Origin: Opitutaceae bacterium
GTDB lineage: Bacteria; Verrucomicrobiota; Verrucomicrobiia; Opitutales; Opitutaceae
Assembly (NCBI GenBank): GCA_015075305.1
Contig: JABTUS010000001.1
Location: 744,001-808,000, forward strand
Direction of reading: 5' to 3'
Length of the DNA stretch: 64,000 bases
Shown in pieces: positions 1 to 64,000 of this stretch; positions within the stretch are counted from its first letter, which is position 1; each line of letters starts with the position of its first letter. The notes beneath the pieces are model-generated. The model was not told the origin of the DNA. It saw only the letters and a list, made by a program, of their open reading frames with translations, and searched no databases. The position numbers and the translations under genes were made by a program.

Positions 1-1656
1 CTGCAGCGCGCTCCTGAAGCGACCATTTGCCTCGCCTACGCCCTGGATTTCCTCCGCGGCGCGCTCACCGAAAAGGAGATCGCCGACATCGAGCATGCCA
101 TCGCGACAAAGGGCGCGCCGGCCTGCTTCACCACGCTCTACGGCATGAAGTTCCCCGACCGCGTCAAGGGCTGGGGCTTCGATCCGGAGGATGACTATCC
201 TCAGGCCTTTCGCGTCAGCCTCGCACGCTGGCCGCTCATCCTGAACGCCACCAACCTGAAGATCATCCCCGTCGCAGCCCTCGGCATCGCCGCGACCCTG
301 CTGCACGGCCGCCACCCGCAGGCGACACAATGGCTCGACATGGCCCGCTCGAGCGCCAAGGCGTTCTCCACAATGTACGGCTCCGACGGCGCGTACGATG
401 AGGGCGCCAGCTACTGGGGATACACCACGATGCACCTGGCGCTCTTCGCCGAGACACTCTGGCGGCGGCTCGGCATCGACGACCGCAATCTCATCAACTA
501 CCCCGGCACCATCCGCTACGCGCTCGCCTTCTCCATGCCGACCAAGGGTGGAGGGTTCAACCCCGCACGCTCTCCAAACAACATCGTCACCCCAACGCTG
601 AAGGTCGATCCCGCTAAGGATATCGTCAATTTCAGCGATGCACTCACCACCAGCGACTTTGCAATCGCCTCCTGGGTCAGCCGCACCCACCACGATCCCC
701 TCGCCCAATACTGCGCGCTGAACATCGGGGCGATGACCTCGCACTTCGGCTTCATCTGGTTCGACGCCAAGGCCCCCTCCCGTCCGCCCGAGCCAGCGCT
801 GCTGAACATCCGGCTTTCCAACGACATTGTGATCTCGCGAACCGGCTGGACCGCCAGCGACTGCGTCGTCGCGCTGCGCAGCGGCGGCCCGGGAAACCAC
901 GAGCACGCAGACCGCAACAGCGTCATCTTCATGGCGTACGGCGAACGTCTCTTTCACGATCCCTTCCGCGCCGGCTACTCCTACACCATCCCGCGCTGGA
1001 AGCTGCGCCTCACGGCTGCCCACACCGCCGTCCTGCTCAACGGCCAGGGACACCAGTACCACGACGGCCACGAGGGCACCAACGCGTCCTGGGCCTGGGC
1101 GCATGTCCAGTCCTTCATGACCGGACCCGACTGGATGACGGTCACGAGCGACGCCACGGAGGCCTATTCCCTCGTCCTGCCCGAGGTGCAGCGCATCGAT
1201 CGCACCCTCGTCTACCTCAAGCCGGACGTGCTGCTCATGCTGGATCGCGTCACGCTTTCCAAGGCCGAGCCTGTGCAGCTCCGTTATCAGGTTTACAACG
1301 ACGAGGGCAATGGCTCCGCCACCGCCAGCGGCAGCTCCTTCCGCATAACACGCCCGTTCGCCAGCCTTGACGCCAGTGTTCACTCCCGCGGGTCGATCGC
1401 CTGCTCTTCTCTCAGGCTCGACCTGCCGGAGTCCGAGGGCGTGTTTCCCTTCGTCGAGGCGGTCTCGGCACCCGCAACCTCGCACGTCCTCCTCACCGTC
1501 GCCGCCGCGCAGCCAACCGGCGACAAGCACCCGTCCGAAAAGCTTCGTGCCGTCGAGGAACGCGGGATCTGGCGGGTGACGGGATCCCATCGCGGTCGCA
1601 GGATCGACGTGACCATCGACCCTGCAACCACGCTCCCGGTCATAACCATCGCCTGA
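1..1656 (+). CDS. Heparinase II/III-like polysaccharide lyase (5' partial)
   Basis: The reading frame is open from base 1, so the gene begins outside the window; the first in-frame ATG (145) is internal. About 551 codons are visible. An N-terminal alpha-helical toroid-like half is followed by a beta-rich half. The heparinase II/III signature GNHEHADRNS lies at about bases 889-921, followed by a GERLFHDP stretch; in this family that segment carries metal-binding and active-site residues. Members cleave uronic-acid-containing polysaccharides (heparinoids, alginate and similar) by beta-elimination, usually in the periplasm. The signal peptide, if any, is out of view. It is followed after 67 bp by a glycoside hydrolase on the same strand and is probably part of one saccharide-use operon. 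The substrate cannot be told from sequence. Confidence 0.85.
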   Translation: MQRAPEATICLAYALDFLRGALTEKEIADIEHAIATKGAPACFTTLYGMKFPDRVKGWGFDPEDDYPQAFRVSLARWPLILNATNLKIIPVAALGIAATLLHGRHPQATQWLDMARSSAKAFSTMYGSDGAYDEGASYWGYTTMHLALFAETLWRRLGIDDRNLINYPGTIRYALAFSMPTKGGGFNPARSPNNIVTPTLKVDPAKDIVNFSDALTTSDFAIASWVSRTHHDPLAQYCALNIGAMTSHFGFIWFDAKAPSRPPEPALLNIRLSNDIVISRTGWTASDCVVALRSGGPGNHEHADRNSVIFMAYGERLFHDPFRAGYSYTIPRWKLRLTAAHTAVLLNGQGHQYHDGHEGTNASWAWAHVQSFMTGPDWMTVTSDATEAYSLVLPEVQRIDRTLVYLKPDVLLMLDRVTLSKAEPVQLRYQVYNDEGNGSATASGSSFRITRPFASLDASVHSRGSIACSSLRLDLPESEGVFPFVEAVSAPATSHVLLTVAAAQPTGDKHPSEKLRAVEERGIWRVTGSHRGRRIDVTIDPATTLPVITIA

Positions 1657-1723
1657 TCCAGGCGGACCGTATCCGCCAAGGCACTACAATCCAAAACATT
1701 CGTACAGGAAATCAACGACCATC

Positions 1724-3922
1724 ATGTCCCGTCCCCCCCTCTCGTCCTCCGTCAAAATGCTCGCCGGCCGTCCGACGCTGCTGATCAACGGCGTCGCGCA
1801 CGCCCCGCTGATCTACGCGCTGACCGACTGCCCCGGCGGCCGCCGCTCGTGGGAGGAGGTCCCCGGTCGCAATATTGAGCTCTTCGGACAGCAGGGCGTC
1901 GACCTCGTGGAGCTTGACCTGTGGATCGACGACATGCTCGCCGGTCCCGGGGCGGCGCTCGACTTCACGATCGCACGGAAACAAGTGGCTGGCGCTCTCG
2001 AGCGGAATCCCAAGGCAGCCGTCATGTTCCGGCTTCACCCCAACGCCCCGCGCTGGTGGATCGAGCAGAACCCCGACGAGTGCGTGGGCTACGCTGACGG
2101 ACCGGTTGAGGAGCCCGCGCCCTGGGGACTGCAACGCCCCATCGCCACGGACGGCGGCAGGCCGGCGCGCGCGAGTTTTGCCTCGCGCAAGTGGCTCGAC
2201 TGGGCGAACGGACACCTCGCGGACTTCTGCCGTCAGTTTGGCGCGACGCCCGAGGGAGGAGCCGTTTTCGGCATCCACCTCGCCTACGGTCTCTATGGCG
2301 AATGGCACCAGTTCGGCTTCCTGCATCACGACCCCGACACCGGCGTCGCCGCCACGCAGTCCTTCCGCGCCTGGCTGCGCAATCGCTACCAGTCGGATGA
2401 AAAACTTGCGCTCGCATGGAATCGCCCCGGCCAGCGGATCGATGCCGTCGTTCCGCCGGACTCGCCGTCCCGCGAGCAGGCCGACCTGGGTCCGCTGCGC
2501 GATCCACGCACGCGCCGCGACTTGATCGACTACTTTACCTGGCTGCATTCCACAATGGCGGACGCGCTTCTCGATCTCGCCACCACGGTGAAACGCTCGT
2601 GGCCGCGTCCGATTGTCACGGCAGCGTTTCAGGGCTACTTCTACGGCCAGTTTGCCCGCAACGCCGCCGGCAGCCACCTCGCCCACGACAAGGTCCTCGC
2701 CTCGCCGCACCTGGACTGTCTCTGCTCGCCCGCATCCTACACCACCTCCGTGCGCGCCATGGGCGGTTCCGGTCACGGCCGCGGGATCACGGGCGCGGTG
2801 CGTCGCGCGGGAAAACTCTGGCTCGACGAGAACGACCACGGCACCTCGCCTGTCGGCTGTCCCTGGGACCGCAGCCTGCGCTCCACCATCGAGGACGACA
2901 TCGCCTTCCTCCGCCGCAACTCCATCATGCCGGTGCTGCGCGGTGGCGGCCAGTGGTGGTTCGATTTCGGGATCATTGGAGGCACGCCCGATTTCGTCGG
3001 CTACGGCAATGTCGGCTGGTGGGACCACCCCCGTTTCGCGGCGGAAATCAAGCTCATCCGCCAGATAGCGCAGGCGCGCCACGGGCAGCCCTTCCATCGT
3101 CCGACCGATGTCCTGGTGATCCATGATCCCTGGTCGTTCTGCCATACCGTGGCCAGACGCTGGTCGCTCGAGGGCTTCAAGTTCGGCGACCAGCCTCCCG
3201 TTGGACCAAATCCCTTCACCGGGCGCGGCATGGACGGCCTGCTTGAGGGACTCTATCGCTCGGGCCTCATGTTTGACGAGGCGCTGATAGGCGAGCTGGC
3301 CACGATCGATCTCTCCGCCTACAGGCTCGTGATTTTCGGTTCGACCGTCGTGCTCGACGACGAGCAGCGCAAACTCATCCTTGCCCGCGTGGCTGGAAGC
3401 GGCCGCCATGTTGTCCTGACCGGCTATGTCGGATGGAGCAACGGGAACGAAATCGGCGCACATCTGGCCACAGCCGTCAGCGGCATTCTCACCTCCGGCC
3501 GCGAACTCGCCGAGCCAACCTCGCGTCTCTCACTCGACGGCGCGGCCGAGGACCAGACGCTCGAACCGCCCAAGTTCGTGCCCGCCTACGACGTTCCCGA
3601 AAGCCACGTTGCGGGCCGCTGGTCCGACGGAAGCGCAAGCGCGGCCTGGCGCGAGGAAGCCGGGGTCACCTGGTGGTCGTTCGGCATCTGCCCCAATTCG
3701 CCGGGTGTCCTGCGTGCACTGGGACGCCGCGCCGGCTGCCATGTGATGAACGATCACGACGACGCTACAATTCACGGCGATGGGCTGCTCATGGTGCACA
3801 CGGCGGACGGCGGCGCACGCACGCTGCGACTTCCCAACGGCAAGATCCTTCCAATCACCCTGCCTCCGCGCAGCACCACAATCTTCGACGCCCACTCCGG
3901 AGCCGTTCTCCTCGGAAACTGA
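1724..3922 (+). CDS. GH42-like (beta-galactosidase-type) glycoside hydrolase
   Basis: This 732-residue protein has no evident signal peptide. The N-terminal two thirds read as a TIM-barrel hydrolase: a strand-4-like segment LYGEWHQFG places Glu193 as a candidate acid/base, and KLWLDENDHGT places Glu369 as a candidate nucleophile. The C-terminal part (from about residue 470) has alternating beta/alpha segments such as YRLVIFGSTVVLD and RHVVLTGYVGW, resembling the Rossmann-like trimerisation domain of GH42-type beta-galactosidases. It sits between the heparinase-like lyase and secreted proteins of the same strand, so it probably trims oligosaccharides released by the lyase. The exact GH family is uncertain; GH42-like is the best guess from architecture. 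Confidence 0.65.
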   Translation: MSRPPLSSSVKMLAGRPTLLINGVAHAPLIYALTDCPGGRRSWEEVPGRNIELFGQQGVDLVELDLWIDDMLAGPGAALDFTIARKQVAGALERNPKAAVMFRLHPNAPRWWIEQNPDECVGYADGPVEEPAPWGLQRPIATDGGRPARASFASRKWLDWANGHLADFCRQFGATPEGGAVFGIHLAYGLYGEWHQFGFLHHDPDTGVAATQSFRAWLRNRYQSDEKLALAWNRPGQRIDAVVPPDSPSREQADLGPLRDPRTRRDLIDYFTWLHSTMADALLDLATTVKRSWPRPIVTAAFQGYFYGQFARNAAGSHLAHDKVLASPHLDCLCSPASYTTSVRAMGGSGHGRGITGAVRRAGKLWLDENDHGTSPVGCPWDRSLRSTIEDDIAFLRRNSIMPVLRGGGQWWFDFGIIGGTPDFVGYGNVGWWDHPRFAAEIKLIRQIAQARHGQPFHRPTDVLVIHDPWSFCHTVARRWSLEGFKFGDQPPVGPNPFTGRGMDGLLEGLYRSGLMFDEALIGELATIDLSAYRLVIFGSTVVLDDEQRKLILARVAGSGRHVVLTGYVGWSNGNEIGAHLATAVSGILTSGRELAEPTSRLSLDGAAEDQTLEPPKFVPAYDVPESHVAGRWSDGSASAAWREEAGVTWWSFGICPNSPGVLRALGRRAGCHVMNDHDDATIHGDGLLMVHTADGGARTLRLPNGKILPITLPPRSTTIFDAHSGAVLLGN

Positions 3923-3982
3923 CAACACCGCTGCGACCGCGCGCCACCCGGCGCCGTCACCGCGCCTTCCCGGCCCACTCAC

Positions 3983-4540
3983 ATGCATTTCCTCAACTTG
4001 TACCGAAGCCTCCAGCTTCTCCTGTTCGCCTCCCTGGCCCCTTGCCTGCAGGCGGCAGTTGCGTCGCCGCTTTCCGGTTCGTGGCGCATCGATCCAACGC
4101 AGAGCACCGATCTCAGCCCATGGAAGGAGTACGACCTGACGATTCTGATCGCCGGGAAATCGGCGACTGTTGAGCGCCGGTTCGCCAACGGCCGTCGCGT
4201 GTTCGAGGACAAGGCCGCCTTTCCGACCACCGGAAAGCTAGTCACCCTGCCCTTCAACTACTGGCCGGACAACCGACACCTGGGAGCCGCCGTCAGCGGC
4301 GGAAAGAAGAAGCGCGTGTCGGCGCACTGGGTCGACGACGGGCGAATCCTGCGGGTGACCTCGGACTTCGTCCTCAGCACGCAGCAGGGTGATCGTGCGC
4401 TCAACGTGCTCAGCGACTACAAGGTCTCGATCAACGGCGAGGAACTCACGCTCACCGAACTCCGAAGCACCCGGGACCGGCCGATCGTCTACGTCTTCAA
4501 GCGCGTCGCCTCCTCACAAACCAACCAGTCCGCGCCATGA
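3983..4540 (+). CDS. Small secreted protein of unknown function
   Basis: This 185-residue protein starts with a clear signal peptide (hydrophobic LQLLLFASLAPCLQAAVA, cleavage probably near residue 27). The mature part opens with LSGSWRIDPTQST and contains several beta-strand-like stretches, similar in style to lipocalin-like or copper-resistance-like small extracytoplasmic proteins, but no family was recognised with confidence. Its stop codon overlaps the start of the next gene (ATGA at 4537-4540), which implies translational coupling with the GxGYxYP protein. The two mature N-termini share the theme LSG.WR, which may reflect a common extracytoplasmic setting. Function unknown; a role in the saccharide pathway is inferred only from context. 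Confidence 0.7.
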   Translation: MHFLNLYRSLQLLLFASLAPCLQAAVASPLSGSWRIDPTQSTDLSPWKEYDLTILIAGKSATVERRFANGRRVFEDKAAFPTTGKLVTLPFNYWPDNRHLGAAVSGGKKKRVSAHWVDDGRILRVTSDFVLSTQQGDRALNVLSDYKVSINGEELTLTELRSTRDRPIVYVFKRVASSQTNQSAP

Positions 4541-6204
4541 ATCGACCGACCTTCCTTCGCCTCTGTCTCACAACCGCGCTTTTCGCAGCCACCTGGTCCT
4601 GCTTCGGCCAGCACGCCCCGCACCGCGTCGATCGCGCCCCCGCGTCGGCGACCATCGTGCCGCTCTCCGGGAACTGGCGTCTCGACGGCGACCTCCCGGT
4701 GCACACGCTGCTGATTTCGCTGCAGGGACTCGCCAACCGAGAATCGCCCCGCCTCTATCTCGAATATCCCGCCGACTGGCAGTGGGAGATCGTCAGGCCG
4801 CTGGAAGGATTCCTCGAACGCCGTCACGGCATGAAGTTCGACCGGCTTGGACTCGATGACGCTGACGCCGCGCTTTCAAAGTTCGCCCGCCATGCAAAGG
4901 GCTGCGTCGTCTGGGACAGGAATGTGCGCACATCCCTGATTGTCGCCTTCACGATTGCCGGCGTCGAGGATCTGCTCGTCGTGAACGAGGATCTGCTGCC
5001 GCTCGCGGCGAAACACGGCCTGAAGCCCGTCGTCGATCTGCGCGGCCGCTTCACCGGCCAGCCCGATCATGTCATCTACGCCAGCGTGTATGACGAGTAC
5101 GGTGCGCGCTGCTCGCGCGACTACTACGTCGTGATGGGCGGACATTCCGGCATGGAGATGCAGCCAGGCATCGCCGATTTCGGCATCCAACAGCGCGCAT
5201 TCTTCGCCGACCTCTCGGCAAATCCAAAACACCCCGATGAGCTGGCTTTGCTGAAAAAGTTTCTCGGCGCCCAGAACCCGGCCAGCGTCGTGCTGGGATG
5301 GCACTCCTACGCCAAGGACACCGAAGGCCAGCACACGACCCTGACGAGCAATTTCGGCCTGATCATGGAGGGACTCCACAACCTGCCGAATGTCTCGTTC
5401 ACGTCGCAGATTCCCCTCACGCCGGACTTCCATTTCGCGAACAACAATCATGTCAAGGCCGACACGGTTCTGAAGGCAGACAAGAAAGTCTATATCTGCG
5501 CCGTCTCCACGGACTCCATGGGCATAGGCGCATGGACCAAGCCCGGCCGTGGAAAAATTCCCTACAACTGGCAGGTGTTGATGAACTGGATCTGGATCAA
5601 TCCCCCGGCGCTCCAGTACTTCTACGAGAGCAAGACTCCGAACGACTACTTCATCGGCGGACTCTCCGGTCCCGGCTACATGTATCCCCAGGCCATTCCG
5701 GTCGACAAGTTTCCCGCACTCATGGCCAAGGCGCGGAATCTGATGTCGCAGCTCGACCTGCACGTCATGGAGATCATGGACTACTCCGAGGGCAATCGTC
5801 ATGTCGGCAACACCGACCTGCCGAAGGAACTCGTCGACCGCTACTACCAGCAGTTCCCCGATGTGTTCGGCTTCATCAACGGCTACGGATCCGCCCACAC
5901 CTTCGATCTGAGGAATGGAAAACCGTTTCTGAGCTACGACTACTACCTCGACGTCTCCCGTCCGCTGGAGGAGGCCGCGGCGGATCTTGAGGAGCTGATC
6001 CGCATGAATCCGAAGCGGCCCTACTTCCTGCTCATGCATGTGCGGGAAACCAACACGGTCGAAAAGGTCGCCGACATCTTCGGGCGTCTGTCGGAAAAAC
6101 CGGAAGTGGTGCCGCTCGACACGTTCCTCAAGCTCGCCGCGAGCGACAAGACCTACAAGACGCACTTCCAGGAACCCGGTGATCCCATCGATCACAATCC
6201 CTGA
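4537..6204 (+). CDS. Secreted GxGYxYP-domain protein (putative glycoside hydrolase)
   Basis: This 555-residue protein has an N-terminal signal peptide (about residues 1-25, ending near CFGQ). The diagnostic motif is visible as SGPGYMYP at about residues 376-384, matching the GxGYxYP pattern that names a Pfam family of putative glycoside hydrolases. Upstream a Rossmann-like region (VVNEDLLPLAAKHGLKPVVDLRG) is typical of the family's N-terminal domain. No member is known to me with a firmly assigned substrate, so the activity is a family-level prediction. It is translationally coupled to the preceding 185-residue secreted protein and followed after 74 bp by a Na+/solute symporter, consistent with extracytoplasmic processing followed by uptake. 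Confidence 0.8.
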   Translation: MNRPTFLRLCLTTALFAATWSCFGQHAPHRVDRAPASATIVPLSGNWRLDGDLPVHTLLISLQGLANRESPRLYLEYPADWQWEIVRPLEGFLERRHGMKFDRLGLDDADAALSKFARHAKGCVVWDRNVRTSLIVAFTIAGVEDLLVVNEDLLPLAAKHGLKPVVDLRGRFTGQPDHVIYASVYDEYGARCSRDYYVVMGGHSGMEMQPGIADFGIQQRAFFADLSANPKHPDELALLKKFLGAQNPASVVLGWHSYAKDTEGQHTTLTSNFGLIMEGLHNLPNVSFTSQIPLTPDFHFANNNHVKADTVLKADKKVYICAVSTDSMGIGAWTKPGRGKIPYNWQVLMNWIWINPPALQYFYESKTPNDYFIGGLSGPGYMYPQAIPVDKFPALMAKARNLMSQLDLHVMEIMDYSEGNRHVGNTDLPKELVDRYYQQFPDVFGFINGYGSAHTFDLRNGKPFLSYDYYLDVSRPLEEAAADLEELIRMNPKRPYFLLMHVRETNTVEKVADIFGRLSEKPEVVPLDTFLKLAASDKTYKTHFQEPGDPIDHNP

Positions 6205-6278
6205 ACCGGCACCCAACAGCATCCTGCTCTGACGTCCCCCTTTCATCATCCCTCGCTCCGCCACACCCCGCCATCCCC

Positions 6279-8189
6279 ATGCCGACCTTCAATACGGTCA
6301 ATGCCTACGACTACGCATTGATCGGCCTCTACTTCGCGATCGTGATTTTCGTGGGTTTCTATGCCGCTCGAAAAAACCGCGGCACCGACGACTACTTCAA
6401 GGCGGGTGGGCAGATCCCGTGGGTGCTCGCCGGCCTTTCCAACTGGGTCTCCGGCTTCTCGGCATTCATGTTCGTCGCAGCCGCGGGCTTCACCTACAAG
6501 ACCGGCATAGGCGCGGCCCTCGTCTTCACGATGGCAACGTGGGCCTACATCGTCGGCTACTTCTACTTCGCGCGGATCTGGCGCCGCGCAAGGCTCGATT
6601 CACCGCTGCAGTTTCTGACGCGCCGTTACTCCCCGTCGACGACCTACTTCTACTCGGTCACGGCAATCGTTCCCCAGGTCGTCGGCATCGGACAGGGACT
6701 CTACATCCTGTGCATCTTCATTTCGACCGCGCTCGGTTTCGGCGGACGCGAATTCAATGTGCTCGGATTCGAGCTCAGCGGACTTCAACTCTCCATTCTC
6801 TGCACCGGCGTGATCATGGTGGTCTACACGGTGGTCGGCGGGCTTTGGGCGGCTGTTCTCTCGGATGCCGTGCAATCCATCATCATCCTCGTCATGACGG
6901 TCATCATCTTTCCCGTTTCCTACAGCTACCTCGGCTCCGGACATGGCGGTGGCATCCTGAAGGGATTCGAGCGTCTGATTGCCGAGGTGCCTGAGGGCTT
7001 CTTCACCCTGCAAGGGAACGCTGCCGACCCCTGGTTCCTTCTCGGCTTCTTCATCAACTGCATGCTCGGCTACAATGTCGCCTGGCATCTCGGGCAGCGC
7101 TACTACAGCGTGCCGGATGAACAGGGTGCGCGAAAGATGGCGCTGCTCTGCGCCGTGCTTTCCCTGCTCGGCCCGCTTCTCTGGATCCTCCCGGTCCTCG
7201 CAGCACGCGTCATCTTTCCCGACATCGGCAAGCTGTGGCCAACGCTCAGCGATCCCTCGGAGGCCTCCTACGTTTCCCTCGCCCTGCTGCTGCTTCCCCA
7301 CGGGCTGATCGGCTTTGTGGTTTCCGCTGTGCTTTCAGCCACGCTCGGACAGGCCAACGATGCGTTCAACTGGCTCGCCGCGACAACCACGCGCGACATC
7401 TATGTCCCGCTCCACAAGCGTTGGAAGGGCACCACGCCCGGCGACCGCAATCAACTGCGTGTCGCCCAGGCCACGATGGCCGTCGTCGGCATACTCGGCA
7501 TCGCCGTGGCGTTCTACATTCCCCGCTACGGCGGTGCGTTTGATTTCGCACTGCAGTACTATTCGCTCACGGCGGCATTCATGATGCCCGTCGCCCTCGG
7601 CATGATCTTCCGCAAGACCCCCTGGTGGTCCGGCATGGCTTCCTGCAGCGCCGCGCTGATCGTCGCCATCACGCTCATGCTCCTCGGCGTCTGGAAGGAG
7701 AACCCGCTCGCGAGAAACATACTCTGCGAGGCCGTGGTCACCTCGCTCGTCTTCGGGATCTCGGCGCGCTGGTATCGAGCCGAGGATCCCCGCCACGCCG
7801 AGCTGCAGCGACTCGACGCCGACCTGCGAACTCCCGTGCCACCGGTGCCTCACCATTCGTCCGGCAGCCTCTCCGTCTATGGCGTCATAGGCGTCACCTC
7901 CCTCGTGCTCGGCGGCGTCCTGATCGCGTGCACCTTCCTCCCTTCCTCGGAACTGGCACCCGCGCGGCACAATCTTGTTGCGGGACTGCTCCTCGTCGCC
8001 ACGGTTGGCTGCGCCGCCCGGCCGCCTCGGGCGGGCGACACCATCGTGACATGGCCGCGATTTCCCTTTCCACCGACTACTACCAGCAGTTCGACGCCAA
8101 TCCTTCCATTCCTGTCCCGGCGGAAGGCTACGGCGGCTGGCGGCGCGGCGTCGTGGAGGTCTCCCGGGAACACACCGCACTCGTCGTGA
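6279..8189 (+). CDS. Sodium:solute symporter (SSS family)
   Basis: The 636-residue product is a multi-pass membrane protein of the SSS family. The N-terminus (DYALIGLYFAIVIFVGFYAARK, DDYFKAGGQIPW) is the classic TM1 and following loop, and GLSNWVSGFSAFMF belongs to the Na+-site region. About 13-14 hydrophobic segments run to roughly residue 580. It probably imports a sugar or uronate released by the adjacent enzymes. The last ~46 residues (Pro/Ser/Thr-rich, ending ATAAGGAASWRS...) look like out-of-frame translation, and the frame overlaps the next gene by 139 bp. A TGA at 8047-8049 in another frame, one base before the next gene's ATG, would be a natural end, so a one-base frameshift near 8010-8035 is possible. 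Confidence 0.85.
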   Translation: MPTFNTVNAYDYALIGLYFAIVIFVGFYAARKNRGTDDYFKAGGQIPWVLAGLSNWVSGFSAFMFVAAAGFTYKTGIGAALVFTMATWAYIVGYFYFARIWRRARLDSPLQFLTRRYSPSTTYFYSVTAIVPQVVGIGQGLYILCIFISTALGFGGREFNVLGFELSGLQLSILCTGVIMVVYTVVGGLWAAVLSDAVQSIIILVMTVIIFPVSYSYLGSGHGGGILKGFERLIAEVPEGFFTLQGNAADPWFLLGFFINCMLGYNVAWHLGQRYYSVPDEQGARKMALLCAVLSLLGPLLWILPVLAARVIFPDIGKLWPTLSDPSEASYVSLALLLLPHGLIGFVVSAVLSATLGQANDAFNWLAATTTRDIYVPLHKRWKGTTPGDRNQLRVAQATMAVVGILGIAVAFYIPRYGGAFDFALQYYSLTAAFMMPVALGMIFRKTPWWSGMASCSAALIVAITLMLLGVWKENPLARNILCEAVVTSLVFGISARWYRAEDPRHAELQRLDADLRTPVPPVPHHSSGSLSVYGVIGVTSLVLGGVLIACTFLPSSELAPARHNLVAGLLLVATVGCAARPPRAGDTIVTWPRFPFPPTTTSSSTPILPFLSRRKATAAGGAASWRSPGNTPHSS

Positions 8190-8899
8190 TGCACGCCTGG
8201 GACTGCGGACTTCCGGGCGAATATCCCGGATGGGAGCGGGCTGTCGAATACCAGCCGCGGGCGAGGCAGATTCTGCAGGATGTCTTCCCTCCCCTGCTCG
8301 CTGCTGCGCGCGCCGGAGGCATGCCGGTGATGCACGTCGTGGGCGGCCGAGACTACTATTCGCATCTGCCCGGATACCAGGGCCGCAACGCTGCCGCTGT
8401 GGATCACGTCTTGCACCGTGCCGTTCCCGATCGGGTTTCGATTGAATTGGAGGCGTTCCGTTCGAAAAATGTGTTCACAGGCGATCACAACCGGGGGGAT
8501 GTTGAAGCGGGATTCGCCCGGATGGATTTTGCACCGCAGGCACACCCGGTCGGGAGCGAATGCATTGCTGAGAACGGAGTCCAGTTGGCGGACGCGTGCA
8601 TCCAACGAGGCATCAATCATCTCATCTACATCGGCTTCGCCATCAATTGGTGCCTGCTGATGTCGCCAGGCGGCATGGTCGACATGCGCAGGTATGGCTT
8701 CATCTGCTCGACGGTTCAAGAGGCGGTCACCGCGGTGGAGAACCGCGAAACCGCGAGGGACGAGCTCGAAAACGCCGCACTCTGGCGCGTTTCCTCGAGT
8801 TCGGTTTTGTCTTTCACACCGACAATCTTGTTGCCGCCCTGCAGCGCTCCTCGACCAGAGGAGTCAGCCTCTAATGTTTGTGGTTTCACCAAACATTAG
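8051..8899 (+). CDS. Isochorismatase-like cysteine hydrolase
   Basis: From the ATG at 8051 this gives 282 residues. The isochorismatase-hydrolase fold is recognisable: an aspartate at the end of the first core strand (ALVVMHAWDCG, Asp51), and the nucleophile strand and helix GFAINWCLLMSPGGM with Cys201 where the family keeps its catalytic cysteine. Members hydrolyse C-N or vinyl-ether bonds in amides, N-carbamoyl compounds or isochorismate; the substrate here is unknown. The ATG lies inside the annotated 3' end of the symporter gene, so translation may be coupled. The last ~12 residues and the TAG stop are encoded by an imperfect palindrome (8863-8905), so the natural C-terminus may have been replaced by a repeat insertion. 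Confidence 0.75.
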   Translation: MAAISLSTDYYQQFDANPSIPVPAEGYGGWRRGVVEVSREHTALVVMHAWDCGLPGEYPGWERAVEYQPRARQILQDVFPPLLAAARAGGMPVMHVVGGRDYYSHLPGYQGRNAAAVDHVLHRAVPDRVSIELEAFRSKNVFTGDHNRGDVEAGFARMDFAPQAHPVGSECIAENGVQLADACIQRGINHLIYIGFAINWCLLMSPGGMVDMRRYGFICSTVQEAVTAVENRETARDELENAALWRVSSSSVLSFTPTILLPPCSAPRPEESASNVCGFTKH

Positions 8900-8905
8900 G
8901 CTGAC
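8863..8905. repeat. Imperfect palindrome (REP-like hairpin) at gene end
   Basis: The left arm GTCAGCCT-CT-AATGTTTG (8863-8880) pairs with the right arm CAAACATTAGGCTGAC (8890-8905) over 16 bp with a 2-nt bulge and a 9-nt loop. No T-run follows, so it is not a typical intrinsic terminator. It supplies the last codons and TAG stop of the isochorismatase-like gene. The form suits a REP/RAYT-type mobile palindrome, but only this copy is seen in the window. Confidence 0.6.
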
Positions 8906-8947
8906 CCCTAACTCCGCCATGCAACACTCCGGAATCCTTCTCCCTCC

Positions 8948-10186
8948 GTGACAACCCTCCGCCCACGCCCCCAGCCCGGACTCGGTGCCGCCGCCATCGG
9001 AGCGGAGGAGGAAGCCGCTGCCCTTGAGGTTCTGCGACGCCAGGAGTTGTTCCGTTACTACGGCAATGATCCCGCGCGCCCACCCGCTGTGGCGGCAACC
9101 CTGGAACGCGAGGTGTGCGACCGCTTCGGCGTTTCCCACGCCCTCGCGGTCAGCAGTGGAACCGCGGCGCTGGAGATTGTGCTGGGGGCAGCAGGCATCG
9201 GCCCCGGGGACGAGGTCATCGTGCCGGCCTGGAGCTGGATTTCGTGTTTCACCGCCGTTGTGCGCTGCGGCGCGCGTCCCGTGCTGGCGGAGATCGATGC
9301 GTCGCTCTGCATTGATCCCGCGGAAATAGCGCGCCTGCACTCCCCCCGCACCAAGGCCGTCATCGTCGTTCATTTTCAGGGAGCGCCGGCCGACATGCTC
9401 GCGATCGAGCACGCCGCCCATCGCCGCGGGCTGTTCGTGATCGAAGATTGCGCCGAAGCTCCGGGAGCAACCTTCAAGGGTCGGCGGGTCGGAACCTGGA
9501 GTGACGCCGCCATTTTCAGCTTCCAGCACAACAAACCCATGACCGCCGGTGAGGGAGGTCTCGTGGTTACCCGCGACCTTCGCTTGTACGAACGAGCGGT
9601 GCGTTTGCACGATCTCGGACTCTACCGGAATCATCACGCCACAATCCTTCCTCCCCGCGAGCCCGCCTTCGTCGGCGGCCAGTATCGCATGTCGGAACTC
9701 ACGGCCGCAGTCGCTCTCGCCCAGCTCCGCAAGCTGGATCGGATTCGCGACCATTGCCGCGCCCTGAAGGCGCGCATCGCGCCACGGATCCAGGCGCTGT
9801 CCGGGCTGGAGCAGAGGCCCATGGCTGATCCGGATGGCGACTTCGGATTCGAACTCTATTTCTACACGAAATCACCCGACTTCAGCGCAGCGTTCCGCAC
9901 AAGGCTGGACGCACTCAACGTCTGGTGCCAGCAGCGCACCGGAACCTACCCCCAATATCGCCGCGACTACGTCAAAACCGGTCTCGCGGCACACCCGGCC
10001 CTTTCCCCCTTCCGGGAAATGACCCCCTGGCCGGCACCCGGCTACCGGGTGGAGGACTTCCCGCGAACCGAAGACCTCACCTCCCGTTTTGTCGCCCTGC
10101 CTCTCGGCTGGCGCACCACCCTCGATGATGCCGATTACATCGCGGCTTGCATCGAGCAGGTTCACCGGGAGCTGAAACTCGGTTGA
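8948..10186 (+). CDS. DegT/DnrJ/EryC1/StrS-type PLP aminotransferase
   Basis: The product is 412 residues with a GTG start at 8948. The fold-type I sugar-aminotransferase pattern is clear: cofactor loop SSGTAALEIVL, substrate and cofactor region PAWSWISC, VIEDCAEAPGA with the Asp that contacts the pyridine nitrogen, and the Schiff-base lysine in SFQHNKPMTAGEGG (Lys196). The family transaminates keto-sugars bound to nucleotides, or inosose in cyclitol pathways. It follows the isochorismatase-like gene by 48 bp and lies at the end of the saccharide-use block, so a cyclitol or amino-sugar role is plausible, but the substrate is not determined. No full nucleotide-sugar biosynthesis operon is present beside it. 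Confidence 0.85.
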   Translation: MTTLRPRPQPGLGAAAIGAEEEAAALEVLRRQELFRYYGNDPARPPAVAATLEREVCDRFGVSHALAVSSGTAALEIVLGAAGIGPGDEVIVPAWSWISCFTAVVRCGARPVLAEIDASLCIDPAEIARLHSPRTKAVIVVHFQGAPADMLAIEHAAHRRGLFVIEDCAEAPGATFKGRRVGTWSDAAIFSFQHNKPMTAGEGGLVVTRDLRLYERAVRLHDLGLYRNHHATILPPREPAFVGGQYRMSELTAAVALAQLRKLDRIRDHCRALKARIAPRIQALSGLEQRPMADPDGDFGFELYFYTKSPDFSAAFRTRLDALNVWCQQRTGTYPQYRRDYVKTGLAAHPALSPFREMTPWPAPGYRVEDFPRTEDLTSRFVALPLGWRTTLDDADYIAACIEQVHRELKLG

Positions 10187-10360
10187 TCCGCTTTTCCCGA
10201 TCCACGATTATCTGGGGACAATTGTCGGGACTTGAGGAAATCACGCGGATTTCCGTAGACCCCGTATCGCACCTGCCATGCGCCAGTGAAACGGCTTTTC
10301 GGGTGGAAGGATTGGTCTCGAATGCCTCTGCGCCTCTGCTATCCTGCGCATCTCGGACCC

Positions 10361-11512
10361 ATGCACGAAATTCCCCAGACCTGCGAAGCGCTTCTGACCC
10401 ACATGGTGTCATTCGATACCGTAAATCCCGATCATGGCGGACCGGCGGACGGGCAGGCGCGCCTGGCCGCCCATCTCGAGAGGATCGCACACGCGTGGGG
10501 CATGCACACCACAAGGCGGGAGGTATCCAAAGGTGAATACAATCTTATCGTCACCCTGCCCCCACTGCCCGATGCCGCATGGCTGCTTTTTGAAAGCCAC
10601 CTGGACACCGTAAGTCTGGAGGGAATGACCATCCCTCCCCTGCGGATTACGGTCAATGGCTCGCGGCTTCATGGCCGGGGCACCTGCGATACCAAGGGCT
10701 CCGGAGCAGCCATGCTTTGGGCGCTCAAAACCTTCGGAGCGCAGCCAGGACGTCGGCTGAACGCCGGCGTCGTTTTTGTTGTTGACGAGGAGGCTGGCAT
10801 GTCCGGCGCACAGGCGTTCGCGGCACATGACCTTCAGTCCTTCTTTCCGCTGATTGGAATTGTGGTTGGGGAGCCCACGCAATTTCGCCCCGTTGTTGCG
10901 CACAATGGAGCGCTTCGCTGGAGAACGATCACGCGCGGAGTCGCCGCCCACTCGTCGGATCCCACGAAGGGCCGCTCCGCGATTCATGCCATGATGGCCG
11001 TTGTTTCGGCGCTTGAATCCAAAATGATCCCCCTGGCGGTCCGCGAGTTCCCGCTCACAGGCCGCGCCGCCGCCAGCATCAATGTCATCCGGGGCGGAAG
11101 CGCGGTGAACATCATACCCGACTATTGCGAGATCCTGTGTGATCGTCGCCTGATTCCCGGTGAAACCTTGGCGCAGGTGCTGGCGGAACGCGATCGCGCC
11201 CTCGAGGGGCTGCAGGTGGAGAATGACCAGGAATTTCTGGCACCACCGCTCCCGCCCGAGAACTCCTCCAGGCTGCATGGATGGATTACTCCTGCGCTGG
11301 AAAAACTGGGTATCGACGCCACCGCCATCGGCCTCTGCGCGGCCACCGATGCCAGTCACTACGCGGCCGCAGGTGCCCAGGTTGTCGTCCTGGGTCCCGG
11401 TGACATCGCGCAGGCTCACACCAAGGACGAGTTCCTCGACCGCCAGGAACTCGCTCGTGCCACCTCGCTCTATCTCGAATTTCTGCGCCTCGCCCCGCCG
11501 GCATCACAGTGA
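10361..11512 (+). CDS. M20-family metallopeptidase/deacylase (ArgE/DapE type)
   Basis: The start is placed at ATG 10361, giving 383 residues beginning MHEIPQTCEALLTHMVSFDTVNP, as usual for the family; upstream ATGs at 10322 and 10286 would add residues without homology. Zinc-site motifs are in order: ESHLDTV (His and Asp), GRGTCDTKGSGA (bridging Asp), VVDEEAGMSG (general-base Glu and metal Glu), GEPT, and C-terminal ATDASHYAAAGAQ. A dimerisation domain lies at roughly residues 180-290 (RGVAAHSSDPTKGRSA). M20 enzymes hydrolyse N-acyl amino acids or dipeptides; acetylornithine deacetylase and succinyl-diaminopimelate desuccinylase are the closest types. No arginine or lysine pathway gene adjoins, so the substrate is open. 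Confidence 0.8.
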   Translation: MHEIPQTCEALLTHMVSFDTVNPDHGGPADGQARLAAHLERIAHAWGMHTTRREVSKGEYNLIVTLPPLPDAAWLLFESHLDTVSLEGMTIPPLRITVNGSRLHGRGTCDTKGSGAAMLWALKTFGAQPGRRLNAGVVFVVDEEAGMSGAQAFAAHDLQSFFPLIGIVVGEPTQFRPVVAHNGALRWRTITRGVAAHSSDPTKGRSAIHAMMAVVSALESKMIPLAVREFPLTGRAAASINVIRGGSAVNIIPDYCEILCDRRLIPGETLAQVLAERDRALEGLQVENDQEFLAPPLPPENSSRLHGWITPALEKLGIDATAIGLCAATDASHYAAAGAQVVVLGPGDIAQAHTKDEFLDRQELARATSLYLEFLRLAPPASQ

Positions 11513-11608
11513 CCAATAAACAAGCGGGTCGCTCATGACATTCATTGGCCGGATGACGCGCTCGCCCACTCGTTGACAGCGATTTCACCGCAAGGCTAGC
11601 CTAACGCA

Positions 11609-12589
11609 ATGGAGAAGCCCGTCTATACGCTTGAGTTTGAAAAGCCTCTGCGTGAATTGAGCGCGCAGCTCGACCAGCTCCGACAGCAGTCATTGGAGAA
11701 CAATCTTGATGTCGCCTCTGAAATTGCGGCCATTGAACGCAAGATAGCGGCAACCCAGCGGGAAATCTATTCGAGCCTCACGGCCTGGCAGCGCGTGCAG
11801 ATCGCGCGCCATCCCAAACGTCCCTACGCGCTGGATTACGTCGCCGCCATCAGCGAGGGGTTTCAGGAATTCCACGGCGACCGGCAGTTCAACGATGATC
11901 GCGCCCTCGTCGGCGGCACTGCCTTCTTCAAAGGCAGCGCAGTGATGATCATCGCGCAGCACAAGGGCAGGGACACCAAGGAAAAGGTCAGTCGCAATTT
12001 CGGCATGCCCCAGCCCGAGGGCTATCGAAAGGCTCTGCGACTCATGAAAATGGCGGAGAAATTCGGTCTGCCCGTTCTCTCTTTCATCGACACCCCTGGC
12101 GCCTATCCGGGCCTCAGTTCAGAAGAGCGGCACGTGTCGGAAGCGATTGCAGTCAACCTGCGTGAAATGGCCCTCCTCAAGGTTCCCACGATCGCCATCG
12201 TTGTGGGTGAAGGCGGCTCCGGTGGTGCGCTCGGCATCGGCGTGACAGATCGCGTGCTCATTTTCGAAAACAGCTATTACTCGGTCATCTCACCCGAAGG
12301 GTGCGCGGCCATCCTCTGGAAGGACGCCTCGTCCGCTGAAAAGGCTGCCAAGGCGATGAAGCTGACGGCCGCCGATCTTGAGAAGTTTGGCGTTGTCGAC
12401 GAAATACTCCCGGAACCCTTCGGCGGCGCGCACAACAATCTGGAGCAGACGGCAAGAGGGCTCGGCGAGGCCATTCAGCGTCATCTCGACGAGCTGAGTC
12501 AGCTCTCGCTCGACAGTCTCCTTGACGCACGCTACATGCGCCTGCGCTCACTCGGCCTCTATGAGGAGGCCGGCGTCGTTCACAATTGA
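11609..12589 (+). CDS. accA: Acetyl-CoA carboxylase carboxyltransferase subunit alpha
   Basis: The 326-residue length is normal for AccA. The N-terminus (YTLEFEKPLRELSAQLDQL) is the usual helical region; the carboxyltransferase core shows ALDYVAAISEGFQEFHGDR, FGMPQPEGYRKALRLMK, FIDTPGAYPG, and GEGGSGGALGIGV with SPEGCAAILWKD. AccA with AccD forms the carboxyltransferase half of cytosolic acetyl-CoA carboxylase and transfers CO2 from carboxybiotin to acetyl-CoA, giving malonyl-CoA for fatty acid synthesis. It stands alone: accD, accB and accC are not in the window. It converges with tolB, the two genes ending 30 bp apart, and no strong terminator was seen between them. Confidence 0.97.
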   Translation: MEKPVYTLEFEKPLRELSAQLDQLRQQSLENNLDVASEIAAIERKIAATQREIYSSLTAWQRVQIARHPKRPYALDYVAAISEGFQEFHGDRQFNDDRALVGGTAFFKGSAVMIIAQHKGRDTKEKVSRNFGMPQPEGYRKALRLMKMAEKFGLPVLSFIDTPGAYPGLSSEERHVSEAIAVNLREMALLKVPTIAIVVGEGGSGGALGIGVTDRVLIFENSYYSVISPEGCAAILWKDASSAEKAAKAMKLTAADLEKFGVVDEILPEPFGGAHNNLEQTARGLGEAIQRHLDELSQLSLDSLLDARYMRLRSLGLYEEAGVVHN

Positions 12590-12619
12590 GGCGCAGACAG
12601 GCTTGCGACGAAGCGCGGC

Positions 12620-13816
12620 TCAGGGTCCCCAGACACTGGCCTGCAGCACGCGGCTCCCGGCGCCACTGATGAACGTGGACTTGCCGGTCTCCGTATCCAA
12701 AATCGCAAGACGCGGACCGCCTGAAACCCGCTGCGTATAGACGAGATGGCGGCCATCCGCCAGCCAGCTTGGCTCCACGCAGTCACCCGGCCCCTTGGAC
12801 ACCACGCGCGTCGGTGTGCGTCCGCTGAGATCGTGCACCGCAATCTTCAGGCTGTTTCCCTCGCGAATCGTGAAGGCGATCATGTTGGGATTGCCGCGAC
12901 TCCAGTCGGGCTCCGCGCAGTAGCGGCTGATGTTCGTCGACAGCCTGCGTGAGGGCCCGCCAGCCGCAGGCATCACGAACAATTGAGGACCACCCAATTG
13001 GTCCGACACATAGACGATCTGAAGTCCATCCGGGGAGAAGCACGGACCCGCCTCGCCCGAGGCCGTGCGCGTACGCCGCGAAATCTGACGGCCCTGCGCA
13101 TTGCTGACATAAACCTCGGGGTTGCCCTCGCCACTCAGCACCATGGCCACCTGCTGGCCGTTCGGGCTGTACCGCGCGCTCATGTTCGTGCCCTTGAAGC
13201 TCACAAATGTCGATCGCTGCAGCGAACCGAGATCGAGAAGGAAAACGTCAGGAAATCCCGTCCTGAAATAGCTTGTGTACAGGAGCTTTCGTCCATCCGG
13301 CGACCAACGCGGCGTCATCGCCTGCGAATTGTCGCGGGTGATTTGTCTAACCTCTCCGAAAAAAAGATCGCCCGTCGCCACTTCCATGGCCTTGCCGCTC
13401 TCCACGATGAAGGCCAGCCGGCTAGCAAAGAATCCCTTGAGGCCACTGGTCTTCTCAACCGCAAAATCCGCCGCACGAAACAAGGCGTTGCGCGCACTCG
13501 TTCCCGAAAAAACCTGCGAAGCCACTGGCGCGGTGCCGCGCGCAATGTCCACCTTCACCTGGTTCGCTCCGACGGGGGAAAAATTGATCGAGAACATCCC
13601 GCCGCTGCCTACGAGCCGAAAACGGCCATGGGCGCCGAACGCGGTGTGAGCCAGGCGTTCGACCTCCGGGTTCGCCCCTGTGACATGAATCGCAATCGTT
13701 TTCACGTCTGCGGAGATGACGATTTCGCCGAGTTTGGTGACTCCCTGCGCGAGAGCGCCGCCCGACGCGGGCGACAGCATGACACAGATCAGGAAAAACC
13801 GTTGGAAGATTTGCAT
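12620..13816 (-). CDS. tolB: TolB-like beta-propeller periplasmic protein
   Basis: The start at ATG 13816 gives a 398-residue precursor with a signal peptide (MQIFQRFFLICVMLSPASGGALAQ). An N-terminal alpha/beta domain (about residues 35-150) precedes WD40-like TolB repeats: PRWSPDGRKLLYTSY, ARYSPNGQQVAMVLS, PCFSPDGLQIVYVSD, PDWSRGNPNMIAFT and PSWLADGRHLVYTQ. TolB acts in the periplasm with Pal and the TolQRA complex in outer-membrane constriction during division. No tolQRA or pal gene is adjacent, which is common outside Proteobacteria. It diverges from mrp with a shared 108-bp intergenic region. A general TolB-family propeller is certain; identity as the Tol-Pal component is likely rather than proven. 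Confidence 0.85.
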   Translation of the reverse strand: MQIFQRFFLICVMLSPASGGALAQGVTKLGEIVISADVKTIAIHVTGANPEVERLAHTAFGAHGRFRLVGSGGMFSINFSPVGANQVKVDIARGTAPVASQVFSGTSARNALFRAADFAVEKTSGLKGFFASRLAFIVESGKAMEVATGDLFFGEVRQITRDNSQAMTPRWSPDGRKLLYTSYFRTGFPDVFLLDLGSLQRSTFVSFKGTNMSARYSPNGQQVAMVLSGEGNPEVYVSNAQGRQISRRTRTASGEAGPCFSPDGLQIVYVSDQLGGPQLFVMPAAGGPSRRLSTNISRYCAEPDWSRGNPNMIAFTIREGNSLKIAVHDLSGRTPTRVVSKGPGDCVEPSWLADGRHLVYTQRVSGGPRLAILDTETGKSTFISGAGSRVLQASVWGP

Positions 13817-13924
13817 GGATGGAAAAAACGAGGAAGAACAGTGCAGGAACGGCATTTCTATTTACAGCCTCCGCTCTCAAAACAACGTCAAAACCTTTCC
13901 GTTCCAGAAAACCTCGCATTTGCT

Positions 13925-14992
13925 GTGACATCCGACGCGATCAAAGAACACCTGAAGCAAGTAAAGTATCCTGGTTTCAGCCGGGATATCGTTTCGTTCG
14001 GCCTGGTCCGATCCGCCGCTTGGATCGACGGCACGGTCAAGGTGGCGCTGGAGCTAACCACAAGCGACCCGAAGATTCCCCTGCAACTGAAGGGTGAAGT
14101 CGAGAAGTGCCTGCGTGTCATCCCCGGTGCAAAGGACATCATCATCGATGTCGCGGTGAAACCCGTGCGCCCGCCATCCGGCGGCGCATCCGCGGGTGTT
14201 GGAGCCTCGACCCGGAAGACCAGCCGATATTCCGTGGCGATTGCCTCCGGCAAGGGTGGCGTCGGCAAGAGCACCTTCTCCGTCAATCTCGCCTGTGCAC
14301 TCGCCCAGGTCCTCAGCGCCCAGGGAAAGCCTGGACAGGTTGGGCTTCTGGACTCCGACATCTATGGCCCAAGCGTACCCCTGATGATCGGCGCACACGG
14401 CCGGCCTGAGCTTGAGGGGGAAATGCTCATTCCGCTGGAGGCTCACGGCGTGAAGGTCATGAGCATGGGCTTCCTCGTGGATGACAACACCCCGGTCGTC
14501 TGGCGCGGCCCGATGATCATGAAAACAATCCAGCAGTTCGTCCAGAATGTGAAATGGGGCGATCTCGAGATCCTGCTTGTGGATCTGCCCCCGGGCACCG
14601 GGGACGCGCAGCTTTCCCTCGTGCAAACAATCCAGCTCGATGGAGCCGTGATCGTGACAACGCCGCAGCCCGCCGCAACCAATGTCGCGCGCAAGGGCGC
14701 GTTGATGTTCAAGAAGGTGAATGTCCCCCTGCTCGGTGTGGCGGAAAACATGAGCTGGTTCATCGATTCCGCTGGGAAGAAGCAAATGCTGTTTGGAGAG
14801 GGCGGCGGCGCACGCACCGCGGAGAACCTGGAAACCGTGCTGCTCGGGCAGGTTCCCCTGCACCCGGACATCCGCAGCGCCAGCGATGAAGGTCGCCCGC
14901 TTGTTGTGAGCGAACCAGACCATCCCGCGAGCATCATTTTCCGCTCCATCGCGGAAACACTTCTTCATCAACTGGCCGGGAAGCAGGGCTGA
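13925..14992 (+). CDS. mrp: Mrp/NBP35-family iron-sulfur carrier ATPase
   Basis: GTG 13925 is the start that fits the family (TSDAIKEHLKQVKYPGFSRDIVSFGLV), giving 355 residues; another in-frame GTG (13841) would add an unlikely tail. Residues ~1-85 form the MIP18/DUF59-type domain; the ATPase domain follows with the deviant Walker A GKGGVGKST, Walker B-like LLVDLPPGTGD, and TTPQPAA. Mrp proteins bind and transfer Fe-S clusters in the cytosol. The usual CxxC cluster ligand after ENMS is missing: the sequence reads ENMSWFIDSAGKKQMLFG, so metal binding must differ, as in other CxxC-less members. It diverges from tolB. Confidence 0.92.
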   Translation: MTSDAIKEHLKQVKYPGFSRDIVSFGLVRSAAWIDGTVKVALELTTSDPKIPLQLKGEVEKCLRVIPGAKDIIIDVAVKPVRPPSGGASAGVGASTRKTSRYSVAIASGKGGVGKSTFSVNLACALAQVLSAQGKPGQVGLLDSDIYGPSVPLMIGAHGRPELEGEMLIPLEAHGVKVMSMGFLVDDNTPVVWRGPMIMKTIQQFVQNVKWGDLEILLVDLPPGTGDAQLSLVQTIQLDGAVIVTTPQPAATNVARKGALMFKKVNVPLLGVAENMSWFIDSAGKKQMLFGEGGGARTAENLETVLLGQVPLHPDIRSASDEGRPLVVSEPDHPASIIFRSIAETLLHQLAGKQG

Positions 14993-15050
14993 CCGCTGGT
15001 GTATCGCAAATTGAAACCTTTCGGCATATGCGCAAAAACATGCACTAAGG

Positions 15051-15078
15051 TTGACAGGAGGAAAAGTGACCCTATTTT
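15051..15078 (+). promoter_or_regulatory. Putative sigma-70 promoter
   Basis: A consensus TTGACA (15051-15056) is followed after 16 bp by TATTTT (15073-15078) in an AT-richer stretch between mrp and the 84-residue protein gene. The gene start lies about 130 bp downstream. Inferred from sequence only. Confidence 0.45.
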
Positions 15079-15215
15079 TACGGTTGCTGAAGGATCTATG
15101 ACGTTCGTGATCGTTTCAACTCGACGGGACACATTCAAACGCCCTGCGCCGAGTAATTCCGCCAGATTATTGCGCTGGTGTCTTTCACCGAAAAATTGAT
15201 CCAGCCGTGGTAGCC

Positions 15216-15470
15216 ATGACGTCCTCCTCCTACTCGTCAGAACACACCGGATCTCGCGACTTCGTGAAGAACTCGTCGCTCTATCAGGAGTTTCTTGCCG
15301 AAAGGGAGGAGATACTGAAGCACAAATGGCTGGAGTCGGAGCGCCTCGGCTACGACATCGGTTTCGAGCGCGCCCTCTTGGACTGGATTCGCAAACATCG
15401 CGAAAACTGGCGCGCGCACCGCCGAGCCCAGAGCCCGCAGCAGTCAAGCGCCTCGGCGGGCACACGCTGA
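15216..15470 (+). CDS. Small conserved hypothetical protein (84 aa)
   Basis: The ATG at 15216 gives an 84-residue, charged, probably cytosolic and helical protein; GTG 15207 is an alternative. The core YQEFLAEREEILKHKW and SERLGYDIGFERALLDWI resembles the short 'HRW.LSE..GRDVG...A' segment I associate with DUF4032-type proteins, where it occurs as a C-terminal piece, but this match is from memory and weak. No signal peptide or membrane segment is visible. A good promoter candidate lies upstream (15051-15078), and the gene is single, ending before the rpmG terminator. Function unknown. Confidence 0.65.
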   Translation: MTSSSYSSEHTGSRDFVKNSSLYQEFLAEREEILKHKWLESERLGYDIGFERALLDWIRKHRENWRAHRRAQSPQQSSASAGTR

Positions 15471-15658
15471 CAGTTTGCTCCGTGAATGATGCCAGGCTGT
15501 CCGATTGGGAGGCAATCATGCGCATCCGGAGGAACTCACTGACGCAGTTTGGATCATCCGCTGCCTGACCCATCAGCCGCTGGAGTGCCGCCTCGCAATC
15601 CGCTACTCCGCTCCCGCCATTCGGAGTCCCCGCTGACGCATCACCGGGCTGCGGGCGT

Positions 15659-15683
15659 AAAAAAACCGAGCGACTGCTCGGTT
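15659..15683 (-). terminator. Intrinsic terminator of rpmG
   Basis: Read on the minus strand: stem AACCGAGC, loop AGTC, stem GCTCGGTT, then a T-run continuing to about 15659. It lies 44 bp beyond the rpmG stop and fits Rho-independent termination. Confidence 0.85.
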
Positions 15684-15727
15684 CTTGCATTTTGGCCGGC
15701 GCGGCCGTGCGGCGAATTGTTTGCCGC

Positions 15728-15892
15728 TTATTTGATTTCCTTGTGAAGCGTGTGGCGCTTGAGGAAGGGGTTGTACTTCTTCTTCTCGATGCGCTCGGTC
15801 ACCGTCTTCTTGTTGCGTCGGGTGAGGTAACGGGAAACGGGCTTTCCCTCCTTGCGGGCTTCAGTGCACTCCAGTGTGACAACTTCTTGCAT
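15728..15892 (-). CDS. rpmG: 50S ribosomal protein L33
   Basis: This 54-residue basic protein has the start at ATG 15892; longer upstream extensions lack L33 similarity. The sequence [16 protein letters not shown], then [35 protein letters not shown]-type C-terminus, is typical of L33. The four zinc-ribbon cysteines of the C+ form are not present (only one Cys), so this is a zinc-free (C-) L33. It sits in the large ribosomal subunit near the E site. The gene is transcribed alone, with its own terminator, and lacks the rpmB neighbour seen in enterobacteria. Confidence 0.95.
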
Positions 15893-15995
15893 GTTATATG
15901 GCGATTGAAGGGTTAGCTCAACCGCCGCCAATGCCGGGCGCAATCCCAAAATGCCACTGAAAAGACCCCTCCATCATTGCTTGCATCCCCCTCCG

Positions 15996-16025
15996 TTGGC
16001 AGGGGCATGCTTTGTCATGCCCTGG
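15996..16025 (-). repeat. Palindromic repeat copy A
   Basis: GGGGCATG (16001-16008), loop CTTTGT, CATGCCCC (16015-16022) forms a perfect 8-bp stem. Its reverse complement, CCAGGGGCATGACAAAGCAT followed by GCCCCTGCCA, matches copies B (16171) and C (23775). Confidence 0.6.
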
Positions 16026-16170
16026 CGACGCGCGTTGCCCCACAACGCCGGTCAATACGCTCACCAACGCATTCCTCCCCTCCCGTTCTCCCCTCTTCTC
16101 CTCTTCTCTCTCCTTCGCGCCCTCGCGCCTTCGCGTTTAAACATCCGGTGAAATTTCGCCTCGCCAGTCT

Positions 16171-16199
16171 CCAGGGCACGACGGAGCGCGCACCTCCAA
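16171..16199 (+). repeat. Palindromic repeat copy B
   Basis: CCAGGGCACGACGGAGCGCG followed by CACCTCCAA aligns to copies A and C across its full length, but its right arm is degraded so the stem is weaker. It lies just past the end of the EIIA-DAC gene. Confidence 0.5.
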
Positions 16200-16213
16200 A
16201 GTTGGCCCCGCCG

Positions 16214-17569
16214 CTACGCCGGGGACATTTTCCGCTCGGTCAGCGGCAGCATGACGCCGCGCCGGAAAAGGTTCACCTGCCCGGTGCTGGACGAAACCAC
16301 GATTGAGATGCATTCGGTAGCCACGCTGATCGCGGCGGCGGCCGCGTGGCGGCTGCCGAGGCCGCTCGGAAGCGCATGATCGGAATCGGTTGCCTGAAGC
16401 AGACTGCCCGCGGAAAGCACGACGCCATCCCCGCGGATGATGAAGGCGCCATCAAGGAGGGAATACTCCTTGATCGTTTCATCCATGAACGGATTCAGGA
16501 TGTTCCGGTCCTCCTCCTTGTATCCGAAAAATGGATTCAAGACGAGCGGCTTGATCAGCTTCTCGACCTTCGCGGTGTCGCCAACGACGAACAGGCATCC
16601 CACCGGCCGCCCCTCCCTTCCCTCAACCGCAAGCTCCGTGGCAACCGCGATGACCCTCTCGAGAACCTCGGGTCGGACATCCGGCGGGAGAAGCTCCGCA
16701 TGGCCCGTCAGCAGCGTCTGGAACTCACGCTCGACATCCACCACCACCAGCGTGTCGAACTGGTTGCTGCCCGTGATGCCGGCGATGCAGCACACACGAT
16801 CGTTGAAGGATATGATGCCGTGGGTCAGCCCGACAAGCATCGCACTGCGCAACTGCGCCAGGCGCGCCTTGGAAAAGGACCGGACCTGGATGGTGTCAGC
16901 AAACGCCGAATGGTCCTCCCCAGCCTCAATCGGGTTTCGCGTGACAAGGATCGTTTTCAGCTTCGGCTGTATCATGCCAGCCTCGATTCCACCCACAAAG
17001 GTGTCCCCAAAAACCATCAGCGCCCCGCAGCCGGCGCCCCTGGCCACACGCTCCGCCTCCCGAAGCATCAGGCGGTTCACGCGGTTTTGCTGCGCCTGAA
17101 TCGGCCGCCCCGCAATGCCTCCCAGCCCGGCGATCAGCTTTGTGTAGAGATCGTCAAGATCCGGTGCGATGAGCAGACTGTCAATGAACTCGGGCTCCTT
17201 GAAAAGGCGGGCGAGCGACGCCAGGACCGGCAGGTAGCTGCGCGCCCTTTCCCCGGCAATCAACATCAGGATGAAATGTATGCGCTCATCGCTTGCTCCT
17301 CCATCATGCCGGATTCCCGCCTTGCTGCGCCCAACAGCGAGGACGTATGGACGCGACATCTTGACCCGCGCGTGCGGCAGGGAGACGCCATTGCCCAGAT
17401 AGGTCGTCATTGTGCCCTCCCGCTGCAAGAGGCTGCGAAGCAGGACCTCGGGTTTCAGGTCGGGAAATTTCGCCACCGAGACATCCAAGAGCTCCTGAAG
17501 CGCCCCCTTCAAATCCGAGCTCTTCAGCTCAACGAGACGGCTTCTGGCTATGATCTTGTCGAGACGCAT
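16214..17569 (-). CDS. PTS EIIA-type / diadenylate cyclase (DAC) fusion protein
   Basis: A 451-residue protein with three parts. Residues ~1-150 form a type-2 EIIA (PtsN/EIIA-Ntr-like) domain with the phospho-accepting histidine context GVSLPHARV (His66). Residues ~165-300 resemble the pyruvate-kinase-C-like alpha/beta domain that precedes DAC domains in some proteins (GALMVFGDTFVGG; GITGSNQFDTLVVVD). Residues ~330-450 form a DisA_N/DAC domain with both catalytic motifs: DGA (373-375) and GLGSRHAAAAA (Arg407-His408). DAC domains condense two ATP to cyclic di-AMP. The arrangement suggests c-di-AMP synthesis controlled by PTS phosphorylation, which is inference. No membrane segment is seen. It follows nuoA on the same strand by 116 bp. 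Confidence 0.88.
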   Translation of the reverse strand: MRLDKIIARSRLVELKSSDLKGALQELLDVSVAKFPDLKPEVLLRSLLQREGTMTTYLGNGVSLPHARVKMSRPYVLAVGRSKAGIRHDGGASDERIHFILMLIAGERARSYLPVLASLARLFKEPEFIDSLLIAPDLDDLYTKLIAGLGGIAGRPIQAQQNRVNRLMLREAERVARGAGCGALMVFGDTFVGGIEAGMIQPKLKTILVTRNPIEAGEDHSAFADTIQVRSFSKARLAQLRSAMLVGLTHGIISFNDRVCCIAGITGSNQFDTLVVVDVEREFQTLLTGHAELLPPDVRPEVLERVIAVATELAVEGREGRPVGCLFVVGDTAKVEKLIKPLVLNPFFGYKEEDRNILNPFMDETIKEYSLLDGAFIIRGDGVVLSAGSLLQATDSDHALPSGLGSRHAAAAAISVATECISIVVSSSTGQVNLFRRGVMLPLTERKMSPA

Positions 17570-17685
17570 GTTGAAATGGCTGTGGTCAGCGATTCGAAAT
17601 CAATCGACTCCCTGGAAAGGCTGGTGACCCCGATGCCATTCCAGCATCCGCGACGCATCCCCGGGCGCCGCCGGTCCAGCCTCGT

Positions 17686-18078
17686 TCACCGTTCCCATTC
17701 CAATGCCCCTTTCTTCACCTCGTAGTAAAGTCCCAGGACTAGAACGAACAGGAAGAAGGAGATTGGGCCGAGAATCGAGATATGACTGGCTAGGAACTCC
17801 CGATAGATGAACGTCCAGGGTATCAGGAAAACCACCTCAATATCGAAGATGATGAAAAGCATCGCGGTCACATAGAATTTCACCGCGAAACGCGCATGCG
17901 TGATGCCTTCCGGCTTCACTCCGCATTCGTAGGCGGAGTCCTTGATCGCATTCTTCGCGGAACGCTGGCCAAGGAGCTGACTGATACCGACAATGGCGCC
18001 GGCCAGGCCGGCAGCAAGCAGCACCTGCACAAGAATCGGCAGGTAGTCTGCGGACGTATCGACGACAGCGGATGTCAT
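17686..18078 (-). CDS. nuoA: NADH-quinone oxidoreductase subunit A
   Basis: 130 residues with three transmembrane helices (about residues 12-34, 68-90 and 98-120). The conserved signature KDSAYECGVKPEG and RFAVKFYVTAMLFIIFDIEVVFLIPW is diagnostic of NuoA/ND3, including the cysteine loop that moves during the active/deactive transition and the acidic FDIE in TM2. It is a membrane-arm subunit of respiratory complex I. Unusually it stands alone: no nuoB or other nuo gene follows, the next gene being the EIIA-DAC fusion, so the rest of the complex must be encoded elsewhere. Confidence 0.96.
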   Translation of the reverse strand: MTSAVVDTSADYLPILVQVLLAAGLAGAIVGISQLLGQRSAKNAIKDSAYECGVKPEGITHARFAVKFYVTAMLFIIFDIEVVFLIPWTFIYREFLASHISILGPISFFLFVLVLGLYYEVKKGALEWER

Positions 18079-18196
18079 GCGACTCCAATTTGTTGCCTGT
18101 TGTCTTCGATGGGCAAGGGATTTCCCTCCGGATTCTCGCGAAATTGCTTCCGGCAGCCTCCAGCTGTGCGTTGCGGCATGGCTGCGGACCGATCCG

Positions 18197-19276
18197 CTAT
18201 TCGTTCAACTTGAACAAGCGCGTCGGCAGTGATCGCGAAGTGCCCACGCCCAGGATTTCCGCAAACTCGAGCGTGCGAATCTCCTCGGAGATGGGCTGAA
18301 ATCCCGATCGTTTTCTCCAGTAGTTGATCTTTTCAAGCGCCAGTGAATCGAGTGCCACGGGATCGGCGCTCATCCACAGCTTCGGCTCTGAAACCGTATA
18401 CAGGGAGTTGAAGTAGGGGCCGCCAATGAACTGATAGCGCTCTAGACTCGCGATGGTGAAGGCCCATGTGGCGCGCAGTTCCGGAATGGCGCTCATTTCA
18501 GCCACCGCCGCGGGCGCATTCGCCGGCGAGCGGAAGAAACGCGCCGTATTGGAGGCATTCCACAGCGTGGCATTCACCAGTGCTCCATTCACCCCAAGAA
18601 TCGGGTGATCGGTGAAGACCGGCAGATTGATCCAGAAATCCGCATCGAGAAAAAGCGGGGTTGCCAGAAAACTCTTGCGATCCTGCTCCGTGCTCGTGTT
18701 CGCATCGACCCCCTCCACCTGCTTCTCCGCAAGCACCGGGTCGAAACGATTGGGGAGCGGGCTGTCGTAAAACCACACCGGGTCAAAGAAGCGGCCGGAT
18801 TCGAGCACATAAACGGGATGCCCCTTGTACGCACTCTCGCCGGTCACCAGCGAGGGAAGAAAACCCGTGAGACGCAGGCGGAGTTGGTTCAGCCCCACCA
18901 GGAATATGCCCGAATCCTCGAACCCACGCCGTTCAAGCGCATGGATCACCGCATGAACCAGCGCATGGGGTGTCGAAAGCCCCTGCCCGGAATCGGCATA
19001 AATCTTAAGTCCGACCTTCTTCTTGACAGTCGGCTGTATCCTCTTGCCGGTCGCGGCCTCAAACTGAACAAAGAGCCTCTCCACTTCCCTGTCATAGATC
19101 GCCTGATCAAAATTCTGGAGCGAAGTTTCCCACACGGGCAGCAAGGGTGCCGGCGGCGGCAGTGGCATCGAAGGCAATGCATTGGCATTCTGTCCCTTGG
19201 CGACAACGACCATCAGGTTTGGCAGGGCGAGCGCACCAAGGGCGGAAACAAGAATGCTTCGAAAAAGGAATCGCAT
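18197..19276 (-). CDS. DUF362-like secreted protein
   Basis: 359 residues with an N-terminal signal peptide or anchor (FRSILVSALGALALPNLMVV) and a proline-rich linker (SMPLPPPAPLLP). The body reads like the DUF362 family: a strand then VGLKIYADSGQGLSTPHALVHAVIHALERRGFED, VKGHP-like loops, and near the end MSADPVALDSLALEKINYW, where DUF362 proteins have '.DPVALD..A'. No cysteine-rich ferredoxin part is present. The biochemical role of the family is unclear. The gene precedes nuoA on the same strand by about 120 bp and diverges from dnaG with 168 bp between them. Confidence 0.65.
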   Translation of the reverse strand: MRFLFRSILVSALGALALPNLMVVVAKGQNANALPSMPLPPPAPLLPVWETSLQNFDQAIYDREVERLFVQFEAATGKRIQPTVKKKVGLKIYADSGQGLSTPHALVHAVIHALERRGFEDSGIFLVGLNQLRLRLTGFLPSLVTGESAYKGHPVYVLESGRFFDPVWFYDSPLPNRFDPVLAEKQVEGVDANTSTEQDRKSFLATPLFLDADFWINLPVFTDHPILGVNGALVNATLWNASNTARFFRSPANAPAAVAEMSAIPELRATWAFTIASLERYQFIGGPYFNSLYTVSEPKLWMSADPVALDSLALEKINYWRKRSGFQPISEEIRTLEFAEILGVGTSRSLPTRLFKLNE

Positions 19277-19444
19277 GGTCTATCTGTCGCCGGGCGGCCG
19301 GCAAAGTTTCGTGAGATCTTTGTAGAGTGAAACGGGCAAACTTGACAGAGCCCACCTCCGGCAGAAAGTCCATTCTCTCCGCATCGGAGCAAGTCGGCAG
19401 AGAGAATTCTTTCGTCAAACCGCCTCCGCATCCGCGTTTTCGCC

Positions 19445-21316
19445 ATGTCCGTCATCAAACCCACCTGCCTGCGCGACATCAAGTTGCGGGTGAACATAGT
19501 CGATGTCGTTTCCCGTGTGATCACTCTGCGAAAGGCTGGCGCTCGATTCAAGGGTTTGTGTCCGTTCCACTCCGAAAAGACACCCTCGTTCAATGTGGAT
19601 GCAGACAAGGGCTTCTTCAAATGCTTTGGCTGCGGGAAGGCGGGCGACGTCATCACGTTTGTGCGGGACACGGAGCAACTGACCTTCACCGAGGCTATTG
19701 AGGCGCTCGGCAAACGTTTCGGTGTCGTTATTGAATACGAGGAAGGCACGGGGCCGACGAAGGAGGAACGCACGCTTAGACAGGAGCTGTTCGACCTGCA
19801 CGAATTTGCCGCCGACCACTACTTTCAGAAATTCAAAGGGAAGGATCACGAAGGGGAATTCATCCGCTCCTATTGGACGGACAAGCGGCGTTTCCTTCCT
19901 GAACTGGCGGACGAATTCAAAATCGGCCTTTCAGAGACTGACGAAGGCGGACTCGGCTCCGCGGTTCTCAAACGTCGGTTTTCCGAGGAGGCCATCCGGC
20001 AGTGCGGCCTGTTTTTTGTCCGCAGCCCCACCGTGATGACGATGGTCAGCCTGCGCCCCCGTTTTCGCGGACGCCTGATGATTCCCATCCGGGATCACCA
20101 AGGGCGCGTCGTCGCATTCACCGGCCGCCAGACGGAGCTCACTCCCAAGGACGACCCCGCTTTCGAAGCCAAGTACGTCAATTCGCCGGAAACGCCCATT
20201 TTCACCAAGGGAAATCTGCTCTTCAATCTCGACCGCGCGCGCGATCCCGCGAGCAAGGAAAACCGCCCCTTTGTCCTGGTCGAGGGACAACTCGACGCGC
20301 TCCGATGCTGGAGCGTCGGACTCAAGACGGCTGTCGCCCCGCAGGGCACGGCCATCACGGAGTCCCAACTGCTGCTGCTGCGACGCTACCAGCATCGCGT
20401 CGAGTGCTTCTTCGATTCCGACGATGCCGGGCAAAAGGCATCACTTCGATTTCTGCCGCTCGCACTCAAGACAGGTTTGGAGGTTCGTTTTCTTGGCGCT
20501 CAAGCGACCTCGAAGATCGATCCCGACATCCTGCTCCTGGAGCGCGGCCTGGCCGCCTACGCAGAATTGGAGAAAACCTCGCTCTCGGCAATGGCCTACG
20601 CCTGCGCCTCCATTCTTCCGCAACCGGATCGCGCCTCCTCCGAAGAAAAGACCCGGGCGGCAGCCCAGGTTCAATCAATCATTGCCGCCGCCGATTCCGA
20701 GGTTGCCCGGTCCCAGTTCCTCGCCGAGGCCGCGGCCTGCCTGAAGCTCCCGGTCGCCGCCCTGCAAAAAGACTTCCAAGCCAGTCTTGCCAGGCAGCAA
20801 CGGTCTTTTCGACGCGAGGACACGACCGCCGCGCCAAGTGCGGCACCGTCTTCGCCAGACAGTGCCTGCAATCGTGATATTGCTCCAGAACAGCATTTGC
20901 TGTTGGTTTGCCTTCATTGGGAGCAAATGGGGAAGTCCCTCGCTCATGCTTTCCCCCACGATTGGATCGACCTCTCCCACCCCTGCGGAGCGCTGCTGAA
21001 TCGTTTTCTTGCGGAATTCGAACACGACAACTGGCCAGGACGCGAACACCTCGACATCCTCCTCGAAACACCCGAGGAAAAGGCACTCATCGCTTCAATG
21101 TTGTTTGATGCACCAGCGCTGGACGATCCCGTAAAAGCATTGCAGGAGGGCATCCATCGGTTGCGTGCCCGTTCACTTGAGCCTCGCCTCAGGAAAATCG
21201 ACCTTGATTTAGCAACCCACCATGCGGAGAGTAGCGTGGACGCAATTTCACTCTTAAAACTCCGTTCCGAACTTCTGCGACAGCTGCGCCAGCCCATCAC
21301 TCTGGTGCCGCTTTGA
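19445..21316 (+). CDS. dnaG: DNA primase
   Basis: 623 residues, usual for DnaG. Zinc-binding domain: Cys39, His42, Cys60, Cys63 (LCPFHSEKTPSF, FFKCFGCGKAGD). The RNA polymerase core contains RGRLMIPIRDHQGRVVAFTGR, and the TOPRIM segment LVEGQLDALRCW and FDSDDAGQKA carries the catalytic Glu and the Asp pair. The C-terminal region (~450-623) is the DnaB-interacting helicase-binding part. DnaG makes RNA primers for the lagging strand. It is followed by rpoD after 31 bp, the familiar dnaG-rpoD macromolecular-synthesis pairing, here without rpsU. Confidence 0.97.
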   Translation: MSVIKPTCLRDIKLRVNIVDVVSRVITLRKAGARFKGLCPFHSEKTPSFNVDADKGFFKCFGCGKAGDVITFVRDTEQLTFTEAIEALGKRFGVVIEYEEGTGPTKEERTLRQELFDLHEFAADHYFQKFKGKDHEGEFIRSYWTDKRRFLPELADEFKIGLSETDEGGLGSAVLKRRFSEEAIRQCGLFFVRSPTVMTMVSLRPRFRGRLMIPIRDHQGRVVAFTGRQTELTPKDDPAFEAKYVNSPETPIFTKGNLLFNLDRARDPASKENRPFVLVEGQLDALRCWSVGLKTAVAPQGTAITESQLLLLRRYQHRVECFFDSDDAGQKASLRFLPLALKTGLEVRFLGAQATSKIDPDILLLERGLAAYAELEKTSLSAMAYACASILPQPDRASSEEKTRAAAQVQSIIAAADSEVARSQFLAEAAACLKLPVAALQKDFQASLARQQRSFRREDTTAAPSAAPSSPDSACNRDIAPEQHLLLVCLHWEQMGKSLAHAFPHDWIDLSHPCGALLNRFLAEFEHDNWPGREHLDILLETPEEKALIASMLFDAPALDDPVKALQEGIHRLRARSLEPRLRKIDLDLATHHAESSVDAISLLKLRSELLRQLRQPITLVPL

Positions 21317-21347
21317 TTGTCGCTGACTTTGTCTTTTTCCATTTTCC

Positions 21348-23168
<1,821 letters not shown>

Positions 23169-23200
23169 CACATCTCCGCATGATCTCGCATTCTCCGATC

Positions 23201-23749
23201 ATGCGTGTGTCCGGCGCGATCGCCACCGCCCTGTTGATTGCGGTTTCGTGCGCCGGCAGTGATGCGCCGCCGCGCAAGCAGTCTCCCTTTCTTCCGCCCG
23301 CAACGGCTCCGGCAGCCGCAACCGCCGAAGCTTCCGCATACGAGTTCACCGGCGTGATCATCGCGGGGAAAAGTGTCATGGTGAACATCACGGACGTTGG
23401 CGCGAAACGAAGCACGTGGGTCACCATCGGCCAGTCAGCGGACGGCCTGGACGCACTCAGTTATGACGCGAAGATCGAGAGCGTCGTCGTTCGCATCGCC
23501 AGTCAGACAAAAACCTTGTTGCTGAAGAAGCCGGCGGTTGCCGCCAGCTCGGGCCCCGTGGTCGCCACCGTCGCCGTCGCCCCACTCGTCCCGCTCCCAC
23601 CTCCTTCAACTCCCCAGGAGGCGGAACGCGAAGCACGCATGCTGGTCAGCGACCTTCTCGAAATCGGAATCCAACAGCGAAAGGCCTACGAGGAGGCCCA
23701 GCGAAAGGCCGCCGAAGAGGCGGCGCGCCAGTCCAGCGGCCGCAAGTAG
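23201..23749 (+). CDS. Putative secreted or lipoprotein, function unknown
   Basis: From ATG 23201 (alternative 23180) the product has 182 residues. The N-terminus MRVSGAIATALLIAVSCAGS looks like a lipoprotein signal with the cysteine at residue 17. A proline/alanine-rich linker follows, then a short beta-rich domain (YEFTGVIIAGKSVMVNITDVGAKRST-like) that resembles small extracytoplasmic domains, another Pro/Ala linker, and a charged C-terminal helix rich in Glu, Ala and Lys (QEAEREARMLVSDLLEIG and beyond) that may form a coiled coil. It is 32 bp behind rpoD. No family recognised. Confidence 0.65.
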   Translation: MRVSGAIATALLIAVSCAGSDAPPRKQSPFLPPATAPAAATAEASAYEFTGVIIAGKSVMVNITDVGAKRSTWVTIGQSADGLDALSYDAKIESVVVRIASQTKTLLLKKPAVAASSGPVVATVAVAPLVPLPPPSTPQEAEREARMLVSDLLEIGIQQRKAYEEAQRKAAEEAARQSSGRK

Positions 23750-23774
23750 GTCAGCCCGCTCCTGTGGCTGCCCC

Positions 23775-23803
23775 CAGGGCACGACAAAGCGTGCCCCTCC
23801 AGG
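23775..23803 (+). repeat. Palindromic repeat copy C
   Basis: GGGCACG, loop ACAAAG, CGTGCCC gives a perfect 7-bp stem within CCAGGGCACGACAAAGCGTG followed by CCCCTCCAG. It lies between two converging genes and could also act as a bidirectional stem-loop, though no T-run follows. A further small inverted repeat (ATGACA-CGCCT-TGTCAT) is at 23825-23841. Confidence 0.6.
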
Positions 23804-23880
23804 TGTTTTGAAACTTCGCTGGAGATGACACGCCTTGTCATATCCGGAGTTCGCCCAACGGTCGAGTCACCAGCCGGCAT

Positions 23881-25968
23881 CTACACCTCCACCGGAATCG
23901 CCGGAGGCGTGGATTCGCGGTGGGATCCCGCCCGTGCCAGCGCATTGCCAAGCTCTTCCTTGCGCAGTGGCTTGGTGATGTAATCGTCCATCCCCGCCTG
24001 GATGCATTTCTCCCTGTCGCCCGTCATCGCATTCGCAGTCAGACCGATAATCCATGGCTGGCGCCCAGGCGGCAATTCACGACGAATGGCCAGCGTCGCC
24101 TCCAGTCCGTTCATCTCAGGCATGTGCCAGTCCATAAGCACGATGTCATAGTCGCGCTCACGCACGGCCGAGAGTCCCTCGCCACCGTGATTGGCGACAT
24201 CGGCCCCGTGCCCCAGTCGCTTGAGCATGGTCAGCGCAACCTTCTGGTTCACAAGATTGTCCTCAACGAGCAGTATGCGCAGCCCATCGCCGCCGATCGG
24301 CACGATCGGGACCACCGGCTGCGGCGCAACGGGAGCAGGGGCCGCCGTCGCAACAGGAGCGTCTACGATCTCCGCCAGAATGCAGAATGAGAAGGTTGAC
24401 CCGCGCCCAAGCGTGCTCGTCACCCAGGCGTCACCTCCCATCAGCTGGGCCAGCCTCCGGCAGATCGCGAGTCCAAGACCGGTTCCTCCAAATTTGCGCG
24501 AAGTCGATGCGTCAGCCTGTGTGAACGGCTGGAACAGCAGGGCCTGCGCTTCAGAAGTGAGGCCGGGTCCGGTGTCGCGAACCGAGAACTGGAGCTTTGC
24601 CTGCGTGACATCGCCGGCAAAGCCCGGGGGTTGGCGGGAAACCTCGACAACCACTCCGCCGTGTTCGGTGAACTTCACCGCATTGCTGAGAAGATTCGAG
24701 ATGATCTGCCGCACGCGGGTGACATCGCCGCGAATGCGGCGGGGAACGCCCGGGTCGATGCTGATCTTCAAATCAAGCCCTTTGGCCGCGGCCTTTCCGG
24801 AGAACAGCGTCACAACATCGTCGATCGCGCGCGGCAGATCGAACGGAAGCTTTTCAAGGTCCAGCCGGCCCGACTCGATCTTCGAGAAGTCGAGCACGTC
24901 GTTGAGAATGACGAGAAGCCCCGTGCCGGAGGACCGAATCGTCTCCAGACTGTCGCGATGCTGGTCCGAGAGCTCGCCGTCGAGCATCAGTTCGGTCATG
25001 CCGATGACTCCGTTCAGCGGCGTGCGGATTTCATGGCTCATCACCGCCAGAAACGCGCTCTTGGCCTGATTCGCCACCTCCGCGGACAGCGCGAGCTCAT
25101 TCGCCCGGGCTATCGAATCCTGAAGCTGGCGATTGGTCGCCTCGAGCTCGCCCTTGGCCTGGAGCAGCGTCTCCTCCGTGCGCCGCCGCTCCCGGATCTC
25201 ACGCGCCATCTTTCCCTGGGTTTCAAGCAGCACCTGGCCGCTCTGCTGAAGCAGGGTTTCGGAGTGACGCGCCCGCGTCAGCTGCTCCGTGAGCTCGCCC
25301 TGCTGCTCGACCAGCCGCTGGCGATTTCGGCGCTCCGACACGATGTGGCGGCGGATCAGCCATGCCCCCATTCCAACAATCAACACATGCACAAGCATGA
25401 TCGACCCATGCGTGATCAGCCTGCCGGCACTCGGCTCCGGAATCTCAAAAAAGTAGCGGGCCAGCCCCTTGTACTGATCGATGAACAACACCCCATGCTG
25501 GATCAATACGCAGAGTGCAACGGGCCAGAGGCAGCGCCAGTCAGCATAAACGATCAACACTGTTGAGCTGGTGAAAAACAGAAAATGAAGTGGAGCCAGT
25601 CCTCCGACCTGGTAGATGTGAAACCCAAGCAGGACTTGAAGCAGAACACCCGCGCATGCGCGCGTGACAAATGCACCGGGATGCACTTTCGTCATCACCC
25701 GGAACAATACCGCAGTGACGGAGGCAATTCCCAGAGTCGCCACCCACGTGTCCCTGACCGGCGCAAGCAGCATCGCAAGCCCGCAATGGACGATCAGGAG
25801 AAGGCCGGCCCACCTGTCACCACGACGATGAACTGGAGCAAGGATCTGCTCGTCCGAAAGAACCTCCCCCGTTGGCGAACTAATCTCACCGGCCGGCAGG
25901 ATTGATGATTCCGACAGCAGATGATCCCTCAATCGCTGATAGAGTGCCTTCACAAACTTTCCTCCCAT
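23881..25968 (-). CDS. Membrane-bound hybrid sensor histidine kinase
   Basis: 695 residues. The N-terminal half has about six hydrophobic segments (residues ~50-225; e.g. [34 protein letters not shown]) forming a membrane sensor, then a coiled coil (~225-295). His[18 protein letters not shown] with phospho-His312; HATPase_c with N-box [16 protein letters not shown]1 VRDTGPGLT and [14 protein letters not shown] receiver domain follows after an Ala/Pro linker, with phospho-Asp613 in [14 protein letters not shown]. It would autophosphorylate and pass phosphate to its own receiver; no separate response regulator gene with a DNA-binding domain is adjacent. Signal unknown. The gene follows the second kinase gene by 230 bp. 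Confidence 0.93.
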
Positions 25969-26198
25969 TCGACAGGATCGCCACGCCCCTCACCTTTGTC
26001 GCCGGGTTTGCTCAATCGCTTCACAACAGGCATGGAATCTCCACGGATCATCGCCCGGATTACATCGACCCACTCCGGGCCCAGTTAAGCAGTTGTCCAA
26101 ACGGCCTGCTCCGATCAAATCCTTTCGCAGGCCAACTACATTTCGAGCGACACACATCGTTTCAGCGGCCGGCGGAGAGCACCCATCTTGGCGTGCAT

Positions 26199-28097
26199 TC
26201 AGGCACGCGGTTCATCGAGCGACTCCCGCAGCAGCCGACCCAGTTCATGCAGGCGATAGGGTTTTGAGATGAACAGGCGCTGGCCCTGTTTTTCCAGACC
26301 GGCCTTCACCTCGGGCGCAATGTTGCCGCTGACCACAATCACCTTCGCCTTGGGGCGGATCCGCCTGATCGTCGTGAAGACCTCGACGCCCGAAACCTTC
26401 GGAAGATTCAAATCGAGAAGCACCGCGTCTATGGTTCCCGGATTTCCAAGCAGAAATTCCAGCGCTTCACCTCCGTCTGAAACGGTGCGCACCTTGTAGC
26501 CGCGCATCTCCAGCACAACGCGCAGCAATGTGCGCAGGCTGCTTTCATCCTCCACAACAAGCACGGTCTCGGTGCCGACCGGAATCTCAGTCGCGGCGCC
26601 GTTCTCATCGATCAACCCCTGGCTGTCCGCGAGTTCAATCGGCAGGTACACCAGAAACGTGCTTCCCTGACCGGGCGTGCTTTCAAGGTCGATGAACCCC
26701 TTGTGATTCGAGATCACGCCATAAACCACCGACAGCCCGAGTCCGGTGCCGCCAGCCTCCTGCTTCGTTGTGAAGAATGGCTCGAAGATCCGCTCCCGCA
26801 CCTGCTGCGGTATGCCGCACCCCGTGTCGGTCACCCTGATGCAAACATACTCGTGGCGGGCGTCGGCGTTCAGACGGCTGATTGACAGCCCGGACACCTT
26901 GCAGGTGGAAACCGTGATCCTTCCCCCGTCGGGCATGGCGTCGCGCGCATTGACGCACAGGTTCATCACGACCTGCTGCAGTTGGTTCTGGTCTGCTGCT
27001 ATCAGAGGCAGCCCGTCGGCGAGTTGAAGTTCGAACGCAATCGTGCGCGGAAACGTTTCGGCAAACATGCCGCCGAGGTCGCGGATCAGACGGTTCACCG
27101 AGACAGGACGATAGCTCACCTCCGCCTTCCGGCTGAACGTGAGAATCTGCCGCACAAGTCCGACCGCGCGCTGCGACGCATTGTAGATCTCCTTCAGGAA
27201 GCGCTGCTGGTCCTCGTTGCCGGCCGACCTTGCCATCGCGATCTCCGTGAATCCGCTGATGATCGCCAGCATGTTGTTGAAATCATGCGCGATCCCCCCC
27301 GCAAGCGTGCCCAGGCTCTCCATCTTCTGGGCCTGGCGAAGCTGGTCCTCGAGCTTCTTGCGTTCCGTGATGTCCTCGCGAAGGCACAGCAGGTGGGTGA
27401 TTTCGTCAGAGTGGTTGCGGATGGGTGACACCTGCACGAACTCCCACACCTTCCTGTCGTTCTTGCACGGGGTGCAAAGCTCGCCGCGCCACTCCCTGCC
27501 CGCGCTGACCGTCGCAAAGAACCGCTCGTAGTCCGAATCATTGCTGAATCCCGTGCGCAGGACCTGGATGTCCTTTTCGAAAATCTCCTCGAGCGTGTAG
27601 CCGGTGATCTGCGTGTAGCGCGGGTTCACGTACTGCACCAGCCCCTCCGGTGTCGTGATGACCACCGCCAGGGGCGACTGCTCAACCGCGTTGGCCAGCT
27701 TGTGGAAGTGCTCCTCGGAAAGCCTGCGCTTGGTGACGTCCCGTCCTATGGCGCGGAAGGCGACAATCAGTCCCTCCTCATCGCGAACGGCATTCTCCTC
27801 CCATGCAATCCAGCGCCAGCCCTGGGCGGTCAGCCACCGGTCCTCATGGGAACATCTGAACGGCGCGTGGGCAAGCCGCTGGGTGCAGTGCTTCCAGCTC
27901 TTGAGGTCATCAGAGTGTATCAGCACGCTTGGATCGGAACCGCACCAGTTCTGCACCGGCACGCCAAATTTCCTGGCGAAAGCCTGGTTGACAGCGACAA
28001 CCCGCCCGTCCGGTCCTCGCACCAGGGCCAGCTCAACGCTGAGCTCCCACGGGGCGACCAGCGAGTCGGTTCGGGTGACTGGCGCGGTTGGAATCAT
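26199..28097 (-). CDS. PAS-containing hybrid histidine kinase with C-terminal receiver
   Basis: 632 residues without membrane segments, so probably cytosolic. Two PAS domains: residues ~15-130 (VRGPDGRVVAVNQAFARKFG) and ~140-250 (LVQYVNPRYTQITGYTLEEI with PAC-like tail LCLREDITERKKLE). HisKA with phospho-His271 in GTLAGGIAHDFNNML, HATPase_c with VTDTGCGIP and GGTGLGLSVVYGV, and a C-terminal receiver with Asp562 in DAVLLDLNLPKVSG. This is the NtrB-like kinase class. It lies 24 bp after the HDOD gene on the same strand, so the two are probably co-transcribed and act in one pathway. Confidence 0.93.
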   Translation of the reverse strand: MIPTAPVTRTDSLVAPWELSVELALVRGPDGRVVAVNQAFARKFGVPVQNWCGSDPSVLIHSDDLKSWKHCTQRLAHAPFRCSHEDRWLTAQGWRWIAWEENAVRDEEGLIVAFRAIGRDVTKRRLSEEHFHKLANAVEQSPLAVVITTPEGLVQYVNPRYTQITGYTLEEIFEKDIQVLRTGFSNDSDYERFFATVSAGREWRGELCTPCKNDRKVWEFVQVSPIRNHSDEITHLLCLREDITERKKLEDQLRQAQKMESLGTLAGGIAHDFNNMLAIISGFTEIAMARSAGNEDQQRFLKEIYNASQRAVGLVRQILTFSRKAEVSYRPVSVNRLIRDLGGMFAETFPRTIAFELQLADGLPLIAADQNQLQQVVMNLCVNARDAMPDGGRITVSTCKVSGLSISRLNADARHEYVCIRVTDTGCGIPQQVRERIFEPFFTTKQEAGGTGLGLSVVYGVISNHKGFIDLESTPGQGSTFLVYLPIELADSQGLIDENGAATEIPVGTETVLVVEDESSLRTLLRVVLEMRGYKVRTVSDGGEALEFLLGNPGTIDAVLLDLNLPKVSGVEVFTTIRRIRPKAKVIVVSGNIAPEVKAGLEKQGQRLFISKPYRLHELGRLLRESLDEPRA

Positions 28098-28121
28098 GAC
28101 GAGGCGCCGTGACCTCGCCGG

Positions 28122-29051
28122 TCAGACGAGACCGCTCAGAACGGTCGGCAGGCGCTGCACGCTGTTTGAAAGCGCAGCCCGTGCAATTCTGGTCTCCTTC
28201 TCCCCGTCGCCGTAGAGGATGGTCCAGCCTGACAGCTTGAGCCAGGCTTCATCGGGAATCGAAGCGACCTTTTCGAATCCTCCAGGAATGCCCGCATAAC
28301 GAACCAGATGATCGGCCACCTGCACGGCGGCCGCGTAGAATCCATGATCGGGCGCGGATTCCGGAGCATTGTGGTAAAGGACCGCATCCGTGATCTCCGC
28401 CGAAAGCTGGTGACGCTGGAGATAGTAGCCGCCAATGCGCGCATGATCCCATCCGATCAACGAGCGCTCGGCCGCACAGACATCCTCTGGAGACGCATAG
28501 GTCTGCTCGACGATTTGTCCGAACTCGGTGGGAAAGGCCGTGGCCAGGACCACCTTGCCGACATTGTGAAGCAGTCCGATGATGTAGTCGGTGTCGTCGT
28601 CGATGAGCAGCGTGGTTGTGGCAAGAATCTCGCGCGTCATTATCGCCGCTCCAATCGAGTGCTTCCACAGTTCGCGCCAGGGCAGCCGAAGCGGGGAGCG
28701 CGAGATTTTTTCAAGCTCCTCGATCACGGGAGTGGCCATCGACAACTCACGAATCTGCCGCAGCCCGAGATAGAACACCGCCTCCTCTATGTTGTTCACC
28801 TTCGCCGTCAGTCCAAAGTAGACGCTGTTGACCATCCTCAGGAGACGCGCCGTCAGCGACGGATCCCGGCGTATGATCTCGGCAATCTGGGAATTGAAAC
28901 TCTGTTCCGAATTCACCAGCCCCGCGAGCGCCCGGTTGATGCTTTGCAGCGACGCCAGCTTGGGACACGCATCGACCCGCTTCATGATTTCAGAGTCACT
29001 GTAGGTCTGCGTGGACATCAGGGTTGGACCTTGCGAGACGGTGGTGGACAT
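28122..29051 (-). CDS. HDOD-domain signalling protein
   Basis: From ATG 29051 the product has 309 residues (ATG 29018 is an alternative). The HDOD pattern is visible: CPKLASLQSINRALAGLVN, IIRRDPSLTARLLRMVNSVYFG, VNNIEEAVFYLGLRQIRELS, WKHSIGAAIMTREIL, YIIGLLHNVGKVVLATAFP, and WDHARIGGYYLQRHQLSAEI. The catalytic HD of true phosphodiesterases is replaced (HNVGK), as is usual for HDOD. HDOD proteins couple to two-component and second-messenger signalling. It is the first gene of a minus-strand unit with the PAS kinase, and diverges from the glycosyltransferase operon with 159 bp between start codons. Confidence 0.88.
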   Translation of the reverse strand: MSTTVSQGPTLMSTQTYSDSEIMKRVDACPKLASLQSINRALAGLVNSEQSFNSQIAEIIRRDPSLTARLLRMVNSVYFGLTAKVNNIEEAVFYLGLRQIRELSMATPVIEELEKISRSPLRLPWRELWKHSIGAAIMTREILATTTLLIDDDTDYIIGLLHNVGKVVLATAFPTEFGQIVEQTYASPEDVCAAERSLIGWDHARIGGYYLQRHQLSAEITDAVLYHNAPESAPDHGFYAAAVQVADHLVRYAGIPGGFEKVASIPDEAWLKLSGWTILYGDGEKETRIARAALSNSVQRLPTVLSGLV

Positions 29052-29210
29052 GTTGGCGTCGTTGCGCGGGCTTGGCGGAAATGGGCGGTGTATGCCGTGC
29101 ACAGGGAATCGGCGGCGCACGCGGGAAGTTTAGGGGTTTTTTGCCGCGCGACAGGGGAAACTACTCAAGCGCCGCAGGCACTTGCCGAAGGATGTCAACA
29201 GCCCGGCCTC

Positions 29211-31133
29211 ATGGCTCACAACAAAACACACGTTCAGCTCCAAGCTGCCTTGTCACACCATCGTGCGGGGCGCCTGCGGGAGGCAGCGGACCTCTACGCC
29301 CGGCTGCGGCGGATCGATCCGAGGCATTTCGACGCCTGCCACCTCGGGGGAACGGCTGCGCTCCAGCTGGGGAATCCGCTCGAATCCATCCCGCTCTTCA
29401 AGCAGGCGCTCAACATCGATCCCCGTTCCGCCGTCTGCGGCATGCGCCTCGGCCTAGCCTGGCTCGCATCCGGACACGCGAGCGAGGCGGTGAAACAACT
29501 TCGCCTGATCACTGAGAGGCACCCGCAGTTTTTCGAGGCGTGGGACAACCTTGGCATGGCCTTGAAATCGGCCGGTCTGATCAACGACGCCTTCGCCGCG
29601 CATCACCACTCGGTTGAAATTCAACCGCGGTATGCGTCCGGTTGGTACAATCTGGGGCACACACACTCGCTGCTCGGCCGCAGCAGCGAGGCGCTTGCGT
29701 GCCACGATCGCGCGCTCGCCATCGATCCCGGACATGCCCTCGCTCACTTCGGACGCGGCCAGGCCCTCCAGCAGCTTCACCGCATTGAGGAAGCCATTGC
29801 GGCCTACGACCGCCAGCTCCTGCTCAATCCGGATCACCACGAATCTCGCAGCTCCCGCCTCTTCGCGCTCAATTATCTCCCGCTCCGTCCGAGAGAAACC
29901 GTTTTCGCCGAACACGCCGAATTTGGCGAACGGATTGAGGCTGCGGTCAGGCGCGCCACAGCCCTGACCGACACAGTGTCTCATGACGCCCGGCCTGGCT
30001 CCGAACGCCGACTGCGAATCGCCTTCGTCTCCCCCGACCTGCGCACCCACGCAGTCGCCTGCTTCCTCGAGCCGCTGCTCGCGCATCTCGACCGCACACG
30101 GTTCGAAACCGCCCTCTATCACGATCACTACGTCGTGGATGGCATGAGCAATCGCCTGCGCGCGCACGCCGCGATCTGGCGGCACATCGTCGGCATGCCT
30201 GACGACGCCGTTGAGCGTCTCATACGCGACGACTCACCGGACATCGTGATCGATCTCGCCGGACACACCGGACTCAACCGCCTGCCGCTCTTCGCCCGCC
30301 GGCTCGCCCCCATGCAGGTCACCTTTCTCGGCTATCCCAACACCACGGGACTTTCGACGATCGACTGCAGGTTCACGGACACGCTTGCGGATCCCAGTCC
30401 GGAATCGGACGCCTATCACACGGAGCGGCTCGTGCGATTCAGTCCCTGCGCCTGGGCCTTCCAGCCGCCGGCGGATTCACCTGAAGCGCCACGTCTGCCC
30501 TGTTCCGACGGACGGGGAGTCGCATTCGGCTCCTTCAACAATTTCTCCAAGATCTCCGACTGCACCCTGGCACTCTGGAAAAGGATCCTCGACGCCGCGC
30601 CCGGCTCGCGACTTGTGCTGAAAAGCTCGACGGCGACGGACTCCGCATTCCCGAGGCGACTCGCCCGCTGCGGACTCGATGCCAGCCGGATCGAAATGCT
30701 CAGCCCCGCCAGTTCCATCAGGGACCATCTCGAGATGTACGCCCGCATGGACATCGCGCTCGACACCTTCCCCTATCATGGCACCACGACGACGTGCGAG
30801 GCGCTGTGGATGCAGCGGCCCGTGGTGACCCTCGCCGGTGACCGCCATGCAAGCCGGGTCGGCGTCTCATTGCTGAGCGCCATTGACCGTCGTGACTGGA
30901 TCGCCCGCTCAGAATCCGAGTACGTGGAGATCGCCGCGCGGCTTGCGGCTGACCGCCCTGTATTGGAAACGACGAGTGCGCAGCTGCGGGACTGCCTTCG
31001 CAAGAGCATCCTCTTTGATCATGCCGGACAGGCCGCTCGATTCGGCGCCGCGCTGCAGGCGTGCTGGAACGAACAAAACAGAGCGGCAGAACCCTCCGCA
31101 CCTGAACATGCGCGGCAGACCGCCACCACATGA
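29211..31133 (+). CDS. TPR-containing GT41 (SPINDLY/OGT-like) glycosyltransferase 1
   Basis: The ATG at 29211 starts a 640-residue protein; longer frames upstream only reflect antisense coding. Residues ~5-230 hold about six TPRs (e.g. DACHLGGTAALQLGNPLESIPLFKQ pattern). The catalytic region matches bacterial OGT homologues: SPDLRTHAVACFLEPLL with the His equivalent to the OGT catalytic-base region, VIDLAGHTGLNRLP, VTFLGYPNTTG, FGSFNNFSKIS with the UDP-contacting Lys, and FPYHGTTTTCEALW, HASRVGVSLL. GT41 enzymes move a sugar from a UDP donor to protein Ser/Thr (or Asn for HMW1C types). Its stop overlaps the next start (ATGA). Confidence 0.9.
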   Translation: MAHNKTHVQLQAALSHHRAGRLREAADLYARLRRIDPRHFDACHLGGTAALQLGNPLESIPLFKQALNIDPRSAVCGMRLGLAWLASGHASEAVKQLRLITERHPQFFEAWDNLGMALKSAGLINDAFAAHHHSVEIQPRYASGWYNLGHTHSLLGRSSEALACHDRALAIDPGHALAHFGRGQALQQLHRIEEAIAAYDRQLLLNPDHHESRSSRLFALNYLPLRPRETVFAEHAEFGERIEAAVRRATALTDTVSHDARPGSERRLRIAFVSPDLRTHAVACFLEPLLAHLDRTRFETALYHDHYVVDGMSNRLRAHAAIWRHIVGMPDDAVERLIRDDSPDIVIDLAGHTGLNRLPLFARRLAPMQVTFLGYPNTTGLSTIDCRFTDTLADPSPESDAYHTERLVRFSPCAWAFQPPADSPEAPRLPCSDGRGVAFGSFNNFSKISDCTLALWKRILDAAPGSRLVLKSSTATDSAFPRRLARCGLDASRIEMLSPASSIRDHLEMYARMDIALDTFPYHGTTTTCEALWMQRPVVTLAGDRHASRVGVSLLSAIDRRDWIARSESEYVEIAARLAADRPVLETTSAQLRDCLRKSILFDHAGQAARFGAALQACWNEQNRAAEPSAPEHARQTATT

Positions 31134-33109
31134 CTCCCGCGAAGATCCAGAACGTGCTGCAGACCGGCCTCGCGCACCACCGTGCGGGTCGCCTGGAGCA
31201 GGCCGCCGCCTGCTACGACCAGGCGCTCAAGGCCGTGCCAGGACTCTTCGACGCCGCGCATCTCGCCGGCACGGTCGCGTATCAACGCGGCAACTACACG
31301 GATGCGGTCAGTCTTCTCTCCCGCGCACTCACGCTCGATCCGCGCTCCGCGCCCTGCGCCATGCGCCTGGGAATGGCCCTGTTTTCCCACGGGCAGCCGG
31401 AGCAGGCGGAGAGACACCTGCGTGCATCCCTTGCCCGACAGCCGTCCGCTGCGGAAACCTGGAACGGACTCGGGCTCGTGCTGCGCGCACTCGGGCGTCC
31501 GCCGGAGGCCATCGAGGCATTCAAACGCGCGCTTTCCCTCCAGCCGGCCCTTGCCGAGGCCCACGACCAGCTGGGAGCGCTCATCGCGGACACCCAGGGG
31601 CTCTCCCACGCCATTCCCCATTTTCAGAAGGCAGTCGAACTGGATCCGAATTTCGCCCCGGCCTGGTGCAATCTCGGACTTGCCCAGGTGCAGACCGGTG
31701 ACACCGGGGCGGGCATGGTTTCACTCGACAGGGCGCTTTCAATCAATCCACGCTTCACCCAGGCCCTGCTTGGCAGGGGGCTCGCCCTTCAACGAACCAA
31801 CCGCATTGAGGAGGCGATCGCAGCCTATGATCGAGCGCTCGAGGCCGATGCCGGGAATTTCGAAGCCCGCAGCGCACGCCTGCTCTGCCTCAACTACCTC
31901 GACGGCATGGATGCGGCGCGCCTCTTCGAGGAACATCGGGCTTTCGGCAGACTGCTGGAGACGGAACACGCCGTGCATCTTCACACGCAAACCTCCACCG
32001 TCGTGCGCGCGCGCCTCCGTGTCGCCTTTCTCTCACCCGATCTGCGCGCCCACTCGGTCTCGTATTTTATCGAGCCGCTTCTGCGGCACCTGAATCCCTC
32101 GCAGTTCGACGTGATTCTCTACCACGATCACGCCGTTGCGGATGCAGTGAGCTCGCGGCTGCGGCAGCATGCGGCTCTCTGGCGAAACTTCGCCTCACAG
32201 CCCAATCGCTGGGCCGAGGAACAAATACGAAAGGACGGCCCGGACATTCTCGTCGACCTGGCCGGGCACACCGGCTTCAACCGCCTGCCGATGCTGTCCA
32301 AGCGGCTCGCCCCGGTCCAGGTAAGTTACCTGGGATACCCCAACACGACCGGCCTGCAGGCAATGGATTTCCGTTTTACGGATGATATCGCCGATCCTTC
32401 CCCCTCGAGCGACGCCTTTCACACTGAACGACTCGTGCGATTTTCACCTTGCGCCTGGAGCTATCAGCCGTCCGCCACCGCACCTGACGTGGCCCCTCCG
32501 CCGTGCGTGACTTCGCCGGAAGTCACCTTCGGTTCGTTCAACAACGCCGCCAAGTTCTCGCCGCACACGCTCGAGCTCTGGGCCGCGGTTCTGTCCGCTG
32601 TTCCAAGGTCCCGCATCTTCCTCAAGGGGCACGGCATCGACGATCCTGCATTTCAACAGCGACTGCACTCTTTCATGGAGAAACACGGAATCTCCGGCGA
32701 CAGACTCTCATTCGCCGGACGAACAGCCGGGCTCGAGGCGCATCTTGGGCTGTACAACAGGATCGACGTCGCCCTCGATACCGCCCCCTACAACGGCACC
32801 ACTACGACGTGTGAAGCGCTGTGGATGGGGCGGCCCGTCATCACGCTCGCCGGGAACCGACACGCCAGCCGCGTCGGCGCGTCCCTGCTCGCCGCCATCG
32901 GCCACTCCGAATGGACGGCGCGCACCGTCAGCGAATATGCCGGACTCGCCGTGCAACTCACCCGTGACAGGCAGGCCCTCGCCGCACAAGCGGACCGCCT
33001 TCGCAATCAAATGCTCGGGAGCGTGCTCATGGACCACGCAATGCAGTCAAAACGATTCGGAGACGCCCTGCGCCAGTGCCACGCATCAATGACACAAGCA
33101 GCCGCATGA
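31130..33109 (+). CDS. TPR-containing GT41 (SPINDLY/OGT-like) glycosyltransferase 2
   Basis: 659 residues, clearly a paralogue of the preceding gene and overlapping it by 4 bp. Residues ~5-250 contain about seven TPRs; the catalytic region repeats the same landmarks: SPDLRAHSVSYFIEPLL, VDLAGHTGFNRLPMLSKRL, SYLGYPNTTGLQ, FGSFNNAAKFSPHTLELW with the conserved Lys, and APYNGTTTTCEALWMGRP, NRHASRVGASLLAAI. It is probably a cytosolic protein O-glycosyltransferase. Two such paralogues translated in tandem suggest different acceptors or a heteromeric enzyme; this is inference. Confidence 0.9.
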   Translation: MTPAKIQNVLQTGLAHHRAGRLEQAAACYDQALKAVPGLFDAAHLAGTVAYQRGNYTDAVSLLSRALTLDPRSAPCAMRLGMALFSHGQPEQAERHLRASLARQPSAAETWNGLGLVLRALGRPPEAIEAFKRALSLQPALAEAHDQLGALIADTQGLSHAIPHFQKAVELDPNFAPAWCNLGLAQVQTGDTGAGMVSLDRALSINPRFTQALLGRGLALQRTNRIEEAIAAYDRALEADAGNFEARSARLLCLNYLDGMDAARLFEEHRAFGRLLETEHAVHLHTQTSTVVRARLRVAFLSPDLRAHSVSYFIEPLLRHLNPSQFDVILYHDHAVADAVSSRLRQHAALWRNFASQPNRWAEEQIRKDGPDILVDLAGHTGFNRLPMLSKRLAPVQVSYLGYPNTTGLQAMDFRFTDDIADPSPSSDAFHTERLVRFSPCAWSYQPSATAPDVAPPPCVTSPEVTFGSFNNAAKFSPHTLELWAAVLSAVPRSRIFLKGHGIDDPAFQQRLHSFMEKHGISGDRLSFAGRTAGLEAHLGLYNRIDVALDTAPYNGTTTTCEALWMGRPVITLAGNRHASRVGASLLAAIGHSEWTARTVSEYAGLAVQLTRDRQALAAQADRLRNQMLGSVLMDHAMQSKRFGDALRQCHASMTQAAA

Positions 33110-33211
33110 GCAGGCGCATTCCCAAAGACCAGCTCGAGGCAAATTATGCCGCCTGTGCGCCCCAATGAGGAAAACCCCCTGATCGCTCCGACTATATTCA
33201 AACTATTGTTA

Positions 33212-33240
33212 TTGTTAGTTACTGTTGCACCGCATTTTAT
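33212..33240 (+). promoter_or_regulatory. Putative promoter of third GT41 gene
   Basis: TTGTTA (33212-33217) and TTTTAT (33235-33240) are separated by 17 bp inside a notably AT-rich island (33190-33250) in an otherwise GC-rich operon. The start codon lies 45 bp downstream. Confidence 0.4.
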
Positions 33241-33284
33241 ACCACTAGTTTTGGCATCGGCCTACAACATGCTTTACGACGATC

Positions 33285-35567
33285 ATGCTTCCTGGCTCCA
33301 CTGACATTTCCCCCTCTCCGAGTCCTGCATCAGCCAAACAGACCCTGCCAGACGCCGCGGTGTCGTCCCTGTGCGAAGCGCTTCGAAACGGATTGAAGGA
33401 TCTGCTCGCAGGAGCCGGCACACAGTCCGCCCGGATGGCCGACACGTTCCATGCGTTGCGGCAGGACTGCGCCACCGCGATCGCCCATCTTCCAAAAAAG
33501 CAGATCAAGAGCCCGGTAGCCGACGAAATCCGCGCGCTGGTCAGGGCGGTGTCGGATTCGGGTATCCAGGATTCCCCTACAAGCGCGCCCGATCTTGAGC
33601 TGGCGGGAAAATTCGCATCCGAGTTCCCGGGCGGCCCGGGGCTGCTCGCGGCGATGCTTCTGACCGCCGCATGGCAGTGGCCCGAGGCACCGACGCTGAG
33701 CCGCGTGCCGGACGAGCTCTGGGGCGACTACACCGCCTGGCTGTTCGCGCCAGTCCAGGGATTCTGCGCACCCGGTCATGTTGAAACACATGCCGCGCAC
33801 ACGCTGCGCCGCCTGGAGGATCTCATTGCGTGGACCGACCGAAACCTGGGGTCCAGGACGGTGCGGGCGGCGCTGGACGCCTACCTGAACACCGCCACCT
33901 GCATTCCGCTCTATTTTGCCGAGGGCAGCCTGCGCATGCACGCCGAACTGCGCGGCCGGCTTCTGACGAAGGCCATGAATGCGCATCGCGACGTGCATGA
34001 TCCCGCCCCCGAACTGCGCTTTGGGCGCAGGCTCAGGATCGGTTTTGTCAACCGCCACTTCGGGCCGCAGACCGAAACCTACACCACGCTTCCGACGTTT
34101 GAGCAGCTCGATCCCGAGCGCTTCGAGGTTCACCTTTTTGCGCACAAGCTGACCGGATCTCCCCTGGAAGCCCATGCAAGGGAGCACGTCCGGGAGCTTC
34201 ATCTGCTTCCCGAGGATTTCTCCGAACAACTGGCCAGCCTGCGCGACGCCCGGCTCGATGTGATCGTCTTCGGCACCAACGTGACCGCCGTGTTCAACGA
34301 GGTCGCCCGCCTGGCCCTCTATCGCAGCGCCCCGCTTCAGGTCGTCAACAACTCCTCCTGCATCACCTCGGGCCTGCCCCACATCGACCTCTATGTTTCC
34401 GGGTCGCTGACGGAATCCGCTGACGCACAAGCGCACTTCAGCGAGCGCCTCGGCCTGCTTCCGGGCGCCGCGCATGCCTTCAACTACGATGCCGACCGCC
34501 AGGAGCCCACAACGCAATGGACCCGCGAGGCTCTCGGCGTGCCGGACGACGCGGTGCTCTTTGTCACCGCTGCCAACTATTTCAAGATCATCCCCGAGGT
34601 GCAGGAAGCCTGGGCGCGGCTGCTCGCCGCAGTTCCCGGATCTCACCTGCTTGTCCACCCTTTCAATCCGAACTGGGCCTCATCGTACCCGATCGACCGC
34701 TTCTGCGCCGCATTCGACCGCGTCCTCGCCGCACACGGCGTCGATCCGGCACGCCTGAAGGTGTCAACCGCGCGCTTCCCATCGCGTTCGGATGTGAAAT
34801 CGCTCCTGAGCGTGGGCGACATCTATCTCGACACCTATCCGTTTGGAGGCGTCAACTCGCTGATCGATCCGCTCGAGCTCGGCATTCCAACCATCGCCTG
34901 GGAGGGCGGCTGGTTCCGATCGCGCATGGGAGCCGCGCTGCTGAGGAGCCTCGGGCTCGAGGAGCTGATCGCCACAGACGAGAAATCCTACATCGAAATC
35001 GCCACCCGGCTCGCACGCGATCCTGGTGCGCGTCTCACGCTGAGAACCTCGATTTCACAATCGATGGAGCGCACGCCGCAGTTCCTCGATCCCCTGGCCG
35101 CGAGCGATGCGTTCGGAGCCCTGATCGAAACAGCGTTTGACGAGTTGGCGGAACTGGGCCCCGCATCCTTTCGCGCCAGCCCCAGCCCGCTCCTGGCGCG
35201 TGAGTCCCCGCCGCTGGACTCCGCCAGCCGACACCGTCACGGCCTCGATCTTCTCGCCGCGGGTCGCTATCCGCGTGCGGCCGCCTATCTCTCCTCCGCA
35301 GTCCAGCACGATGAATCGAATGCGGGACTCTGGTACGACATCGCCCGAGCCTACCGCGCCGCCGGCGGCCCGCAATCCGCCGTCCAGGCGCTGGAGACAA
35401 GCCTGCGACTCGATCCCTCAAGGGTCGACTCGTGGATCCTGTTGTTTGAACTCGCCGAAGCCGCGGGCTCAACGGAACTCGCACGGGAGGCACTGGGGTG
35501 CGCCATGGAAATCGCGCCCTCGGACATGCGGGTGATCCAGCTCGCCGGCAGGGTCAACGTGGCCTAG
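33285..35567 (+). CDS. GT41-like glycosyltransferase with C-terminal TPRs
   Basis: 760 residues with a different order from its two upstream neighbours: a largely helical N-terminus (~1-245), a GT-B/GT41-like catalytic part (~250-620) and TPRs at the end (~645-755; HRHGLDLLAAGRYPRAAAYL). Catalytic landmarks: RIGFVNRHFGPQTETY, QVVNNSSCITSGLPHIDLY, LFVTAANYFKIIPEVQEAW keeping the donor-site Lys, and DTYPFGGVNSLIDPLELG. The last resembles the PFG.N...D segment of HMW1C-type Asn-glucosyltransferases more than OGT. It has its own AT-rich upstream region and is followed by the FAD enzyme after 9 bp. Acceptor unknown. Confidence 0.75.
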   Translation: MLPGSTDISPSPSPASAKQTLPDAAVSSLCEALRNGLKDLLAGAGTQSARMADTFHALRQDCATAIAHLPKKQIKSPVADEIRALVRAVSDSGIQDSPTSAPDLELAGKFASEFPGGPGLLAAMLLTAAWQWPEAPTLSRVPDELWGDYTAWLFAPVQGFCAPGHVETHAAHTLRRLEDLIAWTDRNLGSRTVRAALDAYLNTATCIPLYFAEGSLRMHAELRGRLLTKAMNAHRDVHDPAPELRFGRRLRIGFVNRHFGPQTETYTTLPTFEQLDPERFEVHLFAHKLTGSPLEAHAREHVRELHLLPEDFSEQLASLRDARLDVIVFGTNVTAVFNEVARLALYRSAPLQVVNNSSCITSGLPHIDLYVSGSLTESADAQAHFSERLGLLPGAAHAFNYDADRQEPTTQWTREALGVPDDAVLFVTAANYFKIIPEVQEAWARLLAAVPGSHLLVHPFNPNWASSYPIDRFCAAFDRVLAAHGVDPARLKVSTARFPSRSDVKSLLSVGDIYLDTYPFGGVNSLIDPLELGIPTIAWEGGWFRSRMGAALLRSLGLEELIATDEKSYIEIATRLARDPGARLTLRTSISQSMERTPQFLDPLAASDAFGALIETAFDELAELGPASFRASPSPLLARESPPLDSASRHRHGLDLLAAGRYPRAAAYLSSAVQHDESNAGLWYDIARAYRAAGGPQSAVQALETSLRLDPSRVDSWILLFELAEAAGSTELAREALGCAMEIAPSDMRVIQLAGRVNVA

Positions 35568-35576
35568 GTTCACCGC

Positions 35577-36806
35577 ATGAACGTCGTCATTGTCGGCGGA
35601 GGCATTGTTGGCCTCGCGACCGCACTGGCTGTGAAAAACCGCCAGCCCGGAGCGCGGATCATCCTGCTTGAAAAGGAAGCGTCACCCGGCCTCCACCAGA
35701 GCACCCACAACAGCGGCGTGCTTCACGCGGGCCTCTACTACCGTCCGGGTTCCCTGAAGGCCAGACTTGCCGTGGAAGGCATCGTCCGCATGACGCGCTT
35801 CTGCGAGCGGCACGCCATCGCCCACCGGATATGCGGCAAACTCGTTGTCGCCACAACACCCGAGGAGGTGCCCCGACTGCGCTCCTTGCACGACCGGGGC
35901 GCAGCCAACGGCCTCCGCGGACTTGAATGGCTGGCGCCGGAGGCGTTCCGCGAAATCGAGCCCCACGCAGCCGGTCTCGCCGCGGTGCGCGTTCCCCAGG
36001 AGGGCATCGTTGACTACGCCGCGGTCTGCGACGCGATGACAAGGGAGTTCACCGCCTCGGGCGGCACCCTGCGATCACGGACGCGCGTGACCCGGATTCA
36101 GCAGGACGGAAGGGCATGGATGGTCATGACAACCGCCGGAGAATTTCGGGCCCACCTTGTCATCAACTGCGCCGGTCTTCACAGTGACCGGGTCGCCGAA
36201 TCCTCGGGGGAATCCCGCGATGTCCGCATCATCCCGTTTCGCGGTGAGTACTACAAGCTGCGGAAATCGGCCGAGTATCTCGTCAAGCATCTCATCTACC
36301 CGGTGCCCGACCCCACCTTCCCCTTCCTCGGAGTCCATTTCACACGCCTCATTCACGGAGGCGTGGAGGCGGGGCCAAACGCAGTTCTCGCCTTTGCCCG
36401 CGAAGGCTATTCGAGGTGGAGGATCAACCTTCGCGACCTCATCGATGCCCTTGCCTTCAAGGGGCTCTGGGCCTTCACCCACGCGCACAGGAGCATGGCT
36501 CTCGACGAGCTTCGCCGATCCTTCAGCAAAAAGCTTTTCTGCCAGTCCCTCCAGAAGCTGGTCCCCGCCATCCAGGAGTCCGATCTCGAAACCGGAGGCG
36601 CGGGCGTGCGCGCGCAGGCCATGCGTCCCGACGGCACTCTGGTCGACGACTTTCACATCATCGAGCGCCCCGGCATCATCCACATCCTGAATGCCCCCAG
36701 CCCCGCCGCAACCGCCTCGCTTGCGATCGGCGAGCATGTCGCGGAGCGGGCGCTCGCGCAGCTACCGGTCCCCAGTGCGCCCGTTCCAGTCGCGGCTCAC
36801 TCGTGA
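35577..36806 (+). CDS. lhgO: L-2-hydroxyglutarate dehydrogenase/oxidase
   Basis: 409 residues. FAD-binding N-terminus VIVGGGIVGLATALAV and LLEKEASPGLHQSTHNSGVLHAGLYY, the family's diagnostic flavin-site stretch; RGEYYKL, and C-terminal GAGVRAQAMRPDGTLVDDFHI. The enzyme oxidises L-2-hydroxyglutarate to 2-oxoglutarate and passes electrons to quinone or oxygen at the membrane. It lies 9 bp after the third glycosyltransferase gene, so it is likely read through from that promoter although no functional link is evident. Confidence 0.93.
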   Translation: MNVVIVGGGIVGLATALAVKNRQPGARIILLEKEASPGLHQSTHNSGVLHAGLYYRPGSLKARLAVEGIVRMTRFCERHAIAHRICGKLVVATTPEEVPRLRSLHDRGAANGLRGLEWLAPEAFREIEPHAAGLAAVRVPQEGIVDYAAVCDAMTREFTASGGTLRSRTRVTRIQQDGRAWMVMTTAGEFRAHLVINCAGLHSDRVAESSGESRDVRIIPFRGEYYKLRKSAEYLVKHLIYPVPDPTFPFLGVHFTRLIHGGVEAGPNAVLAFAREGYSRWRINLRDLIDALAFKGLWAFTHAHRSMALDELRRSFSKKLFCQSLQKLVPAIQESDLETGGAGVRAQAMRPDGTLVDDFHIIERPGIIHILNAPSPAATASLAIGEHVAERALAQLPVPSAPVPVAAHS

Positions 36807-36824
36807 TCCGCGTCTGAAGCGGGA

Positions 36825-37025
36825 CTAGGCGAACGTGAGTTCGCGCAGCGTGCGGCCGCTCGCGCGGTCAACCTCCATGGCGACCCAGCGCTGCTCGCCG
36901 GGCTGCCTGTGCCGGTTCCTCTCGCTGACGAGCCGGGCGACATGCGTGAGGTCGGGATCGCTTTCCTTCGGCGTCACGCGAAACCCGTCGCGATTGATGG
37001 CGTAGAGATGAAACAGGCGCTTCAT
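36825..37025 (-). CDS. Small hypothetical protein (66 aa)
   Basis: A 66-residue frame between converging and diverging genes, with sensible codon use and a compact, charged product (MKRLFHLYAINRDGFRVTPK... ending GRTLRELTFA). The pattern of alternating strands with Arg/Glu resembles a small single-domain protein rather than noise, but there is no recognisable motif and no Shine-Dalgarno sequence before ATG 37025. It ends 18 bp from the end of the oppositely directed lhgO. Confidence 0.45.
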   Translation of the reverse strand: MKRLFHLYAINRDGFRVTPKESDPDLTHVARLVSERNRHRQPGEQRWVAMEVDRASGRTLRELTFA

Positions 37026-37142
37026 GGGGCGATCATGATCCGGGCAATGTGTCGTTTCCGCGGTTCACATCCTGCGTATCCATTTCTCCATCACAAGCGG
37101 TTTTCCAGCCGCATTATCACCTACGCGCAACTACGGACTGCT

Positions 37143-38519
37143 TCACTCCGCTGCTGACAGTGGTCCAGGCTCGTCGGCCGCCGCCCCCTTTGAAACCAGC
37201 ACCGCGCACACCAGGTCACCGGTCACATTCAGCGTGGTCCGGGCCATGTCGAGAAACCGGTCGATGCCGAGGATGATCGCAATGCTCTCCCCGGGCACCT
37301 GGATCGAAACCAGGACACCCACCACGAGCGGCAGCGATCCGCCGGGCACGCCCGCGGTGCCGAAACCCGCCATGATGCACATCAGGGCAACCACGACCTG
37401 CTGGCCGAGCGAGAGATCGACACCAAAAACCTGGGCCAGGAAAAGCACCGTCACGCCTTCATAGAGCGCGGTTCCATTCTGATTCGCGCTGGCGCCAACC
37501 GTAAGGACGAAGCGGCTGATCTTCCGGGGCAGCCCGAGATTCTCCTCAGCCACACGCATGGAAACCGGCAGCGTCGCATTGCTCGAAGATGTGCTGAACG
37601 CCGTTATCATCGCCTCCTGCGTCTGCTTGAAAAACTGGAGCGGCGACTTTCCTCCCACGAATTTCAGCAGAATGGAGTACGTGACAAACTGGTGCAGCAG
37701 CAGACCCAGCACCACGACGCCCACGTAGAACGCCAGGCTCCTGACGATGTCCATGCCGAGCGTCGAGGTGAGCGCGAAGCCGAGGCAGGCGACGCCGACA
37801 GGCGCGAGCAGCATGGCGAAGCCGATGATGCGCATGCAGACATCGAAGACCCCCTGGAAAACCTGCACCAGCGGTCTCATCCTCTCGGGCGGCGCCATCG
37901 CCATCGCGACACCGAAGAAGAGGCTGAACACCATCACCGAAATGAGCCCGCCACCAGTGTAGTTGGGCGTGAAGGCATTGACCGCCTCCTGGAGCGGATT
38001 CTGCGGAACGAGCGCCAGCAGGGTCTCAGCCAGCGGCGCCTTTTTGGTCCCCTGCTCGACCTTCTGCGCAACGGCGCCGCCGTACTTCGCGGTGAGTTCG
38101 CTCCTGGTCTCCGCAGGCAGATGCGACCCCGGGGAGAACACGTTCACGAGGACCAGGCCGAGCAGCACGCTGGACCCCGCCAGCAGCAGCGTGAAAAGGA
38201 CCGACTTCAGGCCGACCTTGCCGAGTTCCCGCAGGTCCCCCATTTCCGCAATGCCCAGGACAATCGCGGAAAAGACGAGCGGGATCACGATCATGAAAAT
38301 GAGGCGTATGAACAGGGAACCGACCGGCTTGATGACGTTGGCCAGCCACCAGTCGAGCTGGGCGACCGCACCCGCCTCCGTCACGTTCTGTTCGACGATC
38401 AATCCGGCCACGGCACCAATGAGCAGTCCGACCAGAATCTGATTGGCCAGCGGCCACTTCCAAGGTTTGAGGGTCACGCCATCAGCTTGCTGTTGGGAAC
38501 GGAACACCCGCAACCCCAT
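37143..38519 (-). CDS. Dicarboxylate/amino acid:cation symporter (DAACS family)
   Basis: ATG 38519 gives 458 residues; GTG 38543 or GTG 38477 are alternatives. Eight transmembrane helices and two re-entrant loops are expected; landmarks are LIFMIVIPLVFSAIVLGIAEM (TM3), AFSTSSSNATLPVSM (the serine-rich HP1 loop), TVGASANQNGTALYEGV (TM7 NxD/NxG Na+ site variant) and GFGTAGVPGGSLPLVVGVL (HP2). The final helix has the substrate-coordinating IDRFLDMARTTLNVTGD, fitting aspartate/glutamate or C4-dicarboxylate uptake with Na+ or H+. It is monocistronic. Confidence 0.94.
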   Translation of the reverse strand: MGLRVFRSQQQADGVTLKPWKWPLANQILVGLLIGAVAGLIVEQNVTEAGAVAQLDWWLANVIKPVGSLFIRLIFMIVIPLVFSAIVLGIAEMGDLRELGKVGLKSVLFTLLLAGSSVLLGLVLVNVFSPGSHLPAETRSELTAKYGGAVAQKVEQGTKKAPLAETLLALVPQNPLQEAVNAFTPNYTGGGLISVMVFSLFFGVAMAMAPPERMRPLVQVFQGVFDVCMRIIGFAMLLAPVGVACLGFALTSTLGMDIVRSLAFYVGVVVLGLLLHQFVTYSILLKFVGGKSPLQFFKQTQEAMITAFSTSSSNATLPVSMRVAEENLGLPRKISRFVLTVGASANQNGTALYEGVTVLFLAQVFGVDLSLGQQVVVALMCIMAGFGTAGVPGGSLPLVVGVLVSIQVPGESIAIILGIDRFLDMARTTLNVTGDLVCAVLVSKGAAADEPGPLSAAE

Positions 38520-38670
38520 TCTTCGGGTACAATGATGGCGCACGCTTTGAAACCCGCCAGTCCACCGTTGACACCCCGACGCTTGATGTCACCTAACCCA
38601 CCTTGAGCCCGGACTCGCGTTTGAACCACCGGACTCCCCAAAACATCAGACCATCCTCGGAATTCGAAAC

Positions 38671-39057
38671 ATGAAAAAACTATTGATGAGTTTCCTCGTC
38701 GCCCTCGCCCTTGCCGGCGCCACGGCCACCTTCGCATCTGAAACATCCCCCAAGAGCGTCATCCACGTCGTGACGGTTGCCTGGAAGAAGACAGCCACGC
38801 CGGAGCAGATCCAGGCCGCCATCGACGGCGTGCATGCGCTGCCGGCCGCCTACAAGGGAATCACCCGCGTGTGGACCAAGGCCATCAAGGTCCAGAACCC
38901 CAAGGGCGCGGAAGTCGCCAAGACCCACGTGCTCGTCATGGAGTTCGCGGATGAGGACGCCCTGAAGAACTACACCGATTCGCCCGCGCAGAAGGAGTGG
39001 TACAAGTCCTACATTGCGGCCCGGCAGACCAGCACGACCTACGACATCACAAACTGA
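38671..39057 (+). CDS. Secreted Dabb (stress-responsive A/B barrel) protein
   Basis: 128 residues with a signal peptide (MKKLLMSFLVALALAGATATFASE). The mature ~105 residues form a Dabb-like dimeric alpha/beta-barrel unit: VIHVVTVAWKKTATPEQIQAAI, GVHALPAAYKGITRVW, THVLVMEFADEDALKNYTDSPAQKEW. Dabb proteins are of mixed or unknown function, and secreted versions are frequent in Verrucomicrobiota and Planctomycetes. A strong terminator follows at once, so the gene is monocistronic; it diverges from the symporter gene. Confidence 0.85.
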   Translation: MKKLLMSFLVALALAGATATFASETSPKSVIHVVTVAWKKTATPEQIQAAIDGVHALPAAYKGITRVWTKAIKVQNPKGAEVAKTHVLVMEFADEDALKNYTDSPAQKEWYKSYIAARQTSTTYDITN

Positions 39058-39080
39058 GCCCGCACGGCTGATGTCCTTTC

Positions 39081-39111
39081 AAGCCGCCCCTTTGCCGGGC
39101 GGCTTTTTTTT
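39081..39111 (+). terminator. Intrinsic terminator after Dabb gene
   Basis: GCCGCCC (39083-39089), loop, GGGCGGC (39097-39103), then eight T (39104-39111). The A-run on the left is short, so it acts mainly for the + strand. Confidence 0.92.
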
Positions 39112-39128
39112 CGCCGCACACCAGCCGT

Positions 39129-40442
39129 TCAGGCGGTGAAGGGATGCCTCCAGGGGGCGCGGTATTCACGTTTCAGATACGCCGAGGCGCCGGCGTTCCC
39201 CACGATCTGCTCCCTGCCGGCATCCCAGGACAGCCTGCCTCCGGTCTTGAGGGCGATCATCGCCAGCTTCACCGCCGTCGTCGACAGGTGGGCGTCCGCG
39301 ATGGTGCAGCTCGCCCGGCCCCGCCCGCGAACGGCGTCGAGAAATTCCGCCATGTGCGCCATGCCGGCGTCGGTCCGGGTCTCGGTCACGACCCGCTCCG
39401 CTCCCTTCTTCGCGGGCACATGAACCCATTTGTTGTCATTCACCCAGACCGTGCCGTTCTCACCGAAGAAGGTGACTCCGATGTTGATCTCGGGAGTGTA
39501 TTCCTCCGCCCCCCAGATCCGGTGCCGCCAGCTCACAGGGCATCGATCGTACTCGAAATGCGCCGTCAGGGTGTCGGGCGTGGTGATCCTCCCCTTGAGC
39601 TCATAGAGTCCGCCTGCGGCCGAAATCGTCGAGGGGGCGGCAAGATTGAGTATCACCCGCGCGGCGTCGATCATGTGAATGCCCCAGTCGTACAGATGCC
39701 CCTGCCCGACGGCTTCCTCGAGTCGCCAGCTGACGTGCCCCACCTGCTCACTGTACGGAATGAGCGGGCCCGGGCCGCACCAGAGATCCCAGTCGAGGCT
39801 GGCCGGCGGATTCTTGTGCGAGGGATCCTTCAAGCCGACCTTCGTGTTGATCTGGGCCTCGGCCTGCACGACCCTGCCCAGCCGGCCCTCCGCAATGAAC
39901 TGCCTGACCGCCTTGAACGCCGCGCTCTGCCGGCGCTGGAATCCGACCTGCACGACCTGGTGCGGGCGCTTCGCGGCGGCGTCAACCATGGCTCGCCCTT
40001 CGCGCACATCGTAGGACACCGGCTTCTCCAGATAGACGTGCAAACCCTTGTCCAGCGCAGCGAGGAACGGCAGCGCATGCCATTGTGGCGGAGTTGACAA
40101 AATGATCGCCTCCAGTCCCGGGGTTTCCAGCAGCTCCGTGTACAGCTTGAAGGTCCTCGGCCGCGAGCCTTGGAGCTTCTCGATCTCCTGCGCGCTCTTC
40201 TCCAGATGCTCGCTGTCGACATCGCAGACCGCCAGCACTTCAACCCCGCCCGCCTTGAACGCCGCGCGCGCATTGACCATGCCGTACCAGCCAACCCCGA
40301 TCAATCCAACCCTGACCTTCCTCGGGGATGGCTGGCTCGTCGCAGGCGAAGACGCCTGCGCAATCAGTGAGCGAAGAGGTGCGACCGTGGCGGCTCCAGC
40401 CGCAACGGTGCCAAGAAACCGGCGTCGATTGAGGGGGTTCAT
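39129..40442 (-). CDS. Gfo/Idh/MocA-family oxidoreductase with Tat signal
   Basis: 437 residues. The N-terminus MNPLNRRRFLGTVAAGAATVAP is a twin-arginine signal, so the folded enzyme with cofactor is probably exported. The Rossmann motif is VGLIGVGWYGMVNARAA; the second family motif is VYLEKPVSYDVREG; the catalytic-region Asp/His pattern is DWGIHMIDAARVIL. Family members oxidise or reduce sugar hydroxyls with NAD(P), and some secreted relatives act as glycosidases. It is divergent from the SSS symporter gene, and a CTTTAC...GTATAAG operator-like site lies in the region between them, so it probably belongs to the same regulon as the island to its right. Confidence 0.9.
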   Translation of the reverse strand: MNPLNRRRFLGTVAAGAATVAPLRSLIAQASSPATSQPSPRKVRVGLIGVGWYGMVNARAAFKAGGVEVLAVCDVDSEHLEKSAQEIEKLQGSRPRTFKLYTELLETPGLEAIILSTPPQWHALPFLAALDKGLHVYLEKPVSYDVREGRAMVDAAAKRPHQVVQVGFQRRQSAAFKAVRQFIAEGRLGRVVQAEAQINTKVGLKDPSHKNPPASLDWDLWCGPGPLIPYSEQVGHVSWRLEEAVGQGHLYDWGIHMIDAARVILNLAAPSTISAAGGLYELKGRITTPDTLTAHFEYDRCPVSWRHRIWGAEEYTPEINIGVTFFGENGTVWVNDNKWVHVPAKKGAERVVTETRTDAGMAHMAEFLDAVRGRGRASCTIADAHLSTTAVKLAMIALKTGGRLSWDAGREQIVGNAGASAYLKREYRAPWRHPFTA

Positions 40443-40749
40443 GCCTCCAACCTAGGGGCCGGCCCCGCGGTAACCAGTCAAATCCTCACCTCCAGATCGT
40501 CTCCCCCCGGCAGCTCCAGCCCCTGGTTCCTTTACGAGTATAAGGTCGGCAGGCGTGACGGATCGCCGGGAACTGCATGAATGCGAACCCAACTCCCGAA
40601 TGGCATCGTTGCTGTCCCGATCTCTTGGCAACCAGTCAGAATCCAATGATCGATCCGAAACGGTCTGCGGGTCAACACCGGCAGATCCCTGCGCGGAGGC
40701 CTTGTGATCGCCCGACCAGACTCATTCCATATCCGGAACCCAAGTCATC
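40443..40749. other. Divergent intergenic regulatory region
   Basis: These 307 bp separate the Gfo/Idh/MocA gene (-) from the SSS symporter gene (+). They hold the operator-like site at 40530-40545 and a direct repeat of AACCAGTC-A(A)ATCC (near 40475 and 40630). No coding region is supported. Confidence 0.5.
40530..40545. promoter_or_regulatory. Putative LacI-family operator, site 1
   Basis: CTTTACGAGTATAAGG shares the half-site CTTTAC and the right half GTAWARG with two other sites near this island (44538, 45759). It lies 88 bp upstream of the Gfo/Idh/MocA start and 205 bp upstream of the symporter start. Confidence 0.55.
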
Positions 40750-42414
40750 ATGACAACCCCCATCGGCAGCCTGCATTGGATTGATATCATCATCATTGCC
40801 GCCTACCTGTGCGTCGTGGCGGGAATCGGGATCTTCTTTTCCCGCCGCCAGAAATCGCTCAGCAGCTTCATTCGCGGTCGTGGAAAAATCGGCTGGGTGG
40901 CGTTGGGCATGTCCCTCATGGCCGCTCTCAACAGCGGGCTGGACTATGTTCAGGCCCCGGCAATGGGTTTTGCGATCGGACTGGTTTTCGTCATGGCATT
41001 TCTGTCCTGGATCCCTCTCTACCCCTGGGTTTCCCGGGTGACGCTGCCGTTCTACAAGCGTCTCGACGTCTATTCCGCCTATGAGTACCTGGAGCAGCGC
41101 TTTGGCGCCGGCGTCCGCACCCTGGCCGCCGGCATTTTCATACTCTGGCGCGTGGGATGGATGGGAGCGGCCATCTACGTGCCATGCCTGGCGGTGAAGG
41201 CGGCCACGGGCGGCGGGCTGAGCATCACCACGATGGTCGTCGTGCTGGGTGTCGTGGTTACGATCTACACCATGCTCGGCGGAATCGAGGCGGTCATCTG
41301 GAATGACGTTGCTCAGTTCTGCATCATGTTTGGCGGACTGGCGGTCACCCTGTACACAGTGGTTGCCATGATCCCCGGCGGCATGGGCGAGGTCCTTCAG
41401 GTCGCCAGCCAGACAGGCAGGCTCGATCTCATCGGCATGCATGCGCATCCCGGCGGAGGGCCATGGAAACAATTCACGACGTTCATGACCACCGAGGTCA
41501 CGATCGTGGGCATGGTGCTCATGGTCCTGCTGGGACGAGCCGCGGCCTTCACCTCCGACCAAATCGCCATCCAGCGCTTTCAATCGGCCGAATCCCTGGA
41601 CCAGGCCCGGCGCTCGTACATCGTCAACGCCGTCACTGACACCGTCTGGATGGTGGTCCTTGGGTTTGTCGGACTGGCGCTCTTCGCGTACCATCGACAC
41701 TTCCCCTTCCCCGAGGGCATGCAGAACGACCGCATTCTGCCCTATTTCATGCAGCATCACTTTCCCGCGGGCGTCACGGGTCTGGTGATCGCCGCCATCT
41801 TTGCAGCGTCGCTTTCGAGTGTGGATTCCGCACTCAACTCGAGCGCGTCCATCATCGTGGTCGATTTCTACAATCGCCTTTGGCTTGGACACCGGCGGCC
41901 GCCGGCGAACCTCTCTCCACTGGAGGAACGGCGGCAGGTGCAGGTGTCGCGAGCGGCGACCGCGTGCCTCGGAGTGCTGATGATTGTCATCGGCATCAAC
42001 ATCGAGCGCATGGGCGAAATATACCAGTCGACCAACAAGCTGATAGGCGCCTTTTTCGGTCCGCTTTTCGGCATCTTCGTCCTCGGCATGTTCAGTCGCC
42101 GGGCTCATTCCGTTGGCGTGGCATTAGGGGCGCTCGCAGGCCTGATGTGCAGCAGCTTCGCCTCCTTTTTCAGCGAAGTGGCCTGGCTTCAGGTGGTTTC
42201 CGGTCGCCTCTTTGGCGACGGGTTTGTCCATTTCTTCAAGCACTTGAGCTGGCAATGGCCTCCGCCCATCGGAGTGACCGCCACCCTCGTGGCAGGCTAC
42301 GCCCTCAGCCGACTCCTGCCATCCGGGCGCGCCGGATCGCAGGCCCTCACTTATGCGGAAGTGATGAAGCGCCCGCTTGCCGAGGCAACGTGCCAAGTCG
42401 TGCCGCCGCAGTAG
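40750..42414 (+). CDS. Sodium:solute symporter (SSS family)
   Basis: 554 residues. N-terminal TM with short periplasmic end (WIDIIIIAAYLCVVAGIGIFF), then the family loop SRRQKSLSSFIRGRGKIGW; TM segments continue to about residue 530. VIAAIFAASLSSVDSALNSSASIIVVDFY is the TM8 Na+-site signature with its Ser residues. It probably brings in the sugar or sugar acid degraded by the neighbouring dehydrogenase and aldolase. It converges on those minus-strand genes (58 bp between ends), and an operator-like site lies upstream. Confidence 0.92.
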   Translation: MTTPIGSLHWIDIIIIAAYLCVVAGIGIFFSRRQKSLSSFIRGRGKIGWVALGMSLMAALNSGLDYVQAPAMGFAIGLVFVMAFLSWIPLYPWVSRVTLPFYKRLDVYSAYEYLEQRFGAGVRTLAAGIFILWRVGWMGAAIYVPCLAVKAATGGGLSITTMVVVLGVVVTIYTMLGGIEAVIWNDVAQFCIMFGGLAVTLYTVVAMIPGGMGEVLQVASQTGRLDLIGMHAHPGGGPWKQFTTFMTTEVTIVGMVLMVLLGRAAAFTSDQIAIQRFQSAESLDQARRSYIVNAVTDTVWMVVLGFVGLALFAYHRHFPFPEGMQNDRILPYFMQHHFPAGVTGLVIAAIFAASLSSVDSALNSSASIIVVDFYNRLWLGHRRPPANLSPLEERRQVQVSRAATACLGVLMIVIGINIERMGEIYQSTNKLIGAFFGPLFGIFVLGMFSRRAHSVGVALGALAGLMCSSFASFFSEVAWLQVVSGRLFGDGFVHFFKHLSWQWPPPIGVTATLVAGYALSRLLPSGRAGSQALTYAEVMKRPLAEATCQVVPPQ

Positions 42415-42472
42415 CCCGCCGCGGAAACGCAGTTTCACAACGAGCCGCCGGGCGGCACGCGAGGTCGGGCCT

Positions 42473-43414
42473 TCAGGAGTTTTTCCCAGGCGCGCGTTGC
42501 GCCGGATCAAAATATCGCACCAGCTCGGAAGTGTCGCTCTCGCCGAATCCAGCGGCCAGCGATGACTCGAACACCTCGTGCAGGCAATCCGCCAGATGAA
42601 CCTGGCCGCCCGCAGCGTGGACAAGCTGCGCAAGGTAGCGAACGTCCTTTTCCCCCAGCTTTTGCGCAAAATTTCGCGAGAAACTCCGCGCCTCAAGCTT
42701 GGGAAAGGCTCCCTGAAAAGTCGCGCTGTTTCCGCCGCTCGCCGAGATCGCATCAAAAAACGCCCGTCGATCGATGCCCTGCCCTTCCAACAGGGGCCAC
42801 ACCTCGCAGAGACCCGCGAGGGCGAGCAGTCCAAGAAAATTATTGATCAGCTTGGCCGCATGCCCGGAGCCCGTGTCCCCAAGGTGAAACACGCGGGCGG
42901 CGAAACCAAGCATGACGGGCCGCGCCTTTTCGAAGGCCGCGAGCGGACCCGCGCCAAGAACATTCAGCGTGCCCGCATCCGCCTGCGCACGGCTCCCCGT
43001 CAGTGGCCCGTCGAGCAGCGTGACTCCACCAACGGCGAGTTCCTCCGCCAGGCGCCGGGTGGAGGCGGGATGACTGGTGGAACAGTCGAGGACAATGCTG
43101 CCAGCCCGCAGATAGCGCTTCAATCCATCGGGACCCGTCAGAATCGATTCCACTGTCGGCGAGTCCGGGAGGCAGAGGATGACAACGTCGCTCGCCCTGG
43201 CGAGCTCCGCGGGATCGCCGGTGGGTGTGGCACCAGCCTGCGACAGGCGCTCACGGGCTGTGCGCCCTCCCGCAGTTTCCCGGGCAAGGAACATCACCGC
43301 GAATCCGTTCCTTCGCAGGTTCATCACCATGCCCTGCCCCATTGTGCCCACACCAATGAAACCTGCTCTCAACGGCCGTCCAGTGTTCATCGGATCACGC
43401 AGGGTCGTGTTCAT
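42473..43414 (-). CDS. 3-hydroxyisobutyrate dehydrogenase-like (beta-hydroxyacid) oxidoreductase
   Basis: 313 residues. Rossmann motif GFIGVGTMGQGMVMNL near the N-terminus, VVILCLPDSPTVESIL, substrate-binding LLDGPLTGSRAQADAGTLNV, and the catalytic lysine in GSGHAAKLINN (Lys188). The family includes 3-hydroxyisobutyrate dehydrogenase, tartronate semialdehyde reductase and related enzymes using NAD(P). The ATG at 43414 overlaps the stop of the aldolase gene (4 bp), so the two are translated together: aldolase product reduction is a natural reading, e.g. of a 2-hydroxy-3-oxo acid, though the substrate is inferred from context. Confidence 0.9.
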   Translation of the reverse strand: MNTTLRDPMNTGRPLRAGFIGVGTMGQGMVMNLRRNGFAVMFLARETAGGRTARERLSQAGATPTGDPAELARASDVVILCLPDSPTVESILTGPDGLKRYLRAGSIVLDCSTSHPASTRRLAEELAVGGVTLLDGPLTGSRAQADAGTLNVLGAGPLAAFEKARPVMLGFAARVFHLGDTGSGHAAKLINNFLGLLALAGLCEVWPLLEGQGIDRRAFFDAISASGGNSATFQGAFPKLEARSFSRNFAQKLGEKDVRYLAQLVHAAGGQVHLADCLHEVFESSLAAGFGESDTSELVRYFDPAQRAPGKNS

Positions 43415-44391
43415 GTCCGCGATGTCAGAAGCGTTGCGCTCGGGTCCGGTGCATCATAGATTGAGCGATCCAGCCTGTCGAGGATCGCGTCGATCCGATA
43501 TTCTTCCTCGGAACTGAGCGTCGCAAACGGTGCGGTTGACGTGCTCGTGCTGAAAATGCCGAGACGCTTCAGGGCGTGCTTCTGCGCTGAAGGCCAGAGC
43601 GGCCAGGACTCGCCCAGGTAGATGTCATAAACCTCCTGCACCTGCCGCTGCAGGCGCTCGGCCTCGGCCAGGTCGCCCCGCCGCGCGCTCCACCAGATCC
43701 TCGAGCAGAGGCCGGGCAGCATTCCCGCGATGCCCACCAAGGCGCCGATGTCGTGCTGCCCGGCAAAGGCGATGTCACGGGCGTTTCCATTGTACACGGG
43801 GTGCGACCCTCGAAAAGCGCCGGCGCATCGCAGGCAGAGATCGCGATCGGGTGTCGTGAACTTCAGTCCATGCACATTGGGTATGGCCATGATGCGCTGA
43901 AGCTCGTCAAAGGTGCTGCGCACGGGGGTCATGCCCGGATTCTCATAGAACCAGAGCGGAACCGGAGAGCGTTGCGCCGCCGCCTCCACAAGCCGCTCGG
44001 TGTCCCTGCGATCGCGCGCGGGAAAAACCAGGCGCGCGGTTGTGACGATGCCATCCACCCCTGCATCCGCGATCCGGCTGATGCCGTCGAAGAGGCGAAG
44101 CGTGCTCGCGTCGGAAATTCCCGCCAGTACGAAGGCCCGGCCGCGCACAAGCCGCACCGTCTCGCGAACCAGCCGCTCGCGCTCGCTGTCACGCAAGGCC
44201 AGGCCCTCGCCCATCGTTCCACCAACAAAGAAGCCCCCGAAGCCGCCCCCAAGCACCCACTCCACCAGGCGCTCAAGGCTTTCGACGTCGAGGCTCTCGT
44301 CAGCCTTCAGCGGAGTGACGATTGCGGCGATGAGTTCAGGGACCTTCTTTCTTGAGGAGGACATGGAGGGATTGTGCATTTCGGCCGCCAA
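43411..44391 (-). CDS. Dihydrodipicolinate synthase-family aldolase
   Basis: 326 residues (ATG 44364 would give a 317-residue form). The DapA/NanA-type TIM barrel is evident: IAAIVTPLKADESLDVESL, FFVGGTMGEGLALRDSER, FYENPG with the conserved Tyr149, and the Schiff-base lysine in VHGLKFTTPD (Lys177), followed by YNGNARDIAFAG. The family cleaves or forms 2-keto acids with pyruvate, for example 2-keto-3-deoxy sugar acids, N-acetylneuraminate or 4-hydroxy-2-oxo acids. In this island a 2-keto-3-deoxy-sugar-acid aldolase is likely. It is the first gene of the pair, and a perfect palindrome (44538-44551) lies upstream. Confidence 0.9.
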   Translation of the reverse strand: MAAEMHNPSMSSSRKKVPELIAAIVTPLKADESLDVESLERLVEWVLGGGFGGFFVGGTMGEGLALRDSERERLVRETVRLVRGRAFVLAGISDASTLRLFDGISRIADAGVDGIVTTARLVFPARDRRDTERLVEAAAQRSPVPLWFYENPGMTPVRSTFDELQRIMAIPNVHGLKFTTPDRDLCLRCAGAFRGSHPVYNGNARDIAFAGQHDIGALVGIAGMLPGLCSRIWWSARRGDLAEAERLQRQVQEVYDIYLGESWPLWPSAQKHALKRLGIFSTSTSTAPFATLSSEEEYRIDAILDRLDRSIYDAPDPSATLLTSRT

Positions 44392-44537
44392 TTTCCGGGA
44401 TGCACCCCGACGCCTGCCGCCACGCGGGATCGCATGGCGCCGGCATCGGGATGGAACACTGGATGACTGAAACGGGAAGGATGGCGATCAAGCCGCCAAC
44501 GTGCCGCAGCCGGCGCCGCAGTCCGAGATATTTCAAC

Positions 44538-44551
44538 CTTTACATGTAAAG
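44538..44551. promoter_or_regulatory. Putative LacI-family operator, site 2 (perfect palindrome)
   Basis: CTTTACATGTAAAG is a 14-bp perfect palindrome between the end of the lacI-family gene and the start of the aldolase gene. Its position upstream of the aldolase-dehydrogenase pair suits repression. It shares CTTTAC-N2-GTAWARG with sites 1 and 3. Confidence 0.65.
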
Positions 44552-44568
44552 CCGCAATTCGACGCCGT

Positions 44569-45600
44569 TCAAGCCTGCCGCCGGAGAGTCCGTCCCTCCG
44601 CCCACACGCCTTCAATCATGACCGACTTCGGATTCGACGGCACGCCGAGTTCATTGTTGTAGAGCTGCTCAATGACGACATCCACCGCCGCGGCTGCGAT
44701 CAGCTCGTGATTCTGGTTCACACCCGCGCAAAACGGCGTGTTCTCCAGGAGATCGAGCATGGCGTAACCCACGTCCTCCGGTGCACGGATGTTCTCTTGG
44801 CGCAGCATCGCCAGCGCCCGCCCGTCGATGCTGAGAATGGCATCGGGCGCGGCCCGCCGGAACCAGCGCGCCAGCGGCTCCGCATCGAGCCTGTGCGGAA
44901 GGTGGATCGGACACTGCCGCAGCAGGCAGCCGTGCCGCTCGGCGGCGAGCCGGAAACCATTCCGCCACCAATGCTCGCATCGCTCACTCTGCTGATACTC
45001 CGCCACCAGTCCTATGCGGCGATAGCCCCGTTTCCACACCCGCTCAAAGGCGAGCAGCACGCTGTGATACTGGTTGTTGTGCGCGCGATGCAGCTCGGGG
45101 GACTTCAGTGAGCGCGCAATGGTGGCGCAGGCAAACCGCTCCCAGGGCATGACAAACCGGTCCTCAGGCTCCGGAAAAGGCGCGATCACCAGGCCTCGTA
45201 TGCCGCGACTCGTGAGAATTGCAGCCAGCCGGGCCGGCGACACCTGTTGATCCGCAAGGGAAAACACCCTGATGACATAACCGAGCTGCGAAGCACGAGC
45301 CTGTGCGCCCGCGATCAGGCGCTTGATGCCGATATTGAACTCCGCCTCCGGATATACCGTGACAAATGCAATGATCGGCGGGGCCTTTGTCACACGTCCC
45401 CGGCGCAGGTTGGCCATGAGGGCGGAGACCAGGGGATTGGGTGTGTAGCCAAGCTTGCGGGCGTGGGCGACTATCCGCGCGCGAGTCCGCACCGAGATGC
45501 TGGGATGGTTCCGCAACGCGAGAGAGACCGTCATCTTGGTCACCCCCAGCGCATCCGCCACGTTCTGCATGCTGATTCGGGATGAACTGGATGACGGCAT
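44569..45600 (-). CDS. LacI-family transcriptional regulator
   Basis: ATG 45600 gives 343 residues starting MPSSSSSRISMQNVADALG, with the LacI helix-turn-helix ISMQNVADALGVTKMTVSLALRNHPSIS and hinge helix NPLVSALMANLRRG; the first 18 residues of a longer frame are not homologous. The rest is a periplasmic-binding-protein-like domain (IIAFVTVYPEAEF, GIRGLVIAPFPEP, RIGLVAEYQQSERCEHWW, DAILSIDGRALAMLR) that would bind a sugar ligand. Dimeric repressors of this class bind palindromes with a central CG or near-symmetric core. It is adjacent to three matching palindrome-like sites (40530, 44538, 45759), which makes it the probable regulator of the island. Confidence 0.93.
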   Translation of the reverse strand: MPSSSSSRISMQNVADALGVTKMTVSLALRNHPSISVRTRARIVAHARKLGYTPNPLVSALMANLRRGRVTKAPPIIAFVTVYPEAEFNIGIKRLIAGAQARASQLGYVIRVFSLADQQVSPARLAAILTSRGIRGLVIAPFPEPEDRFVMPWERFACATIARSLKSPELHRAHNNQYHSVLLAFERVWKRGYRRIGLVAEYQQSERCEHWWRNGFRLAAERHGCLLRQCPIHLPHRLDAEPLARWFRRAAPDAILSIDGRALAMLRQENIRAPEDVGYAMLDLLENTPFCAGVNQNHELIAAAAVDVVIEQLYNNELGVPSNPKSVMIEGVWAEGRTLRRQA

Positions 45601-45758
45601 AGATTTCAGGCATAGGGCGACACCGCCGGATTGCCACTCAGGAAACAGCAAATATCGCAGTCAGCCGCCGCTATCGTCTGTCCGCATTCACACCCAGACC
45701 AACCAGCCGAAGGGCGGCGGCTTCGCATAGTTTCATGCGCCTCTTCCAAAGTCCATGG

Positions 45759-45773
45759 CTTTACGAGTATAGG
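45759..45773. promoter_or_regulatory. Putative LacI-family operator, site 3
   Basis: CTTTACGAGTATAGG is nearly identical to site 1 (CTTTACGAGTATAAGG) and lies between the divergent lacI-family and TonB-receptor genes, 95 bp before the receptor start. It could serve both promoters. Confidence 0.6.
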
Positions 45774-45867
45774 AAACATTGGCTTCGCCTGCGGGAACCA
45801 CTGCCCATGCTGGGTGACTGCAACCCCGGATTCGTCCCATCCCCGCTCACACTCGATGCAAACTGCC

Positions 45868-48681
45868 ATGAAAACACCAGGAATCTCCCCCCTCCAACAC
45901 CTGCTTTTCGGACTCTGCCTGAGCCTCGCCGGGATTTCAAATCTAACGGCTGGAACGATCAACGGACAGGTCAGCGACATCAACACCGGCTCCTCGGTCA
46001 CCGGCGCGACGGTCACCAACAGTGCGACCGATCAGGTGATATTCGCCGACCGCGAGGGCCAGTTCCGGCTGGACAATCTCCCCGCCGGCACGGTGACCCT
46101 GACGGTCACGGCAATCGGTTACCCGGACCGCTCGCAGACCGTCCAGGTGCCCGCCACTGGCACCGTTCCGGTGACCATCTCCATGGGAGAAAAGGCAATC
46201 CGACTGGACCAGCTTGTTGTCGAGGGCTACCGCGAAGGGTGGTCCAAGGCGCTGCAGCAGAAACGGAACGCGACCAACATCATGGACGTGCTCTCCACCG
46301 ATGCCGCCGGCAAGCTGCCGGACAACAATATCGGCGAGGCGCTCGCCCGCCTGCCGGGCGTTTCGCTCGACGTCGACTATGGTGAGGGGCACTTTGTCAG
46401 CATCCGCGGCATCGGCCCCAACCTGAACACGGTCACCATGAACGGCGCGAGTCTGGCAACGCCGGGAAACCTCGGACGTGATGGGCGCTCCACGCCAATG
46501 GATCTTCTCGGCACGTCCATCATCAGCCAGGTCGAGGTCATCAAGGCGCTCACGCCCGACATGGACGGCACTTCGCTCGGAGGCACGGTCAATGTGCTCA
46601 CGGCGTCCGGCTTTGATCACAACGGAAGATTCATCGCCGGTGCCGTCCAGTACGGCCGCAACATGGCGGGAAGCCTGCCGATCTACGCGGGTGACTTTAC
46701 CTACACGGATGTCTTTGCGACCCAGGCTGGCAGGCTGGGCACCGCCTTCAGCATGAACTATCAGAGCCGGAAAACGCGCCGCGACCTGTTCATGGGGCAG
46801 TGGGATCCGGATTCGAACGGCAAAGCCGTCCTCTATGAGCCCCGACTGGACTACAATGTCGATCACCGTGTCAAACGCGGTGCCACGCTTAACCTCGATT
46901 ATCGCCTCGATGACGGCTCGCGGATCTATCTGCAGACCTTCTTCAATCGATTCACCCAGGAAAACAACAAGAACCAGCAGCTCTACACGGCACGCGGCAC
47001 GGCGACCCAGCTCTCTCCGACACGGGTTTCCTACCCGCAGGTTCGTTATGACCTGCGCATGATCAGCTTCAACCGCGAAGCGGAGATGCGGAACGTGCTG
47101 CTGGGTGGATCCAAGGTCATGGGCGACTACAAGATAAGCGGAGAAATTGGCTACTCGCATGCTCCCGATGAAATGCCCACCTACCGCAATCTCTCCTTCC
47201 GCTCGGGAAACGTCACCGTGCCGGGCGGCTACATTCTGGACTATGGCACGTATTTTCCGACGTTCGACCTGAAGAACTTGATTGCGACCGCCAACCCAAA
47301 CGTGCGCCGCGCGCGGGCCGACTCCGCAAAGAACGTCGAAAAGACCAGGACCGGACGGGTCGACGTTCAGCGCGACTTCAAGAACTGGCTGGGTGACAAG
47401 GACGGTTTCATCAAGGTCGGAGCCAAGTATTCCAACCTTCATCGCAACATGGTGCGCGACGTGCGGATCTACGCGGCATCAGGCTACACGCTCGCCGATT
47501 TCAACAAGCCGTCCCCGCTGCCCGCGGAAAAAGTGATGGATGACCGCTACACCATACCTGTTCTGATAAACCCCGACGGCGCGCGCAAGGTCTTCGATGA
47601 ACTTCTCGGACAGAACAAGCTGCAGTACCAAAAGTCCGACTCGATGGCGAATGCGGGAGATGACACGTATGACGTCAATGAAAAGATCTCCGCGGGATAC
47701 GCCATGGCCAAGGTGAACCTGACGCCGCTGGTGACACTGATCGGCGGGGCGCGCTATGAGCACACAAAGTCAAAGCTGACGGGGCCGTTGTTTCTCGTAG
47801 ATCCGAAAACGGGCGAGCCCTCGTTGATCTCAAAGACGGTCGATTTCAACTACGGGGAGTTCCTGCCAAACATCCAGCTCAACTACAAGGTGACGCCTGC
47901 TGCGGTCGTCCGGGCGGCGCTCACCCGCACTTTCGGCCGGCCGGCCTATGGAGACCAGGTGCCATCCTCGTCACTCGACGAGGTTGGCGGCTCGCTCACG
48001 ACCGGCAATCCCCAGCTCAAGCCCTATGAGTCGCTGAACTTCGACCTGTCGCTCGATTACTATTTCAAGTCTGGCGGAATCATCTCGGTGGCGGCGTTCT
48101 TTAAGACCATTGAGAATCCAATCTACACCTACAGCTACGTTCAGAAGGACTACAGTTATGGGGGATACACCTTCCCGACATTCACCGTCACCTCAATGCA
48201 GAACGGTGATTCGGCACGGATGAAGGGTGTGGAGTTGAGCGCCCAGGTGCCCTTCTCGATGTTCACGAGCGGATTTGCGAACGGCTTTGGCGTTGATACC
48301 AATGTCACGCTCATGGATTCGAGCGTGAAGGTCTCCACGCGACCCGACAAACTCAGGCTCTATTCTTCGCCCAAGTTCCTGGCCAATGTGGGGCTCTTCT
48401 ATGAAAAGTACGGCGTTTCAGCACGTGTCGCCTACAACTATCGCGGCGACTCCCTCGAGTCGATTGGCGCCGGCACCTTCACCGACGTCTACATGAACTC
48501 GCGCTACTTCATCGACGCCCAGGTGAGCTACAGGGCCACGGAAAACTTCTCGGTGTTCCTCAACTGGCAGAATATCACCGACCAGCTCTCGACCAGCTAC
48601 ACCGGAGGCAGCAAGGATGTCATTTCGGAAAGCTACTGGTTTGGATCCAACATCCGCGCTGGCGTAAAGTTCAGATTCTAG
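45868..48681 (+). CDS. TonB-dependent outer-membrane receptor
   Basis: From ATG 45868 (45856 also possible) the precursor has 937 residues with a signal peptide (~1-28, ending NLTAG). A carboxypeptidase-regulatory-like domain (~30-115; INGQVSDINTGSSVTGATVT) is followed by the plug: GKLPDNNIGEALARLPGVS, FVSIRGIGPNLNTVTMNG, then a ~700-residue barrel ending with aromatic ...AGVKFRF. The TonB-Xanth-Caul-type plug is common in carbohydrate uptake. It is divergent from the lacI-type gene with an operator-like site between, and is followed by two secreted enzymes, forming a SusC-like uptake unit without a SusD partner. Confidence 0.95.
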   Translation: MKTPGISPLQHLLFGLCLSLAGISNLTAGTINGQVSDINTGSSVTGATVTNSATDQVIFADREGQFRLDNLPAGTVTLTVTAIGYPDRSQTVQVPATGTVPVTISMGEKAIRLDQLVVEGYREGWSKALQQKRNATNIMDVLSTDAAGKLPDNNIGEALARLPGVSLDVDYGEGHFVSIRGIGPNLNTVTMNGASLATPGNLGRDGRSTPMDLLGTSIISQVEVIKALTPDMDGTSLGGTVNVLTASGFDHNGRFIAGAVQYGRNMAGSLPIYAGDFTYTDVFATQAGRLGTAFSMNYQSRKTRRDLFMGQWDPDSNGKAVLYEPRLDYNVDHRVKRGATLNLDYRLDDGSRIYLQTFFNRFTQENNKNQQLYTARGTATQLSPTRVSYPQVRYDLRMISFNREAEMRNVLLGGSKVMGDYKISGEIGYSHAPDEMPTYRNLSFRSGNVTVPGGYILDYGTYFPTFDLKNLIATANPNVRRARADSAKNVEKTRTGRVDVQRDFKNWLGDKDGFIKVGAKYSNLHRNMVRDVRIYAASGYTLADFNKPSPLPAEKVMDDRYTIPVLINPDGARKVFDELLGQNKLQYQKSDSMANAGDDTYDVNEKISAGYAMAKVNLTPLVTLIGGARYEHTKSKLTGPLFLVDPKTGEPSLISKTVDFNYGEFLPNIQLNYKVTPAAVVRAALTRTFGRPAYGDQVPSSSLDEVGGSLTTGNPQLKPYESLNFDLSLDYYFKSGGIISVAAFFKTIENPIYTYSYVQKDYSYGGYTFPTFTVTSMQNGDSARMKGVELSAQVPFSMFTSGFANGFGVDTNVTLMDSSVKVSTRPDKLRLYSSPKFLANVGLFYEKYGVSARVAYNYRGDSLESIGAGTFTDVYMNSRYFIDAQVSYRATENFSVFLNWQNITDQLSTSYTGGSKDVISESYWFGSNIRAGVKFRF

Positions 48682-48726
48682 ACCCGCCGAGATTCCGCAT
48701 CTGAAAAACCTGGGTCCAATCAAGAG

Positions 48727-50352
48727 ATGCTGATTCCCCTTAGACACCCACGAAGGACAACCGCCGCCCGCACAATCCTGCTGCTTATCATCACAGCCGC
48801 CTGCACCCGCGCCGCGCCGCGCATGCCGCTGCTCATGCCCGACGATTTCGAAACGTTGGAGCTTGCAGGATGGCGGGTCGAACAGGCCGCGCCCGACCCA
48901 CACAATCCGCTTCTCGAACCTGCAATGCCGTGGGACGCAGGAGGCATCATGGGACATGGCACTGTGCTGCACGATCCCATTGATGGGCTTTGGAAAGCGT
49001 GGCAGGTTTCAACGCCGGCCGAGACGGAGCTGGATGGCTTGAAATCCATGCATGAGGCCAACCGGCGGCTCACCTACCTCGAAAGCAAGGATGGCGTGAA
49101 GTGGTATCGCCCGATGCTGTCACTCGTCTCCTGGCCGGGTTATCCAAAGACCAACATCCTTCTCGATTTTGATTCGGGCGGCACGGCGCAGTACGCCTCG
49201 GTCATGATCGATGCCTCGAACAAGGCCGAGCCCTATGAGATGTTCATCTTTCGCTCGCCGAGCAGAAATGGGACTGTGGTCTCGCAACTGGGCCCTCAGG
49301 GAAAGGTTGGATTCCTTCCGGGTCCCCATGAAAAGTACGGCCTGTACCGGTATCGATCGAAGGATGGCAAGGACTGGACGCTGAAGGAAGGTCCCCTCCC
49401 CATCAAGGGTGGCACCGATGTGTGCTATGTCTATCGCGAGGCCGATGGCTCGTATGTCGCGTACTTCAAGATGTACCCGCCCCGCGAACCCGGAGACCGG
49501 ATCATTCCCTATGACAACAACGGCAAACAGCTGCTGCGCCGCGTTGGTCGTGCGACGAGTCCCGACGGGACGCATTGGAGCGATTCCAAGGTGGTCCTTG
49601 GCCGCGATTTTCGCGAATCCGGTTTCGCGCAGTTCCTGGAAATCTGCCCCATTGCCGTCGCGGGCGGCTATGTGGGGTTGGTCAACTTCTATGACGCCGC
49701 ACTTCAGACCATGTGCCTGCAGCTTGCGGCCTCCCGCGACGGAATCAAGTGGTGGCGGCCCGACCTGAGACCCGCGCTTCCGAACGGCCCGTTGGGCGAC
49801 TACGGAGGCGGCCTGATCTGGCAGATGAAAGAGCCTCTGATCGACGGCGGCCGGATGTATGTCTATTACTCCGGAGCTGAAGGTCTGCATTCGACAATCA
49901 TCGACACGCGTTTTCAGCCCCAGATTGAAGTGGGTGGCCAGTCAGTCCTTGGCTCCCGAACCGGAAAGCTCAAGTCGACGCTGCCCTATTATGGAGCGCT
50001 GTGCCGCGCATCCTGGGAACCAAATCGCTTGTGGGCGCTGGTGCCTTCAGCCGGCGGTCCATTGCCGGCTGTGGCGGTGACCAAGCCGGCCGAGCACGGC
50101 GGTCAAGGTATCGCGGTAAACGTTCACGTCAAACACGGCGGCGCGATGACGGCCGAGTTGCTCGACGCAGCCGGCAATCCGTTTCCGGGATTTGCAGCCG
50201 CAGACTGCCTGGCCGTCACCGGCGATCATCGATCCGTCGAATTGAAATGGTCCGGAGGAAAGCGCGCTCCAAGCACCACTGCAAAGATCCGCTTTGTGCT
50301 TCGCCGTGCGTTTCTTTACGGTTATCAATGGTCTGATCAGCCGTCGCACTGA
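48727..50352 (+). CDS. Secreted propeller-like protein (GH32/43-type, putative)
   Basis: 541 residues with a signal peptide (RTILLLIITAACTRA). The pattern of repeated Trp/Gly-rich blades, such as GLWKAWQVSTPAE, LTYLESKDGVKWYRP, YRSKDGKDWTLKE and SPDGTHWSDSKVVLG, resembles the five-bladed beta-propeller hydrolases of GH32/GH43/GH62-type clans, with SKDG.W motifs at blade ends. Acidic residues typical of active sites are not assignable here. Located 46 bp after the TonB receptor, so it probably binds or cleaves the imported saccharide outside the cell. Paralogous in style to the next gene. The GH family is unrecognised. Confidence 0.65.
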   Translation: MLIPLRHPRRTTAARTILLLIITAACTRAAPRMPLLMPDDFETLELAGWRVEQAAPDPHNPLLEPAMPWDAGGIMGHGTVLHDPIDGLWKAWQVSTPAETELDGLKSMHEANRRLTYLESKDGVKWYRPMLSLVSWPGYPKTNILLDFDSGGTAQYASVMIDASNKAEPYEMFIFRSPSRNGTVVSQLGPQGKVGFLPGPHEKYGLYRYRSKDGKDWTLKEGPLPIKGGTDVCYVYREADGSYVAYFKMYPPREPGDRIIPYDNNGKQLLRRVGRATSPDGTHWSDSKVVLGRDFRESGFAQFLEICPIAVAGGYVGLVNFYDAALQTMCLQLAASRDGIKWWRPDLRPALPNGPLGDYGGGLIWQMKEPLIDGGRMYVYYSGAEGLHSTIIDTRFQPQIEVGGQSVLGSRTGKLKSTLPYYGALCRASWEPNRLWALVPSAGGPLPAVAVTKPAEHGGQGIAVNVHVKHGGAMTAELLDAAGNPFPGFAAADCLAVTGDHRSVELKWSGGKRAPSTTAKIRFVLRRAFLYGYQWSDQPSH

Positions 50353-50442
50353 CACTTTCCCCCTCGCAGCGCCGCCTTGATATCGCGACCACCCGCACTC
50401 ATGGAGGGGCACAATCGAAACACAAGGAATCACCACACCAGA

Positions 50443-51888
50443 ATGAGCATTGCAAGACCCCTCGCCCTAGGCCTCCTTTCACTCTGCTCCTTACTGACGG
50501 CTCCTGCCACCGAATCGAGGAAGGTGCTGCTCCTCGATGCATCCCGAATCGAAAGCAGCGAGAACATTCGCATGTCCGTCGGCAAGGTGGTCAAATCCAG
50601 CCACAACCCGCTCTTCACGAACGACCGGCGCTGGGAACCGCGTTTCGACAACCTCTATCCCAACATCATCTGGGACGAACAGGCCGGCCTGTACAAATGC
50701 TGGTACAATCCATTCCTCGTTGAAGTCGAGGACTGGATGGGGTCCACACCCGAGCGCAAACGCTGGCTCTACCTTCGCGATTCGGGGCTCTGCTACGCCG
50801 AATCGAAGGACGGCATCCACTGGCGGAAACCCTCGCTCGGCGTATACACTTTCTACGGCGAGCCGTGCAACATCGTGATGCGTGACGTGCATGGCATCGG
50901 CGTCTTTCTCGACAAGCGGGAGACGAATCCCGAACGCCGGTACAAATCATTCTTTGTGAATCAAAAGGCGGGAAAACGCACCACGCTCGCGGTCGCCTTT
51001 TCCGCGGATGGCATTCACTGGGGCCGGCAGACGGTGCTCAACAACGTCAAGGTCATGGGGGATACCCACAACAACGCTCTTTGGGCGCCCACACTCAATC
51101 GTTATGTCGCCTTCACGCGCGACTGGTCGCCCAGGGAATGGCAACGCGACAGTCAGGGCAACATCCCCGCGATTCGGTTGGCTTCGCGAATTGAAAGCAG
51201 GGACTTTGAGAATTGGAGCGATCCGAAAGAGGTCATGCGCGGGGTCGACGACGATCACCAGATCTATGAGATTCTGGTCTTCTATCACGGAGGTGTCTAC
51301 CTGGCTTTTCCTGTCATCTATGAAGTCAGCAGCGGCCATGTTCATTTCGAGCTCGCCTGGAGCACGGACACCATCAACTGGCACCGCATCGAGCCGGGAC
51401 AGGCGGTGATTCCCCTGGGGCCTGAGGGCAGCTTCGACTGGGGCTGCATCTATCCGTCAGCCTATCCTCTCTTCGAAAAGGACGGCATCAAACTGTATTA
51501 TAGTGGCAGCAACGGGACTCACTCAGCGGAGAGGAAGAGTTATCTGGCCTTTGCAACCATGCGTCCGGACGGTTTTGCCGCCGCCACACAATCGAACGCA
51601 GACAAACCGGGTGTCATCGTCACCACACCCATTCGTTTCTCCGAAGGCGATCGCCTTCTGGTTAGCGCGGATGTGGAGACGGGAGGCAGCCTGATCGTGT
51701 CCGCACTCGACGGGCAGGGACGCGAGATTGCCCAGTCCTACCCTCTGCCCGGCTCCGTTTCCGGCAAGCCGGTAACCTGGCGAAAACAGAATTCAAATCC
51801 CTTGTCCGGCAAGACCAGGCTGCAATTCAGCCTGTCGGGAGCCCGCCTCTACTCGTACGATATCATACCCACGGGTACAGGAAACTAG
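50443..51888 (+). CDS. Secreted propeller-like protein (GH32/43-type, putative)
   Basis: ATG 50443 starts a 481-residue precursor with a signal peptide (MSIARPLALGLLSLCSLLTAP). Blade-like motifs repeat: AGLYKCWYNPF, CYAESKDGIHWRKPS, AFSADGIHWGRQ, AWSTDTINWHRIEP, KLYYSGSNGTHS. A beta-sandwich-like C-terminus (~385-481; LLVSADVETGGSLIVSALDGQG) may bind carbohydrate; the preceding protein has a similar tail (MTAELLDAAGNPFPG). The two are 90 bp apart on one strand and probably work together on the same substrate. No catalytic assignment was possible. Confidence 0.65.
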   Translation: MSIARPLALGLLSLCSLLTAPATESRKVLLLDASRIESSENIRMSVGKVVKSSHNPLFTNDRRWEPRFDNLYPNIIWDEQAGLYKCWYNPFLVEVEDWMGSTPERKRWLYLRDSGLCYAESKDGIHWRKPSLGVYTFYGEPCNIVMRDVHGIGVFLDKRETNPERRYKSFFVNQKAGKRTTLAVAFSADGIHWGRQTVLNNVKVMGDTHNNALWAPTLNRYVAFTRDWSPREWQRDSQGNIPAIRLASRIESRDFENWSDPKEVMRGVDDDHQIYEILVFYHGGVYLAFPVIYEVSSGHVHFELAWSTDTINWHRIEPGQAVIPLGPEGSFDWGCIYPSAYPLFEKDGIKLYYSGSNGTHSAERKSYLAFATMRPDGFAAATQSNADKPGVIVTTPIRFSEGDRLLVSADVETGGSLIVSALDGQGREIAQSYPLPGSVSGKPVTWRKQNSNPLSGKTRLQFSLSGARLYSYDIIPTGTGN

Positions 51889-51967
51889 GCGGCGCATCTC
51901 CTGGTTTCGCTGTGTCGATCGTCCGTTCGATCCGGGCGCGGCCGATGCCCGGTCGACCGTGGCTCCG

Positions 51968-53179
51968 CTATCCCTTCGACAGCAGCACAAACGTCCCGCG
52001 CTTGTTGGAGATCGCGAAGTCCGCGCGTTTGTCGCCGTTCACATCGCGCGCGTCAAACTGCGTGCCGATGCCGCTCGCGTCGTCGATCAGCATCGGTGAA
52101 AAGGTCACTTCCCCTCCCGCCTTCTTGCCGACAATGAACGCATACACCACGGGCGTTCCCATCGGATCCGGATCCTTGTCCGGACCATGCGCCCACCAGC
52201 GTTTGCCCGTGACGATGTCGGGTGTCCCGTCGCCATTGACATCCGCCAGGGTCACGGCGTGCAACTGGGAGAACTGGACGTAATTCACCCTCATGTTCGC
52301 ATCTTCCGAAAGGATCATGTGCTCCCGGAACGAGCGTACTCCATCCCGTCCGCGAACCTGCTCGAACCAGGACAGCCCGTAACCGTGCGCCTCCTTGGAT
52401 GTCACAACATCGGGAAGGCCGTCGGCATTGAGGTCGACCACGCACATCTGCGCTCCACCAGCCCTCGAAAAGGCGAATTCGTGTTTCTGCCACACGGGGT
52501 CGCCCGCGAGGGAAGCGGGTTGCCGCCACCAGCCGCCCCGCTCAAGCAGATCGTTCCTGCCATCCCCATCGACATCGCCCACGCCCAATCCATGCGTGAA
52601 ACGCTGGAATGTGTTCGAATGCGACGAAATCGCATGAAAAACCCAGGGGCGCGTGGGATCGCTGGGATCCGGAGTCGCATAGCCGTACTTCCCCCCCGAC
52701 GAACACACAATCTCCCGCCGCCCGTCACCGGTGAGGTCAACGTACATCGCGGACTCGTTGTCGACCGGCGAGTGCGCAACATGCCGGACCCAGCGCCCCG
52801 CGCCACTTCCGGGATTGCGATACCAGGAAGCTTCAAGTCCCGGAAATCCGATCACCACAATGTCCGTCCATCCGTCACCATCCAGGTCATCCGCCGCCGC
52901 AATGAAATTGTCAGAATACTTCAGCGGATCAAAGGGCTTCGGTTCATAAATCTCGTGTCGAACCTGATATCCCGGCCCTTCATACCACCAGGGTCCGGCG
53001 GCAACATCCATCGCACCATCACGGTTGATGTCCGCGAAAACGGCACCCTCCGCATAAAACTTGTCGTCCAGCTGAAGCCGCCGATATGACGGGCTCTCCG
53101 CCAGTCCTGTCGAGATTGAGGTGATGGCAGCGCCCAAAAGAAGCAGACTGCGCAATACGGATGTCTTGGGGTGCGTCAT
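51968..53179 (-). CDS. FG-GAP/VCBS repeat-containing secreted protein
   Basis: 403 residues with a signal peptide (SLLLLGAAITSISTGLAE). Several calcium-binding FG-GAP/VCBS-type repeats carry the D.(D/N).DG..D pattern: FADINRDGAMDVAAGPWW, DLDGDGWTDIVVIG, DLTGDGRREIV, DVDGDGRNDLLERG, DLNADGLPDVV, DVNGDGTPDIVTG and DVNGDKRADFA. This gives a seven-bladed integrin-like propeller. Such proteins are common beside sugar-acting enzymes in Verrucomicrobiota; carbohydrate recognition is presumed. It converges with the second propeller-like gene (79 bp between ends). Confidence 0.9.
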   Translation of the reverse strand: MTHPKTSVLRSLLLLGAAITSISTGLAESPSYRRLQLDDKFYAEGAVFADINRDGAMDVAAGPWWYEGPGYQVRHEIYEPKPFDPLKYSDNFIAAADDLDGDGWTDIVVIGFPGLEASWYRNPGSGAGRWVRHVAHSPVDNESAMYVDLTGDGRREIVCSSGGKYGYATPDPSDPTRPWVFHAISSHSNTFQRFTHGLGVGDVDGDGRNDLLERGGWWRQPASLAGDPVWQKHEFAFSRAGGAQMCVVDLNADGLPDVVTSKEAHGYGLSWFEQVRGRDGVRSFREHMILSEDANMRVNYVQFSQLHAVTLADVNGDGTPDIVTGKRWWAHGPDKDPDPMGTPVVYAFIVGKKAGGEVTFSPMLIDDASGIGTQFDARDVNGDKRADFAISNKRGTFVLLSKG

Positions 53180-53357
53180 GATTGAATCAGGCGAAAATCA
53201 ATCCGGTGCAGCGCGAGGAATCAAGCGTCGGAAAACGTGCACGCGGGCCTGAGAACCGCGCCCAGGCGAGGAGAGTCCAACCGGCAGGTGACCCCGTCCG
53301 ACGTTTCGCCAGTCATGCAACGAATGACCCGCATCCGTTTGATTCGGCCCCGAAGGC

Positions 53358-53389
53358 TTGACAACGAATTCGACGGAAACACTGATATT
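53358..53389 (+). promoter_or_regulatory. Putative sigma-70 promoter before structured segment
   Basis: Consensus TTGACA at 53358-53363; 17 bp further ACTGAT (53381-53386) or the overlapping GATATT (53384-53389) could serve as -10. A start near 53395 would place the structured segment (53410 onward) at the very 5' end of the transcript. Confidence 0.4.
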
Positions 53390-53409
53390 TTGCAGTGAAC
53401 TCAATCCTG

Positions 53410-53548
53410 CAACGACGCGAACCCCGCAAAGCCCGCCAGCAACTGGCGGAAGGGGCGTCGTTGCATATCTGCCCTGCGCAGCCCGGCGCCGCAAACTGAC
53501 GGTCAGCACGAACCCGGTACGTGCGCTGACCTGAAGCACGGCACCGGG
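53410..53548 (+). ncRNA. Candidate structured RNA (leader or sRNA)
   Basis: CAACGACGC (53410-53418) pairs with GCGTCGTTG (53455-53463), enclosing an inner hairpin CCGCCAG-CAA-CTGGCGG (53433-53449). A second hairpin uses GTCAGC-ACG (53502-53510) and CGT-GC-GCTGAC (53520-53530); its loop CCCGGT (53513-53518) is complementary to ACCGGG (53543-53548), which would make a pseudoknot. It matches no RNA family I recognise. The strand is uncertain; the promoter upstream favours +. No terminator follows, so a 5' leader of the Rnk-like gene is possible. Confidence 0.35.
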
Positions 53549-53751
53549 CAAGTCACACTCACTCATTCCCAATTCGACGCCCGCGGGCCCGCAAATGCCC
53601 GCAATCCTTCATTTCCCCGGCCAGCGCATGCTTGATGTCCTGCGCGCCGGTTCAAACGCTGCGACATCAGAAAGCATGAATTCTTCATCCGTCCATCCCT
53701 CACCCAAGCGGGTATGACGGAAATCCATCAACCCAAGACTCACTGATCATC

Positions 53752-54144
53752 ATGAATCCAACAGCCATCTACATTTCAAGCGAGGACCACTCGAAGCTGC
53801 GCCTGCTGCTGGCGGCGGCGCTGCGAGCCAACGCCACATCCTCGCTTCAGAAACTCCGCGAGGAGCTCGACCGCGCCATCGTCGTCGATCCAACAGCCCT
53901 TCCCGCTGACGTCGTCACGATGGGCTCAACCGTCCAGTTCGAGGATCTCAGTACAGGAGAGATCGAGGAATACACGCTGACGTTTCCCGATCAGGCCAAC
54001 ATCGAGCAGAAGAGACTCTCAATTCTCGCCCCCATAGGCACTGCGCTCATCGGTTTTCGCGCGGGCGACACCGTCAACTGGACAACGCCGGGGGGCGTCC
54101 GCCAGTTGAAACTTCACCGCGTCACGCAGCGTCAGGCCGCTTAG
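53752..54144 (+). CDS. rnk: Rnk-like GreA/GreB C-terminal-domain protein
   Basis: 130 residues. A short helical N-terminus (MNPTAIYISSEDHSKLRLLLAA) precedes the GreA/GreB C-terminal FKBP-like fold: VVTMGSTVQFEDLSTGEIEEYTL, ISILAPIGTALIGFRAGDTVNW. This is the layout of Rnk, 'regulator of nucleoside diphosphate kinase', which binds RNA polymerase near the secondary channel but lacks the full Gre coiled coil. It is followed after 40 bp by the antiporter gene on the same strand and may be co-transcribed. Confidence 0.88.
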   Translation: MNPTAIYISSEDHSKLRLLLAAALRANATSSLQKLREELDRAIVVDPTALPADVVTMGSTVQFEDLSTGEIEEYTLTFPDQANIEQKRLSILAPIGTALIGFRAGDTVNWTTPGGVRQLKLHRVTQRQAA

Positions 54145-54184
54145 GCCGCGCGAAAAGTCGCGCCCGCGGCGTACCCAAACGCTG

Positions 54185-56464
54185 ATGGACCATTTCACGC
54201 TCGTTCACGACTTTGTCATCCTGCTGCTGGCGGCGGGGCTCGCCGGCATGCTTTGCAAGCGCATCGGCCTGTCCGCGATCGTGGGTTACCTGCTCGCGGG
54301 CATCGCCATCGGACCGTACCTGCCGTTCTCTCTGATCGAGGACACGGAGCATATCGCGCAGCTCTCACAGGTGGGACTGGTGTTCCTGATGTTCTCGATC
54401 GGACTGGAACTCAGCCTTTCCAAGCTGCGGCGCATGGGGCTGCCGATCATCATGGCCACCTTCATCGGCGCGGCCTTCATGCTGGTCTTTACGCTGCTGC
54501 TGGGGCGCGTGCTGGAGTGGTCGCCGCTTCAAAGCCTGTTTGTCGCGGCGATGCTCATGGTTTCCAGCTCAGCCGTGATCGCAAAGATCATGAGCGAGCT
54601 GAAGCTCAACCACGACCGTGCCGCGCAAATGGCACTGGCCATCACGATCGTGGAGGACGTCGTCGCCGTCGTCATGCTGACCGTGCTCGCCACCCAGGGG
54701 GCGCACAAGTCGGTTGGACTCGCTTCCGTGCTCACCGGGTTGACTGCCTTTGTCGTCCTCTTCGTCTGCCTTGGCCTGCTCCTGCTGCCCCGTCTGCTGC
54801 GCTGGCTCGACAAGAAAGCCGACACGGAGCTCCAGACACTCGTGGTGGCCGGCGTGCTTTTTCTGCTGTCGCTCGCGGCAATCAAGGCCGGCTACTCGAT
54901 CGCCCTGGGCGCGTTCCTCTTCGGGGCATTGATGGCGGAGATGCCGCAGAAACAGTCCATCGAGGACTCGTTCGGCAGCCTCCGCAACCTCTTCGGCAGC
55001 GTTTTCTTCGTGTCGATCGGCATGATGATTGATGTCCGCCTCTTGAAGGACATCTGGCTGCCCGTTCTGACCCTCAGCCTCTTTTCGCTGCTCGTGCGCC
55101 CGATCGCCTGCGGAATCGCCCTCATGCTCGTCGGCGTTCCGCCGAAGCAGGCGCGGCGCGGCGGACTGCTGCTGACCCCTCTTGGCGAATTCACCTTCAT
55201 CATCGCGCAGGCGGGCATCGCGGCGGCCATTCTGCCGGTCTCCTTCTATCCGCTGTCCGTCGGTCTTTCCGTTCTCACGGTGCTGGCCACCCCCATCCTC
55301 AACCGATTCGCGGATCCCATTCTTCATTTCCTCAACGCCATCGAACCCGCGCCTGTCGCGCGGTTCATCGCAGCCTATCAGAGCTGGCTTCATCAACTGG
55401 CCAATCGCGACACCACACCGCTCGCATGGAAACTGATCCGCAGCCGTCTCGTGCAGGTCGCGGTCGAGGTTCTTTTCGTCGCGGGTGTGCTGATTTTTTC
55501 ACTGCCTCTCCTGCACCGCCTTGAGGAAACGATGCTTGCCTCGATGATGGGCATCAAGCTCCTCCGCATCGCGTATTGGATTGGGATCGGACTGCTTGTC
55601 CTCATCCCGCTGTTTGCCGCCTGGCGCAACATCGGTGCCCTCGCGGCGATTGTCGCCGAGGCCTGGCACATGCCCACACTGACTCCCCGGTTCATCCGGA
55701 CGAGCCTGCAGACAGCCGCCGCCGTGGCGCTGGGATCCTTCCTCTACGGGCTCTTCCCGGTGCAGCTGAGCCCGCTCGGCTGGCTCTTCCTCGGCCTCGC
55801 GGCCATCACGGTCGTGACCATTTTCTCGCGCAAGCTCATCTACTGGCACAGCACCTGGCAGCACTCCATGAACAAGGTGCTTGCGGGGCCGCCGGGCCCG
55901 GCCGGCCAGGAGGGCGGAACAAATCGCGAGGAACTCGCCCACGGACTCGAGACCTGGGACCTTCAACTTCACGAGTGCACGGTCCCCCCCGGCGCCGCCT
56001 ACGCGGGATGCTCGCTTTCCGAACTTCAGATTCCGTCGCGATTCGGCTGCTTCGTCGTCGAGATCGAACGCAACAACTTCATCATCGCCCATCCCTCTCC
56101 GAACATCGCCTGCTATCCGGGCGACAAGCTTCTCCTCCTCGGAAGTCCTTTACAGATCGAGAAAGCCTCCGCGTTTCTGGAGGGACAGGAGGCCGATGCC
56201 GCGCATCCCGCGGATTTCGACCGCGCCGTGCTCGATTCGTTCACCGTCCCCGAAAATGGTCCGACCGGTGTGCCGCTCGGCAAGCTCCAGATTGCGCGCA
56301 AGACGGGTGTTCGTGTCCTTGGCATTGGACGCAACGGCTCCCAGATCCTGGTTCCGCAAGCCTCCGAAGTCCTTCAACCCGGCGATCGCCTCCTCGGACT
56401 GGGATCCCTCGACCAGCTCCGCGACTTTCGCGCCTGGCTGGAAATCTCTCCAACCGGCAGATAG
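54185..56464 (+). CDS. CPA2-family cation:proton antiporter with RCK_C domains
   Basis: 759 residues. An N-terminal Na+/H+-exchanger domain with ~12 helices (residues 1-380; RIGLSAIVGYLLAGIAIGPY, QVGLVFLMFSIGLELSLSKLRR, ITIVEDVVAVVMLTVLA) is of the YbaL/KefB/RosB type. A further membrane segment block (~415-560) precedes a cytosolic part with two TrkA-C/RCK_C domains, near residues 590-660 (LHECTVPPGAAYAGCSLSEL) and 685-755 (GVPLGKLQIARKTGVRVLGI). It lacks an obvious TrkA-N nucleotide-binding domain. The role would be K+ or Na+ efflux in exchange for protons. Confidence 0.9.
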   Translation: MDHFTLVHDFVILLLAAGLAGMLCKRIGLSAIVGYLLAGIAIGPYLPFSLIEDTEHIAQLSQVGLVFLMFSIGLELSLSKLRRMGLPIIMATFIGAAFMLVFTLLLGRVLEWSPLQSLFVAAMLMVSSSAVIAKIMSELKLNHDRAAQMALAITIVEDVVAVVMLTVLATQGAHKSVGLASVLTGLTAFVVLFVCLGLLLLPRLLRWLDKKADTELQTLVVAGVLFLLSLAAIKAGYSIALGAFLFGALMAEMPQKQSIEDSFGSLRNLFGSVFFVSIGMMIDVRLLKDIWLPVLTLSLFSLLVRPIACGIALMLVGVPPKQARRGGLLLTPLGEFTFIIAQAGIAAAILPVSFYPLSVGLSVLTVLATPILNRFADPILHFLNAIEPAPVARFIAAYQSWLHQLANRDTTPLAWKLIRSRLVQVAVEVLFVAGVLIFSLPLLHRLEETMLASMMGIKLLRIAYWIGIGLLVLIPLFAAWRNIGALAAIVAEAWHMPTLTPRFIRTSLQTAAAVALGSFLYGLFPVQLSPLGWLFLGLAAITVVTIFSRKLIYWHSTWQHSMNKVLAGPPGPAGQEGGTNREELAHGLETWDLQLHECTVPPGAAYAGCSLSELQIPSRFGCFVVEIERNNFIIAHPSPNIACYPGDKLLLLGSPLQIEKASAFLEGQEADAAHPADFDRAVLDSFTVPENGPTGVPLGKLQIARKTGVRVLGIGRNGSQILVPQASEVLQPGDRLLGLGSLDQLRDFRAWLEISPTGR

Positions 56465-56556
56465 GAACCGCATTTTCGCTGTCGCGCCCACCGACTGCCG
56501 CCAGCGCATCTCATCAGGCACTCCAATGCGCGGGTGCCGATCACCGCGCAGAGACA

Positions 56557-57624
56557 TCAAACAGCCGTGATTCCCGCAAGGGGTGACGCCCACTTCTCCG
56601 GATCCACACCCGGTGCCGGATGACCCATGAGCTTTCCCTGCGGGCGTCCGAGAAAATGCGATGTCACCAGACGCTGAACCAGGTTCATGGAGGGCAGTGC
56701 GCTGTGAAACCCGAGCTTGCTGAGCAATTGATCGCCAAATTCAAAGAAGCCAAAATCCCCTGGCGTCACGCACACAACCTGATTGGCAGGAATAAACGCA
56801 CACCTCGAGCCAAGATACGGCACGGTGTTGTCGCCGGTGTTCAGTCGATCGCCACTGCGCCATTCATTCCTTGGATCGCCCAGTTCGAACCGTGGTTTTC
56901 CAGCAGCGTCCGGCCTGATCGTCATTGAGACGCGCGTGTCGGCATCGACGCCAACAATGCAGAGCCATTTGCCTGTGTCTGGAAGCCTCAGTCGTTCAAT
57001 GCGCCGTCGATGCCGCCACGCCTGGTCCAGCATCGCCTTCATCAGGCTTGTGGCCTTGACCTGCGGATCGTCGGGGCGGAGACCATACCGCGTGATGAAA
57101 GTTGCCAGCGTGTTCAGGATTCCCGGCTGCCAGGCCTCCGGCAGAAAAATATCCTCCGGCAGCCCGCCTTCGGCGGTGACGGCCTCATCGAAGGACGGCA
57201 GCAGGTGATACAACGCCGGCGTCAGGCGCGCCGCCTCGCGTTCCCGCGATCCACCGCTGGAAAGACTGAAGCCGCCAACGCCGATCGCGACCTTCGCTAT
57301 GGACTCCAGGGAACCGCGGAAAGGCGACGCCAGTGATGCCACCTTGTCGACCGACTTCATGCCGTTTCGAGAGACATAGCCCGCGACAATCAATCCCCCC
57401 ATCGAATGGCCGACGATGTTCACCATGCCGGTTTTCGTCGAATAACCGTCGGCGTGGTAGTGGCGCATGAGGCTGCACATGGCCCAAATAGGTGGACAGC
57501 TCCGGTAACCGACGGTCCACTGGTTCTCTCGCGCGATACCAGCGCAACAATGTGTTAACTGCAAATCGATGCCGGAACCCTCTCTTACGCCACTCTCTTT
57601 ACCCCAAGCCCCGCCACGCTCCAA
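56557..57624 (-). pseudogene. Alpha/beta hydrolase (lipase-like), 5'-truncated
   Basis: The frame encodes 355 residues, but similarity to lipase-type alpha/beta hydrolases starts only near ATG 57480 (CSLMRHYHADGY, then VNIVGHSMGGLIVAGYVSRNG with the nucleophile Ser). The preceding ~48 residues have no lipase features, and the first ~15 are coded by an IS-derived repeat (57582-57703). The family normally has an oxyanion-hole and lid-bearing N-terminal region of 80 or more residues before GHSMGG, which is missing. The C-terminus retains LNTGDNTVPYLGSRCAF, probably with the acid residue. Probably a gene remnant after insertion and deletion; a short functional product is possible but unlikely. 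Confidence 0.7.
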
Positions 57625-57703
57625 ACCCGATCCTTCAGACCACTGTCGCTCCCACCCTGACCAAATCCACTTCCGTCTTCAGGAAACCCCGTGACGCGGG
57701 ACA
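57582..57703 (-). repeat. 122-bp IS-derived repeat, copy 1 (inverted)
   Basis: On the minus strand this segment (starting TGTCCCGCGTCACGG, ending GAGTGGCGTAAGAG) matches 62348-62469 on the plus strand with 4 mismatches in 122 aligned positions by eye. It lies at the broken 5' end of the lipase gene. Confidence 0.9.
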
Positions 57704-57768
57704 CCGTTTAGCTGGGTGGACCATCAGTTCTCGAGCTGACGTCTGACTGCCGACTTCTGACCTCTAAC

Positions 57769-58896
57769 TCAGAACGCATACCCCAGCGTGCTGCTGATGC
57801 GCTGATCAGATTTGCCCGCACCTTCGACGATCGTGTTGTCGAATTCATATTCATAGCGCAGATTCATCGATATCCTGTCGGTGACCTTGCCTTGCAGCGT
57901 CGTATTGAAGCGAATCCGGTAATTTTGGACGCCGCCCGCGACAGGCACGATCACATTGTTTCGGATGATGTACTTGTTCTGTGAGTCGGGGGAGTACTGG
58001 GCGAGGAGGTCCTGAAGGAAGGTCAGACGTCCGTTGATCTTGTAGGTGTAGTCCTCGAAGATCTCGGCCAGCGCGGCAAATTCGCTGCCGATGCTGGCTG
58101 CTTCACGGAACTGGGCGGTGACTCCCCCTCCCACATTGACTACATGGTGATCGCGCTTGTAGAGGGCAAAACCCACGCCAGCATTCTGTTCGTAGTTCTG
58201 ATCGATTTTCTTGACGTCGTCCGAAAGGAAGCTCGTCAGTGACTGGGCAAACATCCGGGCGGACAGTTGATGACGCCAGCGAAAGCTCGCATCGGCCCGA
58301 TCCGTGCTGACCCGGTCTCCCTGCTCACCGTACAGAATTCTCCCGCCTGCCTTGTAATGATTGCGGCCGCTCTCGCGCTCGGCATCGAGGCGAAGGGAGG
58401 TGTTGAGGCTGTCCAGGCGCCCCGATTGTTGATAGAATCCGAATTCAACCTTGCCTCTCCAGCGGGTTGGCTGCGGCTTGGCACCTGTCGATGAGGCGTG
58501 CTGCGCGGGAGGCTTGGACGTGGAGGAGGCTGGCTTTTCGTTTGCAAGAACACCTTGCGTCGATTTTTGACCCGTGGCTTCGGGAACCTTGGTCGCTTCC
58601 GCGGCCGGATGCTCCTTCTGGGGGGGGGGGAGCCCGGCGAGGCTTTCCACAGGAGTGTCGACTGTCTCGATCACAACTCCGTCCGTTTCCAAGAGGACGA
58701 TGTCGCCGACGAGGCTGGACCTGAAGTAGATCTTTCCATCCACCCGCTGCAAAAGTTCGCCGGTAATCCGGTCGCCGTTCCTAAGATGCAATTCAGCGGC
58801 GTGGGATTCCTGGGAGGCAATGCCAAGGAAAAGCAGCGCAAGGTTGATGAGGAGAGTGAACCGGTTGCTGGGCGATGTGTCTGACGAAGAACTCAC
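57769..58896 (-). CDS. DUF481-family outer-membrane protein with SH3-like N-terminus
   Basis: 375 residues. A signal peptide (INLALLFLGIASQESHAAE) is followed by an SH3-like start HLRNGDRITGELLQRVDG.IYF, a low-complexity Pro/Ala/Ser/Lys linker (~80-150), then a DUF481 beta-barrel: RGKVEFGFYQQSGRLDSLN, DASFRWRHQLSARMF, ending in alternating strands to SSTLGYAF, typical for an outer-membrane barrel. The linker start carries an 11-base C tract (58620-58630, Gs on +) at residues ~89-93, so slippage would knock out the barrel. The gene stands alone, inside the segment bounded by the inverted repeat pair. Confidence 0.88.
   Translation of the reverse strand: MSSSSDTSPSNRFTLLINLALLFLGIASQESHAAELHLRNGDRITGELLQRVDGKIYFRSSLVGDIVLLETDGVVIETVDTPVESLAGLPPPQKEHPAAEATKVPEATGQKSTQGVLANEKPASSTSKPPAQHASSTGAKPQPTRWRGKVEFGFYQQSGRLDSLNTSLRLDAERESGRNHYKAGGRILYGEQGDRVSTDRADASFRWRHQLSARMFAQSLTSFLSDDVKKIDQNYEQNAGVGFALYKRDHHVVNVGGGVTAQFREAASIGSEFAALAEIFEDYTYKINGRLTFLQDLLAQYSPDSQNKYIIRNNVIVPVAGGVQNYRIRFNTTLQGKVTDRISMNLRYEYEFDNTIVEGAGKSDQRISSTLGYAF
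58620..58630 (-). repeat. Homopolymeric C11 tract within DUF481 gene
   Basis: Eleven consecutive C residues in coding sense (Gs on the + strand) fall in the codons CTC-CCC-CCC-CCC-CAG. Such long tracts are prone to slippage and can act as an on/off switch; they can also be sequencing-error sites. Confidence 0.8.
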
Positions 58897-59142
58897 GACA
58901 AGAGGCTGAAAAAGAGGATGAAATGTGCAGGCGGCCAGAACGAATTTCGACTAAATCCGCGCAACTTTGTGCCGAAAACTTTTGTGCGCCCTGGGGTGAA
59001 TTCCGTATTTCATATAGGGATATATATTTACGTGACAGTTTACATGTTATTGACGTCAGTGATTCTTGCGTCGTGACGATAAAGCGGTGGACTCGAATCA
59101 CGCTCAACTTGAGCTCAATATCATCCGATTATATCACTGCAT

Positions 59143-59541
59143 ATGAAAATCAATACTCGCTCCACCAAGGGCTTCACCCTTGTCGAAATCATGATTGTTG
59201 TCGTCATCATCGGCCTTCTGGCCGCGATGGCGATCCCCGCCTTCCAGAAGGTTCGTGAGAACTCGATTGGCAAGGCGATGGAAAACGATGCCCGCCAGGT
59301 TGCCTCGGCGGCCCAGCAGTACTTCCTTGAGAATGCTGGTGTCACCACGATCCCCTTCACTGTCGCCACCGCGACTGGTCTTGTCGACACGAGCACCCCG
59401 CTGGCTGTGTACGTGAAGCAGATCTCAAAGGGCACTGCCGTTTCGGCCAACATCGTTCTCGACACCGACTTCACCATGACGAACGCCCAGTACAAGGCGG
59501 CCGCCGTGCAAAGCTTCAACTCTGAAGGTAAGAAGAAATAG
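59143..59541 (+). CDS. Type IV pilin-like prepilin
   Basis: 132 residues. Leader MKINTRSTKG precedes the conserved class III signal FTLVEIMIVVVIIGLLAAMAIPAF with Glu5, cleaved by prepilin peptidase after Gly10. The mature helix (~30 residues) anchors in the inner membrane; the C-terminal ~90-residue globular part (ARQVASAAQQYFLENAGVTT...) is small, with a lysine-rich end, and no disulfide cysteines. It could be a pilin or a type II secretion pseudopilin; no assembly genes adjoin. A strong terminator follows, and the TMTC-like membrane glycosyltransferase gene begins 170 bp downstream. Confidence 0.92.
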   Translation: MKINTRSTKGFTLVEIMIVVVIIGLLAAMAIPAFQKVRENSIGKAMENDARQVASAAQQYFLENAGVTTIPFTVATATGLVDTSTPLAVYVKQISKGTAVSANIVLDTDFTMTNAQYKAAAVQSFNSEGKKK

Positions 59542-59558
59542 GCCATATTTTTCATTCA

Positions 59559-59591
59559 GCCGCGCCCTGTCGAAAGGGGCGCGGCTTTTTT
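59559..59591 (+). terminator. Intrinsic terminator after prepilin gene
   Basis: Stem GCCGCGCCC (59559-59567), loop, GGGCGCGGC (59577-59585), followed by six T (59586-59591). Confidence 0.92.
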
Positions 59592-59710
59592 GTGCTTAAT
59601 TCTGGCGGGTTCAGGATGGAGATTTTCCTCCACACGGCTTCCTTCCGTGCCGAAGACTTTTATGAACCAGAGCCAGACTGGCGCCTCTGATTGGGCCCGG
59701 ACTCGCCAGC

Positions 59711-61489
59711 GTGAATGCAATGCCTGAAAGGAAGCCGAAAAGCGCCCTGTATGTGAGTCCCATCATGAGGGATGCCGCCGCCTGCGGGTTCCTGGGACTG
59801 GCTGTGGTCATGATCTATGCGCAGATTGGTGGGCATCGGCCGATCGCGTTCGATGATGCTCTGTATCTCACGGACAATGCCTGGGTGCTTGCGGGTTTGA
59901 AGTGGGACAGCCTGGTCTGGGCGTTCACCAATTTCGATTCGGCCAACTGGCATCCGTTCACCTGGCTGAGCCACATGGCTGACCAGCAGGTCTTCGGAGA
60001 GCATTGGGGCGGCCACATGATCGAGAACTTGTTCTGGCATGCCGGCAATTGCATGCTGGTCTATGCCTTGCTGAAGCGGCTGGGATTCTCGCGCATGCTG
60101 GCGTTTGCGCTGGCGTCTATTTTTGCCTGCCATCCGCTTAATGTGGAGTCGGTGGCCTGGTTGTCGCAGCGAAAGAATCAGCTCAGTACCTTTCTGCTGC
60201 TCGCGGCGATGATAACCTATTTGGATTGGCGGCGCGAAGGGAGGAGGCTGACCCTTGTCCTTATGACAGCTGCCTACGTCGCGAGTCTGATGTCAAAGGC
60301 GATGGGCGTGACTTTGCCGGTGATCGTTGTAGTCTTCGAGGCGGCCATCGCCGTCCATCTATCGGAAGGAAAGATCCTGCGTTCCGCAGGTGCTGCCTGG
60401 GCCTGGTTTCGCGAAACGTTCGTTCGCGTGCTGCCCATGTCCATTGCTGCGGGGGTGATGTGCGTGGCGACGATCATTGCGCAGCGCAGCGTCGGAGCGG
60501 TTGCGTCGCTCGACACTCTTTCCTTTCTCGATCGAATCAGCAACGCGACCCAGGCGCTGGGAGTGTACCTGGAGACATTTGTGTGGCCGGAGAACCTGAG
60601 CTTTTTTTATCCGCTTCGCGAACAGACGGACTGGGGGCTGATCGTCGTGGCGTGCCTCTTCATCCTCGGCACCACCTTTGTCACCATCTGGAGCACGAAA
60701 CGCGCACCCCTGCTGACTTTTGGCGCCGACTGGTTTCTCATATCGCTGCTGCCTGTGATCGGGCTGGTTCAAGTGGGGAGTCAGAGCCACGCTGACCGCT
60801 ACATGTATGTTCCGATGATCGGGCTTCTGATTGGGATCGGAGCGGTTTTTGAGTGGATGGCCGGGCGAAATATTGTTCGGATGGGCATCCTGGTTTTTGC
60901 GACAATCGGTTTCGCCGGCGCATTGGGAGTCAAGGCGTATGCCTATACTATGCTATGGAAAGATGGGGAGACTGCATATAGAAATGCCATTCGTGTCGGT
61001 GGCCATTCCTATACGATGACAGTCAGCCTGACTGCGACGCTCATAAATCTGAACTACCTGAAAACTGCTGAACCCTATGCGAGGCTGGCAGCGGAAAAGT
61101 GGCCGGACCGGCCCTTGTCTGTTGCCAATCTGGCCACTCTTCTTGCCAGGGAGGGGAAGTACCAGGAGGCCGAACCCTGGTTTCGCCGCGCGGTGGAAAT
61201 CGAACCGGGCAATCTCCGGTTCCGCTACATGCTTGGACTCACGCTGCTGCACCTTGGCCGTGAGGCCGAAGCTGAGCAGGTGCTTCAGACGGCACTGAAG
61301 CTTGGCGGGCAGGGCGAGGGCTGGAGAACCTCGGATCGTTTTGCCAGATCGGTGCTCATGCGGAAGCTGCCGATAAAGCAGAACGAAGTGAAGGATCTCA
61401 TGGAGAAAGCGGCTCCCCGGGAAATTAAGGTCGAGTCCACTGCGGAGGGCACCGAAGCGAAATCCTTGGGAATGGGCCCGGAAAAATAG
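59711..61489 (+). CDS. TMTC/PMT-like membrane protein with C-terminal TPRs
   Basis: 592 residues (ATG 59720 is an alternative start). About ten transmembrane helices (residues ~20-440) are typical of GT-C glycosyltransferases; the loop RPIAFDDALYLTDNAWVL carries an early acidic D-D pair, the usual GT-C catalytic or metal site, followed by FTNFDSANWHPFTWLSHM as in TMTC/protein O-mannosyltransferase-like proteins. Two or more TPRs (~465-560; ARLAAEKWPDRPLSVANLATLLAREGKYQEAEPWFRRAVEIEP pattern) follow. The family uses polyprenyl-phosphate sugars at the periplasmic side. It is next to a pilin-like gene, which makes pilin glycosylation an attractive but unproven role. Confidence 0.75.
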   Translation: MNAMPERKPKSALYVSPIMRDAAACGFLGLAVVMIYAQIGGHRPIAFDDALYLTDNAWVLAGLKWDSLVWAFTNFDSANWHPFTWLSHMADQQVFGEHWGGHMIENLFWHAGNCMLVYALLKRLGFSRMLAFALASIFACHPLNVESVAWLSQRKNQLSTFLLLAAMITYLDWRREGRRLTLVLMTAAYVASLMSKAMGVTLPVIVVVFEAAIAVHLSEGKILRSAGAAWAWFRETFVRVLPMSIAAGVMCVATIIAQRSVGAVASLDTLSFLDRISNATQALGVYLETFVWPENLSFFYPLREQTDWGLIVVACLFILGTTFVTIWSTKRAPLLTFGADWFLISLLPVIGLVQVGSQSHADRYMYVPMIGLLIGIGAVFEWMAGRNIVRMGILVFATIGFAGALGVKAYAYTMLWKDGETAYRNAIRVGGHSYTMTVSLTATLINLNYLKTAEPYARLAAEKWPDRPLSVANLATLLAREGKYQEAEPWFRRAVEIEPGNLRFRYMLGLTLLHLGREAEAEQVLQTALKLGGQGEGWRTSDRFARSVLMRKLPIKQNEVKDLMEKAAPREIKVESTAEGTEAKSLGMGPEK

Positions 61490-61742
61490 AGAATGTCTGT
61501 TTTGGCAGACGAGAATCCACCTGGGCTTGCCTCGAAAAAATGCAAGGGCGTCCAAACCACTCTAAAGAACGATTGCGGAATAGCGAAACTTGGGAGCGAC
61601 AATGCGCGATTGGAAAGGGCTTCAGAGTGGCCTCGGGGATTGAGTGGCGGTGGGTAATCTCGTTGTAGAGGCAGAAAGACGCCCGGAAAATTGTTTAAAC
61701 TTATGCTTTGAAGATGCATTGAGGGTCAGGTTGGGGCCCCAT

Positions 61743-62470
61743 ATGGAGCACATTTCTGATCCTGTATTGAGGAAGACGTTTTTCGCGCCCTTGAGCAATG
61801 CCCTGGCTGCGTCGCTGCATCAGCAGGACTGCTGGCGTTCACGGACGCCGAGTTTCTTGAACCCGGCGCGACCTGGTGATTTACGATCCACGCAGTGGTC
61901 GAGGATCCTTCAGCAGATTGGCGTGCACATTGAATCGTGCCCGCAGCGGAGCAGCTTTTCGAGCAACTCAAGAGCATGCGGCGCCTGCAGATGCTCTCCG
62001 ACGTGACCGAGCGGGTTGCGGCAACGATGGCGCCACGGGCGGAGATGCCGGAAGAGCTCGCCAATCACGAACTGTACGCCGGCGATGGTCATTGGCACGG
62101 TGCCGCCACGCATGATGCGAAGATCGATGATCGGCGCTGGGCGGTCGGCCATGTTTACGCTCTGAACCTGGTGCACCCGCGCCCTGCATCACCTTGATCT
62201 GACTCAGGGCGTGCGAGCACGACATGTCTGTGCTCAAACGGCTCGGCGCGGACATGCTTCGAATGGGTGCGAAGAAGCGTCAGCGCGTCATCTGGGTGTG
62301 GGACCGTGCTGGCATAGACTTCGAGCTCTGGCAAAACTGGAAAGCCCTGTCCCGCGTCACGGAGTTTCCTGAAGACGGGAGTGGATTTGGTCAGGGTGGG
62401 AGCGACAGTGGTCTGAAGGATCGGGTTTGGAGCGTGGCGGGGGTTGGGGTGAAGAGAGTGGCGTAAGAGG
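61743..62470 (+). pseudogene. Degenerate transposase with frameshifts
   Basis: Segments of one transposase-like protein lie in three frames: frame 3 from 61743 (ISDPVLRKTFFAPLSNALAAS), frame 2 at 61937-62197 (QLFEQLKSMRRLQMLSDVTERVA and ELYAGDGHWHGAATHD, VGHVYALNLVHPR), then frame 1 at 62224-62460 (MSVLKRLGADMLRMGAKKRQ; VIWVWDRAGIDFELWQNW). The D-containing pieces resemble a DDE transposase of the IS4-like class as recalled from family patterns. Two or more frameshifts and a break make it non-functional. Its 3' end (62348-62469) is the second copy of the 122-bp repeat at 57582-57703. Confidence 0.75.
62348..62469 (+). repeat. 122-bp IS-derived repeat, copy 2
   Basis: Copy on the + strand of the 57582-57703 element, lying inside and at the end of the transposase remnant. 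The pair are inverted relative to each other and enclose 4.6 kb carrying DUF481, pilin and TMTC genes. Confidence 0.9.
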
Positions 62471-62496
62471 GAGAGGAGGGATTAAGAGGTTGGGGA

Positions 62497-63086
62497 ATGC
62501 AGCGGATCCACCCCACGGCGCTGAGTCCTGAGCAATACATCGAGACGGAGGCCCATCGGCAGGTGCGTGGTGAAGGATTGTGTCCGCGGTGTGGAAAGGG
62601 TCGGTTGCAACGGCATGGATTTTACAGTCGTGGCGTGACAGGGGTGGCGGGGCAGGAGCTGCGGGTGCTGGTGGCACGATTCATCTGCGCAGCGTGCAGG
62701 GGTACGGTGAGCTACCTGCCGGGATTCGCGTTGTCGTACCGGCTGGTGCAGGTTTCGACGTTTGAAGCGTTTCTCGAGGGGGAGTTCTGGCGAAGGGAAG
62801 TGCAGCGGTGGCTGTCGGTGCTGGAGGACTATCGTCGGCGGATGCCTTGGCTACGCGACGGAGCTTTGGCGGCGGGTGGGATGCGGCTTGGGCCGCACCT
62901 CCGGCGAGCAGCAGGGCGATGTGGCCCTGGCTGAAAGCGGCGTGCGGTGGATTGACCTCCGCCGCACGCCGACTGGTGGCCGAGTTCAGGACAACCCTGT
63001 TTCGGCAGTACCAGTGCCATCAGCCAGCGGGGTGTGGTGAACACTACGGCTGGCCCGAGAGACCGGGTCTGAACGTGAAGGGGTAG
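62497..63086 (+). pseudogene. Zinc-ribbon IS accessory protein, frameshifted
   Basis: Frame 1 from ATG 62497 encodes MQRIHPTALSPEQYIETEAH, a zinc-ribbon with LCPRCGKGRLQRHGFYSR and RFICAACRGTVSYLPGF, and a helical part; it ends early at 62934 after a Gly/Arg-rich stretch. Frame 3 continues with TSAARRLVAEFRTTLFRQYQCHQPAGCG, which looks like the rest of the same protein, so a frameshift occurred near 62860-62930. This kind of CxxC...CxxC small protein commonly precedes an integrase-type transposase, here present downstream in the same strand. The role is inferred from position and motif only. Confidence 0.65.
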
Positions 63087-63127
63087 CAGCCCACACAACG
63101 AAAATATCGCGATCGTGAACCGGAGCG

Positions 63128-64000
63128 GTGAAACGCTTTCAGGGTATGAAAATCACTCCTTCGGAAGAGGAATCACGGGAAGCGAGGGCGCTGGCGCGCT
63201 TCGCCGCCGTTCAGGCGGTGATGCAGGCGGTCCGGAACGGACCGCCGTTGATGCAAGCGGCGCAACAGGCCGCGCAGCAGGCCTGGGACGGGCAACTGTG
63301 TTCTGGCCGCGACGATCGAGGACTGGTACTACGACTACACAGGCACGGCCAGTTTGCCGCGCTGCACAGTCAAAGGCGTTGTGACTGGGGAAAATCGAAG
63401 GCGATGGATCGGCCGCGGTGGAGGCGTTGTGCAGACTGAGGCGGGAGCATCCGGGCCTGACACTCAAAGCCCTGGCGGAGGAGTTGGTGCGGCAGGGGAT
63501 CCTGGAGCGCGGCAGTGTGAGCGAAAGCACGCTGCGGAGGCGGCTGGTGGAGGCGGGATTGGACCGGCGCAGCGTGCGGGCCGGTTCGGGTCTTAGCGGG
63601 GGGCCGACGAAGGCCTTCGAACTGCCGCTGCCGAATCTATTGGATGGCCGACTGCATGCACGGGCCGACGCTGAGGACCGGGGGGAATGCAGGGGCGCAG
63701 CGCACGTATTTGTTCGCGCTGCTCGACGACTGCTCGCGGCTGTGCGTGCACGGGCAGTTTTACGAGCACGAACGCCTGGAGGGTTTCCTGGATGCGCTGC
63801 GGCGGGCGCTCCAGACCCGCGGGCTGCCGGAGAAACTCTACACGGACAATGGAGCGGCGTTCCGCAGCCAGCATCTGGCGGTCGTGTGTGCGAACCTCGG
63901 CATCCGCCTGATCCACGCGAAGCCGTACCACAGCTGGTCGAAGGGCAAGATCGAGCGGTTCTTTTCCACGGTGCAGACCCAGTTCCTCCCGCCGCTGGTG
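63128..64000 (+). pseudogene. DDE (rve integrase-core) transposase, frameshifted, 3' partial
   Basis: Pieces of a single transposase are scattered over frames: frame 2 from 63128 (KRFQGMKITPSEEESREARALARFA), frame 3 around 63300-63350 (WYYDYT), frame 2 (FAALHSQRRCDWGKSKAMD), frame 1 at 63391-63640 (VEALCRLRREHPGLTLKAL, a helix-turn-helix-like N-terminal part, and SVSESTLRRRLVEAGLDRRS), and frame 2 from 63644 to the edge, containing the integrase core: MADCMHGPTL with the first Asp, YTDNGAAFRS with the second, WSKGKIERFF with the Glu. All three DDE residues remain, but at least four frameshifts prevent a full product. The 3' end is beyond the window. Confidence 0.8.

Follow-up and report, generated by a model that had tools for sequence, protein, structure and literature searches.

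Little is known about the signals that govern c-di-AMP levels. A stretch of 64,000 nucleotides from an Opitutaceae bacterium (GCA_015075305.1, contig JABTUS010000001.1; the window in what follows) carries a gene in which an EIIA domain of the phosphotransferase system (PTS) is joined to a diadenylate cyclase (DAC). This raises the question whether the PTS controls c-di-AMP synthesis in this organism, and what such control would serve. An initial reading of the DNA (the original prediction) had proposed the fusion and suggested that phosphotransfer to its His66 would link c-di-AMP production to carbon or nitrogen status. The gene and its parts are as follows.

16214..17569 (-): EIIA-DacZ fusion, a predicted diadenylate cyclase of 451 aa, probably of class DacD (Pfam, AlphaFold2 model, structure comparison)
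17141..17527 (-): PTS_EIIA_2 domain, residues 15-143 (Pfam 5.9e-18; fold match to 1a6j)
17372..17374 (-): codon of His66, the predicted phosphoacceptor (aligned with GVAIPH of PtsN; His in 75/80 order members)
16715..17086 (-): DacZ_P domain, residues 162-285, with a pyruvate-kinase-C-like fold (Pfam 2e-23; 5ws9, Z 13.9)
16253..16630 (-): DAC domain, residues 314-439 (Pfam 2.7e-22; folds of DisA 9y4s and CdaA 8c4n)
16445..16453 (-): DGA motif, residues 373-375 (D373 and G374 in 90/90 aligned rows, A375 in 86/90)
16346..16351 (-): Arg407-His408 (invariant in 90/90 aligned rows)

The open reading frame begins with ATG, and all three domains lie well over their Pfam cut-offs: PTS_EIIA_2 scores 65.7 bits (cut-off 27), DacZ_P 82.8 bits (27.4) and DAC 79 bits (27), with no further Pfam family found in the protein. 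The N-terminal part is a type 2 PTS EIIA domain both by this match and by its active-site His66, embedded in GVSLPHARV, and the C-terminal part is a DAC domain by its match and by the DGA and Arg-His motifs. Full-length homologues with 36-95% identity across the order rule out chance or a frame artefact as the origin of the ORF. A plasmid-borne gene was likewise rejected, since none of the plasmid records in the collection matches the gene over 80% of its length; the GC content of the region (0.60) falls inside the window's own range.

An AlphaFold2 model was built from 40 aligned sequences (mean pLDDT 83.1, pTM 0.55). Its single domains are fairly reliable, and their placement relative to each other is uncertain. 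In structure comparisons, residues 1-148 resemble EIIA-Ntr (1a6j; Z 20.9, rmsd 1.8, 146 aligned) and residues 158-283 the C domain of pyruvate kinase (5ws9; Z 13.9, rmsd 3.3, 121 aligned, 13% identity), pyruvate kinase entries being two among the 50 structure matches listed. The DAC part matches both DisA (9y4s; Z 16.1, rmsd 2.3, 129 aligned) and CdaA (8c4n; Z 15.3, rmsd 2.9, 131 aligned). With these fold and sequence matches, the domain fusion, the catalytic residues and the pyruvate-kinase-C-like (PK-C-like) middle domain named by the original prediction are all borne out.

To which kind of DAC does the protein belong? Its best NCBIfam match is archaeal DacZ (NF041371, 5.1e-34), at 117.8 bits against a cut-off of 430. 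It shares the catalytic domain of CdaA, DisA, CdaS and CdaM, but falls far under the NCBIfam cut-offs of these proteins (CdaA, TIGR00159, 37.8 bits against 188.8; DisA, NF010009, 20.6 bits against 201), and has RHA where CdaA has RHR. The likeness to archaeal DacZ/DacY (CdaZ) extends to the DAC type and to the PK-C-like domain that precedes the DAC domain, whereas the EIIA domain would not fit into the NCBIfam DacZ model of 270 positions. Judged by its sequence, the fusion protein belongs to the DacZ type of DAC, in a bacterial form that has an EIIA domain in addition.

DacZ and DacY/CdaZ are described as having a PK_C-like N-terminal fold in common (PMC6741144). The same paper, crediting the DAC classes to Corrigan and Gruendling 2013 (nrmicro3069), names as members of class DacD Lacunisphaera limnophila, Puniceicoccaceae, Coraliomargarita, Opitutae and a Verrucomicrobia bacterium. 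Lacunisphaera and Coraliomargarita are Opitutia genera. The DACs of the window's clade are thus already catalogued as DacD in this one paper, which, in the portion available, gives names without domains or function. From the shared clade we infer that DacD corresponds to the EIIA plus DacZ architecture. In the literature searched, which covered few subscription journals, we found neither a description or test of an EIIA-DAC fusion nor a measurement of phosphotransfer or c-di-AMP for one of its members.

The fusion is no lone oddity, as it recurs throughout the order and in other phyla. It is the sole DAC match in the window's own genome (G000; 4.87 Mb assembly). The original prediction had suggested looking for it in related genomes; 64 of the 70 genomes sampled from the window's order have a DAC, and a full-length fusion is present in all 64 (here and for the whole phylum, full-length matches were scored for up to four candidates in each genome). 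No second DAC accompanies it in 61 of them, while G268, G344 and G217 have two. The DacZ type, the standing as sole DAC in nearly all sampled order members and the class name DacD go beyond the original prediction. No DAC match was found in the other six order genomes (G054, G191, G336, G383, G403 and G405). Throughout the phylum, 369 of 383 genomes carry a DAC, and the EIIA fusion occurs in six of the 305 DAC-bearing genomes outside the order (G318, G278, G059, G347, G089 and G205), in G059 as the only DAC. The other DACs of the phylum are mostly stronger Pfam matches (about 1e-31 to 1e-44), except for weaker ones in G201 and G323, and the ORFs listed are mostly near 290 aa; they appear to be mostly of another DAC type. 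A search of 57 near relatives found no fusion in the same-genus genome G009 (95% complete). This genome has a PgpH-type hydrolase despite the missing fusion, which may reflect a gap or another DAC.

Searching named genomes with an outgroup copy returned at least 523 relatives among at least 584 matching stretches. The best 80 of these relatives (the named set) come from Fibrobacterota, Spirochaetota, Planctomycetota, Kiritimatiellota and Verrucomicrobiota, with single records from Hydrogenedentes, Wallbacteria and 'Deltaproteobacteria'. The EIIA part is present in 75 of the 80 loci and absent from four Thermodesulfobacteriota and one Nitrospinae; Pfam found DacZ_P and DAC in both of the EIIA-less loci scanned. 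In a DacZ_P-DAC tree of 100 rows, made by a quick method and rooted at the midpoint, the window protein sits among Opitutaceae, and the presence (92 rows) or absence (8 rows) of EIIA needs one change, which reads equally as gain or loss. L095 (G160) had been considered as EIIA-bearing; its read-through ORF has no EIIA match and was coded EIIA-less.

How well is the putative phosphoacceptor kept? Our alignment holds 90 rows: 80 order members with EIIA, six more with EIIA from further families of the phylum, and four EIIA-less rows (L095, L100, L101 and L104; the genome of L104, G047, has an EIIA match on another contig). His66 is found in 75 of the 80 order members and in all six rows from other families. 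Arg50 (78/80) and Glu51 (79/80) are similarly retained. Mean column identity within the order is 0.66 for EIIA, 0.68 for DacZ_P and 0.84 for DAC; few residues of the EIIA domain are kept as well as His66. The EIIA part is like PtsN/EIIA-Ntr in fold and in the sequence context of the active-site His. PtsN, however, is a free protein, and the EIIA domain fused to the cyclase has Tyr112 at what we take to be the position of the second active-site His of several EIIA domains. This residue is Tyr in 80/80 order members; in the named set it is Tyr in 28/75 and His in 27/75, and an Opitutaceae copy (L209) has Thr.

The window's genome also encodes the upstream partners of a PTS relay, with one match each to EI (589 aa, three PEP-utiliser domains) and HPr. 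They carry TSHAVIVAR and MGIHARPA, respectively, presumably their active-site motifs. EI was found in 53 and HPr in 55 of the 57 genomes searched, own included. Using the window protein as query, we identified two more EIIA proteins in G000, one free and PtsN-like and one with a helix-turn-helix; by eye, one of the two likewise has Tyr at the second-His position. The helix-turn-helix protein, fused to EIIA_2 (L129:1659-2426 (-), contig C7), is a possible PTS-controlled DNA-binding protein.

What would c-di-AMP do in this cell? A PgpH-type 7TM-HD protein (PF07698, 833 aa ORF) is encoded in G000; counting this genome, 17 of the 19 searched have it. Synthase and hydrolase tend to be absent together: the hydrolase occurs in 5/14 DAC-less versus 26/29 DAC-bearing genomes (Fisher p 5e-4, ignoring kinship; the DAC-bearing genomes were hand-picked as kin, and G009 and G053 were left out). 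Within family f19 it occurs in 0/5 DAC-less versus 4/4 DAC-bearing genomes, a pattern that probably reflects one loss. The five f19 genomes G054, G336, G383, G403 and G405 (97-99% complete) match neither a DAC nor a PgpH-type hydrolase, an apparent loss of c-di-AMP signalling.

A candidate target of c-di-AMP lies in the window, 37 kb from the fusion gene.

54185..56464 (+): Na_H_Exchanger protein, KefC-like, with a pair of TrkA_C domains at its C-terminus; candidate target of c-di-AMP (Pfam, homology)

The membrane part of this putative antiporter (Na_H_Exchanger 1.5e-54) has KefC as its best solved relative, and its first TrkA_C domain weakly matches 4xtt (6e-4), which we take to be the c-di-AMP-bound domain of KtrA. 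Both TrkA_C matches of G000 fall in this ORF, the sole TrkA_C ORF of the genome. TrkA_C was found in 19/19 genomes searched (own included) and in 13/14 control genomes, so that its presence alone carries little weight. On domain homology, the antiporter is a candidate c-di-AMP receptor and would be the output of the system. A c-di-AMP riboswitch was rejected as the readout in G000, which has no match; two of the 19 genomes are positive, G012 (same family, L227:752-922) directly ahead of a Kup K+ transporter and G010 ahead of a Band_7 protein. c-di-AMP is described as a regulator of K+ in many bacteria (PMC7900238).

We propose that this Opitutaceae bacterium makes c-di-AMP with the fusion protein alone and that phosphotransfer from PEP via EI and HPr would reach His66 of the protein's N-terminal EIIA domain. 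The phosphorylation state of EIIA would alter the pairing and working of the DAC domains, and the PK-C-like middle domain would probably supply a second, metabolite input. The PgpH-type hydrolase would remove c-di-AMP, which in turn would adjust K+ balance, most likely via the KefC-like antiporter and its tandem TrkA_C domains. We give this explanation as a whole a probability of roughly 0.55. For its parts, DAC activity is very probable from the sequence, D373, G374, R407 and H408 being invariant in 90/90 rows, and control of the DAC by the EIIA domain is likely. Control through phosphorylation of His66 in this organism is favoured with less assurance, as is K+ as the main output. The genes for EI, HPr, hydrolase and antiporter plausibly complete a circuit from the PTS through c-di-AMP to K+.

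The strongest competing explanation holds that the PK-C-like domain is the main sensor, of a sugar phosphate, AMP or a flavin, as has been proposed for archaeal DacZ/DacY, and that EIIA only tunes the output. DacZ_P is present in the scanned members with and without EIIA, its fold matches an allosteric domain (5ws9), and a regulatory role has been suggested for such a domain (PMC6741144). Genes of central metabolism also adjoin the fusion in some lineages, as the neighbourhoods show. In the window the neighbour is the following.

17686..18078 (-): nuoA, directly upstream of the fusion gene (Pfam Oxidored_q4 6.6e-30)

The fusion gene begins 116 bp downstream of nuoA on the same strand, confirming a juxtaposition noted in the original prediction. 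This arrangement recurs in 71 of the 80 order loci (L104, too short, was excluded), and other named loci with a nuoA neighbour are all Verrucomicrobiota by title. Scans returned no promoter-like sites (shuffles 0.7) and six terminator-like sites (shuffles 2.6), none of the latter between nuoA and the fusion gene on the minus strand; this outcome carries no weight either way. Outside the order, where 27 proteins were scanned as hand-picked examples, fusion genes of Fibrobacterota adjoin an acyltransferase and phosphoglucose isomerase (one locus each scanned; similar ORFs in 8 and 6 loci), some of Spirochaetota fumarase (L146, L166) or 5'-nucleotidase (L154, L167), and that of L195 (Puniceicoccaceae) 6-phosphogluconate dehydrogenase. 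Two Pontiellaceae genomes have an amino-acid-permease-type protein with a C-terminal EIIA_2 near the fusion gene (L224:12881-14716 and L225:8712-10565; by their lengths, L187 and L224 are one contig and L168 and L225 the other), and in one of them an EI gene is also adjacent. No such EIIA-permease or EI neighbour was present among the genes scanned beside the G347 copy (five) and the G089 copy (one). The remaining scanned neighbours outside the order have no PTS or K+ relation, or no family.

The phosphoglucose isomerase, fumarase and 6-phosphogluconate dehydrogenase genes may, however, be accidental neighbours, and the DacZ_P domain diverges strongly between lineages, with 14-19% identity between the window and six copies from f38, f44 and f84. 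We regard the domain (residues 162-285) as a possible second sensor, and consider it unlikely to be the main one.

Somewhat less probable still is that EIIA serves as a docking or structural module independent of phosphorylation, binding a partner (HPr, a transporter or another complex) or helping the DAC to assemble, with His66 incidental. This idea draws on the members that keep the fusion without the histidine. In the order these are L107, with Tyr, and four g60 genomes of family f19, with Ser, Ser, Ser and Cys. In the named set His is present in 66 of the 75 EIIA-bearing loci and not in nine, which have Gln (L132, L134, L135, L136, L137 and L152), Lys (L175), Tyr (L195) or a gap (L161). 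On the tree, the 92 rows imply a minimum of six changes at the His, or five when the gap row is dropped, affecting Fibrobacterota, L107 with L195, f19 and L161. L132, L134, L136 and L175, with Gln or Lys, still have a clear Pfam match to EIIA (47-78 bits), and dN/dS of the EIIA part is low in the His-less f19 pair L089/L090 (dN 0.015, dS 0.314), as it is between the window and L003 of the window's genus (dN 0.028, dS 0.96). In the remaining EIIA pairs with finite dS, dN is far under dS; two pairs are saturated. The six loci with Gln, from Fibrobacterota and their kin, and L175 with Lys are natural candidates for phospho-blind proteins.

Against a docking module stand the retention of His66, among the best-kept residues in a domain with a mean column identity of 0.66, and of EI and HPr in most genomes. 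In f19, moreover, the EIIA part falls under the Pfam cut-off in L091 (23.9 bits) and is undetected in L092, as expected if loss of His relaxes the rest of the domain. The match between relay and acceptor is imperfect in both directions: all four f19 g60 genomes with a replaced His66 retain EI and HPr, and in G042 (0.9 Mb, 93% complete) neither EI nor HPr was found, yet His66 is kept. In this small sample the two are thus not strictly linked, which argues against phosphorylation as a universal mechanism. The phosphotransfer of the original prediction therefore stands in part, favoured by His66 in most order members and by EI and HPr in this genome and most of the 57, and weakened by the lineages that keep the fusion with a changed His and by G042. 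For the proposed circuit as a whole, Tyr112 and the usual setting of the gene in this order, beside nuoA and not beside PTS genes, count against it; the EIIA-permease and EI neighbours in Pontiellaceae, the joint absence of synthase and hydrolase, and the riboswitch ahead of Kup in G012 count for it. That EIIA is a vestige without regulatory role is very improbable: several lineages have replaced the His and f19 has a degenerate domain, but dN/dS is low, and the domain, mostly with its His, is kept across the order and in several phyla.

The phosphorelay to His66 thus remains, at slightly better than even odds, the best-supported idea. Its direction is a guess. Unphosphorylated EIIA would brake c-di-AMP synthesis and so restrain K+ export, and phosphorylation would lift the brake. 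We choose this direction by analogy with Escherichia coli, in which unphosphorylated PtsN is reported to inhibit the K+/H+ antiporter YcgO (PMC11808508). Control of K+ by PTS-Ntr is described as established in proteobacteria (PMC13104625, PMC11808508), and neither 'c-di-AMP' nor 'diadenylate' occurs in the main text of PMC13104625. For the whole order and the scattered lineages of other phyla, it is a tentative idea, held at a little under even odds, that EIIA phosphorylation gates the only DAC and makes PTS-Ntr and c-di-AMP a single K+ switch.

The value of the finding lies in this order-wide context and in a possible connection between two systems that regulate K+. Through its built-in PTS acceptor, such a cyclase would give c-di-AMP synthesis a defined input, and this would account for K+ control by carbon or nitrogen status in bacteria for which it is the sole DAC. 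The natural members without His, namely those with Gln in Fibrobacterota, Tyr in L107 and L195, and Ser or Cys in f19, provide ready controls. In this way, the fusion may tie the energy state of the cell to potassium control.
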